From: Sulfobacillus thermosulfidooxidans
Lineage (GTDB): Bacteria > Bacillota > Sulfobacillia > Sulfobacillales > Sulfobacillaceae
Direction: 5' to 3'
DNA: 64,000 nt
Assembly: GCF_001280565.1 (NCBI RefSeq)
Contig: NZ_LGRO01000001.1
Span: 2,232,001 to 2,296,000 of the forward strand
Every line of letters starts with the position of its first letter. Within the stretch, counting starts at the first letter, position 1. Under the pieces are notes generated by a model. It ran no database searches. It was given only the letters and a program-made list of their open reading frames with translations, and was not told the DNA's origin. Position numbers and translations under genes: made by a program. Positions 1 through 64,000 of the stretch are shown here, piece after piece.

Positions 1-44
1 TTGTGGCACAAGTATTAGCCCGCGCTATTGTGGGCTAAGTGTGA

Positions 45-257
45 TCACCATTGTTCTAAGGCAATTCGCACATTTTGCATCGACTTACCGATTGCGTAAT
101 ATATGTCATTGCAAAATGTCATACGGCCCACCCAAAGGGCGTCGGCTAGCTTGCAAAACTCAAACACGCCGTCACTCTTCCACTGATCGTCTGGAATAGT
201 CCAGAGTGAATCGGGATTCATCCGATAATTATCCAAGAATTTGGCGTAATAAGTCAT
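45..257 (-). CDS. small hypothetical protein (70 aa)
   Basis: Function not recognised. The product is a soluble, aromatic-rich 70-residue protein (five Trp, several Tyr) with no membrane segment or signal peptide. The ATG at 257-255 is preceded on the minus strand by a G6 run that can act as a strong SD, but that run lies inside an inverted repeat (261-288), so translation may be controlled by RNA structure. Its neighbours on the right are another small minus-strand hypothetical gene and eroded DNA, which suggests an accessory region. The ORF is short, so a chance reading frame cannot be excluded. Confidence 0.45.
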   Translation of the reverse strand: MTYYAKFLDNYRMNPDSLWTIPDDQWKSDGVFEFCKLADALWVGRMTFCNDIYYAIGKSMQNVRIALEQW

Positions 258-260
258 AAA

Positions 261-288
261 AATCCCCCCAATATGGTCTTGGGGGATT
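261..288 (-). promoter_or_regulatory. hairpin that buries the SD of the 45-257 gene
   Basis: On the minus strand AATCCCCCAA pairs with TTGGGGGGATT (one bulged base) around an 8-nt loop. The right arm contains the G-run SD and is followed directly by five T and the ATG. The same element could work as an RBS-sequestering stem or a terminator-like stop just before the start codon. Seen directly; the regulatory role is inferred. Confidence 0.45.
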
Positions 289-671
289 ATACGGCAGAGA
301 CACTGTACTGCCTAGCCTAAAAAGGATTATTCCAGCGGACGATTCCGCACAGCCCGACGCACAGGGGCCGACGCACGAAAGACGACTTTCCAGTGATCCG
401 GATAGGACTTTACGTTAGGTAAATTGGTCGTTTTTCCGCTCCAAAAATCTAAAAAAGAAAGGATGACAAATATGTCTAGAAAACCGCGTGAACAAGAATT
501 GCTCGGCAACCTTATAGCCGTGGCAATCATTACTTTGTGCGTGGTATAAAGGCTCCGCACAGTTAGTGGGAATTTTAAGTTCCACCGTACAGTGGTTCGA
601 TAATTATTTAGCGCTACGTACTATTGGACAATGCAACGAGATCTGTAGCATTGTTCTCTCTGTAATGGAAC

Positions 672-1100
672 TTAAACGCAGTTTCCGTAATGGCAAAGAT
701 CAGTGGGTGACTTAATGCTAAATTTGCCTTTGTGTTGCATAACTTTAATGGCAATTGATAGCCATTTTGGTCGTAACTGTTCCGGGCTCGTCGAGGATAT
801 TCGGTTCATTTCAAAAAAGCCATCACCGGGTATTAGTGTGTCTTTCCGTATAACCAATGCAGTCAGATCAGGTAGATTATGGTTTAAACAATATAGCTCA
901 ATGCAATCCAATGCGGCAGGGCCCACTTTTCGATCGCCACCGACAGGGGTGCCTTGACTTGCAAGGAATTTATTTAAAGTGCTGTAGTATACGGTCGGAA
1001 TACCATCAATCGTGTCTGACTCAAAAAGTGCATTTCCGTTTAACAGTTGCACCAAAGCCACCCACGCCACCTGATTAGCAGCACAATTCCCTTTTGCCAT
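672..1100 (-). CDS. hypothetical protein (142 aa)
   Basis: Function not recognised. I start it at the ATG at 1100-1098 (MAKGNCAAN), because a run of seven G sits about 7 nt upstream; a longer frame to 1127 lacks such a signal. The protein is soluble, with alternating hydrophobic segments, a GDGFFE motif near residue 90-95 and no signal peptide or transmembrane helix. Its composition is that of a genuine globular protein, and this kind of short orphan ORF is common on plasmids and integrated elements. It is transcribed in the same direction as the 45-257 gene. Confidence 0.5.
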   Translation of the reverse strand: MAKGNCAANQVAWVALVQLLNGNALFESDTIDGIPTVYYSTLNKFLASQGTPVGGDRKVGPAALDCIELYCLNHNLPDLTALVIRKDTLIPGDGFFEMNRISSTSPEQLRPKWLSIAIKVMQHKGKFSIKSPTDLCHYGNCV

Positions 1101-1560
1101 AATAACCCCCCCGGCACTTGTTATCATTGTTAATATTATTAATACATTACAAAACCCGATGCAATCCCGTCATCATGCCACGGGTCACCAGTACCCCAAA
1201 CACGGACCAGAACGTATCGGATCGCCCTGCTACGCCGGTTCTTCGCCTGTGGGTGTGACCACCGTTATGCTCTGGGTCATCCTATTCCGAACAACGTTTA
1301 CGTCCACAGCGTTCGGGGACGGTGTAACCAATCCGCCATTCACCACAATTGCTGCTTTTAGTGTTCTCTGGACCACAATCATTGCAATCATTGCCTCGCA
1401 ACACTTTATGAGTAGTTTTCCGAAATTTGCCACGTCGTCCCCGTTCGTCGTTCGGTTTTTTTCAGATCGTTCGCATCGAACAAAACAATTAGATGGCTAT
1501 GTTTGGATTTGCTTGTTCGGCTTTGAGCAAGGCAAATAGCATCTCTCTTTCATAAAGAAC
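1101..1560. other. intergenic stretch, no gene recognised
   Basis: Open frames exist on both strands here (for example 1159-1539 plus) but none shows an SD, a recognisable domain or natural composition. I see no clear hairpin or repeat. It is probably decayed accessory DNA. Confidence 0.4.
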
Positions 1561-1992
1561 ATGCCAAAACAAACCAAGCCAAGGGAGTATATTTATACCA
1601 CGGATGACCCCAAAAAGTGAGAGGTCCAGCTAGATTACAGGGATCCGCTAACTGGAAAACGAATGCGCCCTAAGCACGCCGTGTATGGGCGAATGACTGA
1701 GGAAGAAGATTGCGAAACTGGTTCATTGCGGGCAGGGTTTTCCCTATGCGGAAAAAATCACGGTAACGGAACTACCAGAAAAATGGTAAAGGGCCAAAAG
1801 CACTGGATCAGGGGCACTGGGTCTGGGACAAAAAAGATTAGCGCGAAATCCATTGCAGGCTATCGGCCGCGGATAAAAGCGCTGAAGAGCGTGTGTGGCG
1901 CGGCAATAGTGCAACAATTTACGCTGCTGACTATAAATACCATTGTCGAACGTCTATGGCGGGAACATAGCGAGACGTGCATACCCCACTAA
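1561..1992 (+). pseudogene. possible tyrosine-recombinase N-terminal remnant
   Basis: From ATG 1561 the frame reads MPKQTKPREYIYTTDDPKK, then an in-frame TGA (1618-1620), then EVQLDYRDPLTGKRM and about 110 more residues in the same frame. The text after the stop resembles the arm-binding domain of phage-type integrases (Y-R-D-P-x-T-G-K-R), followed by a segment like the core-binding domain (AKSIAGYRPRIKAL, then a T-L-L-T-I-N-T-I stretch). The catalytic domain is absent. The call rests on motif resemblance only; the piece may be a decayed integrase from an old element in this gene-poor left end. Confidence 0.3.
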
Positions 1993-2452
1993 ATATGTAT
2001 GTACACCCTACGAAAAAAATGAAAGCGAAAGCAGTGTAAATTATCGACAAAAAAGTGAACAATCATTTAGGGGAAGCGATAATACCAACCTGTGGCAAAT
2101 CAGTCCTAATGGCTTTCCACACTATTGCTCCCACCGCCCGGGTTATATCTGGATCACGAATGGCACAACAACGGTCGAAGGGCAAGTCCTTGGAATGATT
2201 CCGTGAATTTATTACGGCCGGTGATGGACAACTCGTTGCTGCTAACCAGGTTGTCACAGATTTGAATTCGCGTGGGAAGATGAGACGCCCCCAGTCATTC
2301 GGACCGACTTATGCTGATGCTTTGGTAGTCACGACAGTCATAAGATTCTCGGCGATTAGTAAATGGATCTCCCAGTATAATGGGAAGAGTTAGTGGATTC
2401 GGGAGGAACAATTTTCCGGATCTAATTATGGAGAAAACGTGGGGGATTGCCA
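1993..2452. other. intergenic stretch before rmuC, no gene recognised
   Basis: Short frames on both strands (a 64-codon minus frame at 2063-2257, a 87-codon plus frame at 1943-2206) lack SD sites and recognisable motifs. The last 60 bases must hold the rmuC leader; I did not find a convincing promoter. Confidence 0.4.
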
Positions 2453-3943
2453 ATGGTTCTAGACATTATGGTCTCATTGTCGCTGCTCTTAAATTTAGTC
2501 ATGCTCATTTTATGGTTGACCGGCAATTTGGCCAAAAATGTCCAAGACTTTATTGCCCATCAGATGACGACATTGGAAAAAGGACAGGAACGCCTTGAAA
2601 AAACATTGCGCGAGGAAATGGCTCTGACTCGAGACGAATCTCTCAAGGCACAAAAAATGTTGCGAGACGAAGTCACGAATAATTTCAACGCGTTGAGAGA
2701 GAGACTCGTGAGTGATTTGGAGCATCAAGCTAAAAGCCAGCAAAACCAATTAGAAAATTTGCGTGATTTGCTGGGAAATACATTGACGCACATGAGTGAC
2801 ACAGCAAAAGAACGGTTTGACAATTTTGCCCGAGAAGCACTGCAATTATCCAACCAGCAAGATAAATATTTGCGTGCCCAGCTTCAAGAAATGGCGGTTC
2901 AACAAAAGAATCAACTCGATTCTTTTATGAAACAACTGAGTGAATTAACACAGATGAATGCCACCAAATTAGAACAAGTTCGCGAAACCGTCGAGACCCA
3001 ACTTATTACTTTACAAAAAGACAATAGCGAAAAGCTGGAACAAATGCGGGCGACAGTAGATGAAAAACTTCACCAGACCTTAGAACAACGATTAGGAGAA
3101 TCTTTTAAGCTGGTGAGCGAGAGGCTAGAACAAGTGCAAAAAGGATTAGGGGAAATGCAGAGTCTGGCGTCTGGTGTGGGTGATTTGAAAAAAGTCTTAA
3201 GTAATGTGAAAACACGGGGAACGCTGGGAGAAATTCAACTAGATCATCTTTTGGAGCAGATCCTCACGCCCGAGCAGTATGAGCAGAAAGTTGCGGTGAA
3301 AAAGGGCAGCCTAGAACGCGTGGATTTTGCCATTCGTCTTCCGGGTAAAGAAGATGTCCATGATACGGTGTTCCTACCCATCGACGCAAAATTTCCGTTG
3401 GAAGATTACCAGCGATTGGTAGAGGCAGAAGAATCCGGTGACGTGGCTTTAGCTATGGAATCTGCCAAAATGTTGGAGAACCGCATCAAGGCGGAAGCAA
3501 AAAGTATTCAGGAGAAATATATTAATCCTCCCCACACGACGGATTTTGCTTTAATGTTTTTACCCATTGAAGGCTTGTTTGCCGAAGTCTTACGAAGGCC
3601 TGGACTCTGGGAAATGTTACAACGGGAGTACCGAGTGGTGGTGACAGGTCCCACCACCATTACGGCCTTGTTAAACAGCTTGCAGATGGGCTTTCGCACC
3701 TTGGCAATTCAAAAGCGTTCCAGTGAAGTGTGGAAACTTCTTGGAGCAGTCAAAACTGAATTTGGCAAATTCGGCGATATCTTGGAGAAAACGCAAAAGA
3801 AACTGCAAGAAGCCAGTAATACGATAGATACTGCAGCAGCCCGTTCGCGTACTATTGAACGCAAATTACGAAATGTCGAAGCCGTTCCTCTTGGCGAAGC
3901 CGCTTCTCTCTTAGAGAATGTGGATGTCGGACTGCCGGATTAA
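2453..3943 (+). CDS. rmuC: RmuC-family DNA recombination protein
   Basis: RmuC proteins are membrane-tethered coiled-coil proteins with a restriction-endonuclease-like fold that limit rearrangements at inverted repeats. Here residues about 3-24 form a single N-terminal transmembrane helix, residues about 40-240 are a long Gln/Glu/Lys-rich coiled coil, and residues about 260-470 carry the RmuC domain (VKTRGTLGEIQLDHLLEQIL, PIDAKFPLEDYQRL, FLPIEGLFAEVLRRPGLWE). Length is usual for the family. I use ATG 2453, 7 nt after a GGGGG SD; a TTG at 2447 is also possible but too close to the SD. The gene stands alone and converges on the ABC exporter. Confidence 0.93.
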   Translation: MVLDIMVSLSLLLNLVMLILWLTGNLAKNVQDFIAHQMTTLEKGQERLEKTLREEMALTRDESLKAQKMLRDEVTNNFNALRERLVSDLEHQAKSQQNQLENLRDLLGNTLTHMSDTAKERFDNFAREALQLSNQQDKYLRAQLQEMAVQQKNQLDSFMKQLSELTQMNATKLEQVRETVETQLITLQKDNSEKLEQMRATVDEKLHQTLEQRLGESFKLVSERLEQVQKGLGEMQSLASGVGDLKKVLSNVKTRGTLGEIQLDHLLEQILTPEQYEQKVAVKKGSLERVDFAIRLPGKEDVHDTVFLPIDAKFPLEDYQRLVEAEESGDVALAMESAKMLENRIKAEAKSIQEKYINPPHTTDFALMFLPIEGLFAEVLRRPGLWEMLQREYRVVVTGPTTITALLNSLQMGFRTLAIQKRSSEVWKLLGAVKTEFGKFGDILEKTQKKLQEASNTIDTAAARSRTIERKLRNVEAVPLGEAASLLENVDVGLPD

Positions 3944-3958
3944 TTCTAGGGGTCTGGC

Positions 3959-5851
3959 TTATGGCGCTGTGCTTAAAGGCATTTGGGGATCAAATTGTTC
4001 ATGGTATAACTGGGCATATAAGCCTTGGGGATTTGTGGCCAGCAACTCATGGTGCGTCCCGCGTTCGACAATTTGACCCTGGTTGATTACGAGAATTTGG
4101 TCAGCCGCCAAAATTGTGGATAATCTGTGGGCAATAGCGATAACAGTGCGGCCCTGAAAGAGCCTGACCAAAGCTTCTCCAATGAGCCGTTCGGCGTGAC
4201 TGTCCAACGAGCTGGTTGCCTCATCTAACAGCAAAATGCGGGGATTACGCAATATGGCGCGGGCAATCGCCACGCGCTGTTTTTCGCCTCCCGATAAACG
4301 ATATCCCCGCTCACCTACTATCGTCTTGAGTCCTTGTGGAAGGCTTTTGACCACATCGCCTAATTGTGCCGCCTCGATGGCTTCTTGCACATCACGCTCA
4401 CTGGCTGTGGGTAGACCATAGCGGATATTGTCTTCTAATGTCGTGTGAAATAAAAAGACTTCCTGGGTTACAACAGCAATGACCCGGCGCAATACGTCTT
4501 CCCGGTACTGGGATAAGGGATGATGACCTAAGAGCACATGACCTTCATCGGGATCATAGAACCGTGCCGCCAAGGCTAAAATCGTACTCTTGCCTGCGCC
4601 GCTCGGACCGACTAAAGCCGTTAATTGGCCTGCTGGTGCCTCAAAATGGATATCTCTTAGGACCTGCTCAGAAGCTCTTGTGTTGGCATCCAAAGAGAGA
4701 GGTGATAACGACGGGTAGGAAAAGGACACATGTTCGAAAATAAGGCCTACAGGACTGTGAGGCGTGGGACCGGGTTCGGGAGCTGATACCAAAGGTTCCG
4801 GAACGGAAATTTTGAGATCGATAAAGCGAAAAATACGATCAAATACCGCTAACCCGCCGATAAGGGTGGTATTGGCTCCGGCTAACGCGGAGGCAGGAGT
4901 AAATAATTGGCCGAGATAGGTAGCAAACGCGACAATCGTGCCTAATTCGGCTTGATGCGTTAAGACCAGGTAGCCCCCATACCCATAAAGTAAGGCTGGA
5001 CCAAAAGCGGAGAGAATCTGAACAACTAAACCTAACCATTGCCCCACTAAACTTTGTTGAATTTGGGTGTGCCGCACCGCATCGCTCAAGGCGCGAAATT
5101 GACGGGCCTCCCGCTCTTTGGTGCCAAAACTTTTTACCACCAAAATCCCTGACAGGGTTAAGGTTTCTTCTAGATGGGCTGTCAATTGGCTAAGCGCCCG
5201 CTGCGCCTTGGTTATGACGCGGTAGGATTTCTGTCCATAGGCCATTACCGGCCAGGCAAAAGCAGGCAGGATAAAAAGAGCAATAATCGCTAAACGAGCA
5301 TTTAAATAGAACATGGTCCCGAGGGTTAATACAATCGTTAAGACATTGATGAACAAGCCACTTAATGTGCGGCTCAGAACGCGCTGGACGGCATTGAGAT
5401 CATTAATGAGGCGCGAGTGAATGTCGCCGGCCATGGTATGGGTAAAAAAATCAAGGCCCAAGTCCTGTGCGTGATTGTATAAAGCTGTACGCAAGTCAAA
5501 AATAATGCCTTGAGCCACGACCGTATTGAGATAATTTTGGGCCACGGTGATGATTGCTCGTGTAGCAGGTATGATAACAAGCAGGCTGGCTAGGGCAAAC
5601 AGTAAATGGAGATGGTGGTGGGCTAACGCCCGGTCAATAATGGCCCGGATAATTAAAGGCGGGATAAGCGATAAGATTACGCCCAGTGCCGTTAATCCCA
5701 AGACTATAAACAGTTTTCCTCGGTGCGGGCGAAGTGTTCTCCACAACCGTTTTGCTGTCTCAAGCCCAGGTTTTTCGCCATCTTTCATATAATCTAATGA
5801 ATGACGTTGTTCCCAAATGGAATGCATGGGACCCCCGCCAAATCCGTGCAT
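3959..5851 (-). CDS. ABC exporter, fused permease and ATPase (MsbA/multidrug type)
   Basis: Half-transporter that would homodimerise in the membrane and export lipids, peptides or drugs. Six transmembrane helices span residues about 50-340. The nucleotide-binding domain (about 375-610) has Walker A GPSGAGKST, a Q-loop in VTQEVFLF, signature LSGGEKQRVAIARAI, Walker B ILLLDEATSSLD and the H-loop AHRLS. ATG 5851 is chosen because GAGG lies 5-6 nt upstream; an in-frame GTG two codons earlier is the alternative. The N terminus is Gly/His-rich (MHGFGGGPMH). The substrate cannot be deduced. The gene is convergent with rmuC and follows the uppP-like gene in the same direction. Confidence 0.92.
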   Translation of the reverse strand: MHGFGGGPMHSIWEQRHSLDYMKDGEKPGLETAKRLWRTLRPHRGKLFIVLGLTALGVILSLIPPLIIRAIIDRALAHHHLHLLFALASLLVIIPATRAIITVAQNYLNTVVAQGIIFDLRTALYNHAQDLGLDFFTHTMAGDIHSRLINDLNAVQRVLSRTLSGLFINVLTIVLTLGTMFYLNARLAIIALFILPAFAWPVMAYGQKSYRVITKAQRALSQLTAHLEETLTLSGILVVKSFGTKEREARQFRALSDAVRHTQIQQSLVGQWLGLVVQILSAFGPALLYGYGGYLVLTHQAELGTIVAFATYLGQLFTPASALAGANTTLIGGLAVFDRIFRFIDLKISVPEPLVSAPEPGPTPHSPVGLIFEHVSFSYPSLSPLSLDANTRASEQVLRDIHFEAPAGQLTALVGPSGAGKSTILALAARFYDPDEGHVLLGHHPLSQYREDVLRRVIAVVTQEVFLFHTTLEDNIRYGLPTASERDVQEAIEAAQLGDVVKSLPQGLKTIVGERGYRLSGGEKQRVAIARAILRNPRILLLDEATSSLDSHAERLIGEALVRLFQGRTVIAIAHRLSTILAADQILVINQGQIVERGTHHELLATNPQGLYAQLYHEQFDPQMPLSTAP

Positions 5852-5953
5852 ACCCACCTCGTGTCACCTCTTTGGTTACGTTCTTTTGTCTATCATACCC
5901 TTAGCAGGTTGTGACATGAGACCAAAACCCGTAATCTTTGAGTCCACAGGGGT

Positions 5954-6772
5954 TTAATGAATGAGGATAACTCCTAGGAGTCCCACAGCAATAGAGATCC
6001 AAGCAAACTGGGAAAGATTGTGCAGGCGAAAATATCGCAACAAAAATTTTGCCGAGAACCAGGCAGTAATCCCGGCTAAGACACCGCCAATTAAGGACGG
6101 AACAAGCAATCCATGGAGTCCCCCGTGCAATTTGGGCAATTCTAAGACGCTTGCGGCTAGGATAATGGGAGTGGCTAGCAAGAAGCTAAAGTGAGCAGCG
6201 TCTTCAAAGGATAGCCCTTGACCCACTCCACCGGTCATCGTTGCGCCAGAACGGGACAATCCAGGAATTAAGGCTAAAATTTGGAACAATCCAATCTTAA
6301 AGGCGGAGCCCACACTTAAGCGCTGCAAAGGAATCTTTCGACTGCGGCGATTTTGATACCACCGGTCTCCCCCAAACATAATGAGACCATTGACAACGAG
6401 AAAAATTGCCGCAAGCAGGGGCTTGGAAAAGAGGTGTTCCAAGGGATGTTTTAAAATCAGACCGACCAGCCCTGTGGGAATCGTACCCCAAATAAGCAAC
6501 CAGGCTAGACGCCCATCATCAGTGTGCGTGCCTTTCAGCCATAAAAACCAGCCACGCACGATACGAATCCACTCGTGACGAAACAGCAACAACAGGGCAA
6601 TGGCCGTTCCTGCGTGCAAGGCCACTAAGAAAGGCAAATATCGAGAACCTTGTGTGGGAACTTGAAGATGGATAACATGGGGCAAGATCACTAACAATCC
6701 CAACGACGAAAACGGAAACAGTTCAGCAAATCCTTGAATCAAACCCAAAATGACTGCACTGATTAATGGCAC
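5954..6772 (-). CDS. uppP: undecaprenyl-diphosphatase (UppP/BacA family), variant active site
   Basis: UppP dephosphorylates undecaprenyl diphosphate to recycle the cell-wall lipid carrier. The 272-residue polytopic protein has the family's two conserved regions: QGFAELFPFSSLGLL near residue 14-28 and PGLSRSGATMTGG near 170. The GTG start at 6772 lies about 9 nt after AAAGGAG. Family members usually have a His after the SSxG motif (SSSGH or SSLGH); here the residue is Leu, so catalysis may be altered. The Glu of the first motif and the Arg/Ser of the second are kept. Assignment to the family is firm, full activity less so. Confidence 0.85.
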   Translation of the reverse strand: MPLISAVILGLIQGFAELFPFSSLGLLVILPHVIHLQVPTQGSRYLPFLVALHAGTAIALLLLFRHEWIRIVRGWFLWLKGTHTDDGRLAWLLIWGTIPTGLVGLILKHPLEHLFSKPLLAAIFLVVNGLIMFGGDRWYQNRRSRKIPLQRLSVGSAFKIGLFQILALIPGLSRSGATMTGGVGQGLSFEDAAHFSFLLATPIILAASVLELPKLHGGLHGLLVPSLIGGVLAGITAWFSAKFLLRYFRLHNLSQFAWISIAVGLLGVILIH

Positions 6773-7009
6773 ACTTACCGACTCCTTTAGGCAGTTTCAT
6801 CAAAACAACATAATGTCCTCCATATTACAATATTCGACGTATATGAAACGAAATTAAATTTTGACAGGATGATTGATGAAAGCAAAATTCCCGAAGAAAG
6901 TGAGGCGAATCTCTTTTTACCCGAGTCCGCCGTGATGCATTATGATAAGCTCAACACAGAACCATAAATGTATCGGTACGGTTTGTTGGCACCCAGAAAT
7001 GGAGGATAT

Positions 7010-7384
7010 ATGCCGCCCACCAGAGCTATGGTCAATAAAAATGATATTCTCGCTATTATTCAAGCGAATCGAGCCTTGGGAGCAGATTATGATGAACACA
7101 CGGCCGATCAAATTTATGATTTGATTCAAAAAACTGCAGGGACTCGTGAATTGACGCCAGATACGCTGATGCATTATCTGCAGCAATTGCCTGAAAAAGA
7201 GCGTAAAAAGCTTCTTCGCCCGTTTATGAAACGAAAACACTCGCGATTAGGTCATGTGTCCGCTATTATGGCGCTCTCCATTCCGCTTCTTTTGATTGCT
7301 GGACTGATTGCTCATCAAGTGGGAATCTTTGCGGTTTTGGGCTTTGATGCCTTGGTTATTATTTTGATGGAGGGCCTTGACTAA
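7010..7384 (+). CDS. small membrane protein, hypothetical (124 aa)
   Basis: Not recognised as a named family. The ATG at 7010 follows GGAGG by 4-5 nt. Residues 1-80 are charged and helical, ending in the basic stretch KERKKLLRPFMKRKHSR; residues about 85-122 form two closely spaced hydrophobic helices separated by a short His-containing turn, so the protein probably sits in the membrane with a cytoplasmic N-terminal domain. It is divergent from the uppP-like gene. Its last codons lie at the left edge of the IS200/IS605 element, so the original C terminus may have been changed by that insertion. Confidence 0.6.
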   Translation: MPPTRAMVNKNDILAIIQANRALGADYDEHTADQIYDLIQKTAGTRELTPDTLMHYLQQLPEKERKKLLRPFMKRKHSRLGHVSAIMALSIPLLLIAGLIAHQVGIFAVLGFDALVIILMEGLD

Positions 7385-7622
7385 TCGTTTTGTCAAAAGC
7401 CGAGAGCCCATGATGCGAATACATCACCCATGCTTGAACAAACCACTCGCGCATTCCCCCTCGTGGGCAGCGCCAACCGCTAAAAATTTCCCGGAATACC
7501 TCTCGCAGGACTTCCAGCATTGCCGGCGTGAGTGTCTTACGGCGGTATTTGGTCACAAAAACGATATGCAACCGAAGGGAATAAACAGCGTGAGAAGCTG
7601 ACATCATAATATTTTCGTCCAT
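7359..7622 (-). pseudogene. IS200/IS605 TnpA transposase remnant
   Basis: The N-terminal 45 residues match the start of IS200-type HUH transposases (SASHAVYSLRLHIVFVTKYR then RKTLTPAML). After REIFSGWRC the sequence stops resembling the family: the HUH motif segment and the catalytic-Tyr helix are missing, and the frame runs about 30 unrelated residues to a stop. The gene has therefore lost its catalytic core, most simply by an internal deletion. It is divergent from tnpB with about 50 bp between the starts, the arrangement of IS605 itself. The element cannot move with this copy. Confidence 0.75.
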
Positions 7623-7673
7623 GGGAACTTAATGATACAAGGGTATTAGCAGGCAGAACAAGGGGGTGAGCAC

Positions 7674-8393
7674 CTGTACAAGGGATATAAATTCCGTCTC
7701 TATCCCAGCAAAGAACAAGAGAACATTTTATTGCGCTGGATCGGATGCCAGCGTCTCATCTATCACGCCAAAGTGCAAGAAGATCGTTACTTCCGCAAAT
7801 TTCAGCGCCGGATGGTTGGTCTCGCGGGAGAGAAGCCCCCGGTCGATCAGCGGTACAGCCATTTCATCACAGAACAGACCGCTTTTCTCCGGGAAGTGCC
7901 CTCCCAGGTTTTGCGCAACGGCGCGGTCCGCTGGCAGCAAGCCTACACCCGATTTTTTCAGGGATTGGGCGGGCGGCCCACCATCAAAAGGCGCGGCGGA
8001 AAGCAGTCGGTATGGCTTACGCGGGAATTGTTCACTTTTGCTCCAGAAACCAACCCAAATACCGGAGACGGTCTTCACTATCACTTGCATGTTGGCACGC
8101 CGAAATTTCCTGTAGGCGTCATCTCTTACAACGCACACCGCCCGCATCGGATTCCCGCATCCATCCACATTTCCGTCGAAGGGGGCCGATGGTTCGTTGC
8201 GTTCAGTGCCGAGGATGAGGCCGTCGCGTTACCGGACGGTGATCCGGATCAGGGGATCGAACGCATCGCCGAGAACTTTCGGCGGATGTCGGAGGACCAA
8301 CTTTTCGCCCGGACCCTGGGCGCGGATCGCGGGGTAGCCAAACCGCTCGCCATATCCGATGGGCGGATGTTTGATCTCCGTCCCATCCAAAAA
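7674..8393 (+). pseudogene. tnpB: TnpB nuclease gene, 5' part (split by IS66)
   Basis: TnpB is the RNA-guided nuclease of IS605 elements and the ancestor of Cas12. This part encodes about 240 residues, from YKGYKFRLYPSKEQENILL through the wedge/REC-like region to the first RuvC motif LGADRGVAKPLAISDG with its catalytic Asp. The in-frame start after a TAG at 7647 appears to be CTG at 7674, behind GGGGGTGAG; no ATG, GTG or TTG lies in frame near that SD. The frame reaches the 8-bp duplication and continues in phase in the 3' part at 10873. It is disrupted only by the IS66 insertion. Confidence 0.85.
8386..8393. repeat. left copy of IS66 target-site duplication (TCCAAAAA)
   Basis: TCCAAAAA immediately precedes the left terminal repeat of the IS66 element and recurs exactly at 10865-10872 after its right end. 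Eight base pairs is the standard duplication length for IS66. Confidence 0.95.
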
Positions 8394-8400
8394 GTAAGCG

Positions 8401-10056
8401 TCAAATAGGCCCCACCGGCGAGGTGGGGACTACGGAGGAACGGTCGGTCCATGCTGGTCGGGCCCGTCGCGGCGTGCGTACATGGGCGGGCAACGTCGTG
8501 GCCCACGGCAACAGGTCGGCCCATGTCGGGGGATCTTTCAGATCGCGGTGGGGCAACTGCTCCAACAGATATTGGAGGTAGGCGCGGGGATTGAGCCCAT
8601 TTTCTTTGGCCGTTTCCACGATACTGTAGATGACGGCACTCGCGCGTGCCCCCTTCGCGGTGTTGGCGAACAGCCAATTTTTTCGTCCGATGACGAAGGG
8701 CTTGATGCTCCGTTCCGCACGATTATTGTCGATGGCCAATCGGCCATCCTGCAGAAAGGTGGTGAGCGGTTGCCACTGATTCAGGCAATAGGTGACTGCC
8801 TTGCCCAAGAGACTCTTGGGCAAGATTACCCGGTTCTGGGCCCGGAGCCATCGGAGAAAGGCGGCCAAGATAGGGCGACTCCGCACCCGCCGCGCCTCAG
8901 TCCGTTGCTCGGGCGACAACGCCCGAATGTCGCGTTCCACCGCAAACAACCGATTACAAAAATCCAATCCTTGCCGGATCAGGTTCGGCCCGTCGCGGGC
9001 CTGAGCGGGTAGTCCCTCCAACGCTTCCTGAAATTTTCGCCGGGCGTGCGCCCAGCACCCCGCCAACGTCACCCCCTCCAGACTGTGGTATCCGCTGTAT
9101 CCATCCACCTGGAGATACCCCTGGAAACCGGTAAGAAAGGCCTTGGGATGCTCGCCGCTTCGCGATGGTTGATAGTCATAGAGCACGATAGCGGCGCCTC
9201 CCTCACCCCCCTCGTCCACGGGAGTCTCCCCCGTTCGGTATAACCAGAGATAGGACTTTTGATTGGCCGCCCGACCGGTTTCATGGATCACTTGCAGGGT
9301 CGTCTCGTCGGCCTGCAGAATCGACCGCTGCACCAGTTCCTGGTGGAGTACGTCCCACAGGGGTGCCAGCCACTGGTCGGCCCCGATCAGCACCCAATTG
9401 GCCATCGTTTGGCGTGACAGCCACACGCCCCGGCGTGCCCAGTCCTGTTCCTGGCGATAGAGAGGCACGCCCAAGACGTATTTGCTGTGCAAAATCTCCG
9501 TCAGCACGGACGCTGACAACAGGCTACCGGGGTATAAGCGAGGCGGTGCCGGCGCGGTGACGATCGGGACGGTGAGTGCCTCGCGCTCACAGGTGCGGCA
9601 GCTATAGACCCACTTCACGTGTTCGATTACGCGGAGTTGCTCGGGGACGAAGTCCAACTCCCGATGCACGTCTTCGCTCATGATATGCATCAGGCCATGA
9701 CCTTCGGGGCACTGTTGCTCCTCTTTGGGCAGCTCGTGGAGGATCCGAACCACCGGCAAACCTGCCAGATCGAGCTCCCGCTGACCCCGGTGCTTTTTCC
9801 GGCGATAGGTGATCACCTGGCCCTCCGCCTCGTCCACGGGATCGGGATCGTCGCCCGCGAGCATCTGGGCTTCATTAAAGAGGTTCAATTGGACCGGATC
9901 GGATCGCTCTTGGGACGCCCCAAAGCGGTGGTGAGTCAGCAGGCGCCATTGCGCCTGCCACCATTCCACCTGGCGGGTCAGTTCTGCAATGTGTAGGAGC
10001 AGGTGTTCGCGCTCCCGATCCCATTCGTCTTGCTTCTGAGTGATGTTGATGACCAT
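8401..10056 (-). CDS. tnpC: IS66 transposase TnpC
   Basis: DDE transposase that catalyses cut-and-paste or replicative movement of the IS. Order of parts: N-terminal leucine-zipper-like helix (LLLHIAELTRQVEWWQAQ), helix-turn-helix region with FGASQERS, Cys-rich zinc-binding segment (CPEGH then CRTCE), and the catalytic core with QADETTL (first Asp), YLQVDGYSGY (second Asp) and NNRAERSIKPF (Glu). The stop codon overlaps the left terminal repeat. I begin at ATG 10056 (MVINITQKQ); a TTG at 10113 would add 19 residues, and neither start has a clear SD. All catalytic residues are present. Confidence 0.92.
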   Translation of the reverse strand: MVINITQKQDEWDREREHLLLHIAELTRQVEWWQAQWRLLTHHRFGASQERSDPVQLNLFNEAQMLAGDDPDPVDEAEGQVITYRRKKHRGQRELDLAGLPVVRILHELPKEEQQCPEGHGLMHIMSEDVHRELDFVPEQLRVIEHVKWVYSCRTCEREALTVPIVTAPAPPRLYPGSLLSASVLTEILHSKYVLGVPLYRQEQDWARRGVWLSRQTMANWVLIGADQWLAPLWDVLHQELVQRSILQADETTLQVIHETGRAANQKSYLWLYRTGETPVDEGGEGGAAIVLYDYQPSRSGEHPKAFLTGFQGYLQVDGYSGYHSLEGVTLAGCWAHARRKFQEALEGLPAQARDGPNLIRQGLDFCNRLFAVERDIRALSPEQRTEARRVRSRPILAAFLRWLRAQNRVILPKSLLGKAVTYCLNQWQPLTTFLQDGRLAIDNNRAERSIKPFVIGRKNWLFANTAKGARASAVIYSIVETAKENGLNPRAYLQYLLEQLPHRDLKDPPTWADLLPWATTLPAHVRTPRRARPAWTDRSSVVPTSPVGPI

Positions 10057-10119
10057 AAAGACGTATTCGACATCGAGTGGCCAAACTCCTGGTCCCAAGC
10101 CGCCGTAAATCAAATATTT

Positions 10120-10476
10120 TTAGCCGACGCGCCGGCCCGCCATGGGCCGGTGGGCCAGCGGCTGATCCAGCGCGAGGCCATCCAAGAGCCATTGCAATTG
10201 GCGAACGGTGATGGCCTGCGTCGCAGTGTCTCCTACTGCGGGCCAGACGAATCGGCCACGTTCGAGCCGCCGGTAATGGAGCCAAAATCCGTTGTGGTCC
10301 CACTCGAGAATCTTGAGCTTGTCCCGACCGCGATTGCAGAACACAAAGAGCGCGGACCCCGTCGGGTTCTCGCCAAAGTGGAGTTGGACCAGGGTCGCGA
10401 GCCCGTCAATGGATTTCCGCAGATCTGTCACCCCACAGGCGAGATGCACCGATCGACTTCGATCCCCTAACCACAT
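10120..10476 (-). CDS. tnpB: IS66 accessory protein TnpB (Orf2)
   Basis: A 118-residue protein of the IS66 Orf2 family (DUF/PF05717 type), required for transposition in IS66 elements but of unresolved biochemistry. It is recognised by GVTDLRKSIDGLATLV, FVFCNRGRDKLKILEWDHNG and LHYRRLERGRFVWP. Its start overlaps the end of the upstream tnpA by about 10 nt, which points to translational coupling, and it is followed by tnpC. Unrelated to the IS605 TnpB nuclease that this element interrupts, despite the shared name. Confidence 0.93.
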   Translation of the reverse strand: MWLGDRSRSVHLACGVTDLRKSIDGLATLVQLHFGENPTGSALFVFCNRGRDKLKILEWDHNGFWLHYRRLERGRFVWPAVGDTATQAITVRQLQWLLDGLALDQPLAHRPMAGRRVG

Positions 10477-10781
10477 GACGCCACCGTCTGAATCACGGCT
10501 TGGAGCAACTGGGGATCGAAGCCGGTCGCCACATCGATTTCCACCGGCCCCACCCGGAGCCGCAGGGACGATACGTCCTGCGGGGTTGCAGTCAACGGAA
10601 CCCAGGAGGGTTCCGCTAGGGACTCGGGCGGTCGCCCGAGTTTTCTATACCAATAGCTCACTCGATCCTCACTGAGGCCTTGTTCCGCCGCCCAGCGACG
10701 CTGCGTCATTCCACTCGCGCGAAACGCCTCAATTCGAGATGCCCATTCACGGGCTCGATGTTCACGTTCTATCTTCGTCAT
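10467..10781 (-). CDS. tnpA: IS66 accessory protein TnpA (Orf1)
   Basis: A 104-residue helix-turn-helix protein of the IS66 Orf1 type, first gene of the element. The N-terminal part (EWASRIEAFRASGMTQRRWA then AEQGLSEDRVSYWYRKLGR) is a transposase-8/IS3-like HTH that probably binds the element ends. The ATG at 10781 follows GGGGG by about 8 nt; a longer frame to 10814 has no better signal. The C-terminal third contains the usual short beta segment (LRLRVGPVEIDVATGF). Confidence 0.9.
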   Translation of the reverse strand: MTKIEREHRAREWASRIEAFRASGMTQRRWAAEQGLSEDRVSYWYRKLGRPPESLAEPSWVPLTATPQDVSSLRLRVGPVEIDVATGFDPQLLQAVIQTVASCG

Positions 10782-10864
10782 CGTTAAGACCCCCTTGTCT
10801 TGCTCTAGGGACATTATCCCGAAGATAGCCAGGACAGACTAGGTGTGACCTATTTGACGCTTAC

Positions 10865-10872
10865 TCCAAAAA
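10865..10872. repeat. right copy of IS66 target-site duplication (TCCAAAAA)
   Basis: Directly follows the right terminal repeat (ends ...CGCTTAC at 10864) and is identical to 8386-8393. Confidence 0.95.
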
Positions 10873-11616
10873 GAGCGGATACAAAAAAGCCGCCGCCAGC
10901 GGGCAAAGTGGCAGCGACGGTCGGCGCGGCGACAAAAAGGCTCCCGGAATCAAAAGAAAGCCTATCGAAAAGTTGCCCTGTATGCGCGCTATGAAGCTAA
11001 TGTCCGATGGGATTACGCACACCAAACGAGCCATCGATTGGTGGCTAGCGACGAAGCCGATATTATGGTTTTCGAAGATTTGGCGATCTCCCACATAACC
11101 CGCCGTCTGAAGCCCCGGAAGGATGAACACGGACGCTGGGGGCGGAACGGCGCTCGGGCGAAGGCCGGGTTAAACCGCGCGATTTTATCGTCCGCTTGGG
11201 GACAAGTGGTAAAATTTACGGAATACAAGGCACTGCGGACGGAAAAGTTGGTGATTCTGGTTCCACCGGCGTACAGTTCACAGACGTGTGCCGTTTGCGG
11301 TCACGTATCCCCGGACAACCGGCCAAGCCAGGCTGAGTTCGTCTGTCTCCGCTGTGGACACGCAGACAACGCGGACCACAACGCAGCCGTTGTCATTGCT
11401 GCACGTGGTGTTCAGAAACTGTTATCGGGAGAACCGCTGACCAAACCCCGCAGAAAAACTCGTATTTTTCGTTCTCTAGGGCCGGAACGGTCCGAAGTCA
11501 CGCCTGGGGAGATCAGCGTAAGACGTCTGGGGCCAACGGCCCCGGCGCAGCGATCCATGAGCCAGGAACTTCCGGGAGCGATCCCGGAACCCCCCGCCTC
11601 AACCCGCGAGGGTTAG
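10873..11616 (+). pseudogene. tnpB: TnpB nuclease gene, 3' part (split by IS66)
   Basis: Continuation of the gene broken at 8393. Removing the IS and one duplication copy joins ...RPIQK to ERIQKSRRQRAKWQRR in frame without loss. This part contains the arginine-rich bridge region, the second RuvC motif IMVFEDLAI (Glu), the treble-clef zinc finger CAVCGH...CLRCGH and the third RuvC Asp in NADHNAA. All three catalytic acids and four Cys are intact, so the enzyme was probably functional before IS66 arrived. The last 70 codons run into the hairpin-rich right end, as expected where tnpB overlaps its guide RNA. Confidence 0.85.
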
Positions 11617-11632
11617 GCGGCGGGAGAGTTCA
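11529..11632 (+). ncRNA. candidate omega (reRNA) scaffold and IS605 right end
   Basis: Three hairpins follow in series: GGGGCC-AAC-GGCCCC (11529-11543), TTCCGGGA-GCGA-TCCCGGAA (11570-11589) and a two-part stem CCGCCT...AGGCGG enclosing AACCC-GCGA-GGGTT (11594-11620). The last two share a GCGA loop. In IS605 elements the guide RNA of TnpB is made from the 3' end of tnpB through the right end, with the guide taken from flanking DNA; position and structure fit. Expression is inferred. Confidence 0.5.
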
Positions 11633-11667
11633 TGACGATTTTATTTATCGAAAGAGGATAGAGACTG

Positions 11668-12240
11668 TTGCAATGGATTCGTTATTTTTATCATGACCTG
11701 TACGCATTACGGCCTTTGCTGCCAAGCGATGCGTCACAAAGACTCGCATTTTTCTTAAAAAATCGGTCCTTTCTTGAACCTTATATGCCCCTATTGCACG
11801 AGTCCGAGTTCACCTTGGCGCATCAATTAGAGGTGCTGACCAAGGGATATCGTGATATGCAAGAGGACCGTCGCTATCTCTTAGGCATTTTTCCAGCCGG
11901 GGATTTAGATGAAGGGCCTTTACTCGGTTATGTCAATCTCAATAATGTAATCCGGGGTGTTTTTCACAATTGTGACATGGGTTACGCCATCGATTATGAT
12001 CTGAGAAACCAGGGAGTTATGACGGCCGCTGTGAAAGAAGCCATAGATTTTGCTTTTAATGACATCAACCTTCACCGGATTCAAGTTGCCATTATCCCAA
12101 CCAATACACCGTCATTACGGGTAGCGGAGAAAACGGGATTTCGTCTGATTGGATTGTCTCCCCAGTATTTGAAAATCCACGGCGTATGGCAAGATCATCT
12201 GCTTTTAGCCCAAGTCTGCCCAGAGATTCAGCCATATTAG
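11668..12240 (+). CDS. GNAT N-acetyltransferase (RimJ/RimL-like)
   Basis: Acetyl-CoA-dependent N-acetyltransferase, probably acting on a protein N terminus or small amine. The 190-residue protein shows the RimJ-type pattern: LRPLLPSDASQRLAFF near the start, an MGYAIDYDLRNQGVMTAAV stretch that covers beta-4 and the acetyl-CoA loop, and NTPSLRVAEKTGFRLIG near the end, where the Asn and the KTGF motif are diagnostic. Start is TTG 11668 behind an AGAGGAT SD. It lies just outside the IS605 right end and transcribes away from it; no operon partner. Confidence 0.85.
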   Translation: MQWIRYFYHDLYALRPLLPSDASQRLAFFLKNRSFLEPYMPLLHESEFTLAHQLEVLTKGYRDMQEDRRYLLGIFPAGDLDEGPLLGYVNLNNVIRGVFHNCDMGYAIDYDLRNQGVMTAAVKEAIDFAFNDINLHRIQVAIIPTNTPSLRVAEKTGFRLIGLSPQYLKIHGVWQDHLLLAQVCPEIQPY

Positions 12241-12259
12241 CTTTTACAGCATGACGCTT

Positions 12260-13000
12260 CTAGGAGAATATCCATGATGGCTGAAACACTTTGGGGGAAA
12301 TCTCTTCAGAGAGGTGCCGTTCGGTAACGGTCAATTTCCAAAGGGGTTGTCCCGCGGCGAATCCTGCAAAACGCCAAGGCCACCCGGTGCCTTTATCAAT
12401 CCAGCATTCTAACACCTCACCGGTGTGAAATAAGGAATAGATGGTTGTGGATAGATGTGCGGAGTTATCCACACTAGGCAGGGCTTGTCCATGCCAAAAG
12501 GGGCGAGCATCAATCATGATCTCATCAAGATAAGTCCAATTCATGGTTTCAATAGCAGTTATCGGATCAATCCATGGCCATTTCTGCGCGTTTTCCCGTG
12601 CGTTTTCTCCGCCTATGCCGCTTAATAGCGGGACTTTTGTGGAGAACTGCTGGCCGTGGGTAATGGCCACAGGAGTATTGGACTGTTCCTTGTAATTTTG
12701 TGGCAGAGACCGGTAGGACCACCACTGGGTTTGATGGATTAATAACCCGCTAATGACTTGCGTGGAATCGTCGACGAGACATTCGTGGCGCCACAAGTCT
12801 GGTGCTTGCCACCATGATCGCCAGAGTTGCCCATGCCATTCACCAGGCCCTAAATCATAGGAAATCCCTAGTTGATGCTGATTCCAAGCGCGTATACGTC
12901 CGGTATGTTCTTTAAGCTCTGCTGTAACTATTTGCGTAGCATGTTGGTCGAATAGAGTATGCATTATGGCCAATAATGAGTGAAATGATGAATCCGTCAC
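12260..13000 (-). CDS. hypothetical protein (246 aa), Trp-rich
   Basis: Family not recognised. The GTG start at 13000 follows GGGAG by about 8 nt. The protein is soluble with no signal peptide, is unusually rich in Trp (for example LWRSWWQAPDLW and HQTQWWSY), and its N-terminal pattern (VTAELKEHTGRIRAWN) is reminiscent of LolA-type beta sheets, which is only a guess. It converges on the acetyltransferase gene. A perfect DnaA box (TTATCCACA, 12465-12473) lies inside the coding sequence, close to the box-rich region upstream of its start. Confidence 0.7.
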   Translation of the reverse strand: MTDSSFHSLLAIMHTLFDQHATQIVTAELKEHTGRIRAWNQHQLGISYDLGPGEWHGQLWRSWWQAPDLWRHECLVDDSTQVISGLLIHQTQWWSYRSLPQNYKEQSNTPVAITHGQQFSTKVPLLSGIGGENARENAQKWPWIDPITAIETMNWTYLDEIMIDARPFWHGQALPSVDNSAHLSTTIYSLFHTGEVLECWIDKGTGWPWRFAGFAAGQPLWKLTVTERHLSEEISPKVFQPSWIFS

Positions 13001-13967
13001 GAATAAGCTCCCTTAAGGCAAATATCATAACGTCCCTTCCATATCGATAGGTCCTCGTTATGGTAACGCCAGATCAATTATTGTGTCTTTCTCATGATAC
13101 CAAATCTTTGCAATAAACATGGCAGTTTCATAGAAGAAGCAATATAACGCACCAAAGTCTCGCAATGCCAGGTGTTGCGAGAAAAGTTGGGGATAACTTG
13201 TTCACTGTGTAATTATGACTGGTTTTATCTCATGTCTTGAAAGGGATTACGCGGCGAATTTCTGGATGACTTAGTATGTGAAAAGAGTTTTTATCGAATT
13301 TGTGGCGCTTGATTCTGTCGGATTAAAGAAGATTATGGGCTATTGTGATAAGAATGGATGAATCTGTCGAATAGATTAGAATCGTGATTTATCCTCAGAT
13401 TTGTTCACAATTTGTGGATAACATGGTGACAAATCGTGAACAATCTTGTCGAATCCACAAAATGCGCGTGAAATCAAGCATAGAAATCCACAATTAATCC
13501 ACAAAACGACCAAATCTGTGGATTATCTGTTAATGACAGACTAGTGAGAACTGCATGGCTTCCCTCTGAAAGCCCAATCTATGAGGTTTTTGAAATTCCA
13601 CATTGACCATTCTTATGAACTCAATGCGCTTAAGATGATTGTGGCAGATTTGGCATGTGAATTTGAATATGTCAGAACATGGAGTCAAGGGTCGGTACAG
13701 GGGCCAATAGCGAAACGCTAGCCATTCACTCTCTAGTCATCCAGTAAAGGGTGCAGAAGAGCAGAATCTACAGGAATGGTCCACGGTATGAAATCCTCTC
13801 GGGGTGTGCTGGGGCATTATAGTGCTCTTGCCTCACGGTTACCTATGGGGTCTTTCTTAACAAGCTGAAAAATTCTTATGACAATAATGCATCCAAGCGC
13901 ATCCTAACTCACGTAAATCTATATGCAAAGCGTTATGAAGAGACTTTAGAGGTGAAGGTGACGATCT
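13001..13967. other. 967-bp intergenic region, AT-rich, with DnaA-box-like cluster
   Basis: No convincing gene. The left half (13188-13525) holds the DnaA-box-like sites listed separately plus short degenerate repeats around ATCGTGA and GTCGAAT. The right half (13600-13960) contains the leader of the 13968 gene; I looked for a known riboswitch there (c-di-GMP, c-di-AMP, purine) and found none. Confidence 0.6.
13188..13525. other. cluster of DnaA-box-like sites (origin-like region)
   Basis: One exact DnaA box, TGTGGATAA, at 13413-13421, and four with a single mismatch: TGGGGATAA 13188-13196, TTATCCTCA 13389-13397, TAATCCACA 13495-13503, TGTGGATTA 13517-13525. Two weaker AATCCACA cores lie at 13452-13459 and 13485-13493. 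A further exact box (12465-12473) and a one-mismatch box (12446-12454) lie in the adjacent gene. The surroundings are AT-rich. No dnaA, dnaN or plasmid rep gene is visible nearby, so a role in initiation or DnaA titration is inference. Confidence 0.45.
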
Positions 13968-15041
13968 ATGCAGACAAAACACGTTGTTGCGTTAAGTGCT
14001 GCGGCAACACTATTAGCTTTAACGATTCCAACTGGTCTAAGTTTCGCGGCTTCCGCACCAGATTTTACCCAAGATGGGTTTCCTACGGTAGTGAAAACAA
14101 TTACCGTAACCCCAACTGCGGCCGCAACGATTAAAGCTGGAGATATTACGATTTCCATTCCCGCGGGGACTTTCTCGCAACCGGTCAACTTTAGTCTATT
14201 AGAAGGTCCGGTATCCAAAATTGCGATGAATGAACCTGCTGGCATGCAAACTTTTGCCGACTTTGCCTTTAAGGTCACCGAGACATCGAATAATACCTTA
14301 GTGACAACCTTTAATAAGCCGGTGATTTTCTCAATTACCAATCCAGCTGTGAATGCGGACACGGAATACTACGACATCAGCCCTTCCGGCCAATATGCTT
14401 TAAATCCTATTCCGGCAACGATTAGTGGGACAACGTTGTCTCACGCAATTAAGGCAGACACGGTGGCTTGGGCAGTGGCGGATCCTACTGTTCCCGACTT
14501 TACACAACATGGGTTTACCAACGTGATCGCTAAAACCACATTCACGCCAGGACAAGCGACCAGTGTCTCAGCCAATGGAATTACCGTGGATATTCCGGCT
14601 AACACCTTTAGCACACCCGTGACTTTCGAGTTACTCCAAGGTCCTATTGCCAATTTCACGGCGGCAGCTCCAAGCTCTCAGGCACCTGTCACCGATTTTG
14701 CGTTCAAAGTGATTAATAATCAAACGGGGGCTCTTGTTGGGAAGTTCAACGCGGCAGTGGTTGCTAAGATCACCAACAGTCAAATCAATAGTGCGTCGAA
14801 ATATTGGGATATTACTCCGAATGGAACCTACCAAGCCAACCCGATTGCTCCAACCATAATGGGAGATACCTTAAGTCATCCAATTGATGCGGCCGCAGTC
14901 GGTTGGGTTATCACGTCGCCTGCCGTGCACCAAGCCACCAGTCCCGTAACGGGATTGCCGATTGCGCCGATTCTTGGCGGCGGTGCGGTGATGGTGCTTG
15001 CGGGATTATATCTCGTTGTTCGGAAAGGTGCTGTCCACTAA
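13968..15041 (+). CDS. secreted two-repeat protein with C-terminal wall/membrane anchor
   Basis: Signal peptide at residues 1-28 (MQTKHVV...LSFAA), then two homologous beta-rich repeats of about 145 residues (starting PDFTQDGFPTVVKTITVTP and PDFTQHGFTNVIAKTTFTP), each containing an IPA(G/N)TFS-P-V motif and a DI(S/T)P(S/N)G.Y..NPI motif. The C terminus is sorting-signal-like: SPVTGLP, a 20-residue hydrophobic helix, then VRKGAVH. The sortase gene begins 1 bp after its stop codon, so this is presumably its substrate, with a motif differing from LPxTG. ATG 13968 has AAGGTGA 8 nt upstream. Ligand or role unknown; probably a cell-surface component. Confidence 0.8.
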   Translation: MQTKHVVALSAAATLLALTIPTGLSFAASAPDFTQDGFPTVVKTITVTPTAAATIKAGDITISIPAGTFSQPVNFSLLEGPVSKIAMNEPAGMQTFADFAFKVTETSNNTLVTTFNKPVIFSITNPAVNADTEYYDISPSGQYALNPIPATISGTTLSHAIKADTVAWAVADPTVPDFTQHGFTNVIAKTTFTPGQATSVSANGITVDIPANTFSTPVTFELLQGPIANFTAAAPSSQAPVTDFAFKVINNQTGALVGKFNAAVVAKITNSQINSASKYWDITPNGTYQANPIAPTIMGDTLSHPIDAAAVGWVITSPAVHQATSPVTGLPIAPILGGGAVMVLAGLYLVVRKGAVH

Positions 15042-15042
15042 C

Positions 15043-16122
15043 ATGAGGCAGCGTCTTTGGGGCGCGGGACTCATCGTTTTAGGGGGGCTCTTGCTATTGA
15101 GCCCCCTGCTTCTTCACGTTTATGATCGTGTGACCCAAAACGCATTACTGGTGGAAGCGCCGCATCCTATGTTGGTTAAGAGTCGCCACGTTGATCTTAA
15201 ACCCGCGGCTTTAGAGCCGGAGCCACCTCTTGGGACTGTAATTGGGACGATTAATATTCCCGCTATTCATGTGAATGCGGCCGTAGTTCAAGGGACAACA
15301 GATAGCCTGTTGCTCGGAGCCCCCGGTCATTTTATGGGTTCGGTACTGCCTGGAGAAAGTGGCCTAAGTGTGATTGCAGCGCATAATGCCACCTATTTTC
15401 ATTTTTTAAACCGTTTGACCCCGCAAGATCCGATTATCGTAACAACACAACAAGGCCAATTTATCTTTAAAGAAACCACGCAAGCGATTTGGCCTGCCAA
15501 TGCCAATTTACCGGATTCTTCGGCTCCGACATTGGCCTTAGAAGCGTGTTATCCTCTTAATGCTTTATATCTCACTTCAAAACGTGATATTGTGTTTGCC
15601 AAATTGGTAAAAGAACGGCCTGCTCGCACGTTTGCCTCTCCAAAGACGTTAACAACGGGAAGTTATTACGCGCATATGGACCCTGTGATTGCCCAACAAT
15701 ACAATTTGCATTTAGCCGATAATAACCTACCGCAAGGAACTTTAACTTATCGCAGTTATGCTTCACCCAATGTCTATAGGGAGTTTGTGACCTCTGAAAA
15801 ACCGCTTGAGCTGGTGTCACAAGCCGTTCACATGATTTTGGCATATCAAGATACCAGTCAGCATGGACAAAAACATTTGTTGCAGAGTTTATTTCTTCCA
15901 GGTCAAGCCCCGGGGGTGAATCCTTTTTGGAACGCAACCTCGGTGCAATATATTGACCGGGTCAATTACCAGATCACCTTAAATGCACAAGGAATTGCCA
16001 CGGCCGTAACGGTCAATGCTCCTAATGTGCTGGTGGACACTCATCATGTCGCTATAAGTTGGCAGATCACTATAATCCAGCATGAATTATATTTGGACGA
16101 GGTGATGGTTCAAAACGTCTAA
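15043..16122 (+). CDS. sortase with long C-terminal extension
   Basis: Sortases are membrane cysteine transpeptidases that anchor surface proteins. An N-terminal transmembrane helix (residues about 5-25) is followed by a sortase domain: GTINIPAIHVNAAVVQGT, the catalytic His in IAAHN, the Cys in LALEACYPL and the Arg in TSKRDIVFA. The spacing resembles class C/D enzymes. After about residue 200 there is an additional 160-residue domain I do not recognise. The gene lies 1 bp downstream of a protein with a C-terminal sorting-like signal, so the two form a substrate-enzyme pair. ATG 15043 is the start (MRQRLWGAG). Confidence 0.85.
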   Translation: MRQRLWGAGLIVLGGLLLLSPLLLHVYDRVTQNALLVEAPHPMLVKSRHVDLKPAALEPEPPLGTVIGTINIPAIHVNAAVVQGTTDSLLLGAPGHFMGSVLPGESGLSVIAAHNATYFHFLNRLTPQDPIIVTTQQGQFIFKETTQAIWPANANLPDSSAPTLALEACYPLNALYLTSKRDIVFAKLVKERPARTFASPKTLTTGSYYAHMDPVIAQQYNLHLADNNLPQGTLTYRSYASPNVYREFVTSEKPLELVSQAVHMILAYQDTSQHGQKHLLQSLFLPGQAPGVNPFWNATSVQYIDRVNYQITLNAQGIATAVTVNAPNVLVDTHHVAISWQITIIQHELYLDEVMVQNV

Positions 16123-16205
16123 AATCCCCGAAACTTGAGTCCACGGTGGACGCCGATTAATTTAGCGCATACACTAAAGACGATAATGTTGGTGGAGGGA
16201 TGCGG

Positions 16206-17501
16206 GTGGCAGCCTTTGTCTGCTTGACGCCAGATGACGCGATTCGGCGGGAAATTTCCCAGTTAGAGCAAAATTATTGGGATTTTTCGTCGGCCAATAC
16301 CAAAGAATGGACACATGGCTACCATCCATATCCGGCCATGATGATCCCGCAAGTGGCGAGATCGTTGATTCATCTAATCCTCAAACATCAACCGCGCACC
16401 AAACGCTTGTTCGATCCTTTTATGGGCAGTGGCACGAGTTTAGTCGAAGGGCTTGTTGCCGGTCTTGAGGTGACGGGATCCGACTTAAATCCTTTATCCC
16501 ATTTGCTAGCGTCTGTGAAAACCAGGGTATGGGATCCTGATGTTCTGCAAACAGCTTTTGCCAAAATTGTGACCTACTACCGGTCTCAGGGCGTGACAGA
16601 AACCGATTGGCCTCAATTTGAGAACCTATTGTACTGGTTTAAACCGCCAGTGATTGATGATCTCACCCGATTGAAAAAAAGCATTGAAGGGTGTGACGAA
16701 GAGGTTCGTGCCTTTTTCTGGGTAGCATTTTCGGCAACGGTGCGTCATGTCTCAAACAGCCGTAACCAGGAATTTAAACTGTACCGCTTGGACGAAAAAC
16801 GATTGGCGTTATGGAATCCCGATGTGCTCGAGACATTTGGCCGTATTGTACAACGCAATCTATTAGGCAATAAAGAGCTATGGCAACGGCAGCCTCTACC
16901 CTCGGTTAGACTACTGCAAGATAACGCGATGGATTTGCGGTCGGTGGAGGATAGCAGTGTTGATTTGATGTTAACATCGCCTCCCTATGGCGATAGTCGA
17001 ACAACCGTAGCCTATGGGCAATTCTCCCGGTTGTCCTTGCAATGGCTGAACTTGCCTGCTGACTCAATAGAACCCCACCGGGTAGATCAATCCTTATTGG
17101 GAGGTAAAACCGTAAAAGCGGTAAATTGTTGGTCCTTGTTACCTTCACCGACGTTAAATCAAGCGCTATCGGTAATTGCCCAGCGTGATTCCCGCCGTGC
17201 CCGTGATGTGTTGGCCTTTTATCTTGATTTAGACCGTAGCCTGAAGGAAATTGCCCGAGTGATGCGTCCTGGAGGATTTCAATGCTGGGTCGTAGGAAAT
17301 CGCCGGGTTAAGGAAGTGCAATTACGAACAGACCAGATGATTTGTGAATTGTCGGAGCCTTATGGATTATCGCATGTGGCCACGATTCGGCGCCGAATTC
17401 CTAATAAACGGATGCCCAAAGAAAACAGTCCCACAAATCGCACTGGTCAAAAAGCCGAAACCATGACCGAAGAACATATTGTCATTCTTCGGAAGGAATA
17501 A
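16206..17501 (+). CDS. orphan DNA methyltransferase (N6-adenine or N4-cytosine)
   Basis: S-adenosylmethionine-dependent amino-methyltransferase. Motif X-like HGYHPYPAMMIPQ is followed by motif I LFDPFMGSGTSLVEG near residue 67-80 and, about 190 residues later, motif IV TSPPYGDS. This order, with a possible target-recognition region between, is that of alpha-type enzymes; TSPPY does not by itself decide adenine versus cytosine. The late motif EIARVMRPGGFQCWVVGN is typical. No restriction endonuclease gene is adjacent. An ATG at 16200 touches the GGAGGG SD, so the GTG at 16206 (6-nt spacer) is the better start. It could serve regulation or phage defence. Confidence 0.85.
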   Translation: MAAFVCLTPDDAIRREISQLEQNYWDFSSANTKEWTHGYHPYPAMMIPQVARSLIHLILKHQPRTKRLFDPFMGSGTSLVEGLVAGLEVTGSDLNPLSHLLASVKTRVWDPDVLQTAFAKIVTYYRSQGVTETDWPQFENLLYWFKPPVIDDLTRLKKSIEGCDEEVRAFFWVAFSATVRHVSNSRNQEFKLYRLDEKRLALWNPDVLETFGRIVQRNLLGNKELWQRQPLPSVRLLQDNAMDLRSVEDSSVDLMLTSPPYGDSRTTVAYGQFSRLSLQWLNLPADSIEPHRVDQSLLGGKTVKAVNCWSLLPSPTLNQALSVIAQRDSRRARDVLAFYLDLDRSLKEIARVMRPGGFQCWVVGNRRVKEVQLRTDQMICELSEPYGLSHVATIRRRIPNKRMPKENSPTNRTGQKAETMTEEHIVILRKE

Positions 17502-17594
17502 AGACACGTGAAGCACAAGGCATCACAATCCTCTAAATATATCTGATTATTAAATCTTTTTCGTTAATCCCACAAAAAACAGAAAAATTTACGG

Positions 17595-17650
17595 TATAAT
17601 CGGATCGTGATTTTAAAGGGCATTTTTGCCTGTTATTGAAAACGTTTTCA
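17595..17650 (+). promoter_or_regulatory. promoter -10 and LacI/CcpA-type operator of the maltodextrin operon
   Basis: TATAAT at 17595-17600 is a perfect -10; the -35 is weak. A 14-bp perfect palindrome TGAAAACGTTTTCA at 17637-17650 matches the LacI/GalR-family operator and the CcpA cre consensus, and ends where the GGAGGAG SD of the binding-protein gene begins. The LacI regulator encoded at 20932 is the likely ligand; CcpA is an alternative. Confidence 0.75.
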
Positions 17651-17659
17651 GGAGGAGTC

Positions 17660-18910
17660 ATGATGAAAAATAAGATTATTGTTGTCGGAGCAGCTATGAG
17701 TTTTTTGACGGCATCATTAGCTGGATGTGGTTCGGCTCCCACAACAACAAATGCATCGTCTTCATCATCCACGGCTATTCCCAAAGGACAAACTATTACA
17801 GTATGGTCATGGCAAGGGGGACCTATTTATAACCAAGTGGTAAAGATTGCTGATGCATGGGCTAAAGCGCATGGCGATACGGTAAAAGTTGTCAATCAAA
17901 GTAATAATCCCAATGGATTTCAATTTTATGCTACAGCCGCTCGCAGTGGTAAGGGACCTGATGTTGTATTTGGTATGCCACATGATAATAATGGACTGTT
18001 TGCCGAAGAAGGCCTCATTTCTCCAGTGCCGCAAGGTGATTTTAATCCGGCTGATTATAATTCATCGGTTGATGAAGCTGTAACTATTAACGATAAAGTC
18101 TATTCACTTCCGGATTTTGTTCAAACTACGGCATTATATTATAACAAATCCATGATTAAGACTCCTCCCCAAACATGGGCACAATTTGTTCACGATGCTA
18201 ATAAATACGGTTTTATGTATCCCCAGCACAATCTATATTTTAATTTCGCGGTCATAGGTGGTATGGGTGGATATGTCTTCAAATATCAGAATGGCAAATT
18301 GGACCCGCAAAATATTGGGTTAAATACACCGGGTGCAATTCAAGGCTTTACGTTGATGCGAGACATGGATTCAAAGTATCACTGGATGACTCCTAGCACA
18401 GATAGTGCCGTATCTCTATCAAAATTCACCGCCGGAAAAATTGGCATGACGATAAATGGACCGTGGGATATTCCCAGTTTTCAGGCCGCTAAAATTCCTT
18501 TTGGCGTGGCGCCATTGCCCACATTGCCTAATGGGCATCCTATGACACCTTTCTTGGGAGTTATTACGACTTTTGTTAATGCGCGAAGCCCTTATCAAGC
18601 GGCTGATTGGAGTCTAGCGAAAGCGCTCAGTTCATCCAATGCACAAATGGAATATTTCAAGCTCGAACAACAGATCCCCGCACTAACAAGTTTACGAGAG
18701 TCACCCACCATTCAAAATAATGCGAGTTTCAAAGCGTTTTCCGACGAAGTGCGCTATGCGGTACCGATGCCGAACATACCTCAAATGCAAGCAGTATGGT
18801 CGGCCATGAGCGTGATTGAAGATATTATCAATGGTAAGTTAACTCCCACAACGGGAGCCAACGATTTTGTCAAAGATATCAAACAAGGCATTAAGGTTGC
18901 CCAATCGTAA
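17660..18910 (+). CDS. sugar ABC transporter solute-binding lipoprotein (maltodextrin type)
   Basis: Extracellular family-1 binding protein that captures the sugar for the two downstream permeases. A lipoprotein signal peptide ends in the lipobox LAGC (residues about 20-23), followed by a Ser/Thr-rich linker and a binding-protein fold beginning ITVWSWQGGP; the FTAGKIGMTINGPWDIPSF stretch is typical of MalE-like proteins. ATG 17660 follows GGAGGAG. Maltose/maltodextrin is inferred from the GH13 hydrolase and LacI regulator in the operon. No ATPase gene is present, so a shared MsmK-type ATPase elsewhere is expected. Confidence 0.87.
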   Translation: MMKNKIIVVGAAMSFLTASLAGCGSAPTTTNASSSSSTAIPKGQTITVWSWQGGPIYNQVVKIADAWAKAHGDTVKVVNQSNNPNGFQFYATAARSGKGPDVVFGMPHDNNGLFAEEGLISPVPQGDFNPADYNSSVDEAVTINDKVYSLPDFVQTTALYYNKSMIKTPPQTWAQFVHDANKYGFMYPQHNLYFNFAVIGGMGGYVFKYQNGKLDPQNIGLNTPGAIQGFTLMRDMDSKYHWMTPSTDSAVSLSKFTAGKIGMTINGPWDIPSFQAAKIPFGVAPLPTLPNGHPMTPFLGVITTFVNARSPYQAADWSLAKALSSSNAQMEYFKLEQQIPALTSLRESPTIQNNASFKAFSDEVRYAVPMPNIPQMQAVWSAMSVIEDIINGKLTPTTGANDFVKDIKQGIKVAQS

Positions 18911-18933
18911 AATCGCCGCCAAGGCCTCAATGA

Positions 18934-18958
18934 GGGTATCTACAGGATGTGGATACCC
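18934..18958 (+). promoter_or_regulatory. intercistronic hairpin between binding protein and permease genes
   Basis: GGGTATC pairs with GATACCC across an 11-nt loop in the 80-bp gap. There is no T-run. In sugar ABC operons a stem here commonly protects the binding-protein mRNA 3' end; that role is inferred. Confidence 0.4.
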
Positions 18959-18988
18959 CATTGCTATCCTCGTGAGAAGTAGGTGAAA

Positions 18989-19975
18989 ATGACAATGGCA
19001 CAAGCGGAGATAACTGCACCACGTTCTGAACATCCTAAGCCCAAAGTGTCGAGACAAAGATTGCGAGAAAAACCCGTGGCTTATGCGTTTTTAGCACCCG
19101 CTTTAATAACCATGGCATTGATTAGTTTAGCGCCTATTGGATACACCATTTATATTTCCTTTACGAATTTTGATGCCTTTCATTTTATGGAGTATCAATT
19201 TGTTGGTCTCCAAAATTTCATTGCGCTGTTTAATCCCAATGATCCGTTATCGGGAGTATTCATCCCGACATTGATTTGGACGTTTGCCTTTGCCATTATT
19301 ACGACCTCGGTTAATTATTTTGTGGGATTAGTGCTTGCTGTGTTATTGAATAACAAGAATATGCGGGAAGCCCCCATATACCGGGCAATCCTGATTATTC
19401 CCTGGGCTGTTCCATCTTTAATCAGCTTATTGGCATGGCAAGGATTACTCAATCATTCGTATGGTCAGATTAACGGATTTTTGCATCTTCTAGGAATTCC
19501 AGGGGTAGATTGGCTGGGAAATCCGTTTTGGGCCCGAATTTCTATATTAATGGTCAATTTGTGGGCAGGGTTTCCTTATATGATGACAGTGTGTCTCGGT
19601 GCTTTGCAAGCTATTGGACCGGAGTTATACGAAGCCGCGGCGATTGATGGGGCCAATCGAACTCAGCAATTTCGTTACATTACGATTCCTGCCATATGGA
19701 AAATGACTTTGCCATTAGTCATTCCATCGTTTGCCTTTAACTTTAATAATTTTAACGCGGTTTATTTGTTGACAGGTGGCGGACCGCCGCGACCCACCAA
19801 TCAATTCGCTGGCTACACGGATATTTTGGCGTCAGCCGCGTATAAGATGACACTAACCTTCAACAAGTATGATTGGGCGGCAGCCATCTCCGTTGTGTTA
19901 TTCATTATCGTGGGGATCTTAAGCTGGTTGCAAATGCACTATACTCACGCTTTTGAGGAGAGTGATATTTCATGA
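18989..19975 (+). CDS. sugar ABC transporter permease 1 (MalF/UgpA type)
   Basis: Membrane subunit with six predicted helices after a 30-residue cytoplasmic N terminus. The EAA loop that contacts the ATPase reads YEAAAIDGANRTQQFRYITI. ATG 18989 is about 5 nt behind AGGTGA; nearby GTG 18983 and ATG 18995 are possible. It follows the binding-protein gene and overlaps the second permease by 4 nt (ATGA), so the two subunits are translationally coupled and presumably form a heterodimer. Confidence 0.9.
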   Translation: MTMAQAEITAPRSEHPKPKVSRQRLREKPVAYAFLAPALITMALISLAPIGYTIYISFTNFDAFHFMEYQFVGLQNFIALFNPNDPLSGVFIPTLIWTFAFAIITTSVNYFVGLVLAVLLNNKNMREAPIYRAILIIPWAVPSLISLLAWQGLLNHSYGQINGFLHLLGIPGVDWLGNPFWARISILMVNLWAGFPYMMTVCLGALQAIGPELYEAAAIDGANRTQQFRYITIPAIWKMTLPLVIPSFAFNFNNFNAVYLLTGGGPPRPTNQFAGYTDILASAAYKMTLTFNKYDWAAAISVVLFIIVGILSWLQMHYTHAFEESDIS

Positions 19976-20865
19976 CTCATCTTAATCCGGCATGGCTTCA
20001 TAAGAAGCCAGCGGCATCTTCGAAACATCATTCTGCCTTGTCTTCTCATGAGCGTATCTTCCTATGGTTTTCTCGATTTGTGATTTGGTTGGTGATGATC
20101 TTAAGCATTATTCCGCTATGGTTTGTGGCGGAGGCATCTTTTAATCCATCCAATGCTTATTTTAGTGTAAGCCTGTTTCCTATTCATCCGTCATTGTATA
20201 ATTACCAATATCTCTTTCAGCATACACAATTTTTTATCTGGGTTAAAAATAGCTTGATAGTCAGTATTACCGTTGCGACGGGACAGGTTATCATTACCGC
20301 TTTAGCTGCATATGCTTTTTCCCGGTTACGGTTTTGGGGTCGAAAGTATGGATTGATGACGCTAATTATTCTCCAAATGTTTCCAAACTTCCTGGCTATT
20401 GCGGCGATTTACTCAGCTTTGGCGAAATTAAATCTGATCAATGATTTATGGGCTTATATCCTTGTCTTATTAGGTGGGAGTGCCTACAATATTTGGTTAT
20501 TAAAACGGTATTTTGATTCGATTCCTAGAGAGCTAGACGAAGCCGCTTTAGTTGATGGTGCCACACCATGGCAACGATTTACTCGAATTATTCTTCCTTT
20601 ATCGTTGCCCATGTTGGTCGTCATTTTCATCTTTACGCTGATGGGAGCCTTCAGTGAGTATATTTTAGCGGGAACGATTCTTCAAACACCCAATCATTAT
20701 ACGTTGGGTCTAGGCATGTATAGCTTAATCAGTGCGCAATTTGCGAAAAACTGGGGAGAATTTGCTGCTGCCGCCTTATTGTCTGCAGTACCCCTTACGA
20801 TTATTTTCGGGTTACTTCAACGGTTTATCGCTTCGGGTCTGATGGCTGGTTCCGTTAAAGGATAA
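19972..20865 (+). CDS. sugar ABC transporter permease 2 (MalG type)
   Basis: Second membrane subunit of the importer, 297 residues with six helices. The EAA loop is LDEAALVDGATPWQRFTRII and the C terminus ends in the GLMAGSVKG tail typical of MalG-like proteins. Its start overlaps the stop of permease 1. The next gene encodes the LacI-type regulator after a 66-bp gap. Confidence 0.92.
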   Translation: MTHLNPAWLHKKPAASSKHHSALSSHERIFLWFSRFVIWLVMILSIIPLWFVAEASFNPSNAYFSVSLFPIHPSLYNYQYLFQHTQFFIWVKNSLIVSITVATGQVIITALAAYAFSRLRFWGRKYGLMTLIILQMFPNFLAIAAIYSALAKLNLINDLWAYILVLLGGSAYNIWLLKRYFDSIPRELDEAALVDGATPWQRFTRIILPLSLPMLVVIFIFTLMGAFSEYILAGTILQTPNHYTLGLGMYSLISAQFAKNWGEFAAAALLSAVPLTIIFGLLQRFIASGLMAGSVKG

Positions 20866-20931
20866 TTTTGGTTCGAGCCAAAGCGTTTGTTGAAGCAGTT
20901 GGAGTAGAAGGAAGGTTATATAGCCTCTTTT

Positions 20932-21945
20932 ATGTATACAATTAAGGATGTTGCGGAAAGAGCCGGAGTATCGGTTGCCACGGTGTCCCGGTATATCAAT
21001 GGGTTTCCTCATATCTCCGAGAATGCCCGGCGACGAATTCAACAGGCCATAACGGAATTAAACTATCGTCCCAATATTGCAGCCAGTGGTTTGGTGACGA
21101 AGACAACAAAGGCTATTGGACTGATGGTCTTAACGGGTATCAGTGAATTTTTCTCGAACCCATTTTTCACGGATGTTCTCAATGGCATTAGTCATAAAGC
21201 ATTGTCGGCACATTATGATGTTCTCTTATCCACGTCCGGGTCGGATGAAATCGAAGTATTAACGAATTGGATTCGAGGAGGACGAGTCGACGGTATTATT
21301 TTGTTGCGGAGTCGGTTAGATGATCCCGCGATTGACCTTGTCGTCGGGGAAGGTTTCCCTGCTGTCTTATTAGGCCGACCTGCACATAATCAACCAATTG
21401 ATTATGTTGATAATGATAATGTTGACGCGGCGTACCAAGCCACCACTCATTTAATTCAATTGGGGCATCGACGGGTCGCGTTTATGGGCGGCGGTAAGCA
21501 TCTTGTGGTAACGCAAGATCGGATTAAGGGATATCAAAAAGCTTTGCGGGAATATGATATGCCGATTCATGAACCGTATATTCGCACGGGTCACTATAAA
21601 AAGAACAGCGGTTATGCCGTCGGACAAGAACTTCTTGGGTTGTCCAAGCCGCCTACAGCGATCGTGGCATCCGATGATATTATGGCGATTGGAGCTATGC
21701 AAGCAGCTCATGATGCCCATTTACGCGTGCCCAAAGATTTATCTATTGTTGGCTTTAACGATCTCGCTATCAGCAGTCTAACTATTCCCCCTTTGACATC
21801 TATGCGTATTCACATCCACGAATTGGGATTTAAGGCCGCGGATTTGCTGCTGAAGAGAATCGCTCAGCCGTCTTTACCGCAGCAACTTGCGGTCATACGT
21901 ACCAGTTTGGTGGTTCGACAGTCCACAGCCCCAGTCATTGCGTGA
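20932..21945 (+). CDS. LacI-family transcriptional regulator
   Basis: DNA-binding repressor with sugar-binding core, 337 residues. The N terminus MYTIKDVAERAGVSVATVSR is the canonical LacI helix-turn-helix and hinge start; the remainder is a periplasmic-binding-protein-like domain (IGLMVLTGISEFF, LIQLGHRRVAFMGG, TAIVASDDIMAIGA). The usual SD is weak and far from ATG 20932. The gene lies inside the maltodextrin operon, so it is most likely a local autoregulator acting at the palindrome at 17637-17650. Confidence 0.93.
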   Translation: MYTIKDVAERAGVSVATVSRYINGFPHISENARRRIQQAITELNYRPNIAASGLVTKTTKAIGLMVLTGISEFFSNPFFTDVLNGISHKALSAHYDVLLSTSGSDEIEVLTNWIRGGRVDGIILLRSRLDDPAIDLVVGEGFPAVLLGRPAHNQPIDYVDNDNVDAAYQATTHLIQLGHRRVAFMGGGKHLVVTQDRIKGYQKALREYDMPIHEPYIRTGHYKKNSGYAVGQELLGLSKPPTAIVASDDIMAIGAMQAAHDAHLRVPKDLSIVGFNDLAISSLTIPPLTSMRIHIHELGFKAADLLLKRIAQPSLPQQLAVIRTSLVVRQSTAPVIA

Positions 21946-22006
21946 TGGTTGGGAACGGAAAAGACAGAGTGTTTCTGTCACGGACTTTAACAAAAGGATG
22001 ATGATC

Positions 22007-23710
22007 GTGAATAATCTCTTATGGGCAAGACATGAGCCGTGGATCCCGGATGCCTATCCTCTTAATGCACACACATTACGGGTAACCCTTTATACGCAAC
22101 AGGATTTAGCCAAAGCAGTACGTGTTTACTATGGCGATCGGTACGGCAAACGGAGTTATCGTATGGCCTTGGCTAAAGTCGGTCAAAATGCCAGCGAGGA
22201 CATTTTTCAGGCGTCCCTTCCGCTTCACACAGGACGTTTTCAATATCTTTTTGAGATTATCACTGACGAATTACAATCCTGGACATTCGGTGCGGATGGG
22301 CTAGGTCAGGACGTGGATCATGACGAACCCTTTCAATATGCTTATATTCAGCCCAATGAATGGTCATCAGATGATGTCTCTTGGGTTAACCAGGCAATTT
22401 GCTATCAGATTTTTCCGGACCGGTTTTCCCGTCATCTGGGGGCGACGCGCCCCAGTCATGTGACGCTGAGCCCTTGGTCTTCAGAGCCGACCCCGACGAG
22501 TTTCTTTGGGGGAACACTGAAGGGAATTGAAGAGAAAATAGAGTATTTAGCTGATTTGGGCGTCAATGTTATTTATCTTACGCCCATTTTTTTATCTCCG
22601 AGTAATCACCGCTATGATATCGTGGATTATTTTCGTATTGATCCTTTATTAGGAACCATGGCGGACTTACAGGCACTCGTTCAAAAACTCCATCAACGTC
22701 ATATGAAACTTATACTCGATGCCGTGTTTAATCATACTAGCCGCGAATTTTTTGCGTTTCAAGATATTGTTCGCAACGGCCCTAATTCTCGTTTTTGGGA
22801 CTGGTATTTTGTTCATGGATTCCCGGTTGAGGGAAATCCTCCCAATTATGAAACGTTTGGGACTCAGATTGCAACGATGCCGAAACTCAATGTGTCACAC
22901 CCTGAAGTCCAACAGTACCTGTTGAACGTGGGACGGTATTGGATAGAGCAGGCCGATATTGATGGCTGGCGCCTGGATGTCGCCAATGAAGTCGATCATG
23001 ATTTTTGGCGAAGGTTTCGGCAAGAGATGAAATCACTCAAACCGGGCGCCTTAATCATCGGAGAAGTGTGGCATGATGCGACGCCTTGGTTGGGGGGAGA
23101 TCAGTTCGATGGCACTATGAACTATCCATGGCGGCATATATTGTTAGACTACTTTGTCGAACAAAGACGGTCGGTTTCGGAACTGGCCCATCACCTAGAC
23201 CGCTGGCAGTGGAAATATACAGACAAAGCTACACGAGCGTCATGGAATCTTTTAGGGACACACGATACTCCGAGAATCTTAACGCTGTTAAAGGAGGATT
23301 TGTCGCGTCTCAAATTGCTCTTTCTGATTCAGATGACCTGGATAGGAATTCCCATGATCTATTACGGTGATGAATGGGGGATGACAGGCGAGGGCGATCC
23401 CTTGTGCCGGGGAGGAATGAACTGGGAGGCTCCAAACCCTGCTTTCTTTGACTTTATTCAGCGTTTAATTTATCTCCGGCAGCATTATAGGGCATTAAGC
23501 GCAGGGGATTTACACATTCATCATGAATGGACATCCCACGACATTTTAGAGTATGAACGACGAGCGGGTGTTCAAACAGTGCGTGTCACAATCAATTTAG
23601 GCCAACAAGCATGGACGTTGCCTTCAAACCGGCATACCTTGTTATCCACTGGGGATAAGACGCTCACTCAGTTACCCCCAGGACAGGCAGAAATCTGGAT
23701 TCTTCCTTAG
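22007..23710 (+). CDS. GH13 glycoside hydrolase (neopullulanase/cyclomaltodextrinase type)
   Basis: Cytoplasmic alpha-amylase-superfamily enzyme that would cleave imported maltodextrins. An N-terminal beta domain (CBM34-like, LRVTLYTQQDLAKAVRVYYG) precedes the TIM barrel. The four GH13 regions are visible: LDAVFNHTS, GWRLDVANE (nucleophile Asp), IIGEVWHD (acid/base Glu) and LLGTHDTPR (third Asp). The WRLDVANEVDHDFW form is characteristic of subfamily 20. No signal peptide. The start is uncertain: GTG 22007 is 8 nt behind AAAGGA, ATG 21998/22001 are too close. Last gene of the operon. Confidence 0.9.
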   Translation: MNNLLWARHEPWIPDAYPLNAHTLRVTLYTQQDLAKAVRVYYGDRYGKRSYRMALAKVGQNASEDIFQASLPLHTGRFQYLFEIITDELQSWTFGADGLGQDVDHDEPFQYAYIQPNEWSSDDVSWVNQAICYQIFPDRFSRHLGATRPSHVTLSPWSSEPTPTSFFGGTLKGIEEKIEYLADLGVNVIYLTPIFLSPSNHRYDIVDYFRIDPLLGTMADLQALVQKLHQRHMKLILDAVFNHTSREFFAFQDIVRNGPNSRFWDWYFVHGFPVEGNPPNYETFGTQIATMPKLNVSHPEVQQYLLNVGRYWIEQADIDGWRLDVANEVDHDFWRRFRQEMKSLKPGALIIGEVWHDATPWLGGDQFDGTMNYPWRHILLDYFVEQRRSVSELAHHLDRWQWKYTDKATRASWNLLGTHDTPRILTLLKEDLSRLKLLFLIQMTWIGIPMIYYGDEWGMTGEGDPLCRGGMNWEAPNPAFFDFIQRLIYLRQHYRALSAGDLHIHHEWTSHDILEYERRAGVQTVRVTINLGQQAWTLPSNRHTLLSTGDKTLTQLPPGQAEIWILP

Positions 23711-23761
23711 TCCTTTTATCACCAGATTTTTGCATAGCAGTATGGACCGACACCCCTTGGT

Positions 23762-25966
23762 TTATTTGCTATCGACAGCACCCAAGGATTCAGGGTTGTC
23801 TTCAGGCACCACCTTGTGCCAATCGACTAATCCATGGATGGTTTTTTCCCAATGTGATGGTCGAGTGATAAGTTGTATAACGGCTTTCCATGAAGCTAAG
23901 GACATCATGCTCCAATAAACTGGGGCAAATAACGTATACGGGATGAGGTGCCAATTACCCCGCTTAGCCGCACCGATCGCATTTAGGTAGGTAAATATGA
24001 AATTGCCGACCAACAAATTCAACATGCCTAAATAATAAATGCCAGGCGGGAAAAGAGCGGGAATAAACTGCCAGTGAGTCATAAACCACAGGGAAGTGAT
24101 AAACCAATAAAAGGGATTTAAAATGAACATTAATGGCGTTCCTAAAATAGACATTTGAAACCCGATAAATCCGCGCCATCCTAGCTCGCGTCGCAGTTTG
24201 CGAGGGTGGCGCATATGGACGAGCCATGTTTGTAAATAACCTTTAATCCACCGGGAACGTTGTCGAATCCAATTGACAAATTCGGAATTAGCCTCTTCAT
24301 AGGTGAGAGAATCAATGACTGCCGTGCGGTATCCTGCTTTATGTAAGCGGATTCCTAAATCGGCATCTTCAGTGACGTTAAAAGGATCCCATGCTCCCAC
24401 TTGGTGTAACAGCGTTGTACGAAAATGATTGGAGGTTCCTCCCAGGGGAATGGGCAACTTACTTCGGTAGAGGGCTGGCAGAAATAGATCAAACCACGAC
24501 CCATATTCCGCCGTAAACCAGCGAGTTAAAATATTTTGCTCAGCATTAAAATAGGAAAGTTTGGCCTGCACGCATGCTAATTGTTGAGGATAGTGCTGAA
24601 ACGCTACCAAGGCCTTTTTTAGTTGCCGGGGTTCAGGAACATCTTCGGCGTCATATATTGTAATGAATTCTCCCCGCGCCTTTTGCAGACCAAAATTGCA
24701 CGCTTTGGGCTTGGTGCGTGGTTCACTGACCGGCACGACGACGAGATCCACATAATGAGGTAAATCGATCTCGCGGGCAGCCCTAATCGTAGCGATATCA
24801 TCTTCCTCTAGTAGTAATTTGACATCCAGACGGTCTTTGGGATAATCCAGGCGGTCTAAAGCTTGCATTAAGGTCGGAAGCACGGAAACTTCATCCCGGA
24901 CCGGAATTAATATGGTATAGGCTGGCAAGGTTTTCTCATCAAGCTGAGCAATTTCCTCGTCCGTAATATGAATTTCATTGTCATCGCGTGCGCCTTGAAG
25001 AATAATCCACACGCGGTATCCCACCAAGAACGCATACAGGGTAATAAAAAGGCTGCTGATGACGGTTAAGGTCGTGGTGAGTTGCCAGATCAAAAATCCT
25101 ATGATAACCACCGCTATTCCAAGAAACCAGCCCATTTGCGGTTTGGTCACGGTCTTGATGGCAGAGTTATCGGGATCTTTTTCAACCAAATAGGATTTGC
25201 TCACACGCAAATTTTTCTCCTGATAATGCATAGACAATACGTATTCAATGTCCCGTCGTCCTGTGAGCAGAGTCCGAACGCGTTTTTGGGCCAGTTGACT
25301 GAAATGGGCGCGTCCAGCTCCATCAAAGGGATTGGTGACGGCCACGACGATGTCATCATCGCTTAAGCGCACAGGAACCATCTCATATTGTCGCCAATTA
25401 TTTTCCTCCATAAGATCCCAAATGGCATTTAACCGAGGATCATGCGGCGCTTCCCTGTGGTTCAGTAAAGAGATGGTAGCTATTCCCGTTTGATAATGAA
25501 GAATCTCGCAGACATCCCATGCGGTAAGATAATTGGCAGCGACACAGATTTGCCCCAATTTCGCCCCGGATTGGTTTTGCACCGTTAATGCATGATTGAG
25601 CTGTTCAGGTAAAAGGCGACGTTGTTCAAGCGCAATTTCCCCGAATTTTTTGTGCCGTTGCGAATGTCTAAAGATGTGCTGTTGCGCCAACATAATATCT
25701 AAAGGGTGAGTTCGGTAAAAGCGCACGGGGCCGATTTTATCCAAAATGGGGGAATATTCTGCCTGTAATGGCCGAGAAATGGCTACACATAAGACCCCTT
25801 GGTCCCATGCAAAGGGAAAAAGGCCTGTCTTTTTAGCGAGATGAGGTTCAAGCATGTAAAAAGCGGCGGGGTCAATACGATTGGCTAAAGGATTATCTCT
25901 TCCCCAATTGTCAATGAGATTGATATCCTCGAAGTCATTTAACTGCGAAATATTCAATGGGTTCAC
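23762..25966 (-). CDS. membrane glycosyltransferase 2 with N-terminal MshEN c-di-GMP-binding-type domains
   Basis: Processive-type GT2 enzyme (cellulose-synthase/NfrB-like) with a regulatory N terminus. Residues about 28-105 and 183-255 resemble T2SSE/MshEN N domains; between them lie two consecutive motifs, FGEIALEQRRLLPEQLNHAL and KLGQICVAANYLTAWDVCEI, each ending in Q, matching the 24-residue MshEN c-di-GMP-binding pattern. Two membrane helices (about 280-325) precede the catalytic domain with DAEDVPEP, TEDADLGIRL and QRSRW (QxxRW), then several C-terminal helices. GTG 25966 is 8 nt after AAGGAG. It probably makes or exports a surface polysaccharide under c-di-GMP control; the product is unknown. 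Confidence 0.85.
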   Translation of the reverse strand: MNPLNISQLNDFEDINLIDNWGRDNPLANRIDPAAFYMLEPHLAKKTGLFPFAWDQGVLCVAISRPLQAEYSPILDKIGPVRFYRTHPLDIMLAQQHIFRHSQRHKKFGEIALEQRRLLPEQLNHALTVQNQSGAKLGQICVAANYLTAWDVCEILHYQTGIATISLLNHREAPHDPRLNAIWDLMEENNWRQYEMVPVRLSDDDIVVAVTNPFDGAGRAHFSQLAQKRVRTLLTGRRDIEYVLSMHYQEKNLRVSKSYLVEKDPDNSAIKTVTKPQMGWFLGIAVVIIGFLIWQLTTTLTVISSLFITLYAFLVGYRVWIILQGARDDNEIHITDEEIAQLDEKTLPAYTILIPVRDEVSVLPTLMQALDRLDYPKDRLDVKLLLEEDDIATIRAAREIDLPHYVDLVVVPVSEPRTKPKACNFGLQKARGEFITIYDAEDVPEPRQLKKALVAFQHYPQQLACVQAKLSYFNAEQNILTRWFTAEYGSWFDLFLPALYRSKLPIPLGGTSNHFRTTLLHQVGAWDPFNVTEDADLGIRLHKAGYRTAVIDSLTYEEANSEFVNWIRQRSRWIKGYLQTWLVHMRHPRKLRRELGWRGFIGFQMSILGTPLMFILNPFYWFITSLWFMTHWQFIPALFPPGIYYLGMLNLLVGNFIFTYLNAIGAAKRGNWHLIPYTLFAPVYWSMMSLASWKAVIQLITRPSHWEKTIHGLVDWHKVVPEDNPESLGAVDSK

Positions 25967-26282
25967 TATCAATACTCCTTGTTCGATATGCCAAAGTGGT
26001 TAGGTATCTGACTTTTGGGATGCTAAGGAATTCACTCTATATGGTAAAGTCATTCTACGAATTGTTCATTGCCATGACAGTGCCCCCCATAGTATCAAAT
26101 AAAGTCTCTTAACATGTTCAGTACACAGGTCCGAACTTAAAATCCAAGAAGAGCACAGGCGAGCATAGCTGCTGTCTTAAAATCCTAAACTATCACCTCC
26201 AATATAAAAACGACTCCACAGGCTATAGCTGTAGAGTCGCATTACGACTTCTGTTGAGATGATTTGGGACCTGTCTTCGGAC
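25967..26282. other. intergenic region holding a terminator and the GT2 leader
   Basis: Contains the terminator of the IPT-protein gene (26203-26239) and about 230 bp of leader for the glycosyltransferase. I searched this leader for a second c-di-GMP riboswitch and saw none. Confidence 0.5.
26203..26239 (-). terminator. rho-independent terminator of the IPT-repeat protein gene
   Basis: On the minus strand an 11-bp stem, CGACTCTACAG with CTGTGGAGTCG (one G-U), is followed by GTTTTTATATT. It lies about 45 bp after the stop codon at 26283. Confidence 0.85.
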
Positions 26283-28952
26283 TTAAGACGTTACTATGAC
26301 ATGTAGGGCCTGCGATGTTAGTCCCGATGATGTGACAATCCTCAGCATGGCGGTTTGTCCGGGACTTAAGGATCGTTCCCAATGACCGTCAACTAAAAAG
26401 GCACTGGTGGGAACAAGAAATGAAATCTGCGTATTGGACCATGACCGGATGGCAACGGGGTAGGAATCCGTCGGTGCACCATAATTTACCCCGTCTTGAG
26501 TAATGAAAACATATCCTTGGCCTTGGATGGCTCCAAAATCTTGACCGGTTACCGTAACCCACTGACCAGGCGTAAAGACTGGTGTGCCTAAAAGTGATAT
26601 GGGTATTTCAGGTGCTGGGACGATCGTTAACGTCAGGGTGCCAAGACTTTGTCCTTGGTTATTGACCACGACGATTTGGGCTGTTCCAGGAGAAAGCGGG
26701 GGACCAGATGTTCCGTTGGGCACCGCAAATACGATTTTTTGATTCGACCACTGCGAAATTGAGACATGATACGCATCACCCGGACCACCATAATTGATAC
26801 CGTTTTGGCTAATCATGATGTAACCTGTTCCTTGACTGTTTCCGAAATTTTGACCCGTAACCGTTACGTCTTGGCCAGGATACGGTGTTGGCGGCGTTAG
26901 TGTGAAAGAGGGCATGGGAGGTTGGGATGCCAATGATGAAGTAATTGTAACCGACATAATGGATGAGGACAGGCCTTGGGCATTAACAATTTTTACCGTA
27001 GCCGGTCCGGGAATCAATGCGGGTCCAGATGACCCATCTGGCACCGTGAAGGTCACTTGGTGGTTGGACCACTGGCTAATGGTTACGTGATACGCATCAC
27101 CGGGACCCCCGTAATTCACCCCATTTTGGCTAATCATGACATATCCGGTTCCTTGAGTTTGGCCAAAAGAGTTGCCGAAGATGGTCATGGATGACCCGGG
27201 TGAAGCTTGACTGGGGCTGATGTTTACGACAGGTAAAGTGGGTATGCTGCTCACTGATAAGGTTTCTTCGGGCGAAAGCACCTGGTTAGTTGTCTCTACT
27301 TGAATTTGGGCGAAGCCTGGAATTAATGCCGGACCACTTGAGCCGTTCGGCATCATGAACTGGATCGTGTTTGGAGTCCACTGAAGGATGTGCACATGAT
27401 AGGCATCACCGGGAGCTCCATAACTCGTACCGTTTTGCAGGAGAATAATTCGTGATCCTGGGCCCTCATTAGCAAAGTTTTCTCCTGTTAAGGTTACAAC
27501 TTCGCCCGCATAGACAGGCTGGCTTGGGATAGAGAACGTAGGTAATCCCCCTTGATAGTGAACCAGGGAAGTTGATGTGAAAGCCATGGCTTGAATGGTG
27601 ATCTCATGAATGGCATTTTGATTAGGCATCTCGGTTAAACTCGCGGGATCTAGAGTAAGGGATTGATTGTTAATCGCAATGGTTTGGACACTCGCGGTTT
27701 CGTTGATGAGAAACCAGTCATTGAGGTTATGATGAGAGACTTCGCTTATGATTACAGAAGGGCTTATCCAAGTGTTCAAAGACGCTCCCGAGCCAATGGC
27801 TTGCATGAAATGAGAGAGAAGGATCCCTGAGGGATATAACTGGTTGAGGGGTAATTCCGGAGCGATACCGTCTCCAACGAGGGCAAACAAGCCATAGGAC
27901 TGCGAACTATTGGACGCTAAAGGCCAGTTCGCATTAGCCACGGCGTTGGTGATGTGAGCCTGCCCATCAAAACTCCAAATAAATAGACGGTTCGCTCCCT
28001 CGGCCCGCCATAAAATAGCACTTTCCACCATGGCAGCACCGTAGATGCTATGAAGCGATTGGGGACCGGGTTCGCCATAGGGGTTGAATTCAGTCACCCA
28101 AATTTGAATGTGGTGTGCGATGGCTGGAGGTACATTGGCGGTAATTTCATTGCGAATCAGTTGCATCGCTGAAGTGATTTCTTGAGGCAGTGCAGCCAGC
28201 AATTGGGCATTGGATAAAAGTTTTTGATTAGGATAATCATGTACGCTAACAAAATTGATATACGGGGCATCTTCCCGCAATACGGTTTGATCCCACATGA
28301 TGCTATGAGGTCCATCGCCCAGGGCGAAAGAGACTCCTACCCTCATGGCGGGATCCACTCGATGAATTGCTTGGGCTATTAATGCGGCTTGTTTTGCATA
28401 ATACTGGGCAGAGAATGAGGGATTCATATTGGCGTAATGGTCCCAATTGCCATATTCTTCGCTGCCGATGACTATAGCAGAAATGGGCAAATGCTGCTGC
28501 ATAATATATTGAGTAAGGACTGTCGCATCGTGCGGAGTGCCGCCCCCGGTAAACGTCGGATTTTCATCATAATTAAAGATAAATAGCCCTTGATTATTGG
28601 TTTGCTCAAGAATGTGCCCCCAATCCTTAAGGGAAACGGGGGCGGTTCCGCCATCACGGAAGGTATTTGTGGTCCAACTCCATTCATTCGCATTGGGAAA
28701 TTGTTGCATACCCATATCTAACGTGTTTAATGTCGGTACCGTAGAAGGCGCGTTTAACTGATTGTCATAAGAGAAGACATTGATGCCGAAATCGGTACGG
28801 CTGACGGATGTCGTGAGCGGGGTTGACGTGAAGGGAGCTAAGCGGGTTTGTTCACCATTTGCGGACATAAGAACGGGATTCATCCATAACGAAATACTGA
28901 TGATGATACCCACAGTCACAGCCCACGACAAGAGTGTGCGATTAATTGTCAT
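26283..28952 (-). CDS. secreted glycosidase-like protein with four IPT/TIG repeats
   Basis: An 889-residue exported protein. Residues 1-33 form a signal peptide (MTINRTLLSWAVTVGIIISI). Residues about 40-440 look like a TIM-barrel glycosidase-like domain, with IGSEEYGNWDHY and WVTEFNPYGEPG supplying candidate catalytic Glu residues. Four IPT/TIG immunoglobulin-like repeats of about 90 residues follow, each with a QNG-(I/V/T)-x-YG-x-P-x-D-(A/S)-Y pattern. ATG 28952 is chosen since AAGGATGAG precedes it and the extra upstream frame lies in the riboswitch. Expression is probably gated by c-di-GMP. Likely a surface adhesin or polysaccharide-modifying protein that acts with the neighbouring glycosyltransferases. 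Confidence 0.8.
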   Translation of the reverse strand: MTINRTLLSWAVTVGIIISISLWMNPVLMSANGEQTRLAPFTSTPLTTSVSRTDFGINVFSYDNQLNAPSTVPTLNTLDMGMQQFPNANEWSWTTNTFRDGGTAPVSLKDWGHILEQTNNQGLFIFNYDENPTFTGGGTPHDATVLTQYIMQQHLPISAIVIGSEEYGNWDHYANMNPSFSAQYYAKQAALIAQAIHRVDPAMRVGVSFALGDGPHSIMWDQTVLREDAPYINFVSVHDYPNQKLLSNAQLLAALPQEITSAMQLIRNEITANVPPAIAHHIQIWVTEFNPYGEPGPQSLHSIYGAAMVESAILWRAEGANRLFIWSFDGQAHITNAVANANWPLASNSSQSYGLFALVGDGIAPELPLNQLYPSGILLSHFMQAIGSGASLNTWISPSVIISEVSHHNLNDWFLINETASVQTIAINNQSLTLDPASLTEMPNQNAIHEITIQAMAFTSTSLVHYQGGLPTFSIPSQPVYAGEVVTLTGENFANEGPGSRIILLQNGTSYGAPGDAYHVHILQWTPNTIQFMMPNGSSGPALIPGFAQIQVETTNQVLSPEETLSVSSIPTLPVVNISPSQASPGSSMTIFGNSFGQTQGTGYVMISQNGVNYGGPGDAYHVTISQWSNHQVTFTVPDGSSGPALIPGPATVKIVNAQGLSSSIMSVTITSSLASQPPMPSFTLTPPTPYPGQDVTVTGQNFGNSQGTGYIMISQNGINYGGPGDAYHVSISQWSNQKIVFAVPNGTSGPPLSPGTAQIVVVNNQGQSLGTLTLTIVPAPEIPISLLGTPVFTPGQWVTVTGQDFGAIQGQGYVFITQDGVNYGAPTDSYPVAIRSWSNTQISFLVPTSAFLVDGHWERSLSPGQTAMLRIVTSSGLTSQALHVIVTS

Positions 28953-28980
28953 TAATCTCATCCTTCGACTGTCGGAGACG

Positions 28981-29026
28981 TTGAAAAAGAGCAGGAATCC
29001 CGAATCGGGATCCTGCTCTTTTTCAA
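28981..29026 (-). terminator. leader terminator (riboswitch expression platform)
   Basis: Long stem on the minus strand: TTGAAAAAGAGCAGGATCCC pairs with its mirror (one extra base) and ends in CTTTTTCAA, so it carries its own U-rich tail. It lies between the c-di-GMP aptamer and ATG 28952, the place of a transcription-terminating expression platform. Confidence 0.8.
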
Positions 29027-29035
29027 CAAGACAAT

Positions 29036-29125
29036 CCCATTTCGGCAACTGGCTGGCAACCGTTTTCACGGGAAGCCCCTGTAGTTTTGCGTCACTATCT
29101 TTCGGTAGTTTTGCCTTTATCGATG
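29036..29125 (-). promoter_or_regulatory. cyclic di-GMP-I (GEMM) riboswitch aptamer
   Basis: Reading the minus strand from 29118: AAAGGCAAAACTACCGAAAG, then ATAGTGACGCAAAACTACAG, GGGCTTCCCGTGAAAACGG, TTGCCAGCCAGTTGCCGAA. This has the conserved GEMM-I order: GGCAAA, a P1b stem capped by a CCGAAAG-type GNRA tetraloop, GACGCAAA, CUACAGGGGCU, the tetraloop-receptor-like P2 arm and the closing GUUGCCGA. It precedes a terminator and the secreted IPT-protein gene. c-di-GMP binding is established for this class; on or off direction is not decidable by eye. Confidence 0.9.
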
Positions 29126-29386
29126 TGTTCTATGTTCAACGATGCTCCGGTTGATTAAAGGACAACAGTCCTTTTTACTGCAATCTTTACACTCAGTATA
29201 TGCGTGCGACCATGGAAAATCTATTTATTAGAAGAATTTTTGGAATCATACACAGCATGATTAGGACCCGATGCTATGCTGCAAGCCGCTATCTTGTCCT
29301 CCATTATTAGAAACAAGAGACTCTAGTCACTAAAATGGTTCGGTTCCGTCCATTCGCTCTAAATTCCATCCAATCCTGAAACAAAC

Positions 29387-29602
29387 TTAGGCATTATGGA
29401 CGGGAGGGTTGGCGGAAGAAGAATCGGAGGGCATGGAAGATTGTTTTTGGGACCCTTGGGAGGATAAGAATCCATAGGCTATACCCATTCCCAGGAAGAT
29501 TAATAAAGGAGCTAAATAGAGAATCCAAAACTGTCCTAACATCATCACTAATGCCAGGGCTGCGACAGCCACGCCTTTCATGATATTAACCCATCGTTTC
29601 AT
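29387..29602 (-). CDS. small membrane protein (71 aa), hypothetical
   Basis: Function unknown. Two hydrophobic helices (residues about 8-24 and 26-46) are followed by a Ser/Gln-rich polar tail. ATG 29602 has GGAGG nine bases upstream. It follows the GT-C-like gene with a 37-bp gap in the same direction and precedes the c-di-GMP-controlled gene, so it probably belongs to the polysaccharide cluster. Confidence 0.65.
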   Translation of the reverse strand: MKRWVNIMKGVAVAALALVMMLGQFWILYLAPLLIFLGMGIAYGFLSSQGSQKQSSMPSDSSSANPPVHNA

Positions 29603-29639
29603 CCTCTTTATCCTCCCATGCAGGCTGATGTGTTATTTT

Positions 29640-31292
29640 TTAAGGAGCTTGTGGGGTGACTTCATAAAGGCGCCAGTTTCCTCCTCCGGGAAACGCTTTG
29701 AGAAGCGTAACCCATGGTACGTGTCCTGCCCACATTTGAGGCCAAACCCGGTTGACCGCATCTAATGCGGCGACACCAGATGGTTCTGGAACTAAAATCG
29801 CGGTAACCCGACCTTTGGGATTATGCAAAATGGAGGCAAAATCATAATCGGATGTGATAATAAAGCGGTTAAAATTTTTCGACCTAATAATGATGGGCCA
29901 GGCATTGAAGGCATCGGCTAATACGGTCATGTGCGGGTGGCGATTAAGATAGTGAATGACCGTGTCGGTCAAGGTAAAGGGGTTACTAACATGTTGCATG
30001 GAACGATTTTGCAGGGCATAATCCATGATGGCGCCATCGGGATGGCCGATGACAGGATTTTGAGACGCAAGATAGGTTCCCACATTTGCCGACAGCAGAA
30101 TTATTGTGATAAGGGTCCACCAAAGATTCGTTAGCCCTTTACGTTGAACGAAACGCTGGGCGATTTTTGACGCAACAAAGGAGACCATTAACGCACTATC
30201 AGCAATGAAACTGATAAAATAACGGTCCCATGATCCTAAATGGCCGAGATAAGCGAAAGCGATTTCCAGTAAGATGGCGCCTAAGGCTCCACAGAGCAAG
30301 ATGATAGCTTTAGAATCCGCATGTTTTCCCCTGAGAAAAAAGATTATAATTGTTGCGGCCGCGATGCCCAGAGGCCAACTTAATAACAGGAAATGGGCGA
30401 CATATTCGATTGTTCCCGCCACATTATGATAAGCATGTTCTAAGGCTGGCGTTAGATAGGCACCGGTTCGGGTTTGTGCCAAATTACCATAGTTAGAATT
30501 TAAGAAGTATAAAGGATTTTTCATAATAGCCCAGTTAAAGTAAATCCATAATCCCCCGGAAAACACCACGGGAGCTCCTAGGATAATGGCTGATCCCGCC
30601 CACATTGCGGTTTTGATGGTTTTCCATTGTGCCATCATCAGACTGAGAATCATTAGAGTACCAAAAGGCACCGCTTCATATCGCATGCCAAGAGCTAATG
30701 CCAACCAAATTCCTGCACTGACGAGGCGGGAAAGGGCATGCGTGCTTAAAAAATCTAATACACCGCTGTAAGTGCCTAAAAGGCAACTTAAGAGCATGAT
30801 ATCGGACATGCCATTCGCTCCATACAGGACGATAAGGGGATTTAGTGCAAAGATCAGAGTGATGACATAATTCCACGGCTTGGGTACAGCAAAATTAACG
30901 AGAATGCGGTGAAGATGGACGGCCCCCCACGCGGCAAAGAGTGCACTCACACAAATTCCTGCAAGACCTTTGGTTACAATGGCTGGGAAAAGTGGGTAGA
31001 GAGTAATAAGCGGCAGCTCAAACAAACTGGGGAGAGGATTCCAAATAAAGCCGATAGCGCCTAGATGTGGGTTACGACCAAATAAGACGTAATACGCATT
31101 GGCGACACGGGATACCGCGTCGCCTGCGTAGTAATGAAGGTGGACAGTGAGATAGACTCCTAAGGACATATAGATGAGCCACAACCCGAGAGCCATAAGC
31201 TTTAGGGAGCCCAATAAATGCGATTTAGAATGCGCCCGAGCAACATTATCCTCTCGAGAAGTCGTTGTTGGAACAAGGCGTGCGGTACTCAC
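29640..31292 (-). CDS. polytopic GT-C-fold glycosyltransferase-like membrane protein
   Basis: A 550-residue protein with about 11-12 membrane helices. An acidic residue in the first extracytoplasmic loop (YYAGDAVSRVANAYYV) and the overall layout match GT-C enzymes, which use polyprenyl-phosphate sugars outside the membrane, akin to family 39 and related transferases. The C-terminal 150 residues form a soluble domain (IIRSKNFNRFIITSDYDFAS). GTG 31292 is 6 nt after AGGAG. It heads the minus-strand group that contains the small membrane protein and the c-di-GMP-controlled gene. Acceptor and donor unknown. Confidence 0.75.
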   Translation of the reverse strand: MSTARLVPTTTSREDNVARAHSKSHLLGSLKLMALGLWLIYMSLGVYLTVHLHYYAGDAVSRVANAYYVLFGRNPHLGAIGFIWNPLPSLFELPLITLYPLFPAIVTKGLAGICVSALFAAWGAVHLHRILVNFAVPKPWNYVITLIFALNPLIVLYGANGMSDIMLLSCLLGTYSGVLDFLSTHALSRLVSAGIWLALALGMRYEAVPFGTLMILSLMMAQWKTIKTAMWAGSAIILGAPVVFSGGLWIYFNWAIMKNPLYFLNSNYGNLAQTRTGAYLTPALEHAYHNVAGTIEYVAHFLLLSWPLGIAAATIIIFFLRGKHADSKAIILLCGALGAILLEIAFAYLGHLGSWDRYFISFIADSALMVSFVASKIAQRFVQRKGLTNLWWTLITIILLSANVGTYLASQNPVIGHPDGAIMDYALQNRSMQHVSNPFTLTDTVIHYLNRHPHMTVLADAFNAWPIIIRSKNFNRFIITSDYDFASILHNPKGRVTAILVPEPSGVAALDAVNRVWPQMWAGHVPWVTLLKAFPGGGNWRLYEVTPQAP

Positions 31293-31613
31293 GATTTTCT
31301 CCTCTTTATCCTCATAGGTGAGGACCCGTGATGAATGCTGTCATTTATGGTAATGGGAGTGGCAATCTTTGACCGTGTCGCGTGGGGTCTTAAGAAGGGT
31401 CTCATATTCTTTGAGATTCAAAAAAGCGCTAATCTTAATCGATTTTCAAAGCCGATAACCGACAACGCTGAGACGCTATATGCGATAATCCTTGAAACTG
31501 CCAATCCAAATAATTTGGTGATATGGTCCTATTAGACGAAATCGATGATGTGCCCTTTGAGTGTGAACATAATTGGTTTCTTAATCGGCGTCTTTAGGAA
31601 GGAATAGGGACCA
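31293..31613. other. divergent intergenic region, no gene recognised
   Basis: Lies between the GT-C-like gene (minus) and the GtrA gene (plus) and must hold both promoters. A 66-codon frame (31335-31535) lacks an SD and looks spurious. No strong hairpin seen. Confidence 0.4.
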
Positions 31614-32072
31614 TTGACAAGAATATTGCATCATTATGCCCAACTGCTCCGATTTATGGCGGTGGGCTCCATAAACACCTTAATTGATATCAGCGTGTTT
31701 GGATTATTGATTCATTATTGGAACCCGGGACGCAACGGACTTCAAGCGGCCCTCGAGGCGATGATAGCTTGGGCTGTAGCGAGTATGATAGGCTACTCCC
31801 TCCATTCTCATATCACTTATCGCGAAAAACTGTCGTGGACTGGATTTTATGCCGTCACTATGCTTGGGGTCATCTTGCAGATGACCTGTGTGGCCGTGGG
31901 CACGGCCACTATGAGTCATATAGGCGCCATATGGGGGAAGGCCGTGGGTATCGGCCTGTCTTCGGTCGTTACCTACAGCGGCTATTATTGGTTCGCGAAT
32001 CATCACAAATCCAAGGTATGGCGCAGGGGAAGGCTGCGTGAATCGGCAGTGTTTCAAGGACTTGAGAAATGA
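31614..32072 (+). CDS. GtrA-family membrane protein
   Basis: GtrA-like proteins have four membrane helices and are thought to flip or present polyprenyl-linked sugars for surface glycosylation. This 152-residue protein has the family start LLRFMAVGSINTLIDISVF and the segment GYSLHSHITYREK before helix three. TTG 31614 has GGAAGG about 11 nt upstream. It is divergent from the GT-C-like gene and convergent with the sensor kinase; the proximity to two glycosyltransferases suggests a shared polysaccharide pathway. Confidence 0.85.
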   Translation: MTRILHHYAQLLRFMAVGSINTLIDISVFGLLIHYWNPGRNGLQAALEAMIAWAVASMIGYSLHSHITYREKLSWTGFYAVTMLGVILQMTCVAVGTATMSHIGAIWGKAVGIGLSSVVTYSGYYWFANHHKSKVWRRGRLRESAVFQGLEK

Positions 32073-32091
32073 TAGCTGATACACTTTCAAA

Positions 32092-33390
32092 TTAAGAAGA
32101 TCCGCTGCGAGGAAGGGGAAATTCGACCACAAACATTGTTTGTTGGTAAGGTTCGCTATGCACGTGAATGTGGGCTTGATGCATGTGCACAATCCATGCG
32201 GCCATGGATAATCCTAAACCAAACCCGTGACTCTTTTGGGGAGAAGCCCGAAAAAACCGTTCAAAAATCCGGGTTTGCAGTGCGGGAGGAATGCCCGCGC
32301 CGTTGTCACTCACTTTAATACGAATGCTTCGTCCGGTGGCTTGCGATTCTACTACAATTTGGTTGCCCCCCTGCTGGCCATATTTAATGGCATTATCGAT
32401 GAGAATAATCAACAATTCTTTGAACAACGTCGGATCGGCATAGATCATCAACGGTTTCGTTAGATGTGATGTGAGCGTCATCTGGGCCTGTTGAAGAGAG
32501 TCCCGGAAGGAATTTATCACATCTTCGATCACTGATGCCGAATTAAACCATTGATAATCGAGGGCGAGGATTCCCGAATCTTGTTGTGCTAAACGCTGAA
32601 GATGGGTTAATAACCGGGTTAGATAATGCACTTCCAAAAGACTGCTATCAATGAAGCTTTTTACTTCGCCCTGGGCATCTTCTTGGGCCAACTCCAGGCT
32701 CGTTTGAATGATGGATAAGGGTGTTCGCAATTCATGGGAGGCATTGTGAACAAAATCACGCTGGCGTTGCAAGGCGTGTTTAATCGGCATAATGTTCCTT
32801 TTAGATAATCCATAAGCCAATACAACCGCTAAAACGCCCATAATCCCTGCGACGATGAGAGACGTTTTTCCCAGCACCCGCGAGGCAATCTGCATTTCTC
32901 CTAGGGAATACACTGATTGGATCCATCCCACAAACCGACCATGGTGCCATAAGGGATCCGTTCCAATCAAAATCTGCAGCGAACCTCGTTTGATAATCAC
33001 GAAGGATGCGTGGTGCGTAGGTTTTAAATGAGCATAAAAGGGCAAAATGTTTTTGAGGGGAAAAGGAATACCAGGGCCATAGGCGACGGACTGGACGATG
33101 TGCCCTGAGGCAGCGATATCCCACGTGGTGATGAAATTGTCCGAAGTTCGCCGGAATGAGAAATCGTCGCGAAGAATTTCCTGGGTTTCGTCATCCTGTT
33201 GTTTTTGCCAGATCTGGCTCATGTTTTGTTTTGCATGGACCAGTAAATCATGACGAAATAACGTATCGGTTACGGCGAACGTTAATCCATCGAGCAGCAG
33301 AAAACTGATAAGAAAGATTCCAATAAGATTGCGTTGTAACCGGGCTAATAGCGGCTGTTCTGGAAGAACATGAGGATTTTTAATGGTCAT
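32092..33390 (-). CDS. sensor histidine kinase
   Basis: Membrane kinase with helices at about 21-43 and 175-195 enclosing a 130-residue extracytoplasmic sensor. HisKA has the phosphoacceptor His219 in HNASHELRTPL; the ATPase domain has LIDNAIKYG (N box), VSDNGAGIP (G1), FERFFR (F) and GFGLGLSMA (G2). No clear HAMP domain. Its start overlaps the response-regulator stop by 4 nt, so the pair is co-translated. The signal is unknown; the large secreted beta-propeller and PepSY-like genes next door are possible targets. Confidence 0.93.
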   Translation of the reverse strand: MTIKNPHVLPEQPLLARLQRNLIGIFLISFLLLDGLTFAVTDTLFRHDLLVHAKQNMSQIWQKQQDDETQEILRDDFSFRRTSDNFITTWDIAASGHIVQSVAYGPGIPFPLKNILPFYAHLKPTHHASFVIIKRGSLQILIGTDPLWHHGRFVGWIQSVYSLGEMQIASRVLGKTSLIVAGIMGVLAVVLAYGLSKRNIMPIKHALQRQRDFVHNASHELRTPLSIIQTSLELAQEDAQGEVKSFIDSSLLEVHYLTRLLTHLQRLAQQDSGILALDYQWFNSASVIEDVINSFRDSLQQAQMTLTSHLTKPLMIYADPTLFKELLIILIDNAIKYGQQGGNQIVVESQATGRSIRIKVSDNGAGIPPALQTRIFERFFRASPQKSHGFGLGLSMAAWIVHMHQAHIHVHSEPYQQTMFVVEFPLPRSGSS

Positions 33391-34055
33391 GACAGCATGA
33401 ACCCCTGTCCCCTCAATGTTTGCAGTTTTGGCCCGCCTCGGCAGCTATGGAGTTGCTTGCGTAAACGGGCTATCACGGCATCAACCACGTTCGCTTTAAA
33501 ATCGACTTCAGAAGGCCATGCTCGTTCCAAGAGGTCCTCGCGGGTTACGACTTGACGGTGGTGCCGTAGAAGAATTTCGAGGACCGCCCATTCTTTGGGT
33601 GCTAAAGAAATCGGACGTGTCCCACAGAATAATGATTTGGTGGCCAAGTCGATCTGCAAATTGCCAATTTGAAAGCTGTCCGGTCGTATCGCCAATTCTC
33701 CACGGCGGGTCAGGGAATGAAGACGTGCCATCACTTCTTCTAAGGCAAAGGGTTTGGTCACGTAATCGTCTCCCCCGCTATACAAGCCTTCGACCTTGTC
33801 ATTGACGGTATCACGGGCTGTCAGAAACAAAACGGGCGTGTCAATGTGTTCTTGGCGCCAAAGACGGCATAGGGAAAAGCCATCGGTATCAGGCAGGGAA
33901 ACATCTAAAATTACCGCGTCATATGGGTTGTCGTGAATTTTTTGGCTACTGTCGTGGCCACTTTGGCTCCAATCGACGATGTGGGCATGACGCATAAGAG
34001 CCAGACGTAAAAGCTTGCCGAGCTTTTCGTCGTCTTCCACCAATAAGATTTTCAT
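33387..34055 (-). CDS. OmpR-family response regulator
   Basis: Receiver domain with phosphoacceptor Asp51 (AVILDVSLPDTDG), acidic pair EDD near residue 7-9 and conserved Lys101 (TKPF), followed by an OmpR/PhoB winged helix (LAPKEWAVLEILLRHHRQVV, ANVVDAVIARLRKQL). It is the first gene of the two-gene operon with the kinase. Divergent from the PepSY-like gene at 34161; the 105-bp gap between them is the likely control region. Confidence 0.95.
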   Translation of the reverse strand: MKILLVEDDEKLGKLLRLALMRHAHIVDWSQSGHDSSQKIHDNPYDAVILDVSLPDTDGFSLCRLWRQEHIDTPVLFLTARDTVNDKVEGLYSGGDDYVTKPFALEEVMARLHSLTRRGELAIRPDSFQIGNLQIDLATKSLFCGTRPISLAPKEWAVLEILLRHHRQVVTREDLLERAWPSEVDFKANVVDAVIARLRKQLHSCRGGPKLQTLRGQGFMLS

Positions 34056-34160
34056 AAAACTAACCTCCTCGGATATGAGGTGATCACGAAGCGATCATAA
34101 TCACCAAGTAATCTAAACGTACCGACGATAAATTACCCTTGACCAAGGAGGTTAATCCAG

Positions 34161-34499
34161 ATGTCTATCACCCATCAATCATTAAAATTATGGGGATTAG
34201 CTGTAGTTATTGTATCAGCTTTGAGTTTCTTGGCAACATCGCATACCATGGTGGCGGGTAACAAAATACCAGCCAAATCTGTGCCGGTGACCGCACCGGA
34301 AACTGTAATTCCCGAACGCCATGAGGTTTTGGGTCCAAAACCTCAAATTTCATTATCGGAGCAGCTTCTCTTTGCGCGGGAACAGGCGTTGGCGCGTGCG
34401 GGTGGCGGGATGATTACACAGGTAAGTGGAAATGCGCGGCAATGGATTTTCACAGTCCAGCAAGGATCAAAAACCACGACCGTTCGTGTGAATAAATAG
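34161..34499 (+). CDS. small exported PepSY-like protein
   Basis: 112 residues with an N-terminal signal/anchor helix (residues about 9-30). The C-terminal 50 residues (EQALARAGGGMITQVSGNAR then QWIFTVQQGSKTTTVRVN) resemble a PepSY half-domain, a fold often found in secreted inhibitors and in partners of two-component sensors. ATG 34161 has AAGGAGG upstream. It is divergent from the response regulator and is a natural candidate target or modulator of that system. Confidence 0.65.
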   Translation: MSITHQSLKLWGLAVVIVSALSFLATSHTMVAGNKIPAKSVPVTAPETVIPERHEVLGPKPQISLSEQLLFAREQALARAGGGMITQVSGNARQWIFTVQQGSKTTTVRVNK

Positions 34500-34542
34500 A
34501 TGGGACTTCCGGTGTTGTTTTCCGCAAGACCGATATCCATAG

Positions 34543-34586
34543 CGTCGTCTCGGCTCCTCATTATGAGATGAAGAGCCGAGACGACG
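34543..34586. terminator. strong hairpin between convergent genes
   Basis: CGTCGTCTCGGCTC pairs perfectly (14 bp) with GAGCCGAGACGACG across a 16-nt loop. No long T-run on either side. Located between the PepSY-like gene and the end of the beta-propeller gene; probably a shared terminator. Confidence 0.6.
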
Positions 34587-34603
34587 TCGAGATAATCTCA
34601 GGG

Positions 34604-37600
34604 TTATCCGGTAATCTCGTTAAGCGGTAAGGCGAGCACCCAACCCCAGGCATTACCAATGTACACGGTTTTGCCTTCAACGGTCGGATTATTATTCAAG
34701 AAGTCTCCGCCAATCACCGTTGTGTGTTGAATATGTCCGGTGCGGGTATTAAGGCTAAAGATATCAGGGCCTCCTGCAACAATTAAGTGATGTGATACCA
34801 CAGCCCCAGGCGCGGAAATATCCTGTCCCAAAGAGGTATTCCACAACACATGGCCACTGACGGCATTCAGTGCGATTTCGCTGTGAGTGAGGGGATTACC
34901 GAAAAAGACGGAATTGGTTTGGGGACCAAAAACGGGTGTCGATCCCCCAAATCCATCGGGTACGGGTCCAGTACCGAGCGTTTGGCTCCAGATGACTTGC
35001 CCTGTTAAGGGATTCACGGCAAATGCGTCCAGGCTCGCCTCATTACCTTGCGGGTTAACGAGAACATCGGAAATGACTAAGTGATCGACCCCATCATACA
35101 CAGGAGTCGCAAACGCAAAACCGGAATACTGCAAGGTGGTTGACGAAAAGGTCTGTTTCCAGAGAATTTGTGCGGTGTTCAAATTAATTCCATATAACAC
35201 ATTTGGAGTTGATGTGCCCACAACCATGATCGGACCTTGAGAGGTCAAAGCCAAGGTTGCAGAATCTTGGGTATTAAATCCGGTCAGGTGGAGCACAGGA
35301 TTTCCGTTAGTATCGACAAAGGGTTTAACGGGAGTGCCATTTTGCGCATTAATGGCCCACACATTGCCGGATCCATCTACCCAATACAGCGTGCCCTGGT
35401 AATATAACGGGGTCATGGCATCGGTACCACGGGTATAAAACGTCCACATTTCCCGTCCTGTTTTGGGATTTAAAGCATGGATGTTTTGAAAACTCGCGCC
35501 GATATGCACAGCGGGACTATTTTTGGCAAAATCCTGGACGGCGGCAAAATTAAACCAGGGATCTCCAGAACTTTCGATAACAGCATTTGGCGTAACCAGA
35601 GGTTGTCCTGCATTGGCGTTAATCGTGTCAAAACGCCAAATGAGTTGGCCAGTGGTGGCATTCAGGGCATTGACCGAATAGCGGCTACTGCCCGCGTACA
35701 CGATGCCCTGTGCGGGACTGACTCCACTGCCTACGCCAAATGCCAGTGATGTCATCTCTGATGCCACTTGTGGTCCGAAAATAGCCGTGTCCCTGGGAGG
35801 ACTATTTAATGGCAAGGCATCGTTAAGCGGTGCAGCCCAGTTGACGCCACTTGGTCCTACGGACGAATATCCTTCATGATCTGTTCCCCCCGCATAATAT
35901 TCCCAGACAGAAGGAAAGTTGGCGGCCTGACTCGGTGTCGGTAAGGCGAGCGGGTTGTCATAACGTGCGGCTTTATCCGGGACAGAGAGGTTGCTCGGAA
36001 AATTATTCGGGATGGCGGGAACGCCACCTGGATGGGTCATAATGTAATGGGCAGGGGCGGCAAAAATCCAACCCGAAATGGAGCCGATATACAATTCATT
36101 GTCAACGATGACGGGGCTCGATATACCCCAGACCCCAAAGAAGTAGCCATGGCTGGAGAACTTGTTGACAATCGCCCCCGTTTTCGGATTGAGCGTGTAA
36201 ATATGCTGTCCCTCAGCAAATAGGACGCGGTGGTCATAATAAACGCCGCCCGCCCGGGGTTCATTGACTTCCCCAGGTTGGGCGATGGAGGTCACCCAGC
36301 GCAGACGTCCTGTTTTTTCGTTGTAAGACTGATAAGTTTCATTGAGCAAATCGCCGACATAAAGGTTTCCTCCATGGACCATGGGTACACTCCCTTTAAA
36401 TGCTACGGGTTTGGCCACTAGCCCATTACCACCGAAGTGGCTCCAAAGGAGTTGCCCGGTGTTGGCGTTTAAGGCAAAGATATCTAAATTTAAAACGGGA
36501 TGGCTTAGGGTGCCGCCGGCCGCGACATCATTCACTAAGGCATCGGTTAACACCACGCCCCGTTTCGGATCCACCACAGGAGGAACATCACCGAGTCCCG
36601 TGTTAATCGAGTTCGGTACTTGATATTCCCACGCTAAGTGGGGATCTTGGGGATTTGTCTCATCGACCGCCATTAAATAATTGGGATCTTGTGTTCCGTA
36701 AATCATCAAAAACTGGCCTTTATAAGGTCCTTGGGTAGGAATATACCAGTTGCCAGAAGACATGCTGCTAAAGCCGGGATTGCTAAAAGCCGATAATAAT
36801 TGACCCGTTTGCGCATTCACAGCATAGAGATGGCCATCGCCTGTATTAAAAAACACCACGCCATTATGGTAAACCGGGGTGGGCATGGCTTCACCGGCCG
36901 TATCAAAACGCCAGCGGACTTTTCCCGTGAGACCATCGATGGCATAGACCGCTGAGAAGTTCGCGCCACGTACTGTGGGTCCTGGTGGATTCCCGTTGTT
37001 GGCAAAATCCACGGCGTGCTGCAGGGTGAAGCCCACGTCTCCAGCGCCGATAAACAATATGGGACGGCCATTGATGGACGTGGCAATGGCATCACCCATA
37101 TCCGAATTCACGGTTTGCGTTCGCCAGATCGGTACCCCCCTTAACGCATTCACGGCAAAAATTTGATTGTTACTCTCCTCGATATAGACGATCCCGTCCA
37201 CCATGCTTATTCCCGTGACATTACCTAACCACTGGGCAGCTTCCGCACCCCAGGCTTGTCCCCCATCTTGAGGATAACGGTTAAAAGCCCGGGCGAGGCG
37301 CAAAAACTCATCGCCCGTCAATGGTGCGACCCAGAAACTCCCATGCGCCAAAATCGATGGCAGGTGAGATGCTGCGGGACCTTGAAATACGGGATCATGT
37401 TGCTGGTTGGCTTGTAACTGATCCCATGACGTGGGAAAGAACGCGTGTATGTGCTGGGGTGCTGTTCCAAAGTGTTTGGGTTTATGCGCTAATTGCAGTT
37501 CCGTTGGCGTCTGAAAAATGCTAGGGCCAAAGGATGAGGAAGTGGAAGATTGGGCCTGGACCGGTGGTGGGGCGGCCAAAGTCAAAAGACTAGATATAGC

Positions 37601-37630
37601 CAAAAGAGCCAAAGATTTTTTGATTGCCAT
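34604..37630 (-). CDS. large secreted PQQ-type beta-propeller protein (1008 aa)
   Basis: Signal peptide at residues 1-26 ending PVQAQ, then many PQQ/BamB-like blades of the form (A)(I/L)(N/D)A.(T/N)G..(L/V).W (for example AIDGLTGKVRWRFDTAG, ALNANTGQLLWSHFGG, ALNATTGQLIWRFDTIN, ALNPKTGREMWTF). The length suggests two propellers in tandem. No CxxCH haem motif, no transmembrane helix and no quinoprotein disulfide pair are evident, so dehydrogenase activity is not claimed. ATG 37630 has GGAGG 8 nt upstream. Function unknown; probably structural or binding on the cell surface of an acidophile. Confidence 0.82.
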   Translation of the reverse strand: MAIKKSLALLAISSLLTLAAPPPVQAQSSTSSSFGPSIFQTPTELQLAHKPKHFGTAPQHIHAFFPTSWDQLQANQQHDPVFQGPAASHLPSILAHGSFWVAPLTGDEFLRLARAFNRYPQDGGQAWGAEAAQWLGNVTGISMVDGIVYIEESNNQIFAVNALRGVPIWRTQTVNSDMGDAIATSINGRPILFIGAGDVGFTLQHAVDFANNGNPPGPTVRGANFSAVYAIDGLTGKVRWRFDTAGEAMPTPVYHNGVVFFNTGDGHLYAVNAQTGQLLSAFSNPGFSSMSSGNWYIPTQGPYKGQFLMIYGTQDPNYLMAVDETNPQDPHLAWEYQVPNSINTGLGDVPPVVDPKRGVVLTDALVNDVAAGGTLSHPVLNLDIFALNANTGQLLWSHFGGNGLVAKPVAFKGSVPMVHGGNLYVGDLLNETYQSYNEKTGRLRWVTSIAQPGEVNEPRAGGVYYDHRVLFAEGQHIYTLNPKTGAIVNKFSSHGYFFGVWGISSPVIVDNELYIGSISGWIFAAPAHYIMTHPGGVPAIPNNFPSNLSVPDKAARYDNPLALPTPSQAANFPSVWEYYAGGTDHEGYSSVGPSGVNWAAPLNDALPLNSPPRDTAIFGPQVASEMTSLAFGVGSGVSPAQGIVYAGSSRYSVNALNATTGQLIWRFDTINANAGQPLVTPNAVIESSGDPWFNFAAVQDFAKNSPAVHIGASFQNIHALNPKTGREMWTFYTRGTDAMTPLYYQGTLYWVDGSGNVWAINAQNGTPVKPFVDTNGNPVLHLTGFNTQDSATLALTSQGPIMVVGTSTPNVLYGINLNTAQILWKQTFSSTTLQYSGFAFATPVYDGVDHLVISDVLVNPQGNEASLDAFAVNPLTGQVIWSQTLGTGPVPDGFGGSTPVFGPQTNSVFFGNPLTHSEIALNAVSGHVLWNTSLGQDISAPGAVVSHHLIVAGGPDIFSLNTRTGHIQHTTVIGGDFLNNNPTVEGKTVYIGNAWGWVLALPLNEITG

Positions 37631-38032
37631 GCCAATTCCTCCAATCTCAATGTATTTACCATCACTAAAAGTGTGGTTGCCATGTATTCGACGATTAAAA
37701 AATATAATCATTCTGGTTATTTCGTATATTTGGAGTTTTCATAGAAAAATCGTTCGACCTCTTTTACGCGAACCATAGAAAATGAGAAAAATCATGTCAA
37801 AATAGGGCCATTGGTATCGAATCTTGGCTATCCATGAATACCTACAATAAAATGAAAAATTTTTGCGTACCATCAACCAAGGGGATAGTTTTTGATTAGC
37901 AATTCAAAAAGCCGGTCAAAAATCCAAGGAATTCGTTCGGATGAGAAGGCAACATCTTGGGTGCGGCGCGCAAATGGCCTTAGGATCTTCATAAATATAA
38001 CCATATAGTGATATGATAATGAACTAAAGGAT
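37631..38032. other. AT-rich divergent intergenic region
   Basis: Contains the promoters of the beta-propeller gene (minus) and the next gene (plus). Very AT-rich around 37680-37860; no repeat or hairpin that I can support. Confidence 0.4.
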
Positions 38033-38983
38033 TTGATTCGGAGGGGAGGGATAACCATACGATTAGGATTGGGAGATACCGGATTTCTTGGATCTATATC
38101 GCGTGATGTGATGTCGAAGGAGAAAATAGACGAGATTACGCGGTTCAACTTGCTCGATGTCATCACACTGGTGTATGAATTACAGCTAAATGCTGTATGT
38201 GCCCAGGAATTTACAACGAAACTGTATGCCCTGGCGCAACAATGGGTCGATCGCTCGTGCATTAGGGAAATCCATGTCAAGCAACTCATTGGGCTTTCGA
38301 CGATGGTTAAAAACCTGCCACTCCAATATAAAGGGATGCTGGCTCATGCCTATGACAATATCTCATTAACAAATCCGACTAATATTCCTGCGTTCTTTTT
38401 GGTGTTGGTCCGATTCACATCACCAGGATTGCCAGGCCTCCTATCTACCATTGACCAGTCGATAGAAACCTTGGCAAAAGAGGTTTGCCCGGAAGCCAGG
38501 AATTTTTTTGGAGATCTGTTTACCACCATTCATGCCGGCGGCGGTTCTCTGAACCAGGACGATACGCTCAAATCTCTAGCCGTTAAGGACGGTAAGGATG
38601 CCAGCCCGGATGACCATATCACGGTCTTAAATCATGTGTTGGTGGAAGATAAGAACTCTGTGGTTTTTGATCAGCTCGTGGGTCAACTATTGAAGGTGGC
38701 TCAAGTAACCTTTCAGCCGTCTTCATCTGCTAGCGGCGATGGACTTGCTGGCGGACCGGATAACGTATTTTACCGCAAGGCGCTCTCTACCGAGATTCTT
38801 CGGGCGCTGACGCCCGTAAATGGGGTGAGGGCTTATCTAATGCATGGCGTGTGGCGCACGGAGTGGGATCACGAAAATTCGCATGCCGATCCAAGGTTTT
38901 TGGAAGCGGCCAAGAAGCTCGCCCCTTATGTTATAGAAGGACCTGTAGAGCCGTTTTACCGAGACGTTTGGCATGTATCTTAA
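38033..38983 (+). CDS. hypothetical protein (about 310 aa)
   Basis: Not recognised. A soluble, mostly helical protein without signal peptide; a Gly/Ser linker ([12 protein letters not shown]) near residue 235-246 separates an N-terminal domain of about 230 residues from a short C-terminal one ending [20 protein letters not shown] and on. The start is unclear: a very strong SD (GGAGGGGAGGG, 38040-38050) is followed by no ATG, GTG or TTG at normal distance, only ATA codons; TTG 38033 precedes it and TTG 38069 is 18 nt away. It ends just before arsC. Confidence 0.65.
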
Positions 38984-39023
38984 GGAATCAATAGCGAATG
39001 GAAGTAAAGGAGCGAAGTACATC

Positions 39024-39452
39024 GTGATCATTTATTTTTTGTGTACGGGTAATTCTTGTCGTTCTCAAATCGCCGAGGGATTTGCGCGGGTGATGGCCAA
39101 AGATGGGGTACAGGTGGAAAGCGCGGGGATCGAGGCTCATGGTTTAAATCCTCGGGCCGTTCAGGTGATGAAAGAAGTCGGCATTGACATCTCAACGCAC
39201 CACTCCAAACTGATTGACAACCAGTTATTGCGCCGGGCGGATTTTGCAATAACATTATGTGGCGATGCCCGCGATCGTTGTCCCATTACACCCCCAGAGG
39301 TTACACGGCTTCACTGGGGTTTTGAGGATCCCGCCCGGGCGGAAGGTACGGAAGAGGAAATTATGGCGGTGTTTCGCCGGGTGCGAGATGGCATTCGTGA
39401 TCAGGTCAAAGCGTTTTTAGCCGAGCAAAACCTGTTGCGGGAAGACGTTTAA
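39024..39452 (+). CDS. arsC: arsenate reductase, low-molecular-weight phosphatase type
   Basis: Thioredoxin-coupled ArsC reduces arsenate to arsenite. The P-loop [13 protein letters not shown] (CX5R, nucleophilic Cys7) opens the protein, the Cys pair [10 protein letters not shown] supplies the redox cysteines, and EDPA holds the general-acid Asp. The GTG at 39024 ([10 protein letters not shown]) is 11 nt after AAAGGAG; a longer frame from 38973 overlaps the previous gene and has no homology. Length of 142 residues is normal. No arsB/acr3 is adjacent. Confidence 0.92.
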
Positions 39453-39455
39453 AAT

Positions 39456-41012
39456 CTAAGCGTGAGGATCTTGCGGCAACATATCCAGTTTTGCGGCGAG
39501 ATTCTGCTTGTGAATTTTGCCAGCACTCGTCAAGGGCATTTCTTTGATATAGAAAATATGATCAGGAATCCAAAATTTGGGTATTCGTCCAGCATGTACT
39601 TGATGGACAAGGTAATCGAGGATCATCTCAGGATCAATGGCTTGACGGGTTTGAATGACAGCAACGGGCCGCTCTCCCCATTTCGGATCAGGTGCCGTTA
39701 AAATGGCCACCTGGTCAATGCCGTCAATTTCGGAGAGGATGGTTTCCAGAACATTTACGGCGATCCATTCTCCTCCGCTTTTGATGGCATCTTTCAAGCG
39801 GTCCACAATAGCCAAAGTGCCATCCGGATATAAAATTCCGAGATCGCCACTGGCAAAATATCCGTCCCGAAAAGCGTGGCGTGAGGCTTCGGGATCGCCC
39901 AGGTATTCTTTGGGAAGCCAGGGGCTTTTTATCCAAATTTCTCCGATATTGAGGCCATTGGCATCCATTTCCCGGCCGTGGTCATCGTGAAGGGAGATTT
40001 CGACCATGGGAAGGGGCATGACGCGGCCACTCAGGATTTTTTCACGCTCGGGCGAGGAAAGCACGGAATGGGGAGGAATGGAGGAGATGGCCGAGGCTAA
40101 TTGATCGGTACCCCCATAAATGACGGAAATGTCCACGTGGAAATGAGAGGCTTTTTTGGCTAAGCCATAGGTTAATGCGCTGCCTCCGGTTAAGACTTTT
40201 AAGGGATCGTCCAAGGGACCGGATAACTCCTCTAAGAGTCGATAAAGCTGGGTGGGAACCATATTGGCCCATGTCACATGATGTCGAGCAATTAACTCGA
40301 CTTGTTCTCTCGGGCTCAGTTTAGGGGATAAAACCAAAGACGCGCCAATATATGGTGCGATAAAGGGAATTCCCCAGCCGTGAATGTGGAAAAAGGGGAT
40401 CAAGGGCAATAGGGTTTCATCGGGTCCTAACCTTGCAGGCGTATCTTGTAACGCGAGATGGTGAACGATTTGCCATGAACTTAATAGCAGATCACGGTGG
40501 CGATACATGACGGCATGGGGTCTGCCGGTTGTGCCCGTGGTAAATCCTATAGAAAAGGGATCGGTCTCTTGAATGGCAATACGCGGGAAATTCGTCCGAC
40601 CTTGCCGGATTAAGGCATCATATTGGGTAGGCATGACGATTTGTTGAGGAACCAAACTTTTTAAGGTGTCGGCTAATGATAAAAATTCAGCTCCGACAAA
40701 GAGCCAGGTATCACGGGCTTGGCGTACGGTGTATTCAAGGTCATTTAAGGATAACCGGAAATTTAATGGATGCATAATAGCGCCGACAAAAGCGAGGGCA
40801 TAATGGAGTTCCAGAAAATTTTGCGAATTGGCATCTAAAATACCCACAACGGTTCCTCGGCCTATGCCCATTTGTTGTAAGCTGTCCGCCAACTTCAGTA
40901 CGCGCATTAAGAGATCTGAATACCGGGTGAATTGACTGTCATACCAGATGCCTTGCTGCGGATATTTGCGATTGGCTTCCAATAAGACTTGAGAAATAAT
41001 TAATTGATCCAT
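39456..41012 (-). CDS. acyl-CoA synthetase (AMP-forming, medium/long-chain type)
   Basis: Activates a fatty acid to acyl-CoA through an acyl-adenylate. Motifs: P-loop GFTTGTTGRPHAVMYRHRD, FFHIHGWGIPF, YGGTDQLASA, ASGDLGILYPDGTLAIVDRL, KDAIKSGGEWIAV and the C-terminal catalytic Lys in TSAGKIHK. The set matches AlkK/FadK-like enzymes. ATG 41012 (MDQLIISQV) follows GGAAGGGATGAG; the longer open frame upstream is not supported. Convergent with arsC with a 3-bp gap. Confidence 0.9.
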   Translation of the reverse strand: MDQLIISQVLLEANRKYPQQGIWYDSQFTRYSDLLMRVLKLADSLQQMGIGRGTVVGILDANSQNFLELHYALAFVGAIMHPLNFRLSLNDLEYTVRQARDTWLFVGAEFLSLADTLKSLVPQQIVMPTQYDALIRQGRTNFPRIAIQETDPFSIGFTTGTTGRPHAVMYRHRDLLLSSWQIVHHLALQDTPARLGPDETLLPLIPFFHIHGWGIPFIAPYIGASLVLSPKLSPREQVELIARHHVTWANMVPTQLYRLLEELSGPLDDPLKVLTGGSALTYGLAKKASHFHVDISVIYGGTDQLASAISSIPPHSVLSSPEREKILSGRVMPLPMVEISLHDDHGREMDANGLNIGEIWIKSPWLPKEYLGDPEASRHAFRDGYFASGDLGILYPDGTLAIVDRLKDAIKSGGEWIAVNVLETILSEIDGIDQVAILTAPDPKWGERPVAVIQTRQAIDPEMILDYLVHQVHAGRIPKFWIPDHIFYIKEMPLTSAGKIHKQNLAAKLDMLPQDPHA

Positions 41013-41431
41013 GGTCGGCTCATCCCTTCCGCCCCCTGCCACTGGGATATCTATCCCTTGAGCGAGATACCTGGAGTTCTTGAACATTTTTAACGTAAAT
41101 GGTGTTACATGAGCACGGTGAAGCATAGTGACAGAAATACATTCAGGGATAGCCGTAAATGTTATGCGGAACCGTCCAGGTAAACGAATTATTACCAATA
41201 ATATCATACTCAAGGATTTAGGAAATACAGGTCAACCCCAGGGATCGAAAAGATCTGTGGGAAAACACGTAATGGTGACAAGGTTTGTGATGGACTCGAA
41301 TGAAGGCGCTATGGCTCACCATGAGATTACGGAGGATGATCAAATAAACCTGAAAAATTTGGACGCTTAACCGCAGAGATCTGCCCTTCGCGGCGTATTG
41401 GCTTTTATAAGGTCCCAATCCCAAATCTATG

Positions 41432-42073
41432 TCACGCGAGCCGGCTTGTTCTGGGCATCCGTAGTAGACCCATTTGGTGACCGAGGCGAGCGCAATCATG
41501 CCGATTGGAAGCATTTAATTTGTGCAAGAGATGTTCCACATGTCGTTTAACGGTATGGACAGAAATTTGCAATGCGTCCGCGATTTGAGCATTGGAATAA
41601 TTTTGGTCAAGCAGCCATAACACTTCGCGTTCTCGCGGTGTGAGTCCTCGAGGATTTGTTTCCGCTTGAGACAAGCTGTTTTTCATTATGCCCTGCCAAA
41701 AGGATTGACTGATCAAGACGCATTGAGAGGATAGAACTGTGCGGATTAAATCCACTAATTGATCGCAGCACTGGGTTTTATCAAGCAGCATGTCAATGCC
41801 TAATTTCATGACGGATCCCGTTAAATGAAATGTCATAGGCGACAAAAACACGGCCGATTTCACATAAGGATTGAGACTTTTGCATGTGTTTAGGGTATGT
41901 TGGATATGAAGAAGATTATCGGATTCTATCAGCACAGCATGCATGCCTGTTGACCGGCTATTATTTCCATCCAGTATGACGACTTCCGTATCGGCTTCCT
42001 TTTCTAATACCGCACGAATGCCGGCCGCAAAAATTGGAGAATGGCTGACAATCCCGATCGTAATAACATTCAC
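41432..42073 (-). CDS. NarL/LuxR-type regulator with atypical receiver
   Basis: The C-terminal 60 residues are a clear LuxR helix-turn-helix (GLTPREREVLWLLDQNYSNA, QIADALQISVHTVKRHVEHL). The N-terminal 120 residues have the shape of a receiver domain (ITIGIVSHSPIFAAGIRAVL), but the acidic pair is replaced by His-Ser and the phosphoacceptor position reads AVLIES, with Glu50 instead of Asp. Phosphorylation is therefore unlikely. No kinase gene adjoins it. Confidence 0.85.
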   Translation of the reverse strand: MNVITIGIVSHSPIFAAGIRAVLEKEADTEVVILDGNNSRSTGMHAVLIESDNLLHIQHTLNTCKSLNPYVKSAVFLSPMTFHLTGSVMKLGIDMLLDKTQCCDQLVDLIRTVLSSQCVLISQSFWQGIMKNSLSQAETNPRGLTPREREVLWLLDQNYSNAQIADALQISVHTVKRHVEHLLHKLNASNRHDCARLGHQMGLLRMPRTSRLA

Positions 42074-42341
42074 GGAAGTGGCCCCCTTTTTGAGAGATTA
42101 CAGAAAATTATGTGGATATTTTTCCCTTTTTAGCATACAACCTCGAACTTCGTAATACGTCTCAATTTTGTCTCAGCTGTTGCTTATCCATTTATACCAA
42201 AACGAATACGATGGAAGAGAATTCCACAAAATAGATTCATAGATCTTTTTGCTGTCGGATTATGGCAATAAAAATTAACTGGCCTGATAATCAGCTAGGC
42301 CAGCTACTCATTATTCCTTGGCTATACACTGCGTTGCCGAG

Positions 42342-42713
42342 TTATGACGGTTGGGAGTTTTGTTCAGAGTTATTTTTAGGTCGGACAACACTACAAGAAG
42401 CAACGCCAGCGATATGATCTTGTAAGACGGCACTGCCTAGGTCCAATAAAGTAATCACCCGTTCGTCGCTAATCCGGTAATAGACGAATCGCCCTTGTGA
42501 CTGGGCTTGAACCAAGCCGCAACTCTTTAGACAGGCCAGATGGTTCGATAAGTGGCCCTGGCCAATATCTAGACGTTTGACGAGCTCACCGACATTTAAC
42601 GAACCCTCTTCGCGCAAACTCTCTAGAATGCGGAGGCGAATGGGATGGCTCAGGGCTTGCCAAAATGAAGCCAACAAATCTTCGTGTTGGGTCTGACTTG
42701 TCGTAAAAAACAT
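42342..42713 (-). CDS. ArsR/SmtB-family metal-type repressor
   Basis: Winged-helix dimeric repressor: ALSHPIRLRILESLREEGSL, NVGELVKRLDIGQGHLSNHL, ACLKSCGLVQAQSQGRFVYY. Cys residues in ACLKSC (recognition-helix end) and ASCSVV (C terminus) are placed as in CmtR-like sensors and could bind soft metals. ATG 42713 follows a GAGG-type SD. It stands alone between the LuxR-type gene and a membrane-protein gene; the target operon is not evident. Confidence 0.88.
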   Translation of the reverse strand: MFFTTSQTQHEDLLASFWQALSHPIRLRILESLREEGSLNVGELVKRLDIGQGHLSNHLACLKSCGLVQAQSQGRFVYYRISDERVITLLDLGSAVLQDHIAGVASCSVVRPKNNSEQNSQPS

Positions 42714-42955
42714 GCGGCTCTCCTCTTTTTGTCACCGAATAAATTGATTCTAATAAAATTGTACAGAGTTCAAACGTTTCGCTCAACTAACCAATGGACC
42801 TATTTATCGCCCTGATCATCATTTAGGTCGACAGATTAAAAAGAAATCGCCTTGTCAGCGTCTTTGGTGAGCACGAAGACGGTATTTATTCATGAATTGG
42901 CCGGCCAAATACCGTCAAGGGCCATAAGGAACGGGGGAATAACACGGTCAGTCGC

Positions 42956-43423
42956 TTAACTGTTTTTGAGCAAGTCATTCAACCGACTCCCCTTATCGAT
43001 TTTGAGCATAATGCTCCCAACAATGAGAAGGTAAAGCCATGCTGCCATGGAAAATCCGCGACCAAAGGAATATTGGAGAAATTCAATGTGTCCGACTAAC
43101 GGTGCTTTATTAATTCCGAATGGTAAGGCGGTAATGCCGGAAATAAAGAACATGGTCATATTATAGGCGGTGAAAATTATAGGAGGCCCGTAATATGATC
43201 GCAGTCCTAAGAGATAAATGACAGCGATCAACCCGTAGGATGCTGTTTCAATATCAATCCAATATGAGACAATGGGCGTCGAGCCGGGAGTGGCAAAGAG
43301 ATGAGCTGCCACGTCCAATAATGCAAAGAATACCAATGATAAACGCAATGTATGAACCATCCGGAGGCGTTTTACGTCCAGGTCTAACCCATCTCCAGAA
43401 ACCGTTTCAAATCGTGTACCCAT
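42956..43423 (-). CDS. hypothetical four-helix membrane protein (155 aa)
   Basis: Not recognised. Four hydrophobic helices (residues about 25-45, 58-76, 84-104, 125-145) joined by short loops, short cytoplasmic ends, no conserved metal-ligand pattern beyond single His residues. Start may be ATG 43423 (MGTRFET) or ATG 43435; an AAAGG SD is too near the latter. Possibly a DoxX-like or energy-metabolism accessory protein, but this is only a guess. Confidence 0.6.
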   Translation of the reverse strand: MGTRFETVSGDGLDLDVKRLRMVHTLRLSLVFFALLDVAAHLFATPGSTPIVSYWIDIETASYGLIAVIYLLGLRSYYGPPIIFTAYNMTMFFISGITALPFGINKAPLVGHIEFLQYSFGRGFSMAAWLYLLIVGSIMLKIDKGSRLNDLLKNS

Positions 43424-43435
43424 AAGACGACACAT

Positions 43436-43813
43436 CCTTTCTTATTCGTGAATTATTTCACTTATCATGCTACCACCTTATGACAGAGACCACAGAGGGC
43501 ATATGGTCCATAAATCAGGACCCAAAGGGCGAGAATTGCTATAAGTCTTATGGCCCCTGGGATATTGCTTCATGGCCAACAAGTTAGACAACTAAGCTCA
43601 ATGGCGACTGAAATATGGATCAGAAGAACGAAAGAGACTTGGCGAAAAAGCAGGTTATCTGTGTCGATTTCGTTTCTCATAAGAAGATCATTAAGTCGCG
43701 TAGAAAAGTTTAGAAAGAAGGGCCTCCAATATCGATGATTGAAATGGGACTATTATTAGTTCATAATGATAAAAAACTATAAAAACACAAGTGATGAAAT
43801 GAGGTCATTCTAT
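43436..43813. other. intergenic region upstream of the selenoprotein-type gene
   Basis: About 380 bp without a supported gene (a 62-codon frame at 43550-43738 has no SD or motif). It must contain promoters for both divergent genes; none was convincing by eye. Confidence 0.4.
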
Positions 43814-44605
43814 ATGACTAGTTCACTCATTCCGCCATCCTGGAATGCATCATATGAGCAGTGGAAACAAACACGTCTACCATCTTTGCTAGAAAAGGAC
43901 TGGAAGACGGCATTTAGTGATTACCCTTGGATTTCTTTTACCGATAGTCCTTTTATTGCCTTTTCTAAACCCCTCAATTTGTCTCGGATTGCTTTAATAA
44001 GTTCGGCAGGTGTGTCATTAACGACCCAGCCTCCTTATGATGCGGAGGATCCCTTTGGGGATCACAGTTTTCGGATCATTGACGCCCAGAGTCCTTTACC
44101 AAGCTGGCAAGTTCATCATGGGCATTATGATACGTCTTCGGCGCAAATTGATTACAATACCGTATTTCCCTTGGATATATTGCGGCAATTAGCTCACAAT
44201 GGAAATATTGGATCGCTTGCAAAAGAAAATTACACGTTCATGGGATATCAACCGGATCCCCGTTTGTTTTACGAAGACTCCGCTGGAAAGATATTAGAGG
44301 GATTGCGAGCGCAAGAAGTAGATGCGGTGCTGTTAATTCCTGGATGACCGGTATGTCATCAGTCCGTGGGACTGTTTGCCCGCTATTTAGAAAATGAAGG
44401 AATTGCCACCGTGGTCATGGGCGCTCTTAAACCCATGTTGGAAACCATCAAACCTCCTCGGACTTTATGGGTTCGGGCGACACTCGGAAAACTGGTGGGG
44501 AATCCCCACGACATTAACCAGCAAATGATTCGGGTTCAAAAGGCTCTTGACTTGTTAGAGACAGCTAACCAGGGTGGCGTGGTCGTTGCATTGTCCGAGA
44601 AGTGA
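43814..44605 (+). CDS. glycine reductase selenoprotein-B family protein, predicted selenoprotein (in-frame UGA = Sec)
   Basis: Reading through the single TGA at 44345-44347 gives a 263-residue protein. Before it: ALISSAGVSLTTQPPYDAED, HGHYDTSSAQIDYNTVFPLD, LAHNGNIGSLAKENYTFMGY and VDAVLLIPG; after it: PVCHQSVGLFARYLENEGI and a C-terminal domain ending GGVVVALSEK. These are the features of the GrdB/PrdB-like family (D-x-N-x-V-F-P, G-x-I-G, FMG), in which this site is a redox Cys or Sec in a (U/C)xxC motif. Here it is U-P-V-C. Both halves share one frame and are family-like on both sides, arguing against random decay. ATG 43814 has GAGG 10 nt upstream. Substrate unknown; probably a thiol/selenol reductase. 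A nonsense mutation of a Cys codon is the alternative. Confidence 0.75.
44345..44374 (+). promoter_or_regulatory. UGA codon with bacterial SECIS-like hairpin
   Basis: Eighteen nucleotides after the end of the UGA begins a GUG loop closed by a perfect 6-bp stem (CAGTCC, 44360-44365, with GGACTG, 44369-44374). Bacterial SECIS elements are short stems immediately 3' of UGA, with an apical loop about 16-37 nt away and a G among its first two bases; this one fits on all counts. Function inferred from structure and gene family. Confidence 0.6.
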
Positions 44606-44687
44606 AATCGCTGACAAAGCGGCGAATACTTCATGCCTTGCCTGTTGATTTTTAGGGTAATGTGCGGATGGGAAGGGAGAAGGAAAA

Positions 44688-45125
44688 ATGACCCGTCAAC
44701 ATGATACGATGCGCATTGGAGAACTCGCCAAAGTCGCCGGGATTACCCCAAAAACTCTTCGTTATTATGAGGACTTTGGTTTATTGCCGGCCAGTACCCG
44801 CAGTGAGTCAGGATACCGGTTATATTCGTGGAACGATTTGGATCGACTGCGGTTTATCCAAAAAGCCAAAACCGTCGGTTTTTCGTTGAGTGAGATTCGT
44901 TCAATTCTAGCCTTGCGCAATCATGGAGAAGTGCCCTGCGATCATGTTAAAGCGTTAATCAATCGGAAATTGGAGGAAATTAATTCTCAAATCCAAGCCC
45001 TGCGAGATTTAGAGATCGAATTACGCACTATGCAAAAAGAAGCTGACGCATTACCGCCGTGCGAAGCTTGCGTTTGTGAAATCATTGAGCATCATGACGC
45101 CATGAGCGGTAACGACATGCCTTGA
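44688..45125 (+). CDS. MerR-family heavy-metal-responsive regulator
   Basis: Activator that twists long-spacer promoters. The N-terminal HTH is canonical (MRIGELAKVAGITPKTLRYY, EDFGLLPASTRSESGYRLYS), followed by the dimer helix. Metal ligands are probably the Cys in VPCDHV and the C-terminal cluster PPCEACVCEIIEHH, a pattern closer to Zn/Cd/Hg sensors than to CueR. ATG 44688 follows AGAAGG. A MerR-type promoter stands before the HMA-protein/P-type ATPase operon 3 kb away, which transcribes toward it; that operon is the likely target. Confidence 0.9.
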   Translation: MTRQHDTMRIGELAKVAGITPKTLRYYEDFGLLPASTRSESGYRLYSWNDLDRLRFIQKAKTVGFSLSEIRSILALRNHGEVPCDHVKALINRKLEEINSQIQALRDLEIELRTMQKEADALPPCEACVCEIIEHHDAMSGNDMP

Positions 45126-45213
45126 GAAAGCGATAATCCTTCTGCTTTTCCTGTCTTCAGGTAAGCCAGAAGGATTACCAAAACGGAAACGGAATGTTTT
45201 AGGTTCAGGGAAC

Positions 45214-47502
45214 TCATCGTGACGTTCGCCTTTCGCCAATGGGATATGTAGGAACGTTATTAAGGGATTCTTGATGAGGCGATTTCAACTTGCCACCCAA
45301 AAACGAGTTAGCCAAAACCGTGCTGACGCTCGTGACCATCGCCAACATCGCCCAGGATGGGCCGATGAATCCGGTAATAGCTAAAGGAATGCCTATCCCA
45401 TTAAAAGCCAATGCCAAGGCGATATTTTGGGCTGTTTTGCGGTAAGCGTTGCGACCAATAGCCAAGGCTTGCACAACGGCACCAAGGCGTTCACCCATAA
45501 TCACGACATCTGCTGATTCCATGGCAATATCGGTGCCTGCCCCAATTGCAATACCTACGTCAGCTTGAGTCAGGGCCGGAGCATCATTAATTCCGTCTCC
45601 CACCATCATGACGCGGTGACCATTTTGCTGCAATTTTTGCACCTCATGGCCCTTTTCATCTGGTAATATTTCGGCGCGAAATTCATCAATTCCTACGGCT
45701 TGGGCCACGGCTCGGGCTGTGTACATGTTATCTCCCGTCAGCATGATGGGGGTAATGCCAAGGGCTTTAAGTCGCCCTACAGCTTCTTGGGCATCAGGCT
45801 TAATGGTATCAGCGATCGCGATAAAGCCCACTAGCCTGTTATTTTCTGCGACTGCCACCACAGTATTCCCGCTTTCCAGCAAGGATTTAAGCCGGGTTTC
45901 GTGATCGTTAAGAGTTATCCCTTCATCGTGCAAAAAGCGAGGGGATCCGACCCTGATGTATCGCTCCTCCCAAATTGCGCGCAATCCTTTGCCCGCAATG
46001 GCTTCAAAATTTTGCGCCTTGGGAATATCAATATGTTTTTGTTCGGCGTACTGGACAATGGCTCGGGACAAAGGATGTTCCGATAGGGTTTCAGCCAAGG
46101 CGGCTAATTTCAATAGATATTCTTCAGATACGCCATTAAGTGGCAGAATCTGGGTAACCGATGGACGTCCTTCTGTCAGTGTCCCCGTTTTATCTAGCGC
46201 AACCCATGTTATATCCCTTAAAGTTTGAAAGGCTTCTCCTCCGCGAATCAATATGCCGTGTTCTGCCGCCATGCCGCCTCCACGAATCATGGCCAGCGGT
46301 GTAGCCATACCTAAAGCGCAAGGATAGCCCATGACAAAGACGGCCAGCATGGCAAAAATGCCGCGTGTCATGTCTATATGTCCCGATACTACATAATCTC
46401 CGAGTGTCCAGATAAGAATCGCCAATGCCGCAGCCGCCAGCACACCAGGCACATAGACCGCAAGAACCTGGTCAACCAATTGCAAGATTCCCGGTTTTTT
46501 GGCCCGAGCTTCTTCAATTTGGTGGGCGATCTGTTGGAGAAAGCTTTGTTCGCCAACACGGGTTACCAAGACGATCAAAGATCCCGTAAGATTGATCGAA
46601 CCCCCGATAACTTCAGTTCCTACGGTTTTGTCTACGGGCAGGGATTCGCCTGTGACAAGACTTTCATTAACGCTTGAGGAGCCCTCGACAACTACGCCAT
46701 CAAGCGGAAAGGCCTCGCCCGGTCGAACGCGGATCATGTCTTCTACCTCGACTGACTCTACCGGAACCGTTTGTTCGACACCATTGCGGATCACGGTAGC
46801 CATGGCTGGTTGCAGCGCAAGAAGTTTCATAACGGAACGCGATGCCTTGGTTCGTACTAGTAGCGACGCGTATCCGGAAAGGATATGATATGTCGTAATA
46901 AACGTAGCGACGGCAAAGAAGTCAGGAGCAGGAAATGCCAAGGTGGAGATATGAGCATATGTTCCCACAAGTCCCAATGTGCCGCCTAAAAATCCGCTGA
47001 ACGCGCCAAATTCCAAAAGCACGTGTTGGTTCAGAATTCCACGTTTCAGTGAATGCCACGCCATACGTAAGATATAAAGTCCGGGGCCGAACATGGTTAT
47101 TACGGCTAAAAGAGGCATAATGATCGTCATGAGGAGACGAATTTTGTCCAGGGCAATCAAATGAAACCATAGGAAACTCATAAGGATCAGAGCAAGCCCG
47201 GTCATTGTTCCGGCAATCCCCAAACGTCTACGTTCCAAATCAATCTCTTTTTGTTGTTCCTCGTACGCCTTAACCCGTCTGGGATCGCGGATAGTGTATC
47301 CCAAGTCTAACAGCGTCTGCCGAATCTGATCACCTGTTAGCACCTTAGGATTAAACTCAATCAGGGCTTCTTCATGGGCTAAGGATACACTGGCATTGAT
47401 TATGCCAGGCATGCGTGCGAGTCCTTTGGTAATACTGGTTGCACAAAAAGAGCAAGCCATGCCCCCAACTTTGTATTGTACTTGCTGAGTTTCTTCAGTC
47501 AT
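45214..47502 (-). CDS. P1B-type heavy-metal ATPase with YPC instead of CPC
   Basis: Membrane cation pump of 762 residues. One N-terminal HMA domain (GGMACSFC) is followed by eight helices, the actuator TGES loop, the phosphorylation site LDKTGTLTEG, the SEHPL motif and MVGDGINDAPA. In helix 6 the usual CPC metal-binding motif reads GYPCALGMATP, so the first Cys is Tyr; the helix 7 YN is FN and the helix 8 MxxSS is MVTSVS. The usual Cu(I) ligands are thus changed and metal specificity is open. ATG 47502 has GGAGG 7 nt upstream and overlaps the HMA-protein gene by 4 nt. Confidence 0.9.
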   Translation of the reverse strand: MTEETQQVQYKVGGMACSFCATSITKGLARMPGIINASVSLAHEEALIEFNPKVLTGDQIRQTLLDLGYTIRDPRRVKAYEEQQKEIDLERRRLGIAGTMTGLALILMSFLWFHLIALDKIRLLMTIIMPLLAVITMFGPGLYILRMAWHSLKRGILNQHVLLEFGAFSGFLGGTLGLVGTYAHISTLAFPAPDFFAVATFITTYHILSGYASLLVRTKASRSVMKLLALQPAMATVIRNGVEQTVPVESVEVEDMIRVRPGEAFPLDGVVVEGSSSVNESLVTGESLPVDKTVGTEVIGGSINLTGSLIVLVTRVGEQSFLQQIAHQIEEARAKKPGILQLVDQVLAVYVPGVLAAAALAILIWTLGDYVVSGHIDMTRGIFAMLAVFVMGYPCALGMATPLAMIRGGGMAAEHGILIRGGEAFQTLRDITWVALDKTGTLTEGRPSVTQILPLNGVSEEYLLKLAALAETLSEHPLSRAIVQYAEQKHIDIPKAQNFEAIAGKGLRAIWEERYIRVGSPRFLHDEGITLNDHETRLKSLLESGNTVVAVAENNRLVGFIAIADTIKPDAQEAVGRLKALGITPIMLTGDNMYTARAVAQAVGIDEFRAEILPDEKGHEVQKLQQNGHRVMMVGDGINDAPALTQADVGIAIGAGTDIAMESADVVIMGERLGAVVQALAIGRNAYRKTAQNIALALAFNGIGIPLAITGFIGPSWAMLAMVTSVSTVLANSFLGGKLKSPHQESLNNVPTYPIGERRTSR

Positions 47503-47732
47503 GATGACACCTCCGGTTTCACCTGGTAACCCAAAGCTTCTAAACGGTTTTGAATCACCTCTTCTGAGGTCTCCTTCAGGGAAAAGGTGACTTCAATCTT
47601 CTGCGTCTGGTGATTGGCCGTAACCTCGTGAACACCGGCAATGCGCTTTAAAGCATTTCCTACCCGAGCTTCACAACTCACACAATGGAGTTTTTCTTCG
47701 CCAATTATGAGAAATGTTTGAACCTTGACCAT
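47499..47732 (-). CDS. CopZ-like HMA metallochaperone
   Basis: A 77-residue heavy-metal-associated domain with the CxxC motif in LHCVSCEARVGNALKRIAGV, the ferredoxin-like pattern and a C-terminal LEALGYQV. It would deliver metal to the P1B-ATPase encoded immediately downstream, with which it is translationally coupled. ATG 47732 follows AGGGGTGAT. First gene of an operon preceded by a MerR-type promoter and a leader hairpin. Confidence 0.9.
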   Translation of the reverse strand: MVKVQTFLIIGEEKLHCVSCEARVGNALKRIAGVHEVTANHQTQKIEVTFSLKETSEEVIQNRLEALGYQVKPEVSS

Positions 47733-47756
47733 GGATATCACCCCTAAGGATTTATG

Positions 47757-47787
47757 TGTGCGGTGATTTTTTCCCTGTCACCGCACA
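47757..47787 (-). promoter_or_regulatory. 5' leader hairpin of the HMA/ATPase operon
   Basis: A perfect 10-bp stem, TGTGCGGTGA with TCACCGCACA, at the very 5' end of the predicted transcript, between the -10 and the CopZ-like gene's SD. It has no U-tract, so it is probably an mRNA stabiliser rather than a terminator. Confidence 0.55.
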
Positions 47788-47790
47788 GAC

Positions 47791-47822
47791 ATCGTAAACC
47801 CTCCTGTTAACTGGAATGTCAA
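47791..47822 (-). promoter_or_regulatory. MerR-type promoter with 20-bp spacer
   Basis: On the minus strand TTGACA (47822-47817) and TACGAT (47796-47791) are separated by 20 bp. The spacer carries an interrupted dyad, TTCCAGT-TAA-CAGGAGGGT, closely similar to operators of CueR/MerR-class regulators. Too-long spacing plus a central dyad is the hallmark of MerR-activated promoters. Confidence 0.75.
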
Positions 47823-48267
47823 GCGATTTTTCGCACGCAATTTCTGTGATGTGAGATTCTTGACGCAGGGGACGTGTCGTGGTACGCAATAAGAGCCGTG
47901 CATTTTCCTTATTCGGTGATAGCCAAGAGGAGATTAGGCCCAGGGCGGTCTCGCACACTGGCGGACTTAAGATGATTTATCAAGGTAGAGAGATTCAGCG
48001 TTGGATGGATGCCCGCCAGCCAATGTCTATGATTGGCTTCCCCCGAACTCAATCAGGGTTCAGTGCTAGCTGAAGGGGGAGAATTTCTGCGAAAGCCTTT
48101 CCCAAAGGCCCGGAGGTGCCGTTAGGTCTTCCGTCGATTATTGGGTCAAAAAGACGATTGTAGCCTAAGCGTAGTAAGCGCAATGAAATGCCGATATGAT
48201 TTGATTGTTGCTTATCGTATCGATATTTAACAAGATGACATCCGTGTCAGTGAGCATAGCGCCTAAC
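47823..48267. other. intergenic stretch, no supported gene
   Basis: Frames at 47879-48073 (plus) and 47752-47958 (minus) show no motif; the second overlaps the promoter above. No further structure supported. Confidence 0.4.
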
Positions 48268-48456
48268 ATGAATACTTTGGATTATATCTCACTACCTTTA
48301 GGGGGCACAGTTAAGACGGCAGTGATTGGTCTTCCTTCAAATCGCCAAGGTGATATGACACTGCCCGGTAAGTTGGGATGAAGATTCTTTGATTCACAGT
48401 GGGCCAAAGTCAACGGCGATACGGTCTTCTTTACGTCTCAAGGAGAGTTGATGTGA
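48268..48456 (+). pseudogene. possible FeoA-like fragment with in-frame TGA
   Basis: From ATG 48268 the frame reads MNTLDYISLPLGGTVKTAVI, GLPSNRQGDMTLPGKLG, TGA (48379-48381), RFFDSQWAKVNGDTVFFTSQ, GELM, stop. The outline (a GGTVK turn, a central Leu-Gly, then GDTVFF) is weakly like FeoA SH3-type proteins, but 62 codons with a stop in the middle is poor evidence. No SD. Probably a decayed small gene. Confidence 0.25.
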
Positions 48457-48464
48457 TACAGACC

Positions 48465-49313
48465 TTAGAGAAAAACCGCGCCAAGAGATGTGGCTAATAT
48501 TCCCAAACTCCACATGGTGATATACCAGATTTTTTTGGGTTGTGTCCGATGTCCGTTCATGTCGGTCGACATGGGTGCCTCATGATGATCATGGCCAGGC
48601 TCAAGATGGTGATGCTGTTCCAAGTGATCATTAACGTGCCCTTGTTGGGATGTTGTCTTGTGCGCTGTACTCATTAATCCATGTTTTAAGTGAGCCGCAA
48701 CCATCCACCAATTTAAAGGATAAGCGAGAATGGCTCCGGCAATGAGGGCGAGTGACATCATAAACCAAAACTCGCCGTGATGCGGTGAGGACGCGGCAGG
48801 ATGAAGCCGGATCCAGGGAACCATGACCGCAATCATCCCAGCCATCACGCCATTCATGGATAACCATTCAGCCAGGAACATTTTTCGAAGAGCCATGAGG
48901 TAGCTGCCACCAACCATATCTTTCATGAATAGCGATTGGAAAATAAGCCATCCAACAAGAAATCCAGCGATATATTCAATTAAGAGATTGAGTATCATCG
49001 ATATGTGCACCGGATGAAGAAGACCAATGATGACGGCAGCTCCAATTATGCCGACACTGTCTCCGGCAACACAATGCAGGGTGGATCCGACCGCTTGTTT
49101 CCACAAAGGTGCAATATATTGGCGGTGCGTGCCAGGCAAGGGTTCTCGCACGGTTAATATGTACAATATGAGCCCTAAAGGGCCCATAAATATTGTAACC
49201 AGGAGAAAAGCCATATGCATGGTGGTGTCAATGGGCGCATGGGACCAGTCGAGAATTATAAACAGCACGGATAGCAGGGAAAGGATCCACCAAAGCAAGA
49301 CGGCGTCCCCCAT
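48465..49313 (-). CDS. DUF4396-type membrane protein with His-rich C-terminal segment
   Basis: A 282-residue membrane protein with about seven helices. STLHCVAGDSVGIIGAAVII and the NWWMVAAHLKHGLM end resemble DUF4396 proteins, whose function is unknown and which often lie in copper or mercury resistance clusters. Between the last two helices is a His/Asp/Glu-rich loop (NDHLEQHHHLEPGHDHHEAP) able to bind transition metals. ATG 49313 follows GGAGG by 9 nt. It is downstream of the csoR-copA group on the same strand. Confidence 0.75.
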   Translation of the reverse strand: MGDAVLLWWILSLLSVLFIILDWSHAPIDTTMHMAFLLVTIFMGPLGLILYILTVREPLPGTHRQYIAPLWKQAVGSTLHCVAGDSVGIIGAAVIIGLLHPVHISMILNLLIEYIAGFLVGWLIFQSLFMKDMVGGSYLMALRKMFLAEWLSMNGVMAGMIAVMVPWIRLHPAASSPHHGEFWFMMSLALIAGAILAYPLNWWMVAAHLKHGLMSTAHKTTSQQGHVNDHLEQHHHLEPGHDHHEAPMSTDMNGHRTQPKKIWYITMWSLGILATSLGAVFL

Positions 49314-49400
49314 TGGGCTTTTTCCTCCTGATTGTTTATATATTGGCCGGACATTTTTTCGACAATCCCCAAAAAGCCTGCTGCCTAAGAAACGGAATTA

Positions 49401-49850
49401 CTACGTAGATTTTTGAGTCATAGCGATAAAGTACGCACTTAGCGCAATAACCCAGGCGATAGCCATGGTGAGTGAATCACTATTATGTTGCCCATCCATA
49501 AAAAAGGTTAGCCCGCTATAGCCTGCGATGATAACCGCAATGAGTCCGATTCCGGCCCACAATTTGGGTGCCGATCCGGCACTTGACAGCGATCTCAATG
49601 CGGTAATAAGAGAAAACACGACTAAAAACACTCCCAACATCATATGAATCATAAAGACTGGAGAACTAAAACCTCGGCTAATCATCATATGGAATCCCAT
49701 AGGAATGCCTTGATTTTGTGAATTCATGGTGGGAAGGGTGATGTAAAGATTGGTATACATACCCAAGACAAATTGAATGAGCAATAAGCCAACCATTATA
49801 CCAGAAAAAGCCTGGATGGGGTTTTGTGCGGATACAGAACGGTTTATCAT
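49401..49850 (-). CDS. four-helix membrane protein in copper cluster, hypothetical
   Basis: 149 residues with four hydrophobic helices. His/Met-rich segments at membrane edges (GFHMMISRG, FMIHMMLG) could ligate copper or haem, but no known family is recognised. ATG 49850 follows GGAGG by 8 nt; the longer open frame upstream overlaps the YHS gene and is rejected. It sits between the YHS-domain and DUF4396 genes and is probably co-transcribed with copA. Confidence 0.7.
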   Translation of the reverse strand: MINRSVSAQNPIQAFSGIMVGLLLIQFVLGMYTNLYITLPTMNSQNQGIPMGFHMMISRGFSSPVFMIHMMLGVFLVVFSLITALRSLSSAGSAPKLWAGIGLIAVIIAGYSGLTFFMDGQHNSDSLTMAIAWVIALSAYFIAMTQKST

Positions 49851-49963
49851 TACGGGGCCTCCTTTATTATTCCAGACTGAACTACTCTTGTTGTGAAGTC
49901 CTGGGTAAGAATTCCGGGTATGTTCTTCGGAGAAGACATACCCGGCGTGATGAGATCGGGGGT

Positions 49964-50125
49964 TTAAGCCTTGTTTTGGTTCACATACTGGGCCGGATTT
50001 TCTTGAAAGCTCTTGGCGCATCCGGCGCAGCAAAAGTAGTAGCGAGTACCCTCATAGTCAACATGGGGCGTTGTGTCGGCTACGTCAACAGTCATTTGAC
50101 AGACAACGTCTACGGCTTGTGCCAT
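49964..50125 (-). CDS. YHS-domain metal-binding protein (53 aa)
   Basis: Translation gives MAQAVDVVCQMTVDVADTTP, HVDYEGTRYYFCCAGCAKSF, QENPAQYVNQNKA. This is a YHS domain with its conserved VCxM start and CCAGC metal-ligand cluster, found fused to or next to Cu/heavy-metal ATPases and thought to bind or sense the metal. ATG 50125 is 6-7 nt after GGAGGTG. The gene overlaps the last 16 nt of copA, so it is part of the copA operon. Confidence 0.9.
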   Translation of the reverse strand: MAQAVDVVCQMTVDVADTTPHVDYEGTRYYFCCAGCAKSFQENPAQYVNQNKA

Positions 50126-52554
50126 GGGATTTCACCTCCTTCCGTTGGAAGTGGTGTGGCGGGAAGTTTTGCTGTTTTTAATAGCAGGGAGTTCGAGACG
50201 ACAGATACGGAACTCATCGCCATGGCAGCACCTGCTAATACAGGGGAAATGATGCCAAAAGCCGCCAAAGGAATCATCATGACATTGTAGATGAGAGACC
50301 AGAATAAGTTTTGATGAATCTTTCCGAGTGTCTTCCGTCCTAAGGCTAATGCCCGAACCACCCCGAAAATTTCTGGGGATAACAAGGCGACCTCTGCCGT
50401 TTCCAATGCGGCGTCGGTTCCTGAGCCCACAGCGAGACCGAGATCTGCAGTAGCTAATGCCGGGGCATCATTAATCCCGTCACCAACCATGAGTACCCGA
50501 AATCCTTCTTCTTTAAGTTGGCTCACAATCTTGGATTTGTCAGCCGGGAGAAGGCCGCCATAAATCCGGTCGACGTTTAACTTGGTTCCAATCGCCTTGG
50601 CTGCTCGCTCTTGATCACCAGTTAGCATCGCCACTTGAATACCTCGTTCGTGCAACGCTTGGATAGTGGCTGGCGCATCATCGCGAATCGTATCCGCCAC
50701 AATAATAGCGCCGGCTAAGTGCTCAGATTGTCCTACCCATATCACGCTGGCTCCTTGTTCTTGCCAGGTATTTACAGTGTGTTGGATATCCTCGGGAACA
50801 CTGACATGATATTGTTCCATCAGACGCAAGTTTCCGACGACGACTTCTTGATCGTTAATATATCCAACCATCCCCAAGCCGGCTTCGGTATAAACATCTT
50901 CCGCCTGGAGTTCAGGAACGCCTTGCAATTTCGCTCCCCGCACGACGGCTTGGGCGAGAGGATGGGTCGATTCGCGCTCAATCGCCGCAGCCAATGCTAA
51001 AACGGTATCCTCGGTAAAATCACCATAGGCGATGACCTGCTGCATAGCAGGCTTTCCGCGGGTTAAGGTACCGGTTTTGTCAAATGCGACCAAATTGATG
51101 CGGCTGGCGGTTTCCAAGGCTGCGCCGTTGCGGAAAAGAATACCGCGCTTGGCTCCAATGCCTGATCCGACCATTACCGCAGTCGGCGTTGCTAATCCTA
51201 AGGCGCAAGGACAAGCGACCACTAAAACCGCTACGCCATCTAATGCAGCCATTCGCCAGTGACCCGTAATCGATCCCCAAATAATAAAGGTAACAATGGC
51301 GATGCCGATAACTACGGGGACGAACACATTAGCAATCGTATCGGCGAACCGTTGAACCGGGGCTTTGGTTGCTTGCGCCTCCTCGACGGTTTTGACGATT
51401 TGCGCCAATGTGGTATCATGCCCGACCCGTTCCGCCTCGATTTCGAGGGTTGAGGACCCATTGAGTGTTCCGGCTGTGACCATGTCACCAGGCTTTTTAT
51501 CCTGGGGCAAAGGTTCTCCCGTTAGCATGGATTCGTCGGCCGTGCCTTGTCCCGCTACGACTTTGCCGTCGACCGGAAAACGCTCGCCAGCTAAGACCTG
51601 CAAAATGTCCCCGGGGTGAATGGCGTCAACGGCCACATTTTCCCAGTCTCCTTGGGCCGTTTTTCGGCGGGTTTCTTGGGGACGCAGGGCTAACAATTCT
51701 TCAATAGCTTGACTGGTGCGTCCTTTAGCGACGGCTTCCAAATATTTTCCAACCAGTACAAGAGTGATGACGGTGGCTGAGGAGTCGAAATATAGAGGGC
51801 CATGCACCAGGAGATCATACAGGGATAATCCCCAGGCAGCGAGTGTACCCGTTGCGACCAACACATCCATGTTGGCATTTTTGTGCCGTAAATTCATCCA
51901 TGCCCGGTGAATGAATCCCCATCCGGGTCCCCACTCGACGACGGTGGCAAACAGTGCCAACATAATGCCATTATCGAGCCAGGAGGGTCCGACATGAAAT
52001 AGCATATGCACCATATCAATCCAGATCGGAATGGAGAAGACAATGGACCAGGTCAAGCGGCGTCTTGCCACTTGCATTTCATGTGAGCGCGGATTCGGTT
52101 CATCCGTGGTTTGTTGTTTTGGAGCAAAGCCCGCGGCCTGAAGGGCATCTGTGACTTGTTGAGCATCGGCGACGCCGCGAATAAGGTCAAGGGAGAGCAC
52201 ACCGGTGACGGCGTTAACTTGCACATTTTCTACTCCTGTAACGGACTCTGCCGCTTCGATCGCGCGTTTACGCAAGGGTTCTTCATCCATACCAGCTAAT
52301 ACCCATGACACATGATCTTTCCGCACGCTATAACCTAATTCGGTGATGGTTTCAACGAGTCGCGGCATGGTCACAAGGCTCGGATCAAAAGTAATATTGG
52401 CCCGTTCCAATGCCAGATTCACATGGGCATCGACACCGTCTAACTGGTGCAACGCTTTTTCGATACTATTGACGCAGGTAGCACACGTCATGCCACCGAT
52501 ATCTAAATTGATGGACTGAGCAGACTGTTCTTGATCAATCGGATGAGTGGCCAT
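50110..52554 (-). CDS. copA: copper-exporting P1B-type ATPase
   Basis: Pumps Cu(I) out of the cytoplasm. 814 residues: an N-terminal HMA domain with GMTCATC (Cys24, Cys27), a second HMA-like domain without CxxC (residues about 75-150), eight helices with VACPCALGLATP (CPC), DKTGTLTRG, ESTHPLAQAV, MVGDGINDAPA, and the helix 7-8 Cu ligands YN and MAMSSVS. ATG 52554 (MATHPIDQ) is 5 nt behind AAGGTGA. Overlaps csoR by 20 nt and the YHS gene by 16 nt, giving a tight csoR-copA-yhs operon. Confidence 0.95.
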   Translation of the reverse strand: MATHPIDQEQSAQSINLDIGGMTCATCVNSIEKALHQLDGVDAHVNLALERANITFDPSLVTMPRLVETITELGYSVRKDHVSWVLAGMDEEPLRKRAIEAAESVTGVENVQVNAVTGVLSLDLIRGVADAQQVTDALQAAGFAPKQQTTDEPNPRSHEMQVARRRLTWSIVFSIPIWIDMVHMLFHVGPSWLDNGIMLALFATVVEWGPGWGFIHRAWMNLRHKNANMDVLVATGTLAAWGLSLYDLLVHGPLYFDSSATVITLVLVGKYLEAVAKGRTSQAIEELLALRPQETRRKTAQGDWENVAVDAIHPGDILQVLAGERFPVDGKVVAGQGTADESMLTGEPLPQDKKPGDMVTAGTLNGSSTLEIEAERVGHDTTLAQIVKTVEEAQATKAPVQRFADTIANVFVPVVIGIAIVTFIIWGSITGHWRMAALDGVAVLVVACPCALGLATPTAVMVGSGIGAKRGILFRNGAALETASRINLVAFDKTGTLTRGKPAMQQVIAYGDFTEDTVLALAAAIERESTHPLAQAVVRGAKLQGVPELQAEDVYTEAGLGMVGYINDQEVVVGNLRLMEQYHVSVPEDIQHTVNTWQEQGASVIWVGQSEHLAGAIIVADTIRDDAPATIQALHERGIQVAMLTGDQERAAKAIGTKLNVDRIYGGLLPADKSKIVSQLKEEGFRVLMVGDGINDAPALATADLGLAVGSGTDAALETAEVALLSPEIFGVVRALALGRKTLGKIHQNLFWSLIYNVMMIPLAAFGIISPVLAGAAMAMSSVSVVSNSLLLKTAKLPATPLPTEGGEIPWHKP

Positions 52555-52942
52555 CACTCTCACCTTCTTTCATAATTTTTTGAACCGTCTCAGGTGTTTC
52601 ATCACTATGACAATGGCACAGCGGGTGTTCGATTAACGGGGATAACGCATGATCCGGTCCAATGGCTTCCCCTGCTGTGAACGGCATGTATTTCATCGCC
52701 CCGATGAGTTCGTCGACGATGGGTGTGCCCATGCCTTCGCGCATTGCATCGGCCACACAAGTCAAAAGATGATTGCGTAATAAAATTCGCTGGACTTGCT
52801 CTAGACTTGCCTGAACCGCTGAAACCTGTTTCATGATGTTCACACAGTAGATGTCTTGATCGACCATGCGCCGAATGCTTTCCAAGTGTCCTGCGGCCAC
52901 TTTCAAGCGTAAGGCAGCATCCTTTTTCAATTCCGGATCCAT
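52535..52942 (-). CDS. csoR: CsoR-family copper-sensing repressor
   Basis: All-helical repressor released from DNA by Cu(I). 135 residues; the Cu ligands are Cys33 (DIYCVNIMKQ), His58 and Cys62 (RNHLLTC), the canonical C-H-C set. A C-terminal tail ending in a Cys/His stretch (EHPLCHCHSDE) is longer than in most CsoR proteins and may add metal binding. ATG 52942 follows GGGAGGTAAG. First gene of the operon; a CsoR-type operator lies just upstream. Confidence 0.93.
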   Translation of the reverse strand: MDPELKKDAALRLKVAAGHLESIRRMVDQDIYCVNIMKQVSAVQASLEQVQRILLRNHLLTCVADAMREGMGTPIVDELIGAMKYMPFTAGEAIGPDHALSPLIEHPLCHCHSDETPETVQKIMKEGESDGHSSD

Positions 52943-52955
52943 AAACTTACCTCCC

Positions 52956-53013
52956 TCCCCACCCCCGGTGGGGTACTTGTTTACAGTGTGAACCCGCGTT
53001 TTTGATTTGTCAA
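52956..53013 (-). promoter_or_regulatory. csoR-copA promoter and CsoR operator
   Basis: -35 TTGACA (53013-53008), 17-bp spacer, -10 CACACT (52990-52985). Downstream lies the GC-rich dyad CCCCACC-GGG-GGTGGGG (52973-52957) inside a TACCCCACCGGGGGTGGGGA context, matching CsoR operators (G-tract flanked by TACC/GGTA-like arms). Its position between promoter and SD allows autorepression. Confidence 0.8.
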
Positions 53014-53180
53014 CCCCATCATCAATCATTAGGATTCCATGGCGGGAACCATAAAGCGGATAACAATAATCATTCATGAGGCGATTTTTTCTTAAGATGT
53101 GTGAATTTGGCGGTTCTATGCATTTTGAGTGCGAATGATTGGGACCAAGTTAAGCATCGAAGTGAAACCTTTTCTTGGCG

Positions 53181-53199
53181 TTTTAACCGGTTTTATAAT
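53181..53199 (+). promoter_or_regulatory. possible biotin-operon promoter
   Basis: A perfect -10 TATAAT at 53194-53199 lies about 100 bp before bioF, with an 8-bp palindrome AACCGGTT at 53185-53192 abutting it. The -35 is weak. A BirA-type operator pair was not found. Confidence 0.35.
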
Positions 53200-53299
53200 G
53201 AGAGGGCTTTTACAACGTATGACAGGTTGTGCCGAAAATGGGAGCGGGGACTCAACGGTATTATTCTCAAGGGATATCATGCCATGAAGGGAAGAGGTC

Positions 53300-54502
53300 A
53301 TGAGTTATTGGAAAGAGTGGATCGCGAAGGAAGAGGAGCGCTTGCGGCAACAGGACAATTGGCGGATCCTGCCTTCAAATCAAGGCACGGCACCAGGACG
53401 CATTGTCCAGAATGCGAATCATAAAATATTAAGTTTTGCCAGTAATGATTATCTGGGATTAGCACATCATCCAGCTGTGATAGAGCAGGCACAACAGGCT
53501 CTTAAGACATATGGCACGGGATCGACCGGATCAAGATTGTTAACCGGGAATTCAAAAATTCTTACCGAGTTGGAACGTGCTTTGGCGGTGTGGAAAGGGA
53601 CGGAAGCGGCTTTGGTCTTTCCTAGTGGCTATCACGTCAATATTAGTGTGTTAGCGGCTGTGACAACGGAGTTAAGCCATATCTTTTCTGATGCCGCTAA
53701 TCACGCTAGCATTATTGACGGATGTCGCTTGAGTCGGGCGAAAACATTCATTTACCGGCACAATGATCTGGATCATTTGCGACAGTTATTAGCCGCATCG
53801 GTAGGTGCCGACCGCCGATTTATTGTGACCGAAGGCGTATTTAGCATGGACGGCGATGTTGCTCCGCTTCCGGATTTGCTGGACTTAGCCGAAGAATATG
53901 AAGCGGTTGTCGTGCTTGATGATGCACACGGTACAGGGGTCATGGGGATTAAAGGACGGGGAACACTTGCGGCTTTTCAGCTGCAAAGTGATAACGTGTG
54001 GCAAATTGGAACATTAAGCAAGGCCGTGGCGGCCCAAGGAGGTTTTGTAGCCGGACCCCGGTCCCTGATCGATTATCTGGTGAATAAGGCCCGCGCCTTT
54101 ATTTTTTCAACCGGTCTCAATCCTGCTGCAGCTGGGGCGGCTTTGGAAGCGATTCATATTGCCCAAGAAGAAGAGTGGCGGCGAGAGCACATCCAACGCG
54201 GGGCTGAGTCCCTGCGTCAGGGACTCAAGGATTTGGGCTATCATGTCTTTGCATCCGGTATCCTTGCGACACCCATTGTTCCTGTGCTCATCGGGTCCAA
54301 TACGGAGACGCTGAAGGTGGCCCAGGCATTATGGGACCAAGATATTTATGCGCCAGCTATTAAGCCGCCGACCGTGCCGCCAGGGACGAGTCGCTTGCGG
54401 CTAGCCGTTAGCGCTGCTCATCATGAGGAGGATATCGCCAGAACATTAGCAGCCTTTCGCCGCATCAAAGATGACCTTGTCGGCTTTGATGGCACGAAAT
54501 GA
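53300..54502 (+). CDS. bioF: 8-amino-7-oxononanoate synthase
   Basis: PLP enzyme that condenses pimeloyl-CoA with L-alanine, the first step of the biotin ring pathway. Motifs: FASNDYLGLAHHP, GTGSTGSRLLTGN, DDAHGTGVMG and the PLP-Lys in IGTLSKAVAAQGG. 400 residues is normal. ATG 53300 has AAGAGG upstream. Followed by bioW with overlapping reading, which supports biotin over the related 2-amino-3-ketobutyrate ligase activity. Confidence 0.93.
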   Translation: MSYWKEWIAKEEERLRQQDNWRILPSNQGTAPGRIVQNANHKILSFASNDYLGLAHHPAVIEQAQQALKTYGTGSTGSRLLTGNSKILTELERALAVWKGTEAALVFPSGYHVNISVLAAVTTELSHIFSDAANHASIIDGCRLSRAKTFIYRHNDLDHLRQLLAASVGADRRFIVTEGVFSMDGDVAPLPDLLDLAEEYEAVVVLDDAHGTGVMGIKGRGTLAAFQLQSDNVWQIGTLSKAVAAQGGFVAGPRSLIDYLVNKARAFIFSTGLNPAAAGAALEAIHIAQEEEWRREHIQRGAESLRQGLKDLGYHVFASGILATPIVPVLIGSNTETLKVAQALWDQDIYAPAIKPPTVPPGTSRLRLAVSAAHHEEDIARTLAAFRRIKDDLVGFDGTK

Positions 54503-54513
54503 GGAGACACCCC

Positions 54514-55260
54514 GTGAATATTTATAGTGTTCGAATGCGAGCGACAGATGGGCAAGGACGCCATCTTTCGGGAATGGAGCGTTTAATCTTTGAAGAAGAC
54601 GTTTCCATGACGCTTCAAGCATTGTATCAACGGGCATGGCATTACGAACCCCATAACGTATACATCACTGTTGAGAAGATCGACCAGGAGATCACTGTGG
54701 TTCCCGTCCTGCGCATTCGAAGCGAGATCCATACGTCGTCTAGCAGATCTGGGGTACGAAACCAAGCACGAGAAATTTTGCTGGACGCGCATATTGAAAT
54801 GGATGTCATCGATTATGCTTTTTCTCTCCTAGACCAGGGGCCAGCCGCAGGTGGAGGGAATATGCGGGGAGCTGTCTTATTGACGAAGCGAAGCGGGCGG
54901 CGTTTAGAGCCCGACAAGGACCGGGGTGTCAGAACCTTGCGGGTAGACATTCACCCCGAGGACCGCGAACGTCTACATGTGGCCTTAGTTCAACAAGGAT
55001 TTCCTCATCCCCGAACTCAAGACGCTTTGATTTTAGCGACTAAGACCTTATGGGCCGGGGTGATTGCCGAATTAGGCTGGTCAGATGATCCGGATTATAC
55101 GACGGGTTTTGTGGCAACAAAGGGGACTTATTGGCGGTTCGAAGGAATCAAAGAAGCTGGCGTGAACGTAGGGGGACGCATTTATTTTGTGGAAGAAGAC
55201 GAGGATACGGCAGAATTAATCAAACGGCTTCAGCAAATTCCGATTTGGGTCACGGTTTGA
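54514..55260 (+). CDS. bioW: 6-carboxyhexanoate-CoA ligase (pimeloyl-CoA synthetase)
   Basis: Makes pimeloyl-CoA from free pimelate, CoA and ATP for BioF. 248 residues; YSVRMRATDGQGRHLSGMER at the start, RSGVRNQAREILLDA, GNMRGAVLLTKRSGRRLEP and DRGVRTLRVD are BioW signatures, including the nucleotide-handling Arg-rich segment. The GTG at 54514 is 7 nt after GAGGAG and just downstream of the bioF stop; an ATG at 54499 would lie within the SD. The presence of BioW means the cell needs a source of free pimelate. Confidence 0.92.
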   Translation: MNIYSVRMRATDGQGRHLSGMERLIFEEDVSMTLQALYQRAWHYEPHNVYITVEKIDQEITVVPVLRIRSEIHTSSSRSGVRNQAREILLDAHIEMDVIDYAFSLLDQGPAAGGGNMRGAVLLTKRSGRRLEPDKDRGVRTLRVDIHPEDRERLHVALVQQGFPHPRTQDALILATKTLWAGVIAELGWSDDPDYTTGFVATKGTYWRFEGIKEAGVNVGGRIYFVEEDEDTAELIKRLQQIPIWVTV

Positions 55261-55290
55261 ATCAAATTGGCGAGAAATGGGGAAGATAAC

Positions 55291-56016
55291 ATGAATAGAT
55301 TGCTGTCCTTAGAAGACGTGGAAAAATCGATGCAACAGTTTATTGACGAAAGATTTTTAGGACAACCGTTCTTCAAGACACTGCTACAAGGCGAGTGGAC
55401 TGCTCACACGTTGCACTATTTTGCGTGGCAATATGCCCATTACAGTGCGAATTTTCCCCGGATACTTGGAGCGGCTATCTCCGCTATGGCTCCTGAAGAT
55501 GATTGGTGGATTCCCTTAGCAGATAATTTGTGGGATGAAGCGGGACGGGGAATACCGGGACATTCCCATGCCGTCTTGTATCGCACCTTTTTAGAAAGTG
55601 TTGATCCAAAGGCGCATAAGCTATATGACAATCGTCAAAAGTGGCCATCTATGGGACCGAGTGTTTCGCAAGCCGTAAAAGACTTTATCAATTTCTTTTA
55701 CAAGGCGACGCCGCTTGAAGCCATGGCGGCTGTGGGATTAGGTTCCGAATTTTTTGCTGATCAAATTATGGGAACGATTGGTCAAGGACTACGTCACCCT
55801 CAGTATCAACAAAAATCTTCGGTGAATACGACATTTTGGGAGGTGCATGCTCGCCATGATGAACCCCGTCATTATGCACTATGTCGCACGGTCCTTCTGA
55901 AAGAAACGCCAGCGGATTCCTATCAACATATTTTGGAGATTGGTCAATATATTGCGGGATCGGAAGCTAGCATGTATGACGGTATCTATCAAGAAGCTTT
56001 GTCGCACGGGATCTAA
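55291..56016 (+). CDS. haem-oxygenase-like diiron oxidase (PqqC/TenA/CADD-like)
   Basis: 241-residue all-helical protein of the HDO/PqqC superfamily. Candidate metal ligands: NLWDEAGRGIPGHSH (Glu83 with His91 or His93), GSEFFADQ (Glu153) and HARHDEPRH (His186, Asp190, His194). Members such as UndA, CADD and SznF use iron and O2 to cleave or oxidise fatty or amino substrates; TenA and PqqC share the fold without diiron. It is the third gene after bioF-bioW with a 30-bp gap, so a role in making pimelate, for instance by oxidative chain cleavage, is a reasonable hypothesis. ATG 55291 follows GGGGAAG. Confidence 0.75.
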   Translation: MNRLLSLEDVEKSMQQFIDERFLGQPFFKTLLQGEWTAHTLHYFAWQYAHYSANFPRILGAAISAMAPEDDWWIPLADNLWDEAGRGIPGHSHAVLYRTFLESVDPKAHKLYDNRQKWPSMGPSVSQAVKDFINFFYKATPLEAMAAVGLGSEFFADQIMGTIGQGLRHPQYQQKSSVNTTFWEVHARHDEPRHYALCRTVLLKETPADSYQHILEIGQYIAGSEASMYDGIYQEALSHGI

Positions 56017-56064
56017 TTAGTCTTCGAGCAAACATCACGAAATAGAGAGTGCAGAGAGAGAGAA

Positions 56065-56088
56065 AACCCCCGGGAAGTCCCGGGGGTT
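56065..56088. terminator. terminator hairpin after the biotin operon
   Basis: AACCCCCGGGA pairs perfectly with TCCCGGGGGTT (11 bp, 2-nt loop), about 50 bp after the stop at 56016. The U-rich side is on the minus strand only (four T), so termination on the plus strand may rely on the stem. Confidence 0.7.
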
Positions 56089-56590
56089 GGTAAGGGAATA
56101 TATGACAAATAGCAGGACATTTATTCGGAGGAGATGTCTTCCAAACTCCGTTTGTTGCCATGGGCTACACTTCCCAGAACGATGACATTAGCTATTATTC
56201 GTATCCCACATAAAGGCTGGTATGCAAAGGCCCCAACAGTACCGGGAATGCAAGCCTGTTAGGAATTCGAACAAAAACTGAACTGGTCAACGACGCAAAC
56301 GCAATTTATTCTCATGTGAATTACTGTCAATATGACGAGATGACGTGACATGATCAGGGTTCTGGTAACCGGACTCATGTGTTCGTCTCCGTTAGTCACT
56401 ATCCGAAAACTGTGCACAAATTTGTTTATCTGCTCTGCGATGGCTTCCCTGGGGTTTCATTGTGACCTGGTTTGCTGCCATTTTAGACCGTTATCCTAAT
56501 GCGAGGTCCTGTGAGACAGACGTTGATACTGTGCCTAAAATGAACCTTCGATATGATGAGCCAGACGTCATATGTGAGGAGGTGTGTAAA
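56089..56590. other. 500-bp intergenic region, no gene recognised
   Basis: No SD-backed frame and no known riboswitch pattern. The last 130 bp are in an open frame continuous with the next gene but lie upstream of its SD. Confidence 0.45.
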
Positions 56591-57190
56591 TTGCAAAAAT
56601 ATTTACGGTGGTTAACGAATAGTGGCCTACTTGCAATGGGCTCGGCCCTATTTCTGGGAAGTTCAGCCTTTGCAGCCGATCCGCTTGGACAATTGCCGGG
56701 TGCGCCGACCACGCAGCCGGCGTCCTTGACGATTAATTATGTTGGCCTGCATCAAAATAAGGCGGGAACAGATGGCTTGATTATAAAAGTATCGAATCTT
56801 GTGGTGCCGAGTAGTGGCTCACCAGCCGATACGCTGGAATTTGACTTGGGGAATGCTCCGGGATTCGGCATTCAGTCAGACTTCACGGTGTCGGTAGCGC
56901 CAGGTTCACCGAATTACGGTACATGGTTTGTGCCACTGAATGTGAAACAAGGAACGCCATTAGGGAATTTATCATTGGGCGGTGTTAACTTGACTGCCAG
57001 TGAATGGCTGCCACATCAGTCACAGTCGCCAGGGGTTAACCCGGAACTGGCATTGGGTGGGGCTACTTTACCCGAAAAATTGCCTTTTGGTCAGTTGCCA
57101 GAGGTCCCGTGGGCGGCTGGATTGCCGTTGTTGGCGCTTGGGATAGGCGCTTTATGGTGGCGACGGTCCGCACGTGTCCACATGGTTTAA
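56591..57190 (+). CDS. secreted protein with C-terminal membrane anchor
   Basis: 199 residues. Signal peptide (LQKYLRWLTNSGLLAMGSAL, cleavage after FAA), a beta-rich domain of about 130 residues, then a C-terminal GQLPEVP followed by a hydrophobic helix and RRSARVHMV. The tail is built like a sortase signal or simple C-terminal anchor; LPEVP lacks the Thr-Gly of LPxTG. The mature N terminus also begins with LGQLPGAPTT. Start is TTG 56591, 8 nt after GGAGG. A sortase is encoded 41 kb away at 15043; no link is proven. Function unknown. Confidence 0.7.
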   Translation: MQKYLRWLTNSGLLAMGSALFLGSSAFAADPLGQLPGAPTTQPASLTINYVGLHQNKAGTDGLIIKVSNLVVPSSGSPADTLEFDLGNAPGFGIQSDFTVSVAPGSPNYGTWFVPLNVKQGTPLGNLSLGGVNLTASEWLPHQSQSPGVNPELALGGATLPEKLPFGQLPEVPWAAGLPLLALGIGALWWRRSARVHMV

Positions 57191-57685
57191 ATCTGCTCAA
57201 AGAATCTTTCTCCTCGCCTTGGGACACGCGAATGCGCATGAGACAAGCTATTTAGCGTACCCTTGGCGAGGATTTTGTAATCGTGAGCAACTCTCCTCAT
57301 TAGAGGCCCCATACGCAAAAGGATAATGGCGACAATCATGGTGGTTGCCGTATTCTTTGTATTTACGTGTTTGTGTTTACATGCAACCACCATCCGAGTG
57401 AGTCCTGGGTTTCCAAGAGAAAAACTCTCAATTATCTTCAGCACCGCGGGCCTATTGAGGCTTATTTTCGTGTGGGAGGACAAGTTTTTCGCCGATTTTT
57501 ATGTCAGAATACAAATCGTTTATGTTAGAGATCTGCTATGATCAATGTGAAATGCGACAAAACTCCTCGAAGTTATCGGTTAATCCTCCAAAAGATTTTT
57601 GCATTATGTCAATATTGTGTTTCTTTAGTCTTAAAGTTTGGTCAGTTCATTACAAATTCTTGACATGAAGAAAGGAGAGACAACA
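57191..57685. other. intergenic region with a structured RNA or terminator
   Basis: Holds the folded element at 57211-57276 (below) and about 400 bp of leader for the permease. A 98-codon minus frame (57187-57483) has no SD or motif and is not called. No purine-type riboswitch seen. Confidence 0.45.
57211..57276 (+). terminator. branched hairpin with T-run after the secreted-protein gene
   Basis: TCCTCGCC at 57211-57218 pairs with GGCGAGGA at 57265-57272, extended by GGG/CCC after a 2x2 mismatch, and is followed by TTTTG. Inside are ACGC/GCGT, an ATGCGCAT palindrome and GCTA/TAGC, so the fold is a multi-branched stem. The simplest reading is the terminator of the preceding gene. Confidence 0.5.
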
Positions 57686-59161
57686 ATGGCCGTTGAGGAA
57701 ATGGTTGTGGAACAGGATAAGGCGTTTCATGTTGAAACCCATGGGATTGATATTATTCCTGAAAATCAGCGCCACGGATCGCCCAAAGATTTATTTTGGG
57801 TGTGGATTGCGGGAAACCTCACCTTTGGGGAATTTGTTATCGGCGATCTCTTTATTCAAATGGGTCTCAGTTTATGGGAAGCGCTAGCGATTGACCTCTT
57901 TTGTGCCGTGGCTTATGTCATTTTAGGGTGGATGAGCTTGGCAGGACCTAAAGCGGGCACTGCGACACTCACGATTTCGCGGGCGATATTTGGCATTAAA
58001 GGCAATCGCCTACCCGCCTTGTTTAGCTGGATTGATACCGTGGGTTGGGAAGCGGTCAATACGGTCCTCACGGTGTTTGCCCTCGTGGAACTGTTTGGTT
58101 TGATTGGACTCCCGCATCAAGGAGTAGGAGTGACGATTGCAGCTCTGGTAATCAGTCTCTTGTTGACCTATATTGTGCCGATTTTAGGCCATCAAACGGT
58201 GGTGGTGATGCAACGCATTTTGGCATACGGGCTGGCTTTGTTGTCTCTTGGCTTATTCTTCGTGGTGTTGCCGCACGTGCCTTGGAATTACGCGGCCTCG
58301 GCGCATCCTTGGGCGGCTAACAACACCCTAACCTTCATTTTCGGCCTGTCGGTCGGCTTGATGTCCACGGTGCTGTCGTGGACCAATTATGGATCCGACT
58401 ATTCCCGTTATCTTCCCAAAAACGTGTCGGCGAAAGCCGTGGTGGGATACACTTGGCTGGGCTCAGGGATTGCGGCCATTGTGATGTTGGGACTCGGAAG
58501 TATTGTGGGTACGCTGGTGAATTCCCAGGCCTATGCGGCCAATCCGGTGACGGCGATTGTCAAAATCTTACCGGGATGGTATGACATTCCCTTTTTACTT
58601 GTGGTGATTGCAGGTCTTGTGACCGGTAACTATCTCAACTCTTACAGTTCGTCCATGAGCTTTTTAGCCATGGGTGCGAAAATCCACCGGTTAGCCTCAG
58701 CCCTTCTCGATAGTGGGATTGCAGTGGCTATTACGTTATACGCCCTGTTTTTGGCTCCCGCCTTCCTGACGTTTTTTCAAAACTTTTTAGATTTAGCGGT
58801 CTTGGTTATCGGTCCGTGGACGGGCATGTTTTTGGCGCATTACTTTGCGGCAAAAGGGGAATATGATGCGCCCAGTTTGGTCATGGAAACTCCACAGAGC
58901 CGCTACTGGTTCCAAGGGGGCATCAACTGGCCGGCCATTATCATTTTTCTCTTGTCAGCATTCATGGCCTTTTGGTTTGTGGATTCGACGTTGTGGGTGA
59001 GTCCTGTATCGAAAAACTTGCTAGGAGGCATGGATTTAAGTGCGTTTGTAGGGCCCATTTTGGGATTTGTGCTGTATTGGCAGTGGTACCAGACCCGTCT
59101 GGCCACTCACCGCGTTGCGATTGAACCGTGGGCGGCTATCAAGGAAGAAGGCGAAGCATAA
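57686..59161 (+). CDS. NCS1-family nucleobase permease (cytosine/purine/hydantoin type)
   Basis: Twelve-helix symporter of about 491 residues. ENQRHGSPKDLFWVWIAGNL and FGEFVIGDLF in helix 1, the ISRAIFGIKGNRLPALFSWI loop, and YGSDYSRYLP match the CodB branch of NCS1. The ATG at 57686 follows AAAGGAG by 9 nt. Its stop overlaps the ATG of the amidohydrolase gene (TAATG), so transporter and hydrolase are coupled. Substrate is probably a nucleobase, hydantoin or other cyclic amide that the next enzymes degrade. Confidence 0.88.
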   Translation: MAVEEMVVEQDKAFHVETHGIDIIPENQRHGSPKDLFWVWIAGNLTFGEFVIGDLFIQMGLSLWEALAIDLFCAVAYVILGWMSLAGPKAGTATLTISRAIFGIKGNRLPALFSWIDTVGWEAVNTVLTVFALVELFGLIGLPHQGVGVTIAALVISLLLTYIVPILGHQTVVVMQRILAYGLALLSLGLFFVVLPHVPWNYAASAHPWAANNTLTFIFGLSVGLMSTVLSWTNYGSDYSRYLPKNVSAKAVVGYTWLGSGIAAIVMLGLGSIVGTLVNSQAYAANPVTAIVKILPGWYDIPFLLVVIAGLVTGNYLNSYSSSMSFLAMGAKIHRLASALLDSGIAVAITLYALFLAPAFLTFFQNFLDLAVLVIGPWTGMFLAHYFAAKGEYDAPSLVMETPQSRYWFQGGINWPAIIIFLLSAFMAFWFVDSTLWVSPVSKNLLGGMDLSAFVGPILGFVLYWQWYQTRLATHRVAIEPWAAIKEEGEA

Positions 59162-60354
59162 TGGTGGATTTGGTAATCCGTGGGGCCCGGGTTCTCTCTC
59201 CGGCCAATGGCCTTGATATGGTAACAGATGTCAGTGTGACGGGCACGCGCATTGAGCATGTCGGTCCATTCGAACAGGGGAATACCGCCAGAGAAGAAAT
59301 TGATGGCAGAGGTTATCTACTAAGTCCCGGTTTTATCGATTTTCATGTTCATGGTTTTGCCTATTTTACCGATTACGGTACCTACCCAGATGACGTCGGT
59401 GTGCGCTCGGGGGTGACGACAGTTGTCGATCAAGGAAGTGCGGGATATTTAACTTTTCCCGCCTTCCACGAATTTATGGTGAAACATAGTGCGACCCGGG
59501 TGTTGTCCTATTTAAATATCGGGGCAGTTGGCACGATTAAAGGCAGCATGTTACCGCCCTTACATGGGCCAGATACCGTGGATGTGGGGGCTGTGGTTGA
59601 GACGATCGCCAAATATCCCCACATTATTAAAGGGATTAAAACCCATGCTGAAATGGGCGGAGTTGCCCGGTGGGGTTTTCGTGTTTTGCAAAAAGCCAAA
59701 GAGGCGGCCAAAAATGCGGGCGTACCCTGCTATGTTCATACGGGGAAACTGATTCCAGCCGAAGGGTTCGAGTTGCCGGATCCTGATACCATTTTGCCCC
59801 AAGCTTTGGAATACCTCGAACCCGGGGATATTCTGACCCACTGTTTTACGGGACATCCAGGGGGCATTGTGAAAACGACGGGTGAGGTACACGAATCCGT
59901 GAGACAAGCTACTCAAGATGGTGTGTATTTAGATGTGGGCTACGGGGAGCATTTCTCCTTTGCCATCGCTCAAAAAGTCTTAGACCAGGGCGTAATGCCT
60001 TATCTCGTCAGTAGCGATGTCCACGCGCTATTTAATCGGCCTCACAGTTTACAAGCGACCTATGGCCTTTTCAGCGCGTTATCTCACTTGCTGGCTTTAG
60101 GACTTCCTCTAAACGATTTGATTGCCATGGTCACCGATCATCCCGCCAAGATTTTAGGGCTAGATCAGGAAGTGGGCCGGATTGAGGCGGGATATCAAGC
60201 TGATTTGACCTTATTTCGCTTGGAAACGGGATCATTCACGTTTCGGGATCGCTTTGGGGTCAGTGTACCAGCCACAAAGAGACTCGTGCCAGAATTGACG
60301 ATACGGCAAGGGGTTCGCTATCCGGTTCAGGTCATGGAGGAATCGGAGGTGTGA
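59161..60354 (+). CDS. amidohydrolase/deacetylase-type metallohydrolase
   Basis: Binuclear amidohydrolase-superfamily enzyme of the EF_0837/AHA_3915 type, related to dihydroorotase and hydantoinase. DLVIRGARVLSPANGLDMVT forms the N-terminal beta domain; metal ligands are HVH in IDFHVHGF, the carboxylated Lys in IKTHAEMGG, His in CYVHTGK, His in LTHCFTGH and Asp in VSSDVHA. 397 residues. Translationally coupled to the permease. It likely opens or deacylates the imported amide; the actual substrate is unknown. Confidence 0.85.
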   Translation: MVDLVIRGARVLSPANGLDMVTDVSVTGTRIEHVGPFEQGNTAREEIDGRGYLLSPGFIDFHVHGFAYFTDYGTYPDDVGVRSGVTTVVDQGSAGYLTFPAFHEFMVKHSATRVLSYLNIGAVGTIKGSMLPPLHGPDTVDVGAVVETIAKYPHIIKGIKTHAEMGGVARWGFRVLQKAKEAAKNAGVPCYVHTGKLIPAEGFELPDPDTILPQALEYLEPGDILTHCFTGHPGGIVKTTGEVHESVRQATQDGVYLDVGYGEHFSFAIAQKVLDQGVMPYLVSSDVHALFNRPHSLQATYGLFSALSHLLALGLPLNDLIAMVTDHPAKILGLDQEVGRIEAGYQADLTLFRLETGSFTFRDRFGVSVPATKRLVPELTIRQGVRYPVQVMEESEV

Positions 60355-60361
60355 AAGGAAA

Positions 60362-61525
60362 ATGCGCGTGATTAAGAGTCAGGATTTGACTCCCCGGCTT
60401 GTGGGGGTGATCCAGGCGAAAGATATCGTGCCCTATGAGTGCCCTTGGCTGCTTCATCCAGGTCCCCCCTTACCGCATTCGTTGGATAGCCTTTATCCTG
60501 CACAACAAAAAACACTGAAGGCCTTGATGGCATGGGAACATTGGCCGGATGATACGGGGTTGAAACACTCTCTTCGGGTGTTTCCTACGCAAGATTTTCA
60601 TGTCGCAGCGCCTTTAGTGGGATGGGTTTCACCATCAATGTTGTTGTGGGTTGTCGAAGATCCCATTACCCATTTTAAGGGGTATGCTCCGATAAACGAA
60701 GGTACGGGTCCTAGTCTTCGAATGGGTGAGGTATCTTCTGCGATCTTAGACCGCCAAGATTGGCTCAACCAGGTTTTTGCCCCAGTGATGACAGAACTTT
60801 TGCATGTACTCGATATTCAACTCTGGCCGATTATCCAACAAGCCCTGTATATGGGCGATGAACTGCATATGCGCTCGGTGGCTGCGTCCTTTGTGTTTCA
60901 AAATCTCTTAATGCGTCCCTTGTTGACATCGGGACGGTTTGGCGCTTTAAGCCTCACCGATCAAATGATGTTCTTTCAGGTTTTATGGGGAAATCCACTC
61001 GCCTTTTTGAACATTGTTATGGCGATGAGCCAAATTTATTTCCAGCACTGGGCGGAGCAGAAGTTTCCGTCCAACATGATTATAGCTATCGGCGCCAATG
61101 GATTTGCCTGGGGCTATCGGTGTCACGATGATCCGGACCATTGGCAGCTTGTTCCCGCCCCGTTGGCCAGACCGGGACGTCCGATTGGTCGATCTTTTCT
61201 ACCCATTATTGGGGATAGTTTTGTGTGCGAAGTGATGGGATTTGGTGGGCAGATTATTCACAATGCGCCCGCACTTTGGCAAGATATCGGCTATGTTCCG
61301 CCTCTTTCCCCATCCGAATTTTTTCGGTCTCCCTTGTGTGCTCAAGACCTTCCGGTTGTTTTAGCCGGCGATGAGGCGCCCCTGCGGGGCGGCGCCTGTC
61401 CTTCGGATTTGCCGCATATGGCATTTGATACAGCCTGCGTGGGCATCGAGGGCGGATTTTTAGGGGCAGGACGCGTGGGGGGGAGTCCCTGGTACCGATC
61501 GAAGCGGGATGAATGTTATGGCTAA
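60362..61525 (+). CDS. DUF1116 (AllG/YlbE-like) protein
   Basis: 387 residues resembling DUF1116 proteins, recently linked to oxamate carbamoyltransferase (AllG with FdrA and AllH) in allantoin breakdown. Recognised by MGDELHMRSVAASFVFQNLL, AIGANGFAWGYR, the QVLWGNPLAFLNIVMAMSQI helix and GDSFVCEVMGFGG. No FdrA or AllH gene is next to it here, so either the partners are beyond the window or the protein has another job. ATG 60362 (AAAGG very close) or GTG 60368. The end overlaps the next gene by 8 nt. Confidence 0.75.
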   Translation: MRVIKSQDLTPRLVGVIQAKDIVPYECPWLLHPGPPLPHSLDSLYPAQQKTLKALMAWEHWPDDTGLKHSLRVFPTQDFHVAAPLVGWVSPSMLLWVVEDPITHFKGYAPINEGTGPSLRMGEVSSAILDRQDWLNQVFAPVMTELLHVLDIQLWPIIQQALYMGDELHMRSVAASFVFQNLLMRPLLTSGRFGALSLTDQMMFFQVLWGNPLAFLNIVMAMSQIYFQHWAEQKFPSNMIIAIGANGFAWGYRCHDDPDHWQLVPAPLARPGRPIGRSFLPIIGDSFVCEVMGFGGQIIHNAPALWQDIGYVPPLSPSEFFRSPLCAQDLPVVLAGDEAPLRGGACPSDLPHMAFDTACVGIEGGFLGAGRVGGSPWYRSKRDECYG

Positions 61526-63134
61526 TTATGCCGATTATCTATTGATGTGGCTAGGAAGGCAGGGGGTTTCCCGGATTTTTGGAAATCCAGGAACGACGGA
61601 ACTTCCGCTCATTGAGGCCTTAGCGCGGCAGTCCAAGATTGAATATGTTTTAGGCATTCATGAAACCGCCGTGTGTGCCATGGCGGATGGACTAGCCCGG
61701 CTTACCCGCACTATTCAGGTTGTGTCACTCCATGCGGCCCCGGGATTAGCCAATGCCGAAGCCATGATTTACAATGCCGCTTTTAGCCATAGCCCGCTAC
61801 TATTATTGATTGGTCAGCAAGATACCCGTCTACGTTATGAGCGACCTTTTCTTGGCGCCGATCTGAAGGACATGATAAAGCCTTTAGTTGTCGATGTGTG
61901 GGATATTACCGAGCCTGATCATCTTCTGCGTTCCTTGCGACAAGCCTGGGCACGCCTACAGGTGGAACCTTCAGGACCGGTTGCTTTGATCCTTCCCATG
62001 AATATTTTGTCCGAACCCGTTGCAATCCATGACGACCCGTTATGGCAAGCTCCCGTTCTCCCGCTGAGGACCGGGAGTCCGCCGAGTCAAGAGATTATCG
62101 AGGAGTTTCTCTCCCTCTTAGTTAGTCCTTGGCCCAAGGCACTGGTGGTTGGAGATAGGGCCGTGCAAAATCCCGAGGTGTTAGCCGATCTTGCTCGGAT
62201 CGCGCATTACGGGCATTGCGATGTATTTAGTGAGCCCTTTGCGACTCAGCTAACCTTCTTACCTTGGGCTGATCCCTGCTATCAGGGACGTCTTCCCCGT
62301 GCGGAAGCTGAACTGAGCCAATGCTTGTCGCCGTACCGTCACATTATCGGATTAGGTACCGAAATGTTTCGCGTCTTTACCCGCGGTAAGGAGCACCTGC
62401 CATGGTGGGATCAGGCGATAATCACTCAAGTGGACAGCGACGTGCGCTATTTTCATTATGCTCCGGGCACCACGAGTGTTCTCACTTCATTAGACGCGTT
62501 CATTTCCGCTGTCCGGAAACATCTTCCTGATAACCTAACGCATGAAGCGCCCGCGGTTTCAGGCGGTTTGGAACGTCCCCAAAATGGGAACGGGGAGAGA
62601 AATGACGAGCGAGAACAATTTTGGTCCACTTTAGCATCGTGGATTTCTCCTGACATGATTGTCGTGGATGAAAGTATCTCCGCGCAAAATGCGCTTTTGC
62701 GCCATCTTCAGCGCCGAGAGCCGAAAACCTATTATGCCCAGGCCGGAGGTTCACTGGGCTGGGGCATCGGCGCGGCGGTGGGGATGTGTTTTGACCAGGA
62801 AAAGCCGGTCATCGCCATTGTGGGCGACGGAAGTGCGCTATTCGGTCTATATGCCTTATGGACTGCAGCTCAATACCAATTACCGGTGCGGATATTAATC
62901 TATGATAACCACGGCTACCAAATTCTTAAAGATCAGCTGCCAGACAATCCCAGAGCTCATAGCTTGCTCGATATCCGCGGGCCCACAATTCATTGGCAGC
63001 CGCTTTTGACAGGGTTATCCTGTTCCGTTTTCGAATCTGAACTTCCGGGAAACCCCTGGGAATTCGCACAGATTTGGCAGCAATTTATCAGTCAAACAGG
63101 ACCCAGTGTATGGGTTGTTCATGAAAAAATCTGA
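61518..63134 (+). CDS. ThDP-dependent decarboxylase (benzoylformate decarboxylase-like)
   Basis: Thiamine-diphosphate enzyme of the pyruvate decarboxylase/acetolactate synthase superfamily, 538 residues. IFGNPGTTELPLIEAL, the ThDP-activating Glu in GIHETAVCAMADG, and the ThDP/Mg motif from GDGSALFGLY to YDNHGYQ are visible. The overall sequence is nearest to MdlC-like 2-oxoacid decarboxylases (oxalyl, glyoxylate or benzoylformate types). ATG 61518 (MANYADYLL) is preferred to ATG 61509 on SD spacing. It could process a 2-oxoacid released in the upstream pathway. Confidence 0.87.
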   Translation: MANYADYLLMWLGRQGVSRIFGNPGTTELPLIEALARQSKIEYVLGIHETAVCAMADGLARLTRTIQVVSLHAAPGLANAEAMIYNAAFSHSPLLLLIGQQDTRLRYERPFLGADLKDMIKPLVVDVWDITEPDHLLRSLRQAWARLQVEPSGPVALILPMNILSEPVAIHDDPLWQAPVLPLRTGSPPSQEIIEEFLSLLVSPWPKALVVGDRAVQNPEVLADLARIAHYGHCDVFSEPFATQLTFLPWADPCYQGRLPRAEAELSQCLSPYRHIIGLGTEMFRVFTRGKEHLPWWDQAIITQVDSDVRYFHYAPGTTSVLTSLDAFISAVRKHLPDNLTHEAPAVSGGLERPQNGNGERNDEREQFWSTLASWISPDMIVVDESISAQNALLRHLQRREPKTYYAQAGGSLGWGIGAAVGMCFDQEKPVIAIVGDGSALFGLYALWTAAQYQLPVRILIYDNHGYQILKDQLPDNPRAHSLLDIRGPTIHWQPLLTGLSCSVFESELPGNPWEFAQIWQQFISQTGPSVWVVHEKI

Positions 63135-63155
63135 TGGGTTTTTGAGGTGATTTCT

Positions 63156-64000
63156 TTGTATCCCTATCCTTTTGAATATTTCCGCCCGGAAACACTGGAA
63201 GACGCGTTGGGTTTGGCTCAAGTGGATGGTATGAAGTTTTTGGCAGGTGGACAAAGTTTGATACCTCTTCTGAATTTGCATGTGGCCGAAATAAAAGGAG
63301 TCATTGATCTCAAGCAGGTAGCCCCCCATTTAAAGTTTTTTGAATGGGAACAAGATCAGGTGGTTCTCGGTTCGTTTTTAACTCATGAGGAACTTCAGCA
63401 CTCGAGCCTGTTGGGCCGGCGTTGTCCGTTATTTCTCATGGCTGCATCGCATATTGGCCATCCCCGTATCCGCCAAAGAGGAACCTTAGGCGGCAGCATT
63501 GCCCATGCCGATCCGTTGGCAGAATGGATTTTGGTCATGACCCTTTTAGATGCCCAGGTTATTCTGACGTCTTCCAAAGGACGGCGCAAAATTTCCTTTC
63601 AGCAGTACCTGTTGGGGCCAATGATGACCGCAATGGATCCAGATGAACTGATTGAAGCCGTGGAGATTTCCCTACCCGAGGCGGCAAGTTACGGGTTCGT
63701 TGAAGTGTCTAGACGGCCAGGTGATTATGCCTTGGTCGCGGCCGGAGTGTCTGTGCTGTGGGATCAGGACCGTATTGCCAAGACGTCTATTGCTGTAAGC
63801 GGCGTATCAGACGTACCGCTCACCTTCCCCGCTATAGCCATGACCATGTGTCACGAATACCCATCGCTAGCACTCATCCATGACGTCAAACGGGCCATTG
63901 AAGCTGCGGTAGACCCGCCTTCCGATATCTTGGCGGATGCATCCTACCGCCGGCATCTGGCAGGAACATTGGTCGCAAGAGCATTACGTCAAGCTTTTGA
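63156..64000 (+). CDS. FAD-binding subunit of a molybdenum hydroxylase (CoxM/XdhB type), partial
   Basis: Medium subunit of a xanthine-dehydrogenase/CO-dehydrogenase-like enzyme, cut by the window end. FAD motifs are present: KFLAGGQSLIPLLNLH (AGGQSL) near residue 30-45 and RGTLGGSIAHADPLAEW (T-x-GGS-x-A-x-A-D-P) near 108-124. The start is TTG 63156, 5 nt after GAGGTGA; the frame stays open to 64000. The Fe-S and molybdopterin subunits should follow. In this operon purine or heterocycle hydroxylation is the most likely role. Confidence 0.9.
   Translation, partial: MYPYPFEYFRPETLEDALGLAQVDGMKFLAGGQSLIPLLNLHVAEIKGVIDLKQVAPHLKFFEWEQDQVVLGSFLTHEELQHSSLLGRRCPLFLMAASHIGHPRIRQRGTLGGSIAHADPLAEWILVMTLLDAQVILTSSKGRRKISFQQYLLGPMMTAMDPDELIEAVEISLPEAASYGFVEVSRRPGDYALVAAGVSVLWDQDRIAKTSIAVSGVSDVPLTFPAIAMTMCHEYPSLALIHDVKRAIEAAVDPPSDILADASYRRHLAGTLVARALRQAF

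Follow-up and report, generated by a model that had tools for sequence, protein, structure and literature searches.

Glycine reductase and D-proline reductase are the closest described systems, in which a selenolate reacts with a carbonyl-activated amine to form a selenoether with cleavage of the C–N bond, and a thiol then resolves the intermediate (PMC10298544). Genes named after the proline enzyme recur in selenoprotein surveys: ‘proline reductase PrdB’ was the third most abundant selenoprotein family in the Sargasso data with 42 genes (PMC1088965), 235 Sec and 110 Cys forms of PrdB-type selenoproteins were reported from GOS (PMC2398784), and a 2006 paper lists a ‘proline reductase’ selenoprotein for both Anaeromyxobacter and Geobacter (PMC1794560). 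Regarding Sulfobacillus, Sec-containing formate dehydrogenases were found in every genome compared in a 2014 study (PMC4378227), and two papers on this genus in which selenocysteine appears mention no proline or glycine reductase. Here we describe a PrdB-like selenoprotein gene in a 64-kb stretch of the Sulfobacillus thermosulfidooxidans genome, which is hereafter called the window; all of its coordinates are positions within that stretch, and the genome itself is referred to as G000.

The gene occupies positions 43814–44605 on the plus strand (263 codons followed by a TGA stop), with a possible ribosome-binding site, GAGGT, read from the sequence at 43799–43803 (+), about 10 nt 5′ of the ATG. 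Its read-through translation contains exactly one internal stop, the TGA of codon 178 (44345–44347, +), which would place Sec178 in the surroundings LLIPG-U-PVCHQSVG, and the TGT codon at 44354–44356 (+) encodes Cys181, the putative resolving residue of U-x-x-C, which did not vary among the 17 members aligned, the Cys forms among them. The first-pass annotation had described two same-phase frames of one family parted by a single TGA at a (U/C)xxC redox site, and both points were borne out, as the read-through product matched TIGR04483 and PF07355 and the motif reads G-U-P-V-C-H-Q-S. When the window protein was compared with its homologue in G018, the sister genome, with which it shares 220 of 263 residues, dN and dS were 0.08 and 0.92 upstream of the TGA, and 0.15 and 0.88 downstream of it (dN/dS = 0.09 and 0.17, respectively), indicating purifying selection on both sides and, from the value on the downstream side, that the part beyond the TGA is retained as protein. 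Only one other TGA in the window parts two long same-phase frames (>150 and 80 codons), that at 55258–55260; since the second frame has its own start 7 nt later, this TGA has the appearance of a normal stop separating two neighbouring genes.

The earlier description of the protein as GrdB-like held at the level of the superfamily, the nearer relative being PrdB. Against PF07355 (GRDB) the read-through product scored 43 bits (4.7e-11; gathering cut-off, 22), whereas against TIGR01917 (GrdB) it reached 49.5 bits, below the cut-off of 602.2; GrdB shares Sec in UxxC as a distant superfamily member, but is ~430 aa long owing to an extra N-terminal part. TIGR04483 (PrdB), on the other hand, was matched at 2.8e-40, residues 47–260 aligning with model positions 20–230 of 238. 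Because the PrdB model has 238 positions, 263 aa is a normal length for a PrdB-type subunit, and the protein is not short as had been supposed. This best curated match, in the same length class, near end-to-end and with Sec in UxxC, together with the membership in the PF07355 superfamily, could be taken to mean an ordinary Stickland enzyme, i.e. PrdB of D-proline reductase proper (or GrdB), acting with a pyruvoyl subunit, but we consider this very improbable for the following reasons. The TIGR04483 score, 138.2 bits, lies below the curated cut-off of 300; the motif is GUPVCHQS and not the TAGUGTCHRS of PrdB; and the PrdB rows formed a clade of their own (support 100/99) with the window protein on a separate branch outside it, in a tree whose deeper branching is unresolved and some of whose rows are long. 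In addition, PF09338, the pyruvoyl GrdE/PrdA subunit, had no match in the window's own genome, and the search evidently works, since it gave a positive match in one of the 34 family genomes, G002. For PF04723 (GrdA) no match was obtained in the own genome, but none in any control genome either. The first-pass view that this is not a classical Stickland enzyme is thus supported by the missing PrdA/GrdE subunit. Among 11 other genomes carrying genes of the same kind, four were without PF09338 and the remainder had it on another contig or far off, where in several cases it adjoins a GrdB-length gene. As judged from these sequence comparisons, the protein very probably belongs to a stand-alone ‘UPxC’ subfamily of the PrdB/GrdB superfamily, one that is distinct from D-proline reductase PrdB. 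The GrdE-like genes of G002, the only ones in the family, are located at L047:2540-6100 (G002:C107) and G002:C20:2720-3982; a GrdB-type gene with the motif TSTUGTSTRCG adjoins one of them, which suggests a glycine-reductase-B-like module in this Sulfobacillus relative.

Among the 34 family genomes, 8 further intact homologous sequences were found in 6 other genomes (32–84% identity to the window protein), all of which have a TGA in the corresponding codon as their sole internal stop. The motifs at the site were GUPVCHQSVG or VUPICHQSVG and GUPMCHKSVG, with VUPECCRNVP in a divergent tandem paralogue, and the TGA was likewise located at the site in more distant Bacillota members (TUPLCNQSVG, GUPLCHQSVG, AUPICNQSVG, VUPICQQSGG and AUPVCHVSVG). 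The intact copies were thus free of any scatter of stops, and the column reads TGA in 9 of 9 intact family sequences, the window included, as well as in other families. Cys was observed in two alphaproteobacterial plasmid genes (NCPVCHQT and NCPICHQT), whose products, Roseomonas WP_207415257.1 and Haematobacter WP_035710215.1, are stand-alone full-length homologues annotated ‘glycine/sarcosine/betaine reductase selenoprotein B family protein’; they carry PN-C-P-[VI]-C-H-Q-T at the same position and differ from the window protein in having Cys in place of Sec, with 33–34% identity over the alignment. The spread of the subfamily outside Bacillota is based on these two plasmid records and the literature. 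Within the family the gene is patchy, being missing from most genomes, five SelB-bearing congeners among them, and no homologue was found in the viral contigs and phage genomes searched. In three relatives the gene has decayed, its frame being broken and various stops having appeared (G007:C181:11804-12016, G010:C300:5493-5920 and G020:C2:26800-27104), the last of which appears to be plasmid-borne (Sulfobacillus acidophilus DSM 10332 plasmid CP003180); these represent gene loss in other lineages.

Downstream of the TGA, the hairpin CAGTCC-GTG-GGACTG at 44360–44374 (+) forms a 6-bp stem with a G-first 3-nt loop beginning 18 nt after the UGA. Published criteria for bacterial SECIS elements are a spacing of 16–37 nt, a G in loop positions 1–2 and an energy threshold of −7.5 (PMC13188914). 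The geometry of the window hairpin (spacing 18, loop GUG) fits this model; its local energy of −7.4 misses the threshold by 0.1, and over the 37-nt downstream region another fold has the lower energy (−10.9). The hairpin alone is not significant, as 902 of 2000 synonymous recodings (45%) gave an equal or longer stem with a suitable G-loop. Across 17 sequences, however, 96.1% of the stem cells were paired and both sides had changed in 4 of the 6 pairs, giving the compensated variants CAGTCC/GGACTG, CAATCC/GGATTG, CGCGCC/GGCGTG and GTGTCT/GGACAC. None of 500 shuffles, which ignore relatedness, reached any of the SECIS measures, and slid stems, a control that corrects for relatedness, were far below in cells paired and covariation. 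Codon usage was also examined in 8 orthologues or close homologues, window included and Met/Trp left out: the only invariant residues with a frozen codon were the TGA, Ser184 (TCC), Gly186 (GGA), Leu187 (CTG) and one two-codon Glu, whereas the loop codon Val185 varied among GTG, GTA and GTC. The SECIS-like hairpin of the first-pass annotation therefore stands as to its stem, GUG loop and position, and gains covariation, although not as a significant feature of the window sequence alone; the evidence for a functional SECIS is decisive across the homologues, through conservation and covariation, and not from the single sequence. In G030, a tandem paralogue with the motif VUPECCRN (G030:C46:97053-97754; L036:1369-2319) lies upstream of the orthologue, and its hairpin is different, CGTGCC-CGTGTT-GGCACG, so that the duplicate has a SECIS of another design.

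The machinery for Sec decoding was complete in the own genome (3.83 Mb in 3 contigs, 99.98% complete). A tRNA-Sec with anticodon TCA (UCA) was found at 64.5 bits (family cut-off, 47), and SelA, SelB and SelD scored 557, 361 and 362 bits, respectively, each above its curated cut-off, so that the genes which the first-pass annotation had proposed to look for are all present. Host SelD itself contains a TGA in frame, within SGUGC, after which comes a similar hairpin with a G-first 3-nt loop, GGTCC-GGA-GGACC, indicating that recoding is used elsewhere in the same genome too. SelB with Sec-tRNA(UCA) would recognise the hairpin just 3′ of UGA178, and the ribosome would insert Sec to yield the 263-aa protein.

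If the TGA were instead a genuine stop, the product would be a 177-aa fragment, arising either from recent pseudogene formation or from a sequencing error in a Cys form. Such a reading could draw on the decayed copies in three relatives, the Cys forms of Roseomonas and Haematobacter and the patchy distribution of the gene, but it is hardly credible against the same TGA codon in every intact family sequence, the complete Sec machinery, the covarying SECIS with its frozen stem codons and the purifying selection on either side of the TGA. A sequencing error is ruled out because an error cannot recur in independent genomes, and the recent loss from a Cys form that had been offered as one option is rejected on the conserved TGA, the covarying SECIS and the selection on both sides. 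Comparative evidence thus makes it nearly certain that UGA178 is decoded as Sec. If so, a gene caller that stops at codon 177 misses the resolving Cys along with one third of the protein. Considered as a whole, the locus is best explained, with good though not complete confidence, as a working stand-alone UPxC selenoprotein gene for a reductase of redox or toxicant defence.

As to the reaction, the protein most likely serves redox or toxicant defence as a selenol reductase that depends on a dithiol, an assignment to which we give roughly even confidence. The Sec178 selenolate would attack an oxidised or electrophilic substrate, Cys181 would resolve the intermediate as a Sec178–Cys181 selenenylsulfide, and the enzyme would be restored by thioredoxin or another dithiol of the cell. 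With no pyruvoyl partner the protein cannot activate amines as PrdA/GrdE do, which makes a thiol-dependent reductase likelier than an amino-acid reductase. A structure predicted from an alignment of two sequences had a mean pLDDT of 42.5, too low for use, and a profile search of solved structures returned no relative, the single match being a designed protein (E 0.002); the proposed redox mechanism is drawn from the motif and from the chemistry of the family. His102, Asp113 and Arg216 are likewise invariant residues. Of the first-pass proposal of a Sec-containing reductase of new function, the Sec part is supported by comparison, and the new function is what we infer.

The surroundings of the gene bear on two other possible roles. 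The next gene on the same strand (44688–45125, +) encodes a MerR-family (ZntR/CueR/CadR-like) regulator, a possible regulatory neighbour, with PF13411/PF09278 over cut-off and best NCBIfam matches to ZntR, CueR, CadR and MerR that are all under the equivalog cut-offs; beyond it, a heavy-metal P-type ATPase and a CopZ-like protein are encoded on the opposite strand. In 3 of the 5 closest homologue loci (G003, G005 and G030), merA over its curated cut-off is located within ~5 kb. These neighbours would suit a metal- or organometal-specific selenoprotein, for instance in mercury handling, in which Sec-x-x-Cys binds or reduces a soft metal under the control of the adjacent MerR. We hold this to be unlikely: merA is not near the gene in G000 or its sister G018, where it is located elsewhere, and because these two nearest genomes do not show the association it is kept as a rival only. 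Metal-rich habitats and the many metal genes of the family also mean that proximity may be incidental, and neighbours differ between lineages, more distant members adjoining AhpD-, Prx- or deiodinase-like genes. In other lineages, an AhpD-like gene with CHYU or CQYU (C-x-Y-U) adjoins the UPxC gene in G223, G051 and G424, a Prx-like (AhpC-TSA_2) gene is directly upstream of the PrdB-like gene in G003 (L042:3617-4177, G003:C120, minus strand), G267 has a gene for a deiodinase-like SFTUPPF protein at ~2 kb and another UPxC gene at ~5 kb, and in G072 the gene for a DsbA-like protein with UPFC lies at a distance of ~1 kb. These nearby redox selenoproteins support a thiol-redox role over amino-acid fermentation. 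Somewhat less probable still than the metal-specific role is a C–X bond reductase, in which the selenolate displaces a leaving group from a carbon electrophile. The superfamily does break C–N bonds via selenoethers, as described above (PMC10298544), and the GrdB homologue FarB has been proposed to attack the C–F bond of monofluoroacetate (PMC10838667); FarB, however, keeps a GrdE-type partner, of which the own genome has none, and no dehalogenase or transport genes were recognised adjacent to the gene. The dithiol-dependent reductase accordingly stays our preferred candidate among the three.

With regard to the earlier surveys, the marine, Anaeromyxobacter and Geobacter ‘PrdB’ genes resemble the window gene in being PF07355-related UxxC selenoproteins, and are common in surface-ocean samples, in contrast to the acidic and metal-rich habitat here; judging from their published descriptions, they are probably of the same stand-alone kind. 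The window gene is a well-supported additional member of a kind already known. If correct, its description sets a recurrent stand-alone selenoprotein group apart from D-proline reductase, whose name the surveys give it, and poses a question for a selenoprotein family that ranks among the most common in the sea, namely what a PrdB-like protein reduces without a pyruvoyl subunit; a culturable acidophile would be a practical host for addressing it. We tentatively suggest that UPxC constitutes a separate selenoenzyme family, whose as yet undescribed reaction proceeds without a pyruvoyl partner, such as the MerR-regulated reductive detoxification of metal(loid)s or organic electrophiles in acidophiles, and that the marine ‘proline reductase’ genes belong to it and are misnamed.

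Two further observations concern the homologous loci. In G003, a MAG with an intact PrdB-like copy, SelB was not detectable and the SelA hit was negligible; it shares its genus with G004, and neither of the two shows SelB, SelA being absent or a negligible match. The contig may have been mis-binned, the MAG may have a gap, or the Sec genes may have been stranded after loss of the machinery. The intact UGA-containing PrdB-like and Prx-like genes of G003 share a 12-kb contig, and the latter has two in-frame TGAs (YUIPU), so that two selenoprotein genes lie side by side and have three Sec codons between them. The AhpD-like (carboxymuconolactone decarboxylase family) gene and the UPxC gene, for their part, form a recurrent two-selenoprotein pair, which was observed in 3 genomes of 2 families (L056, L058 and L079).
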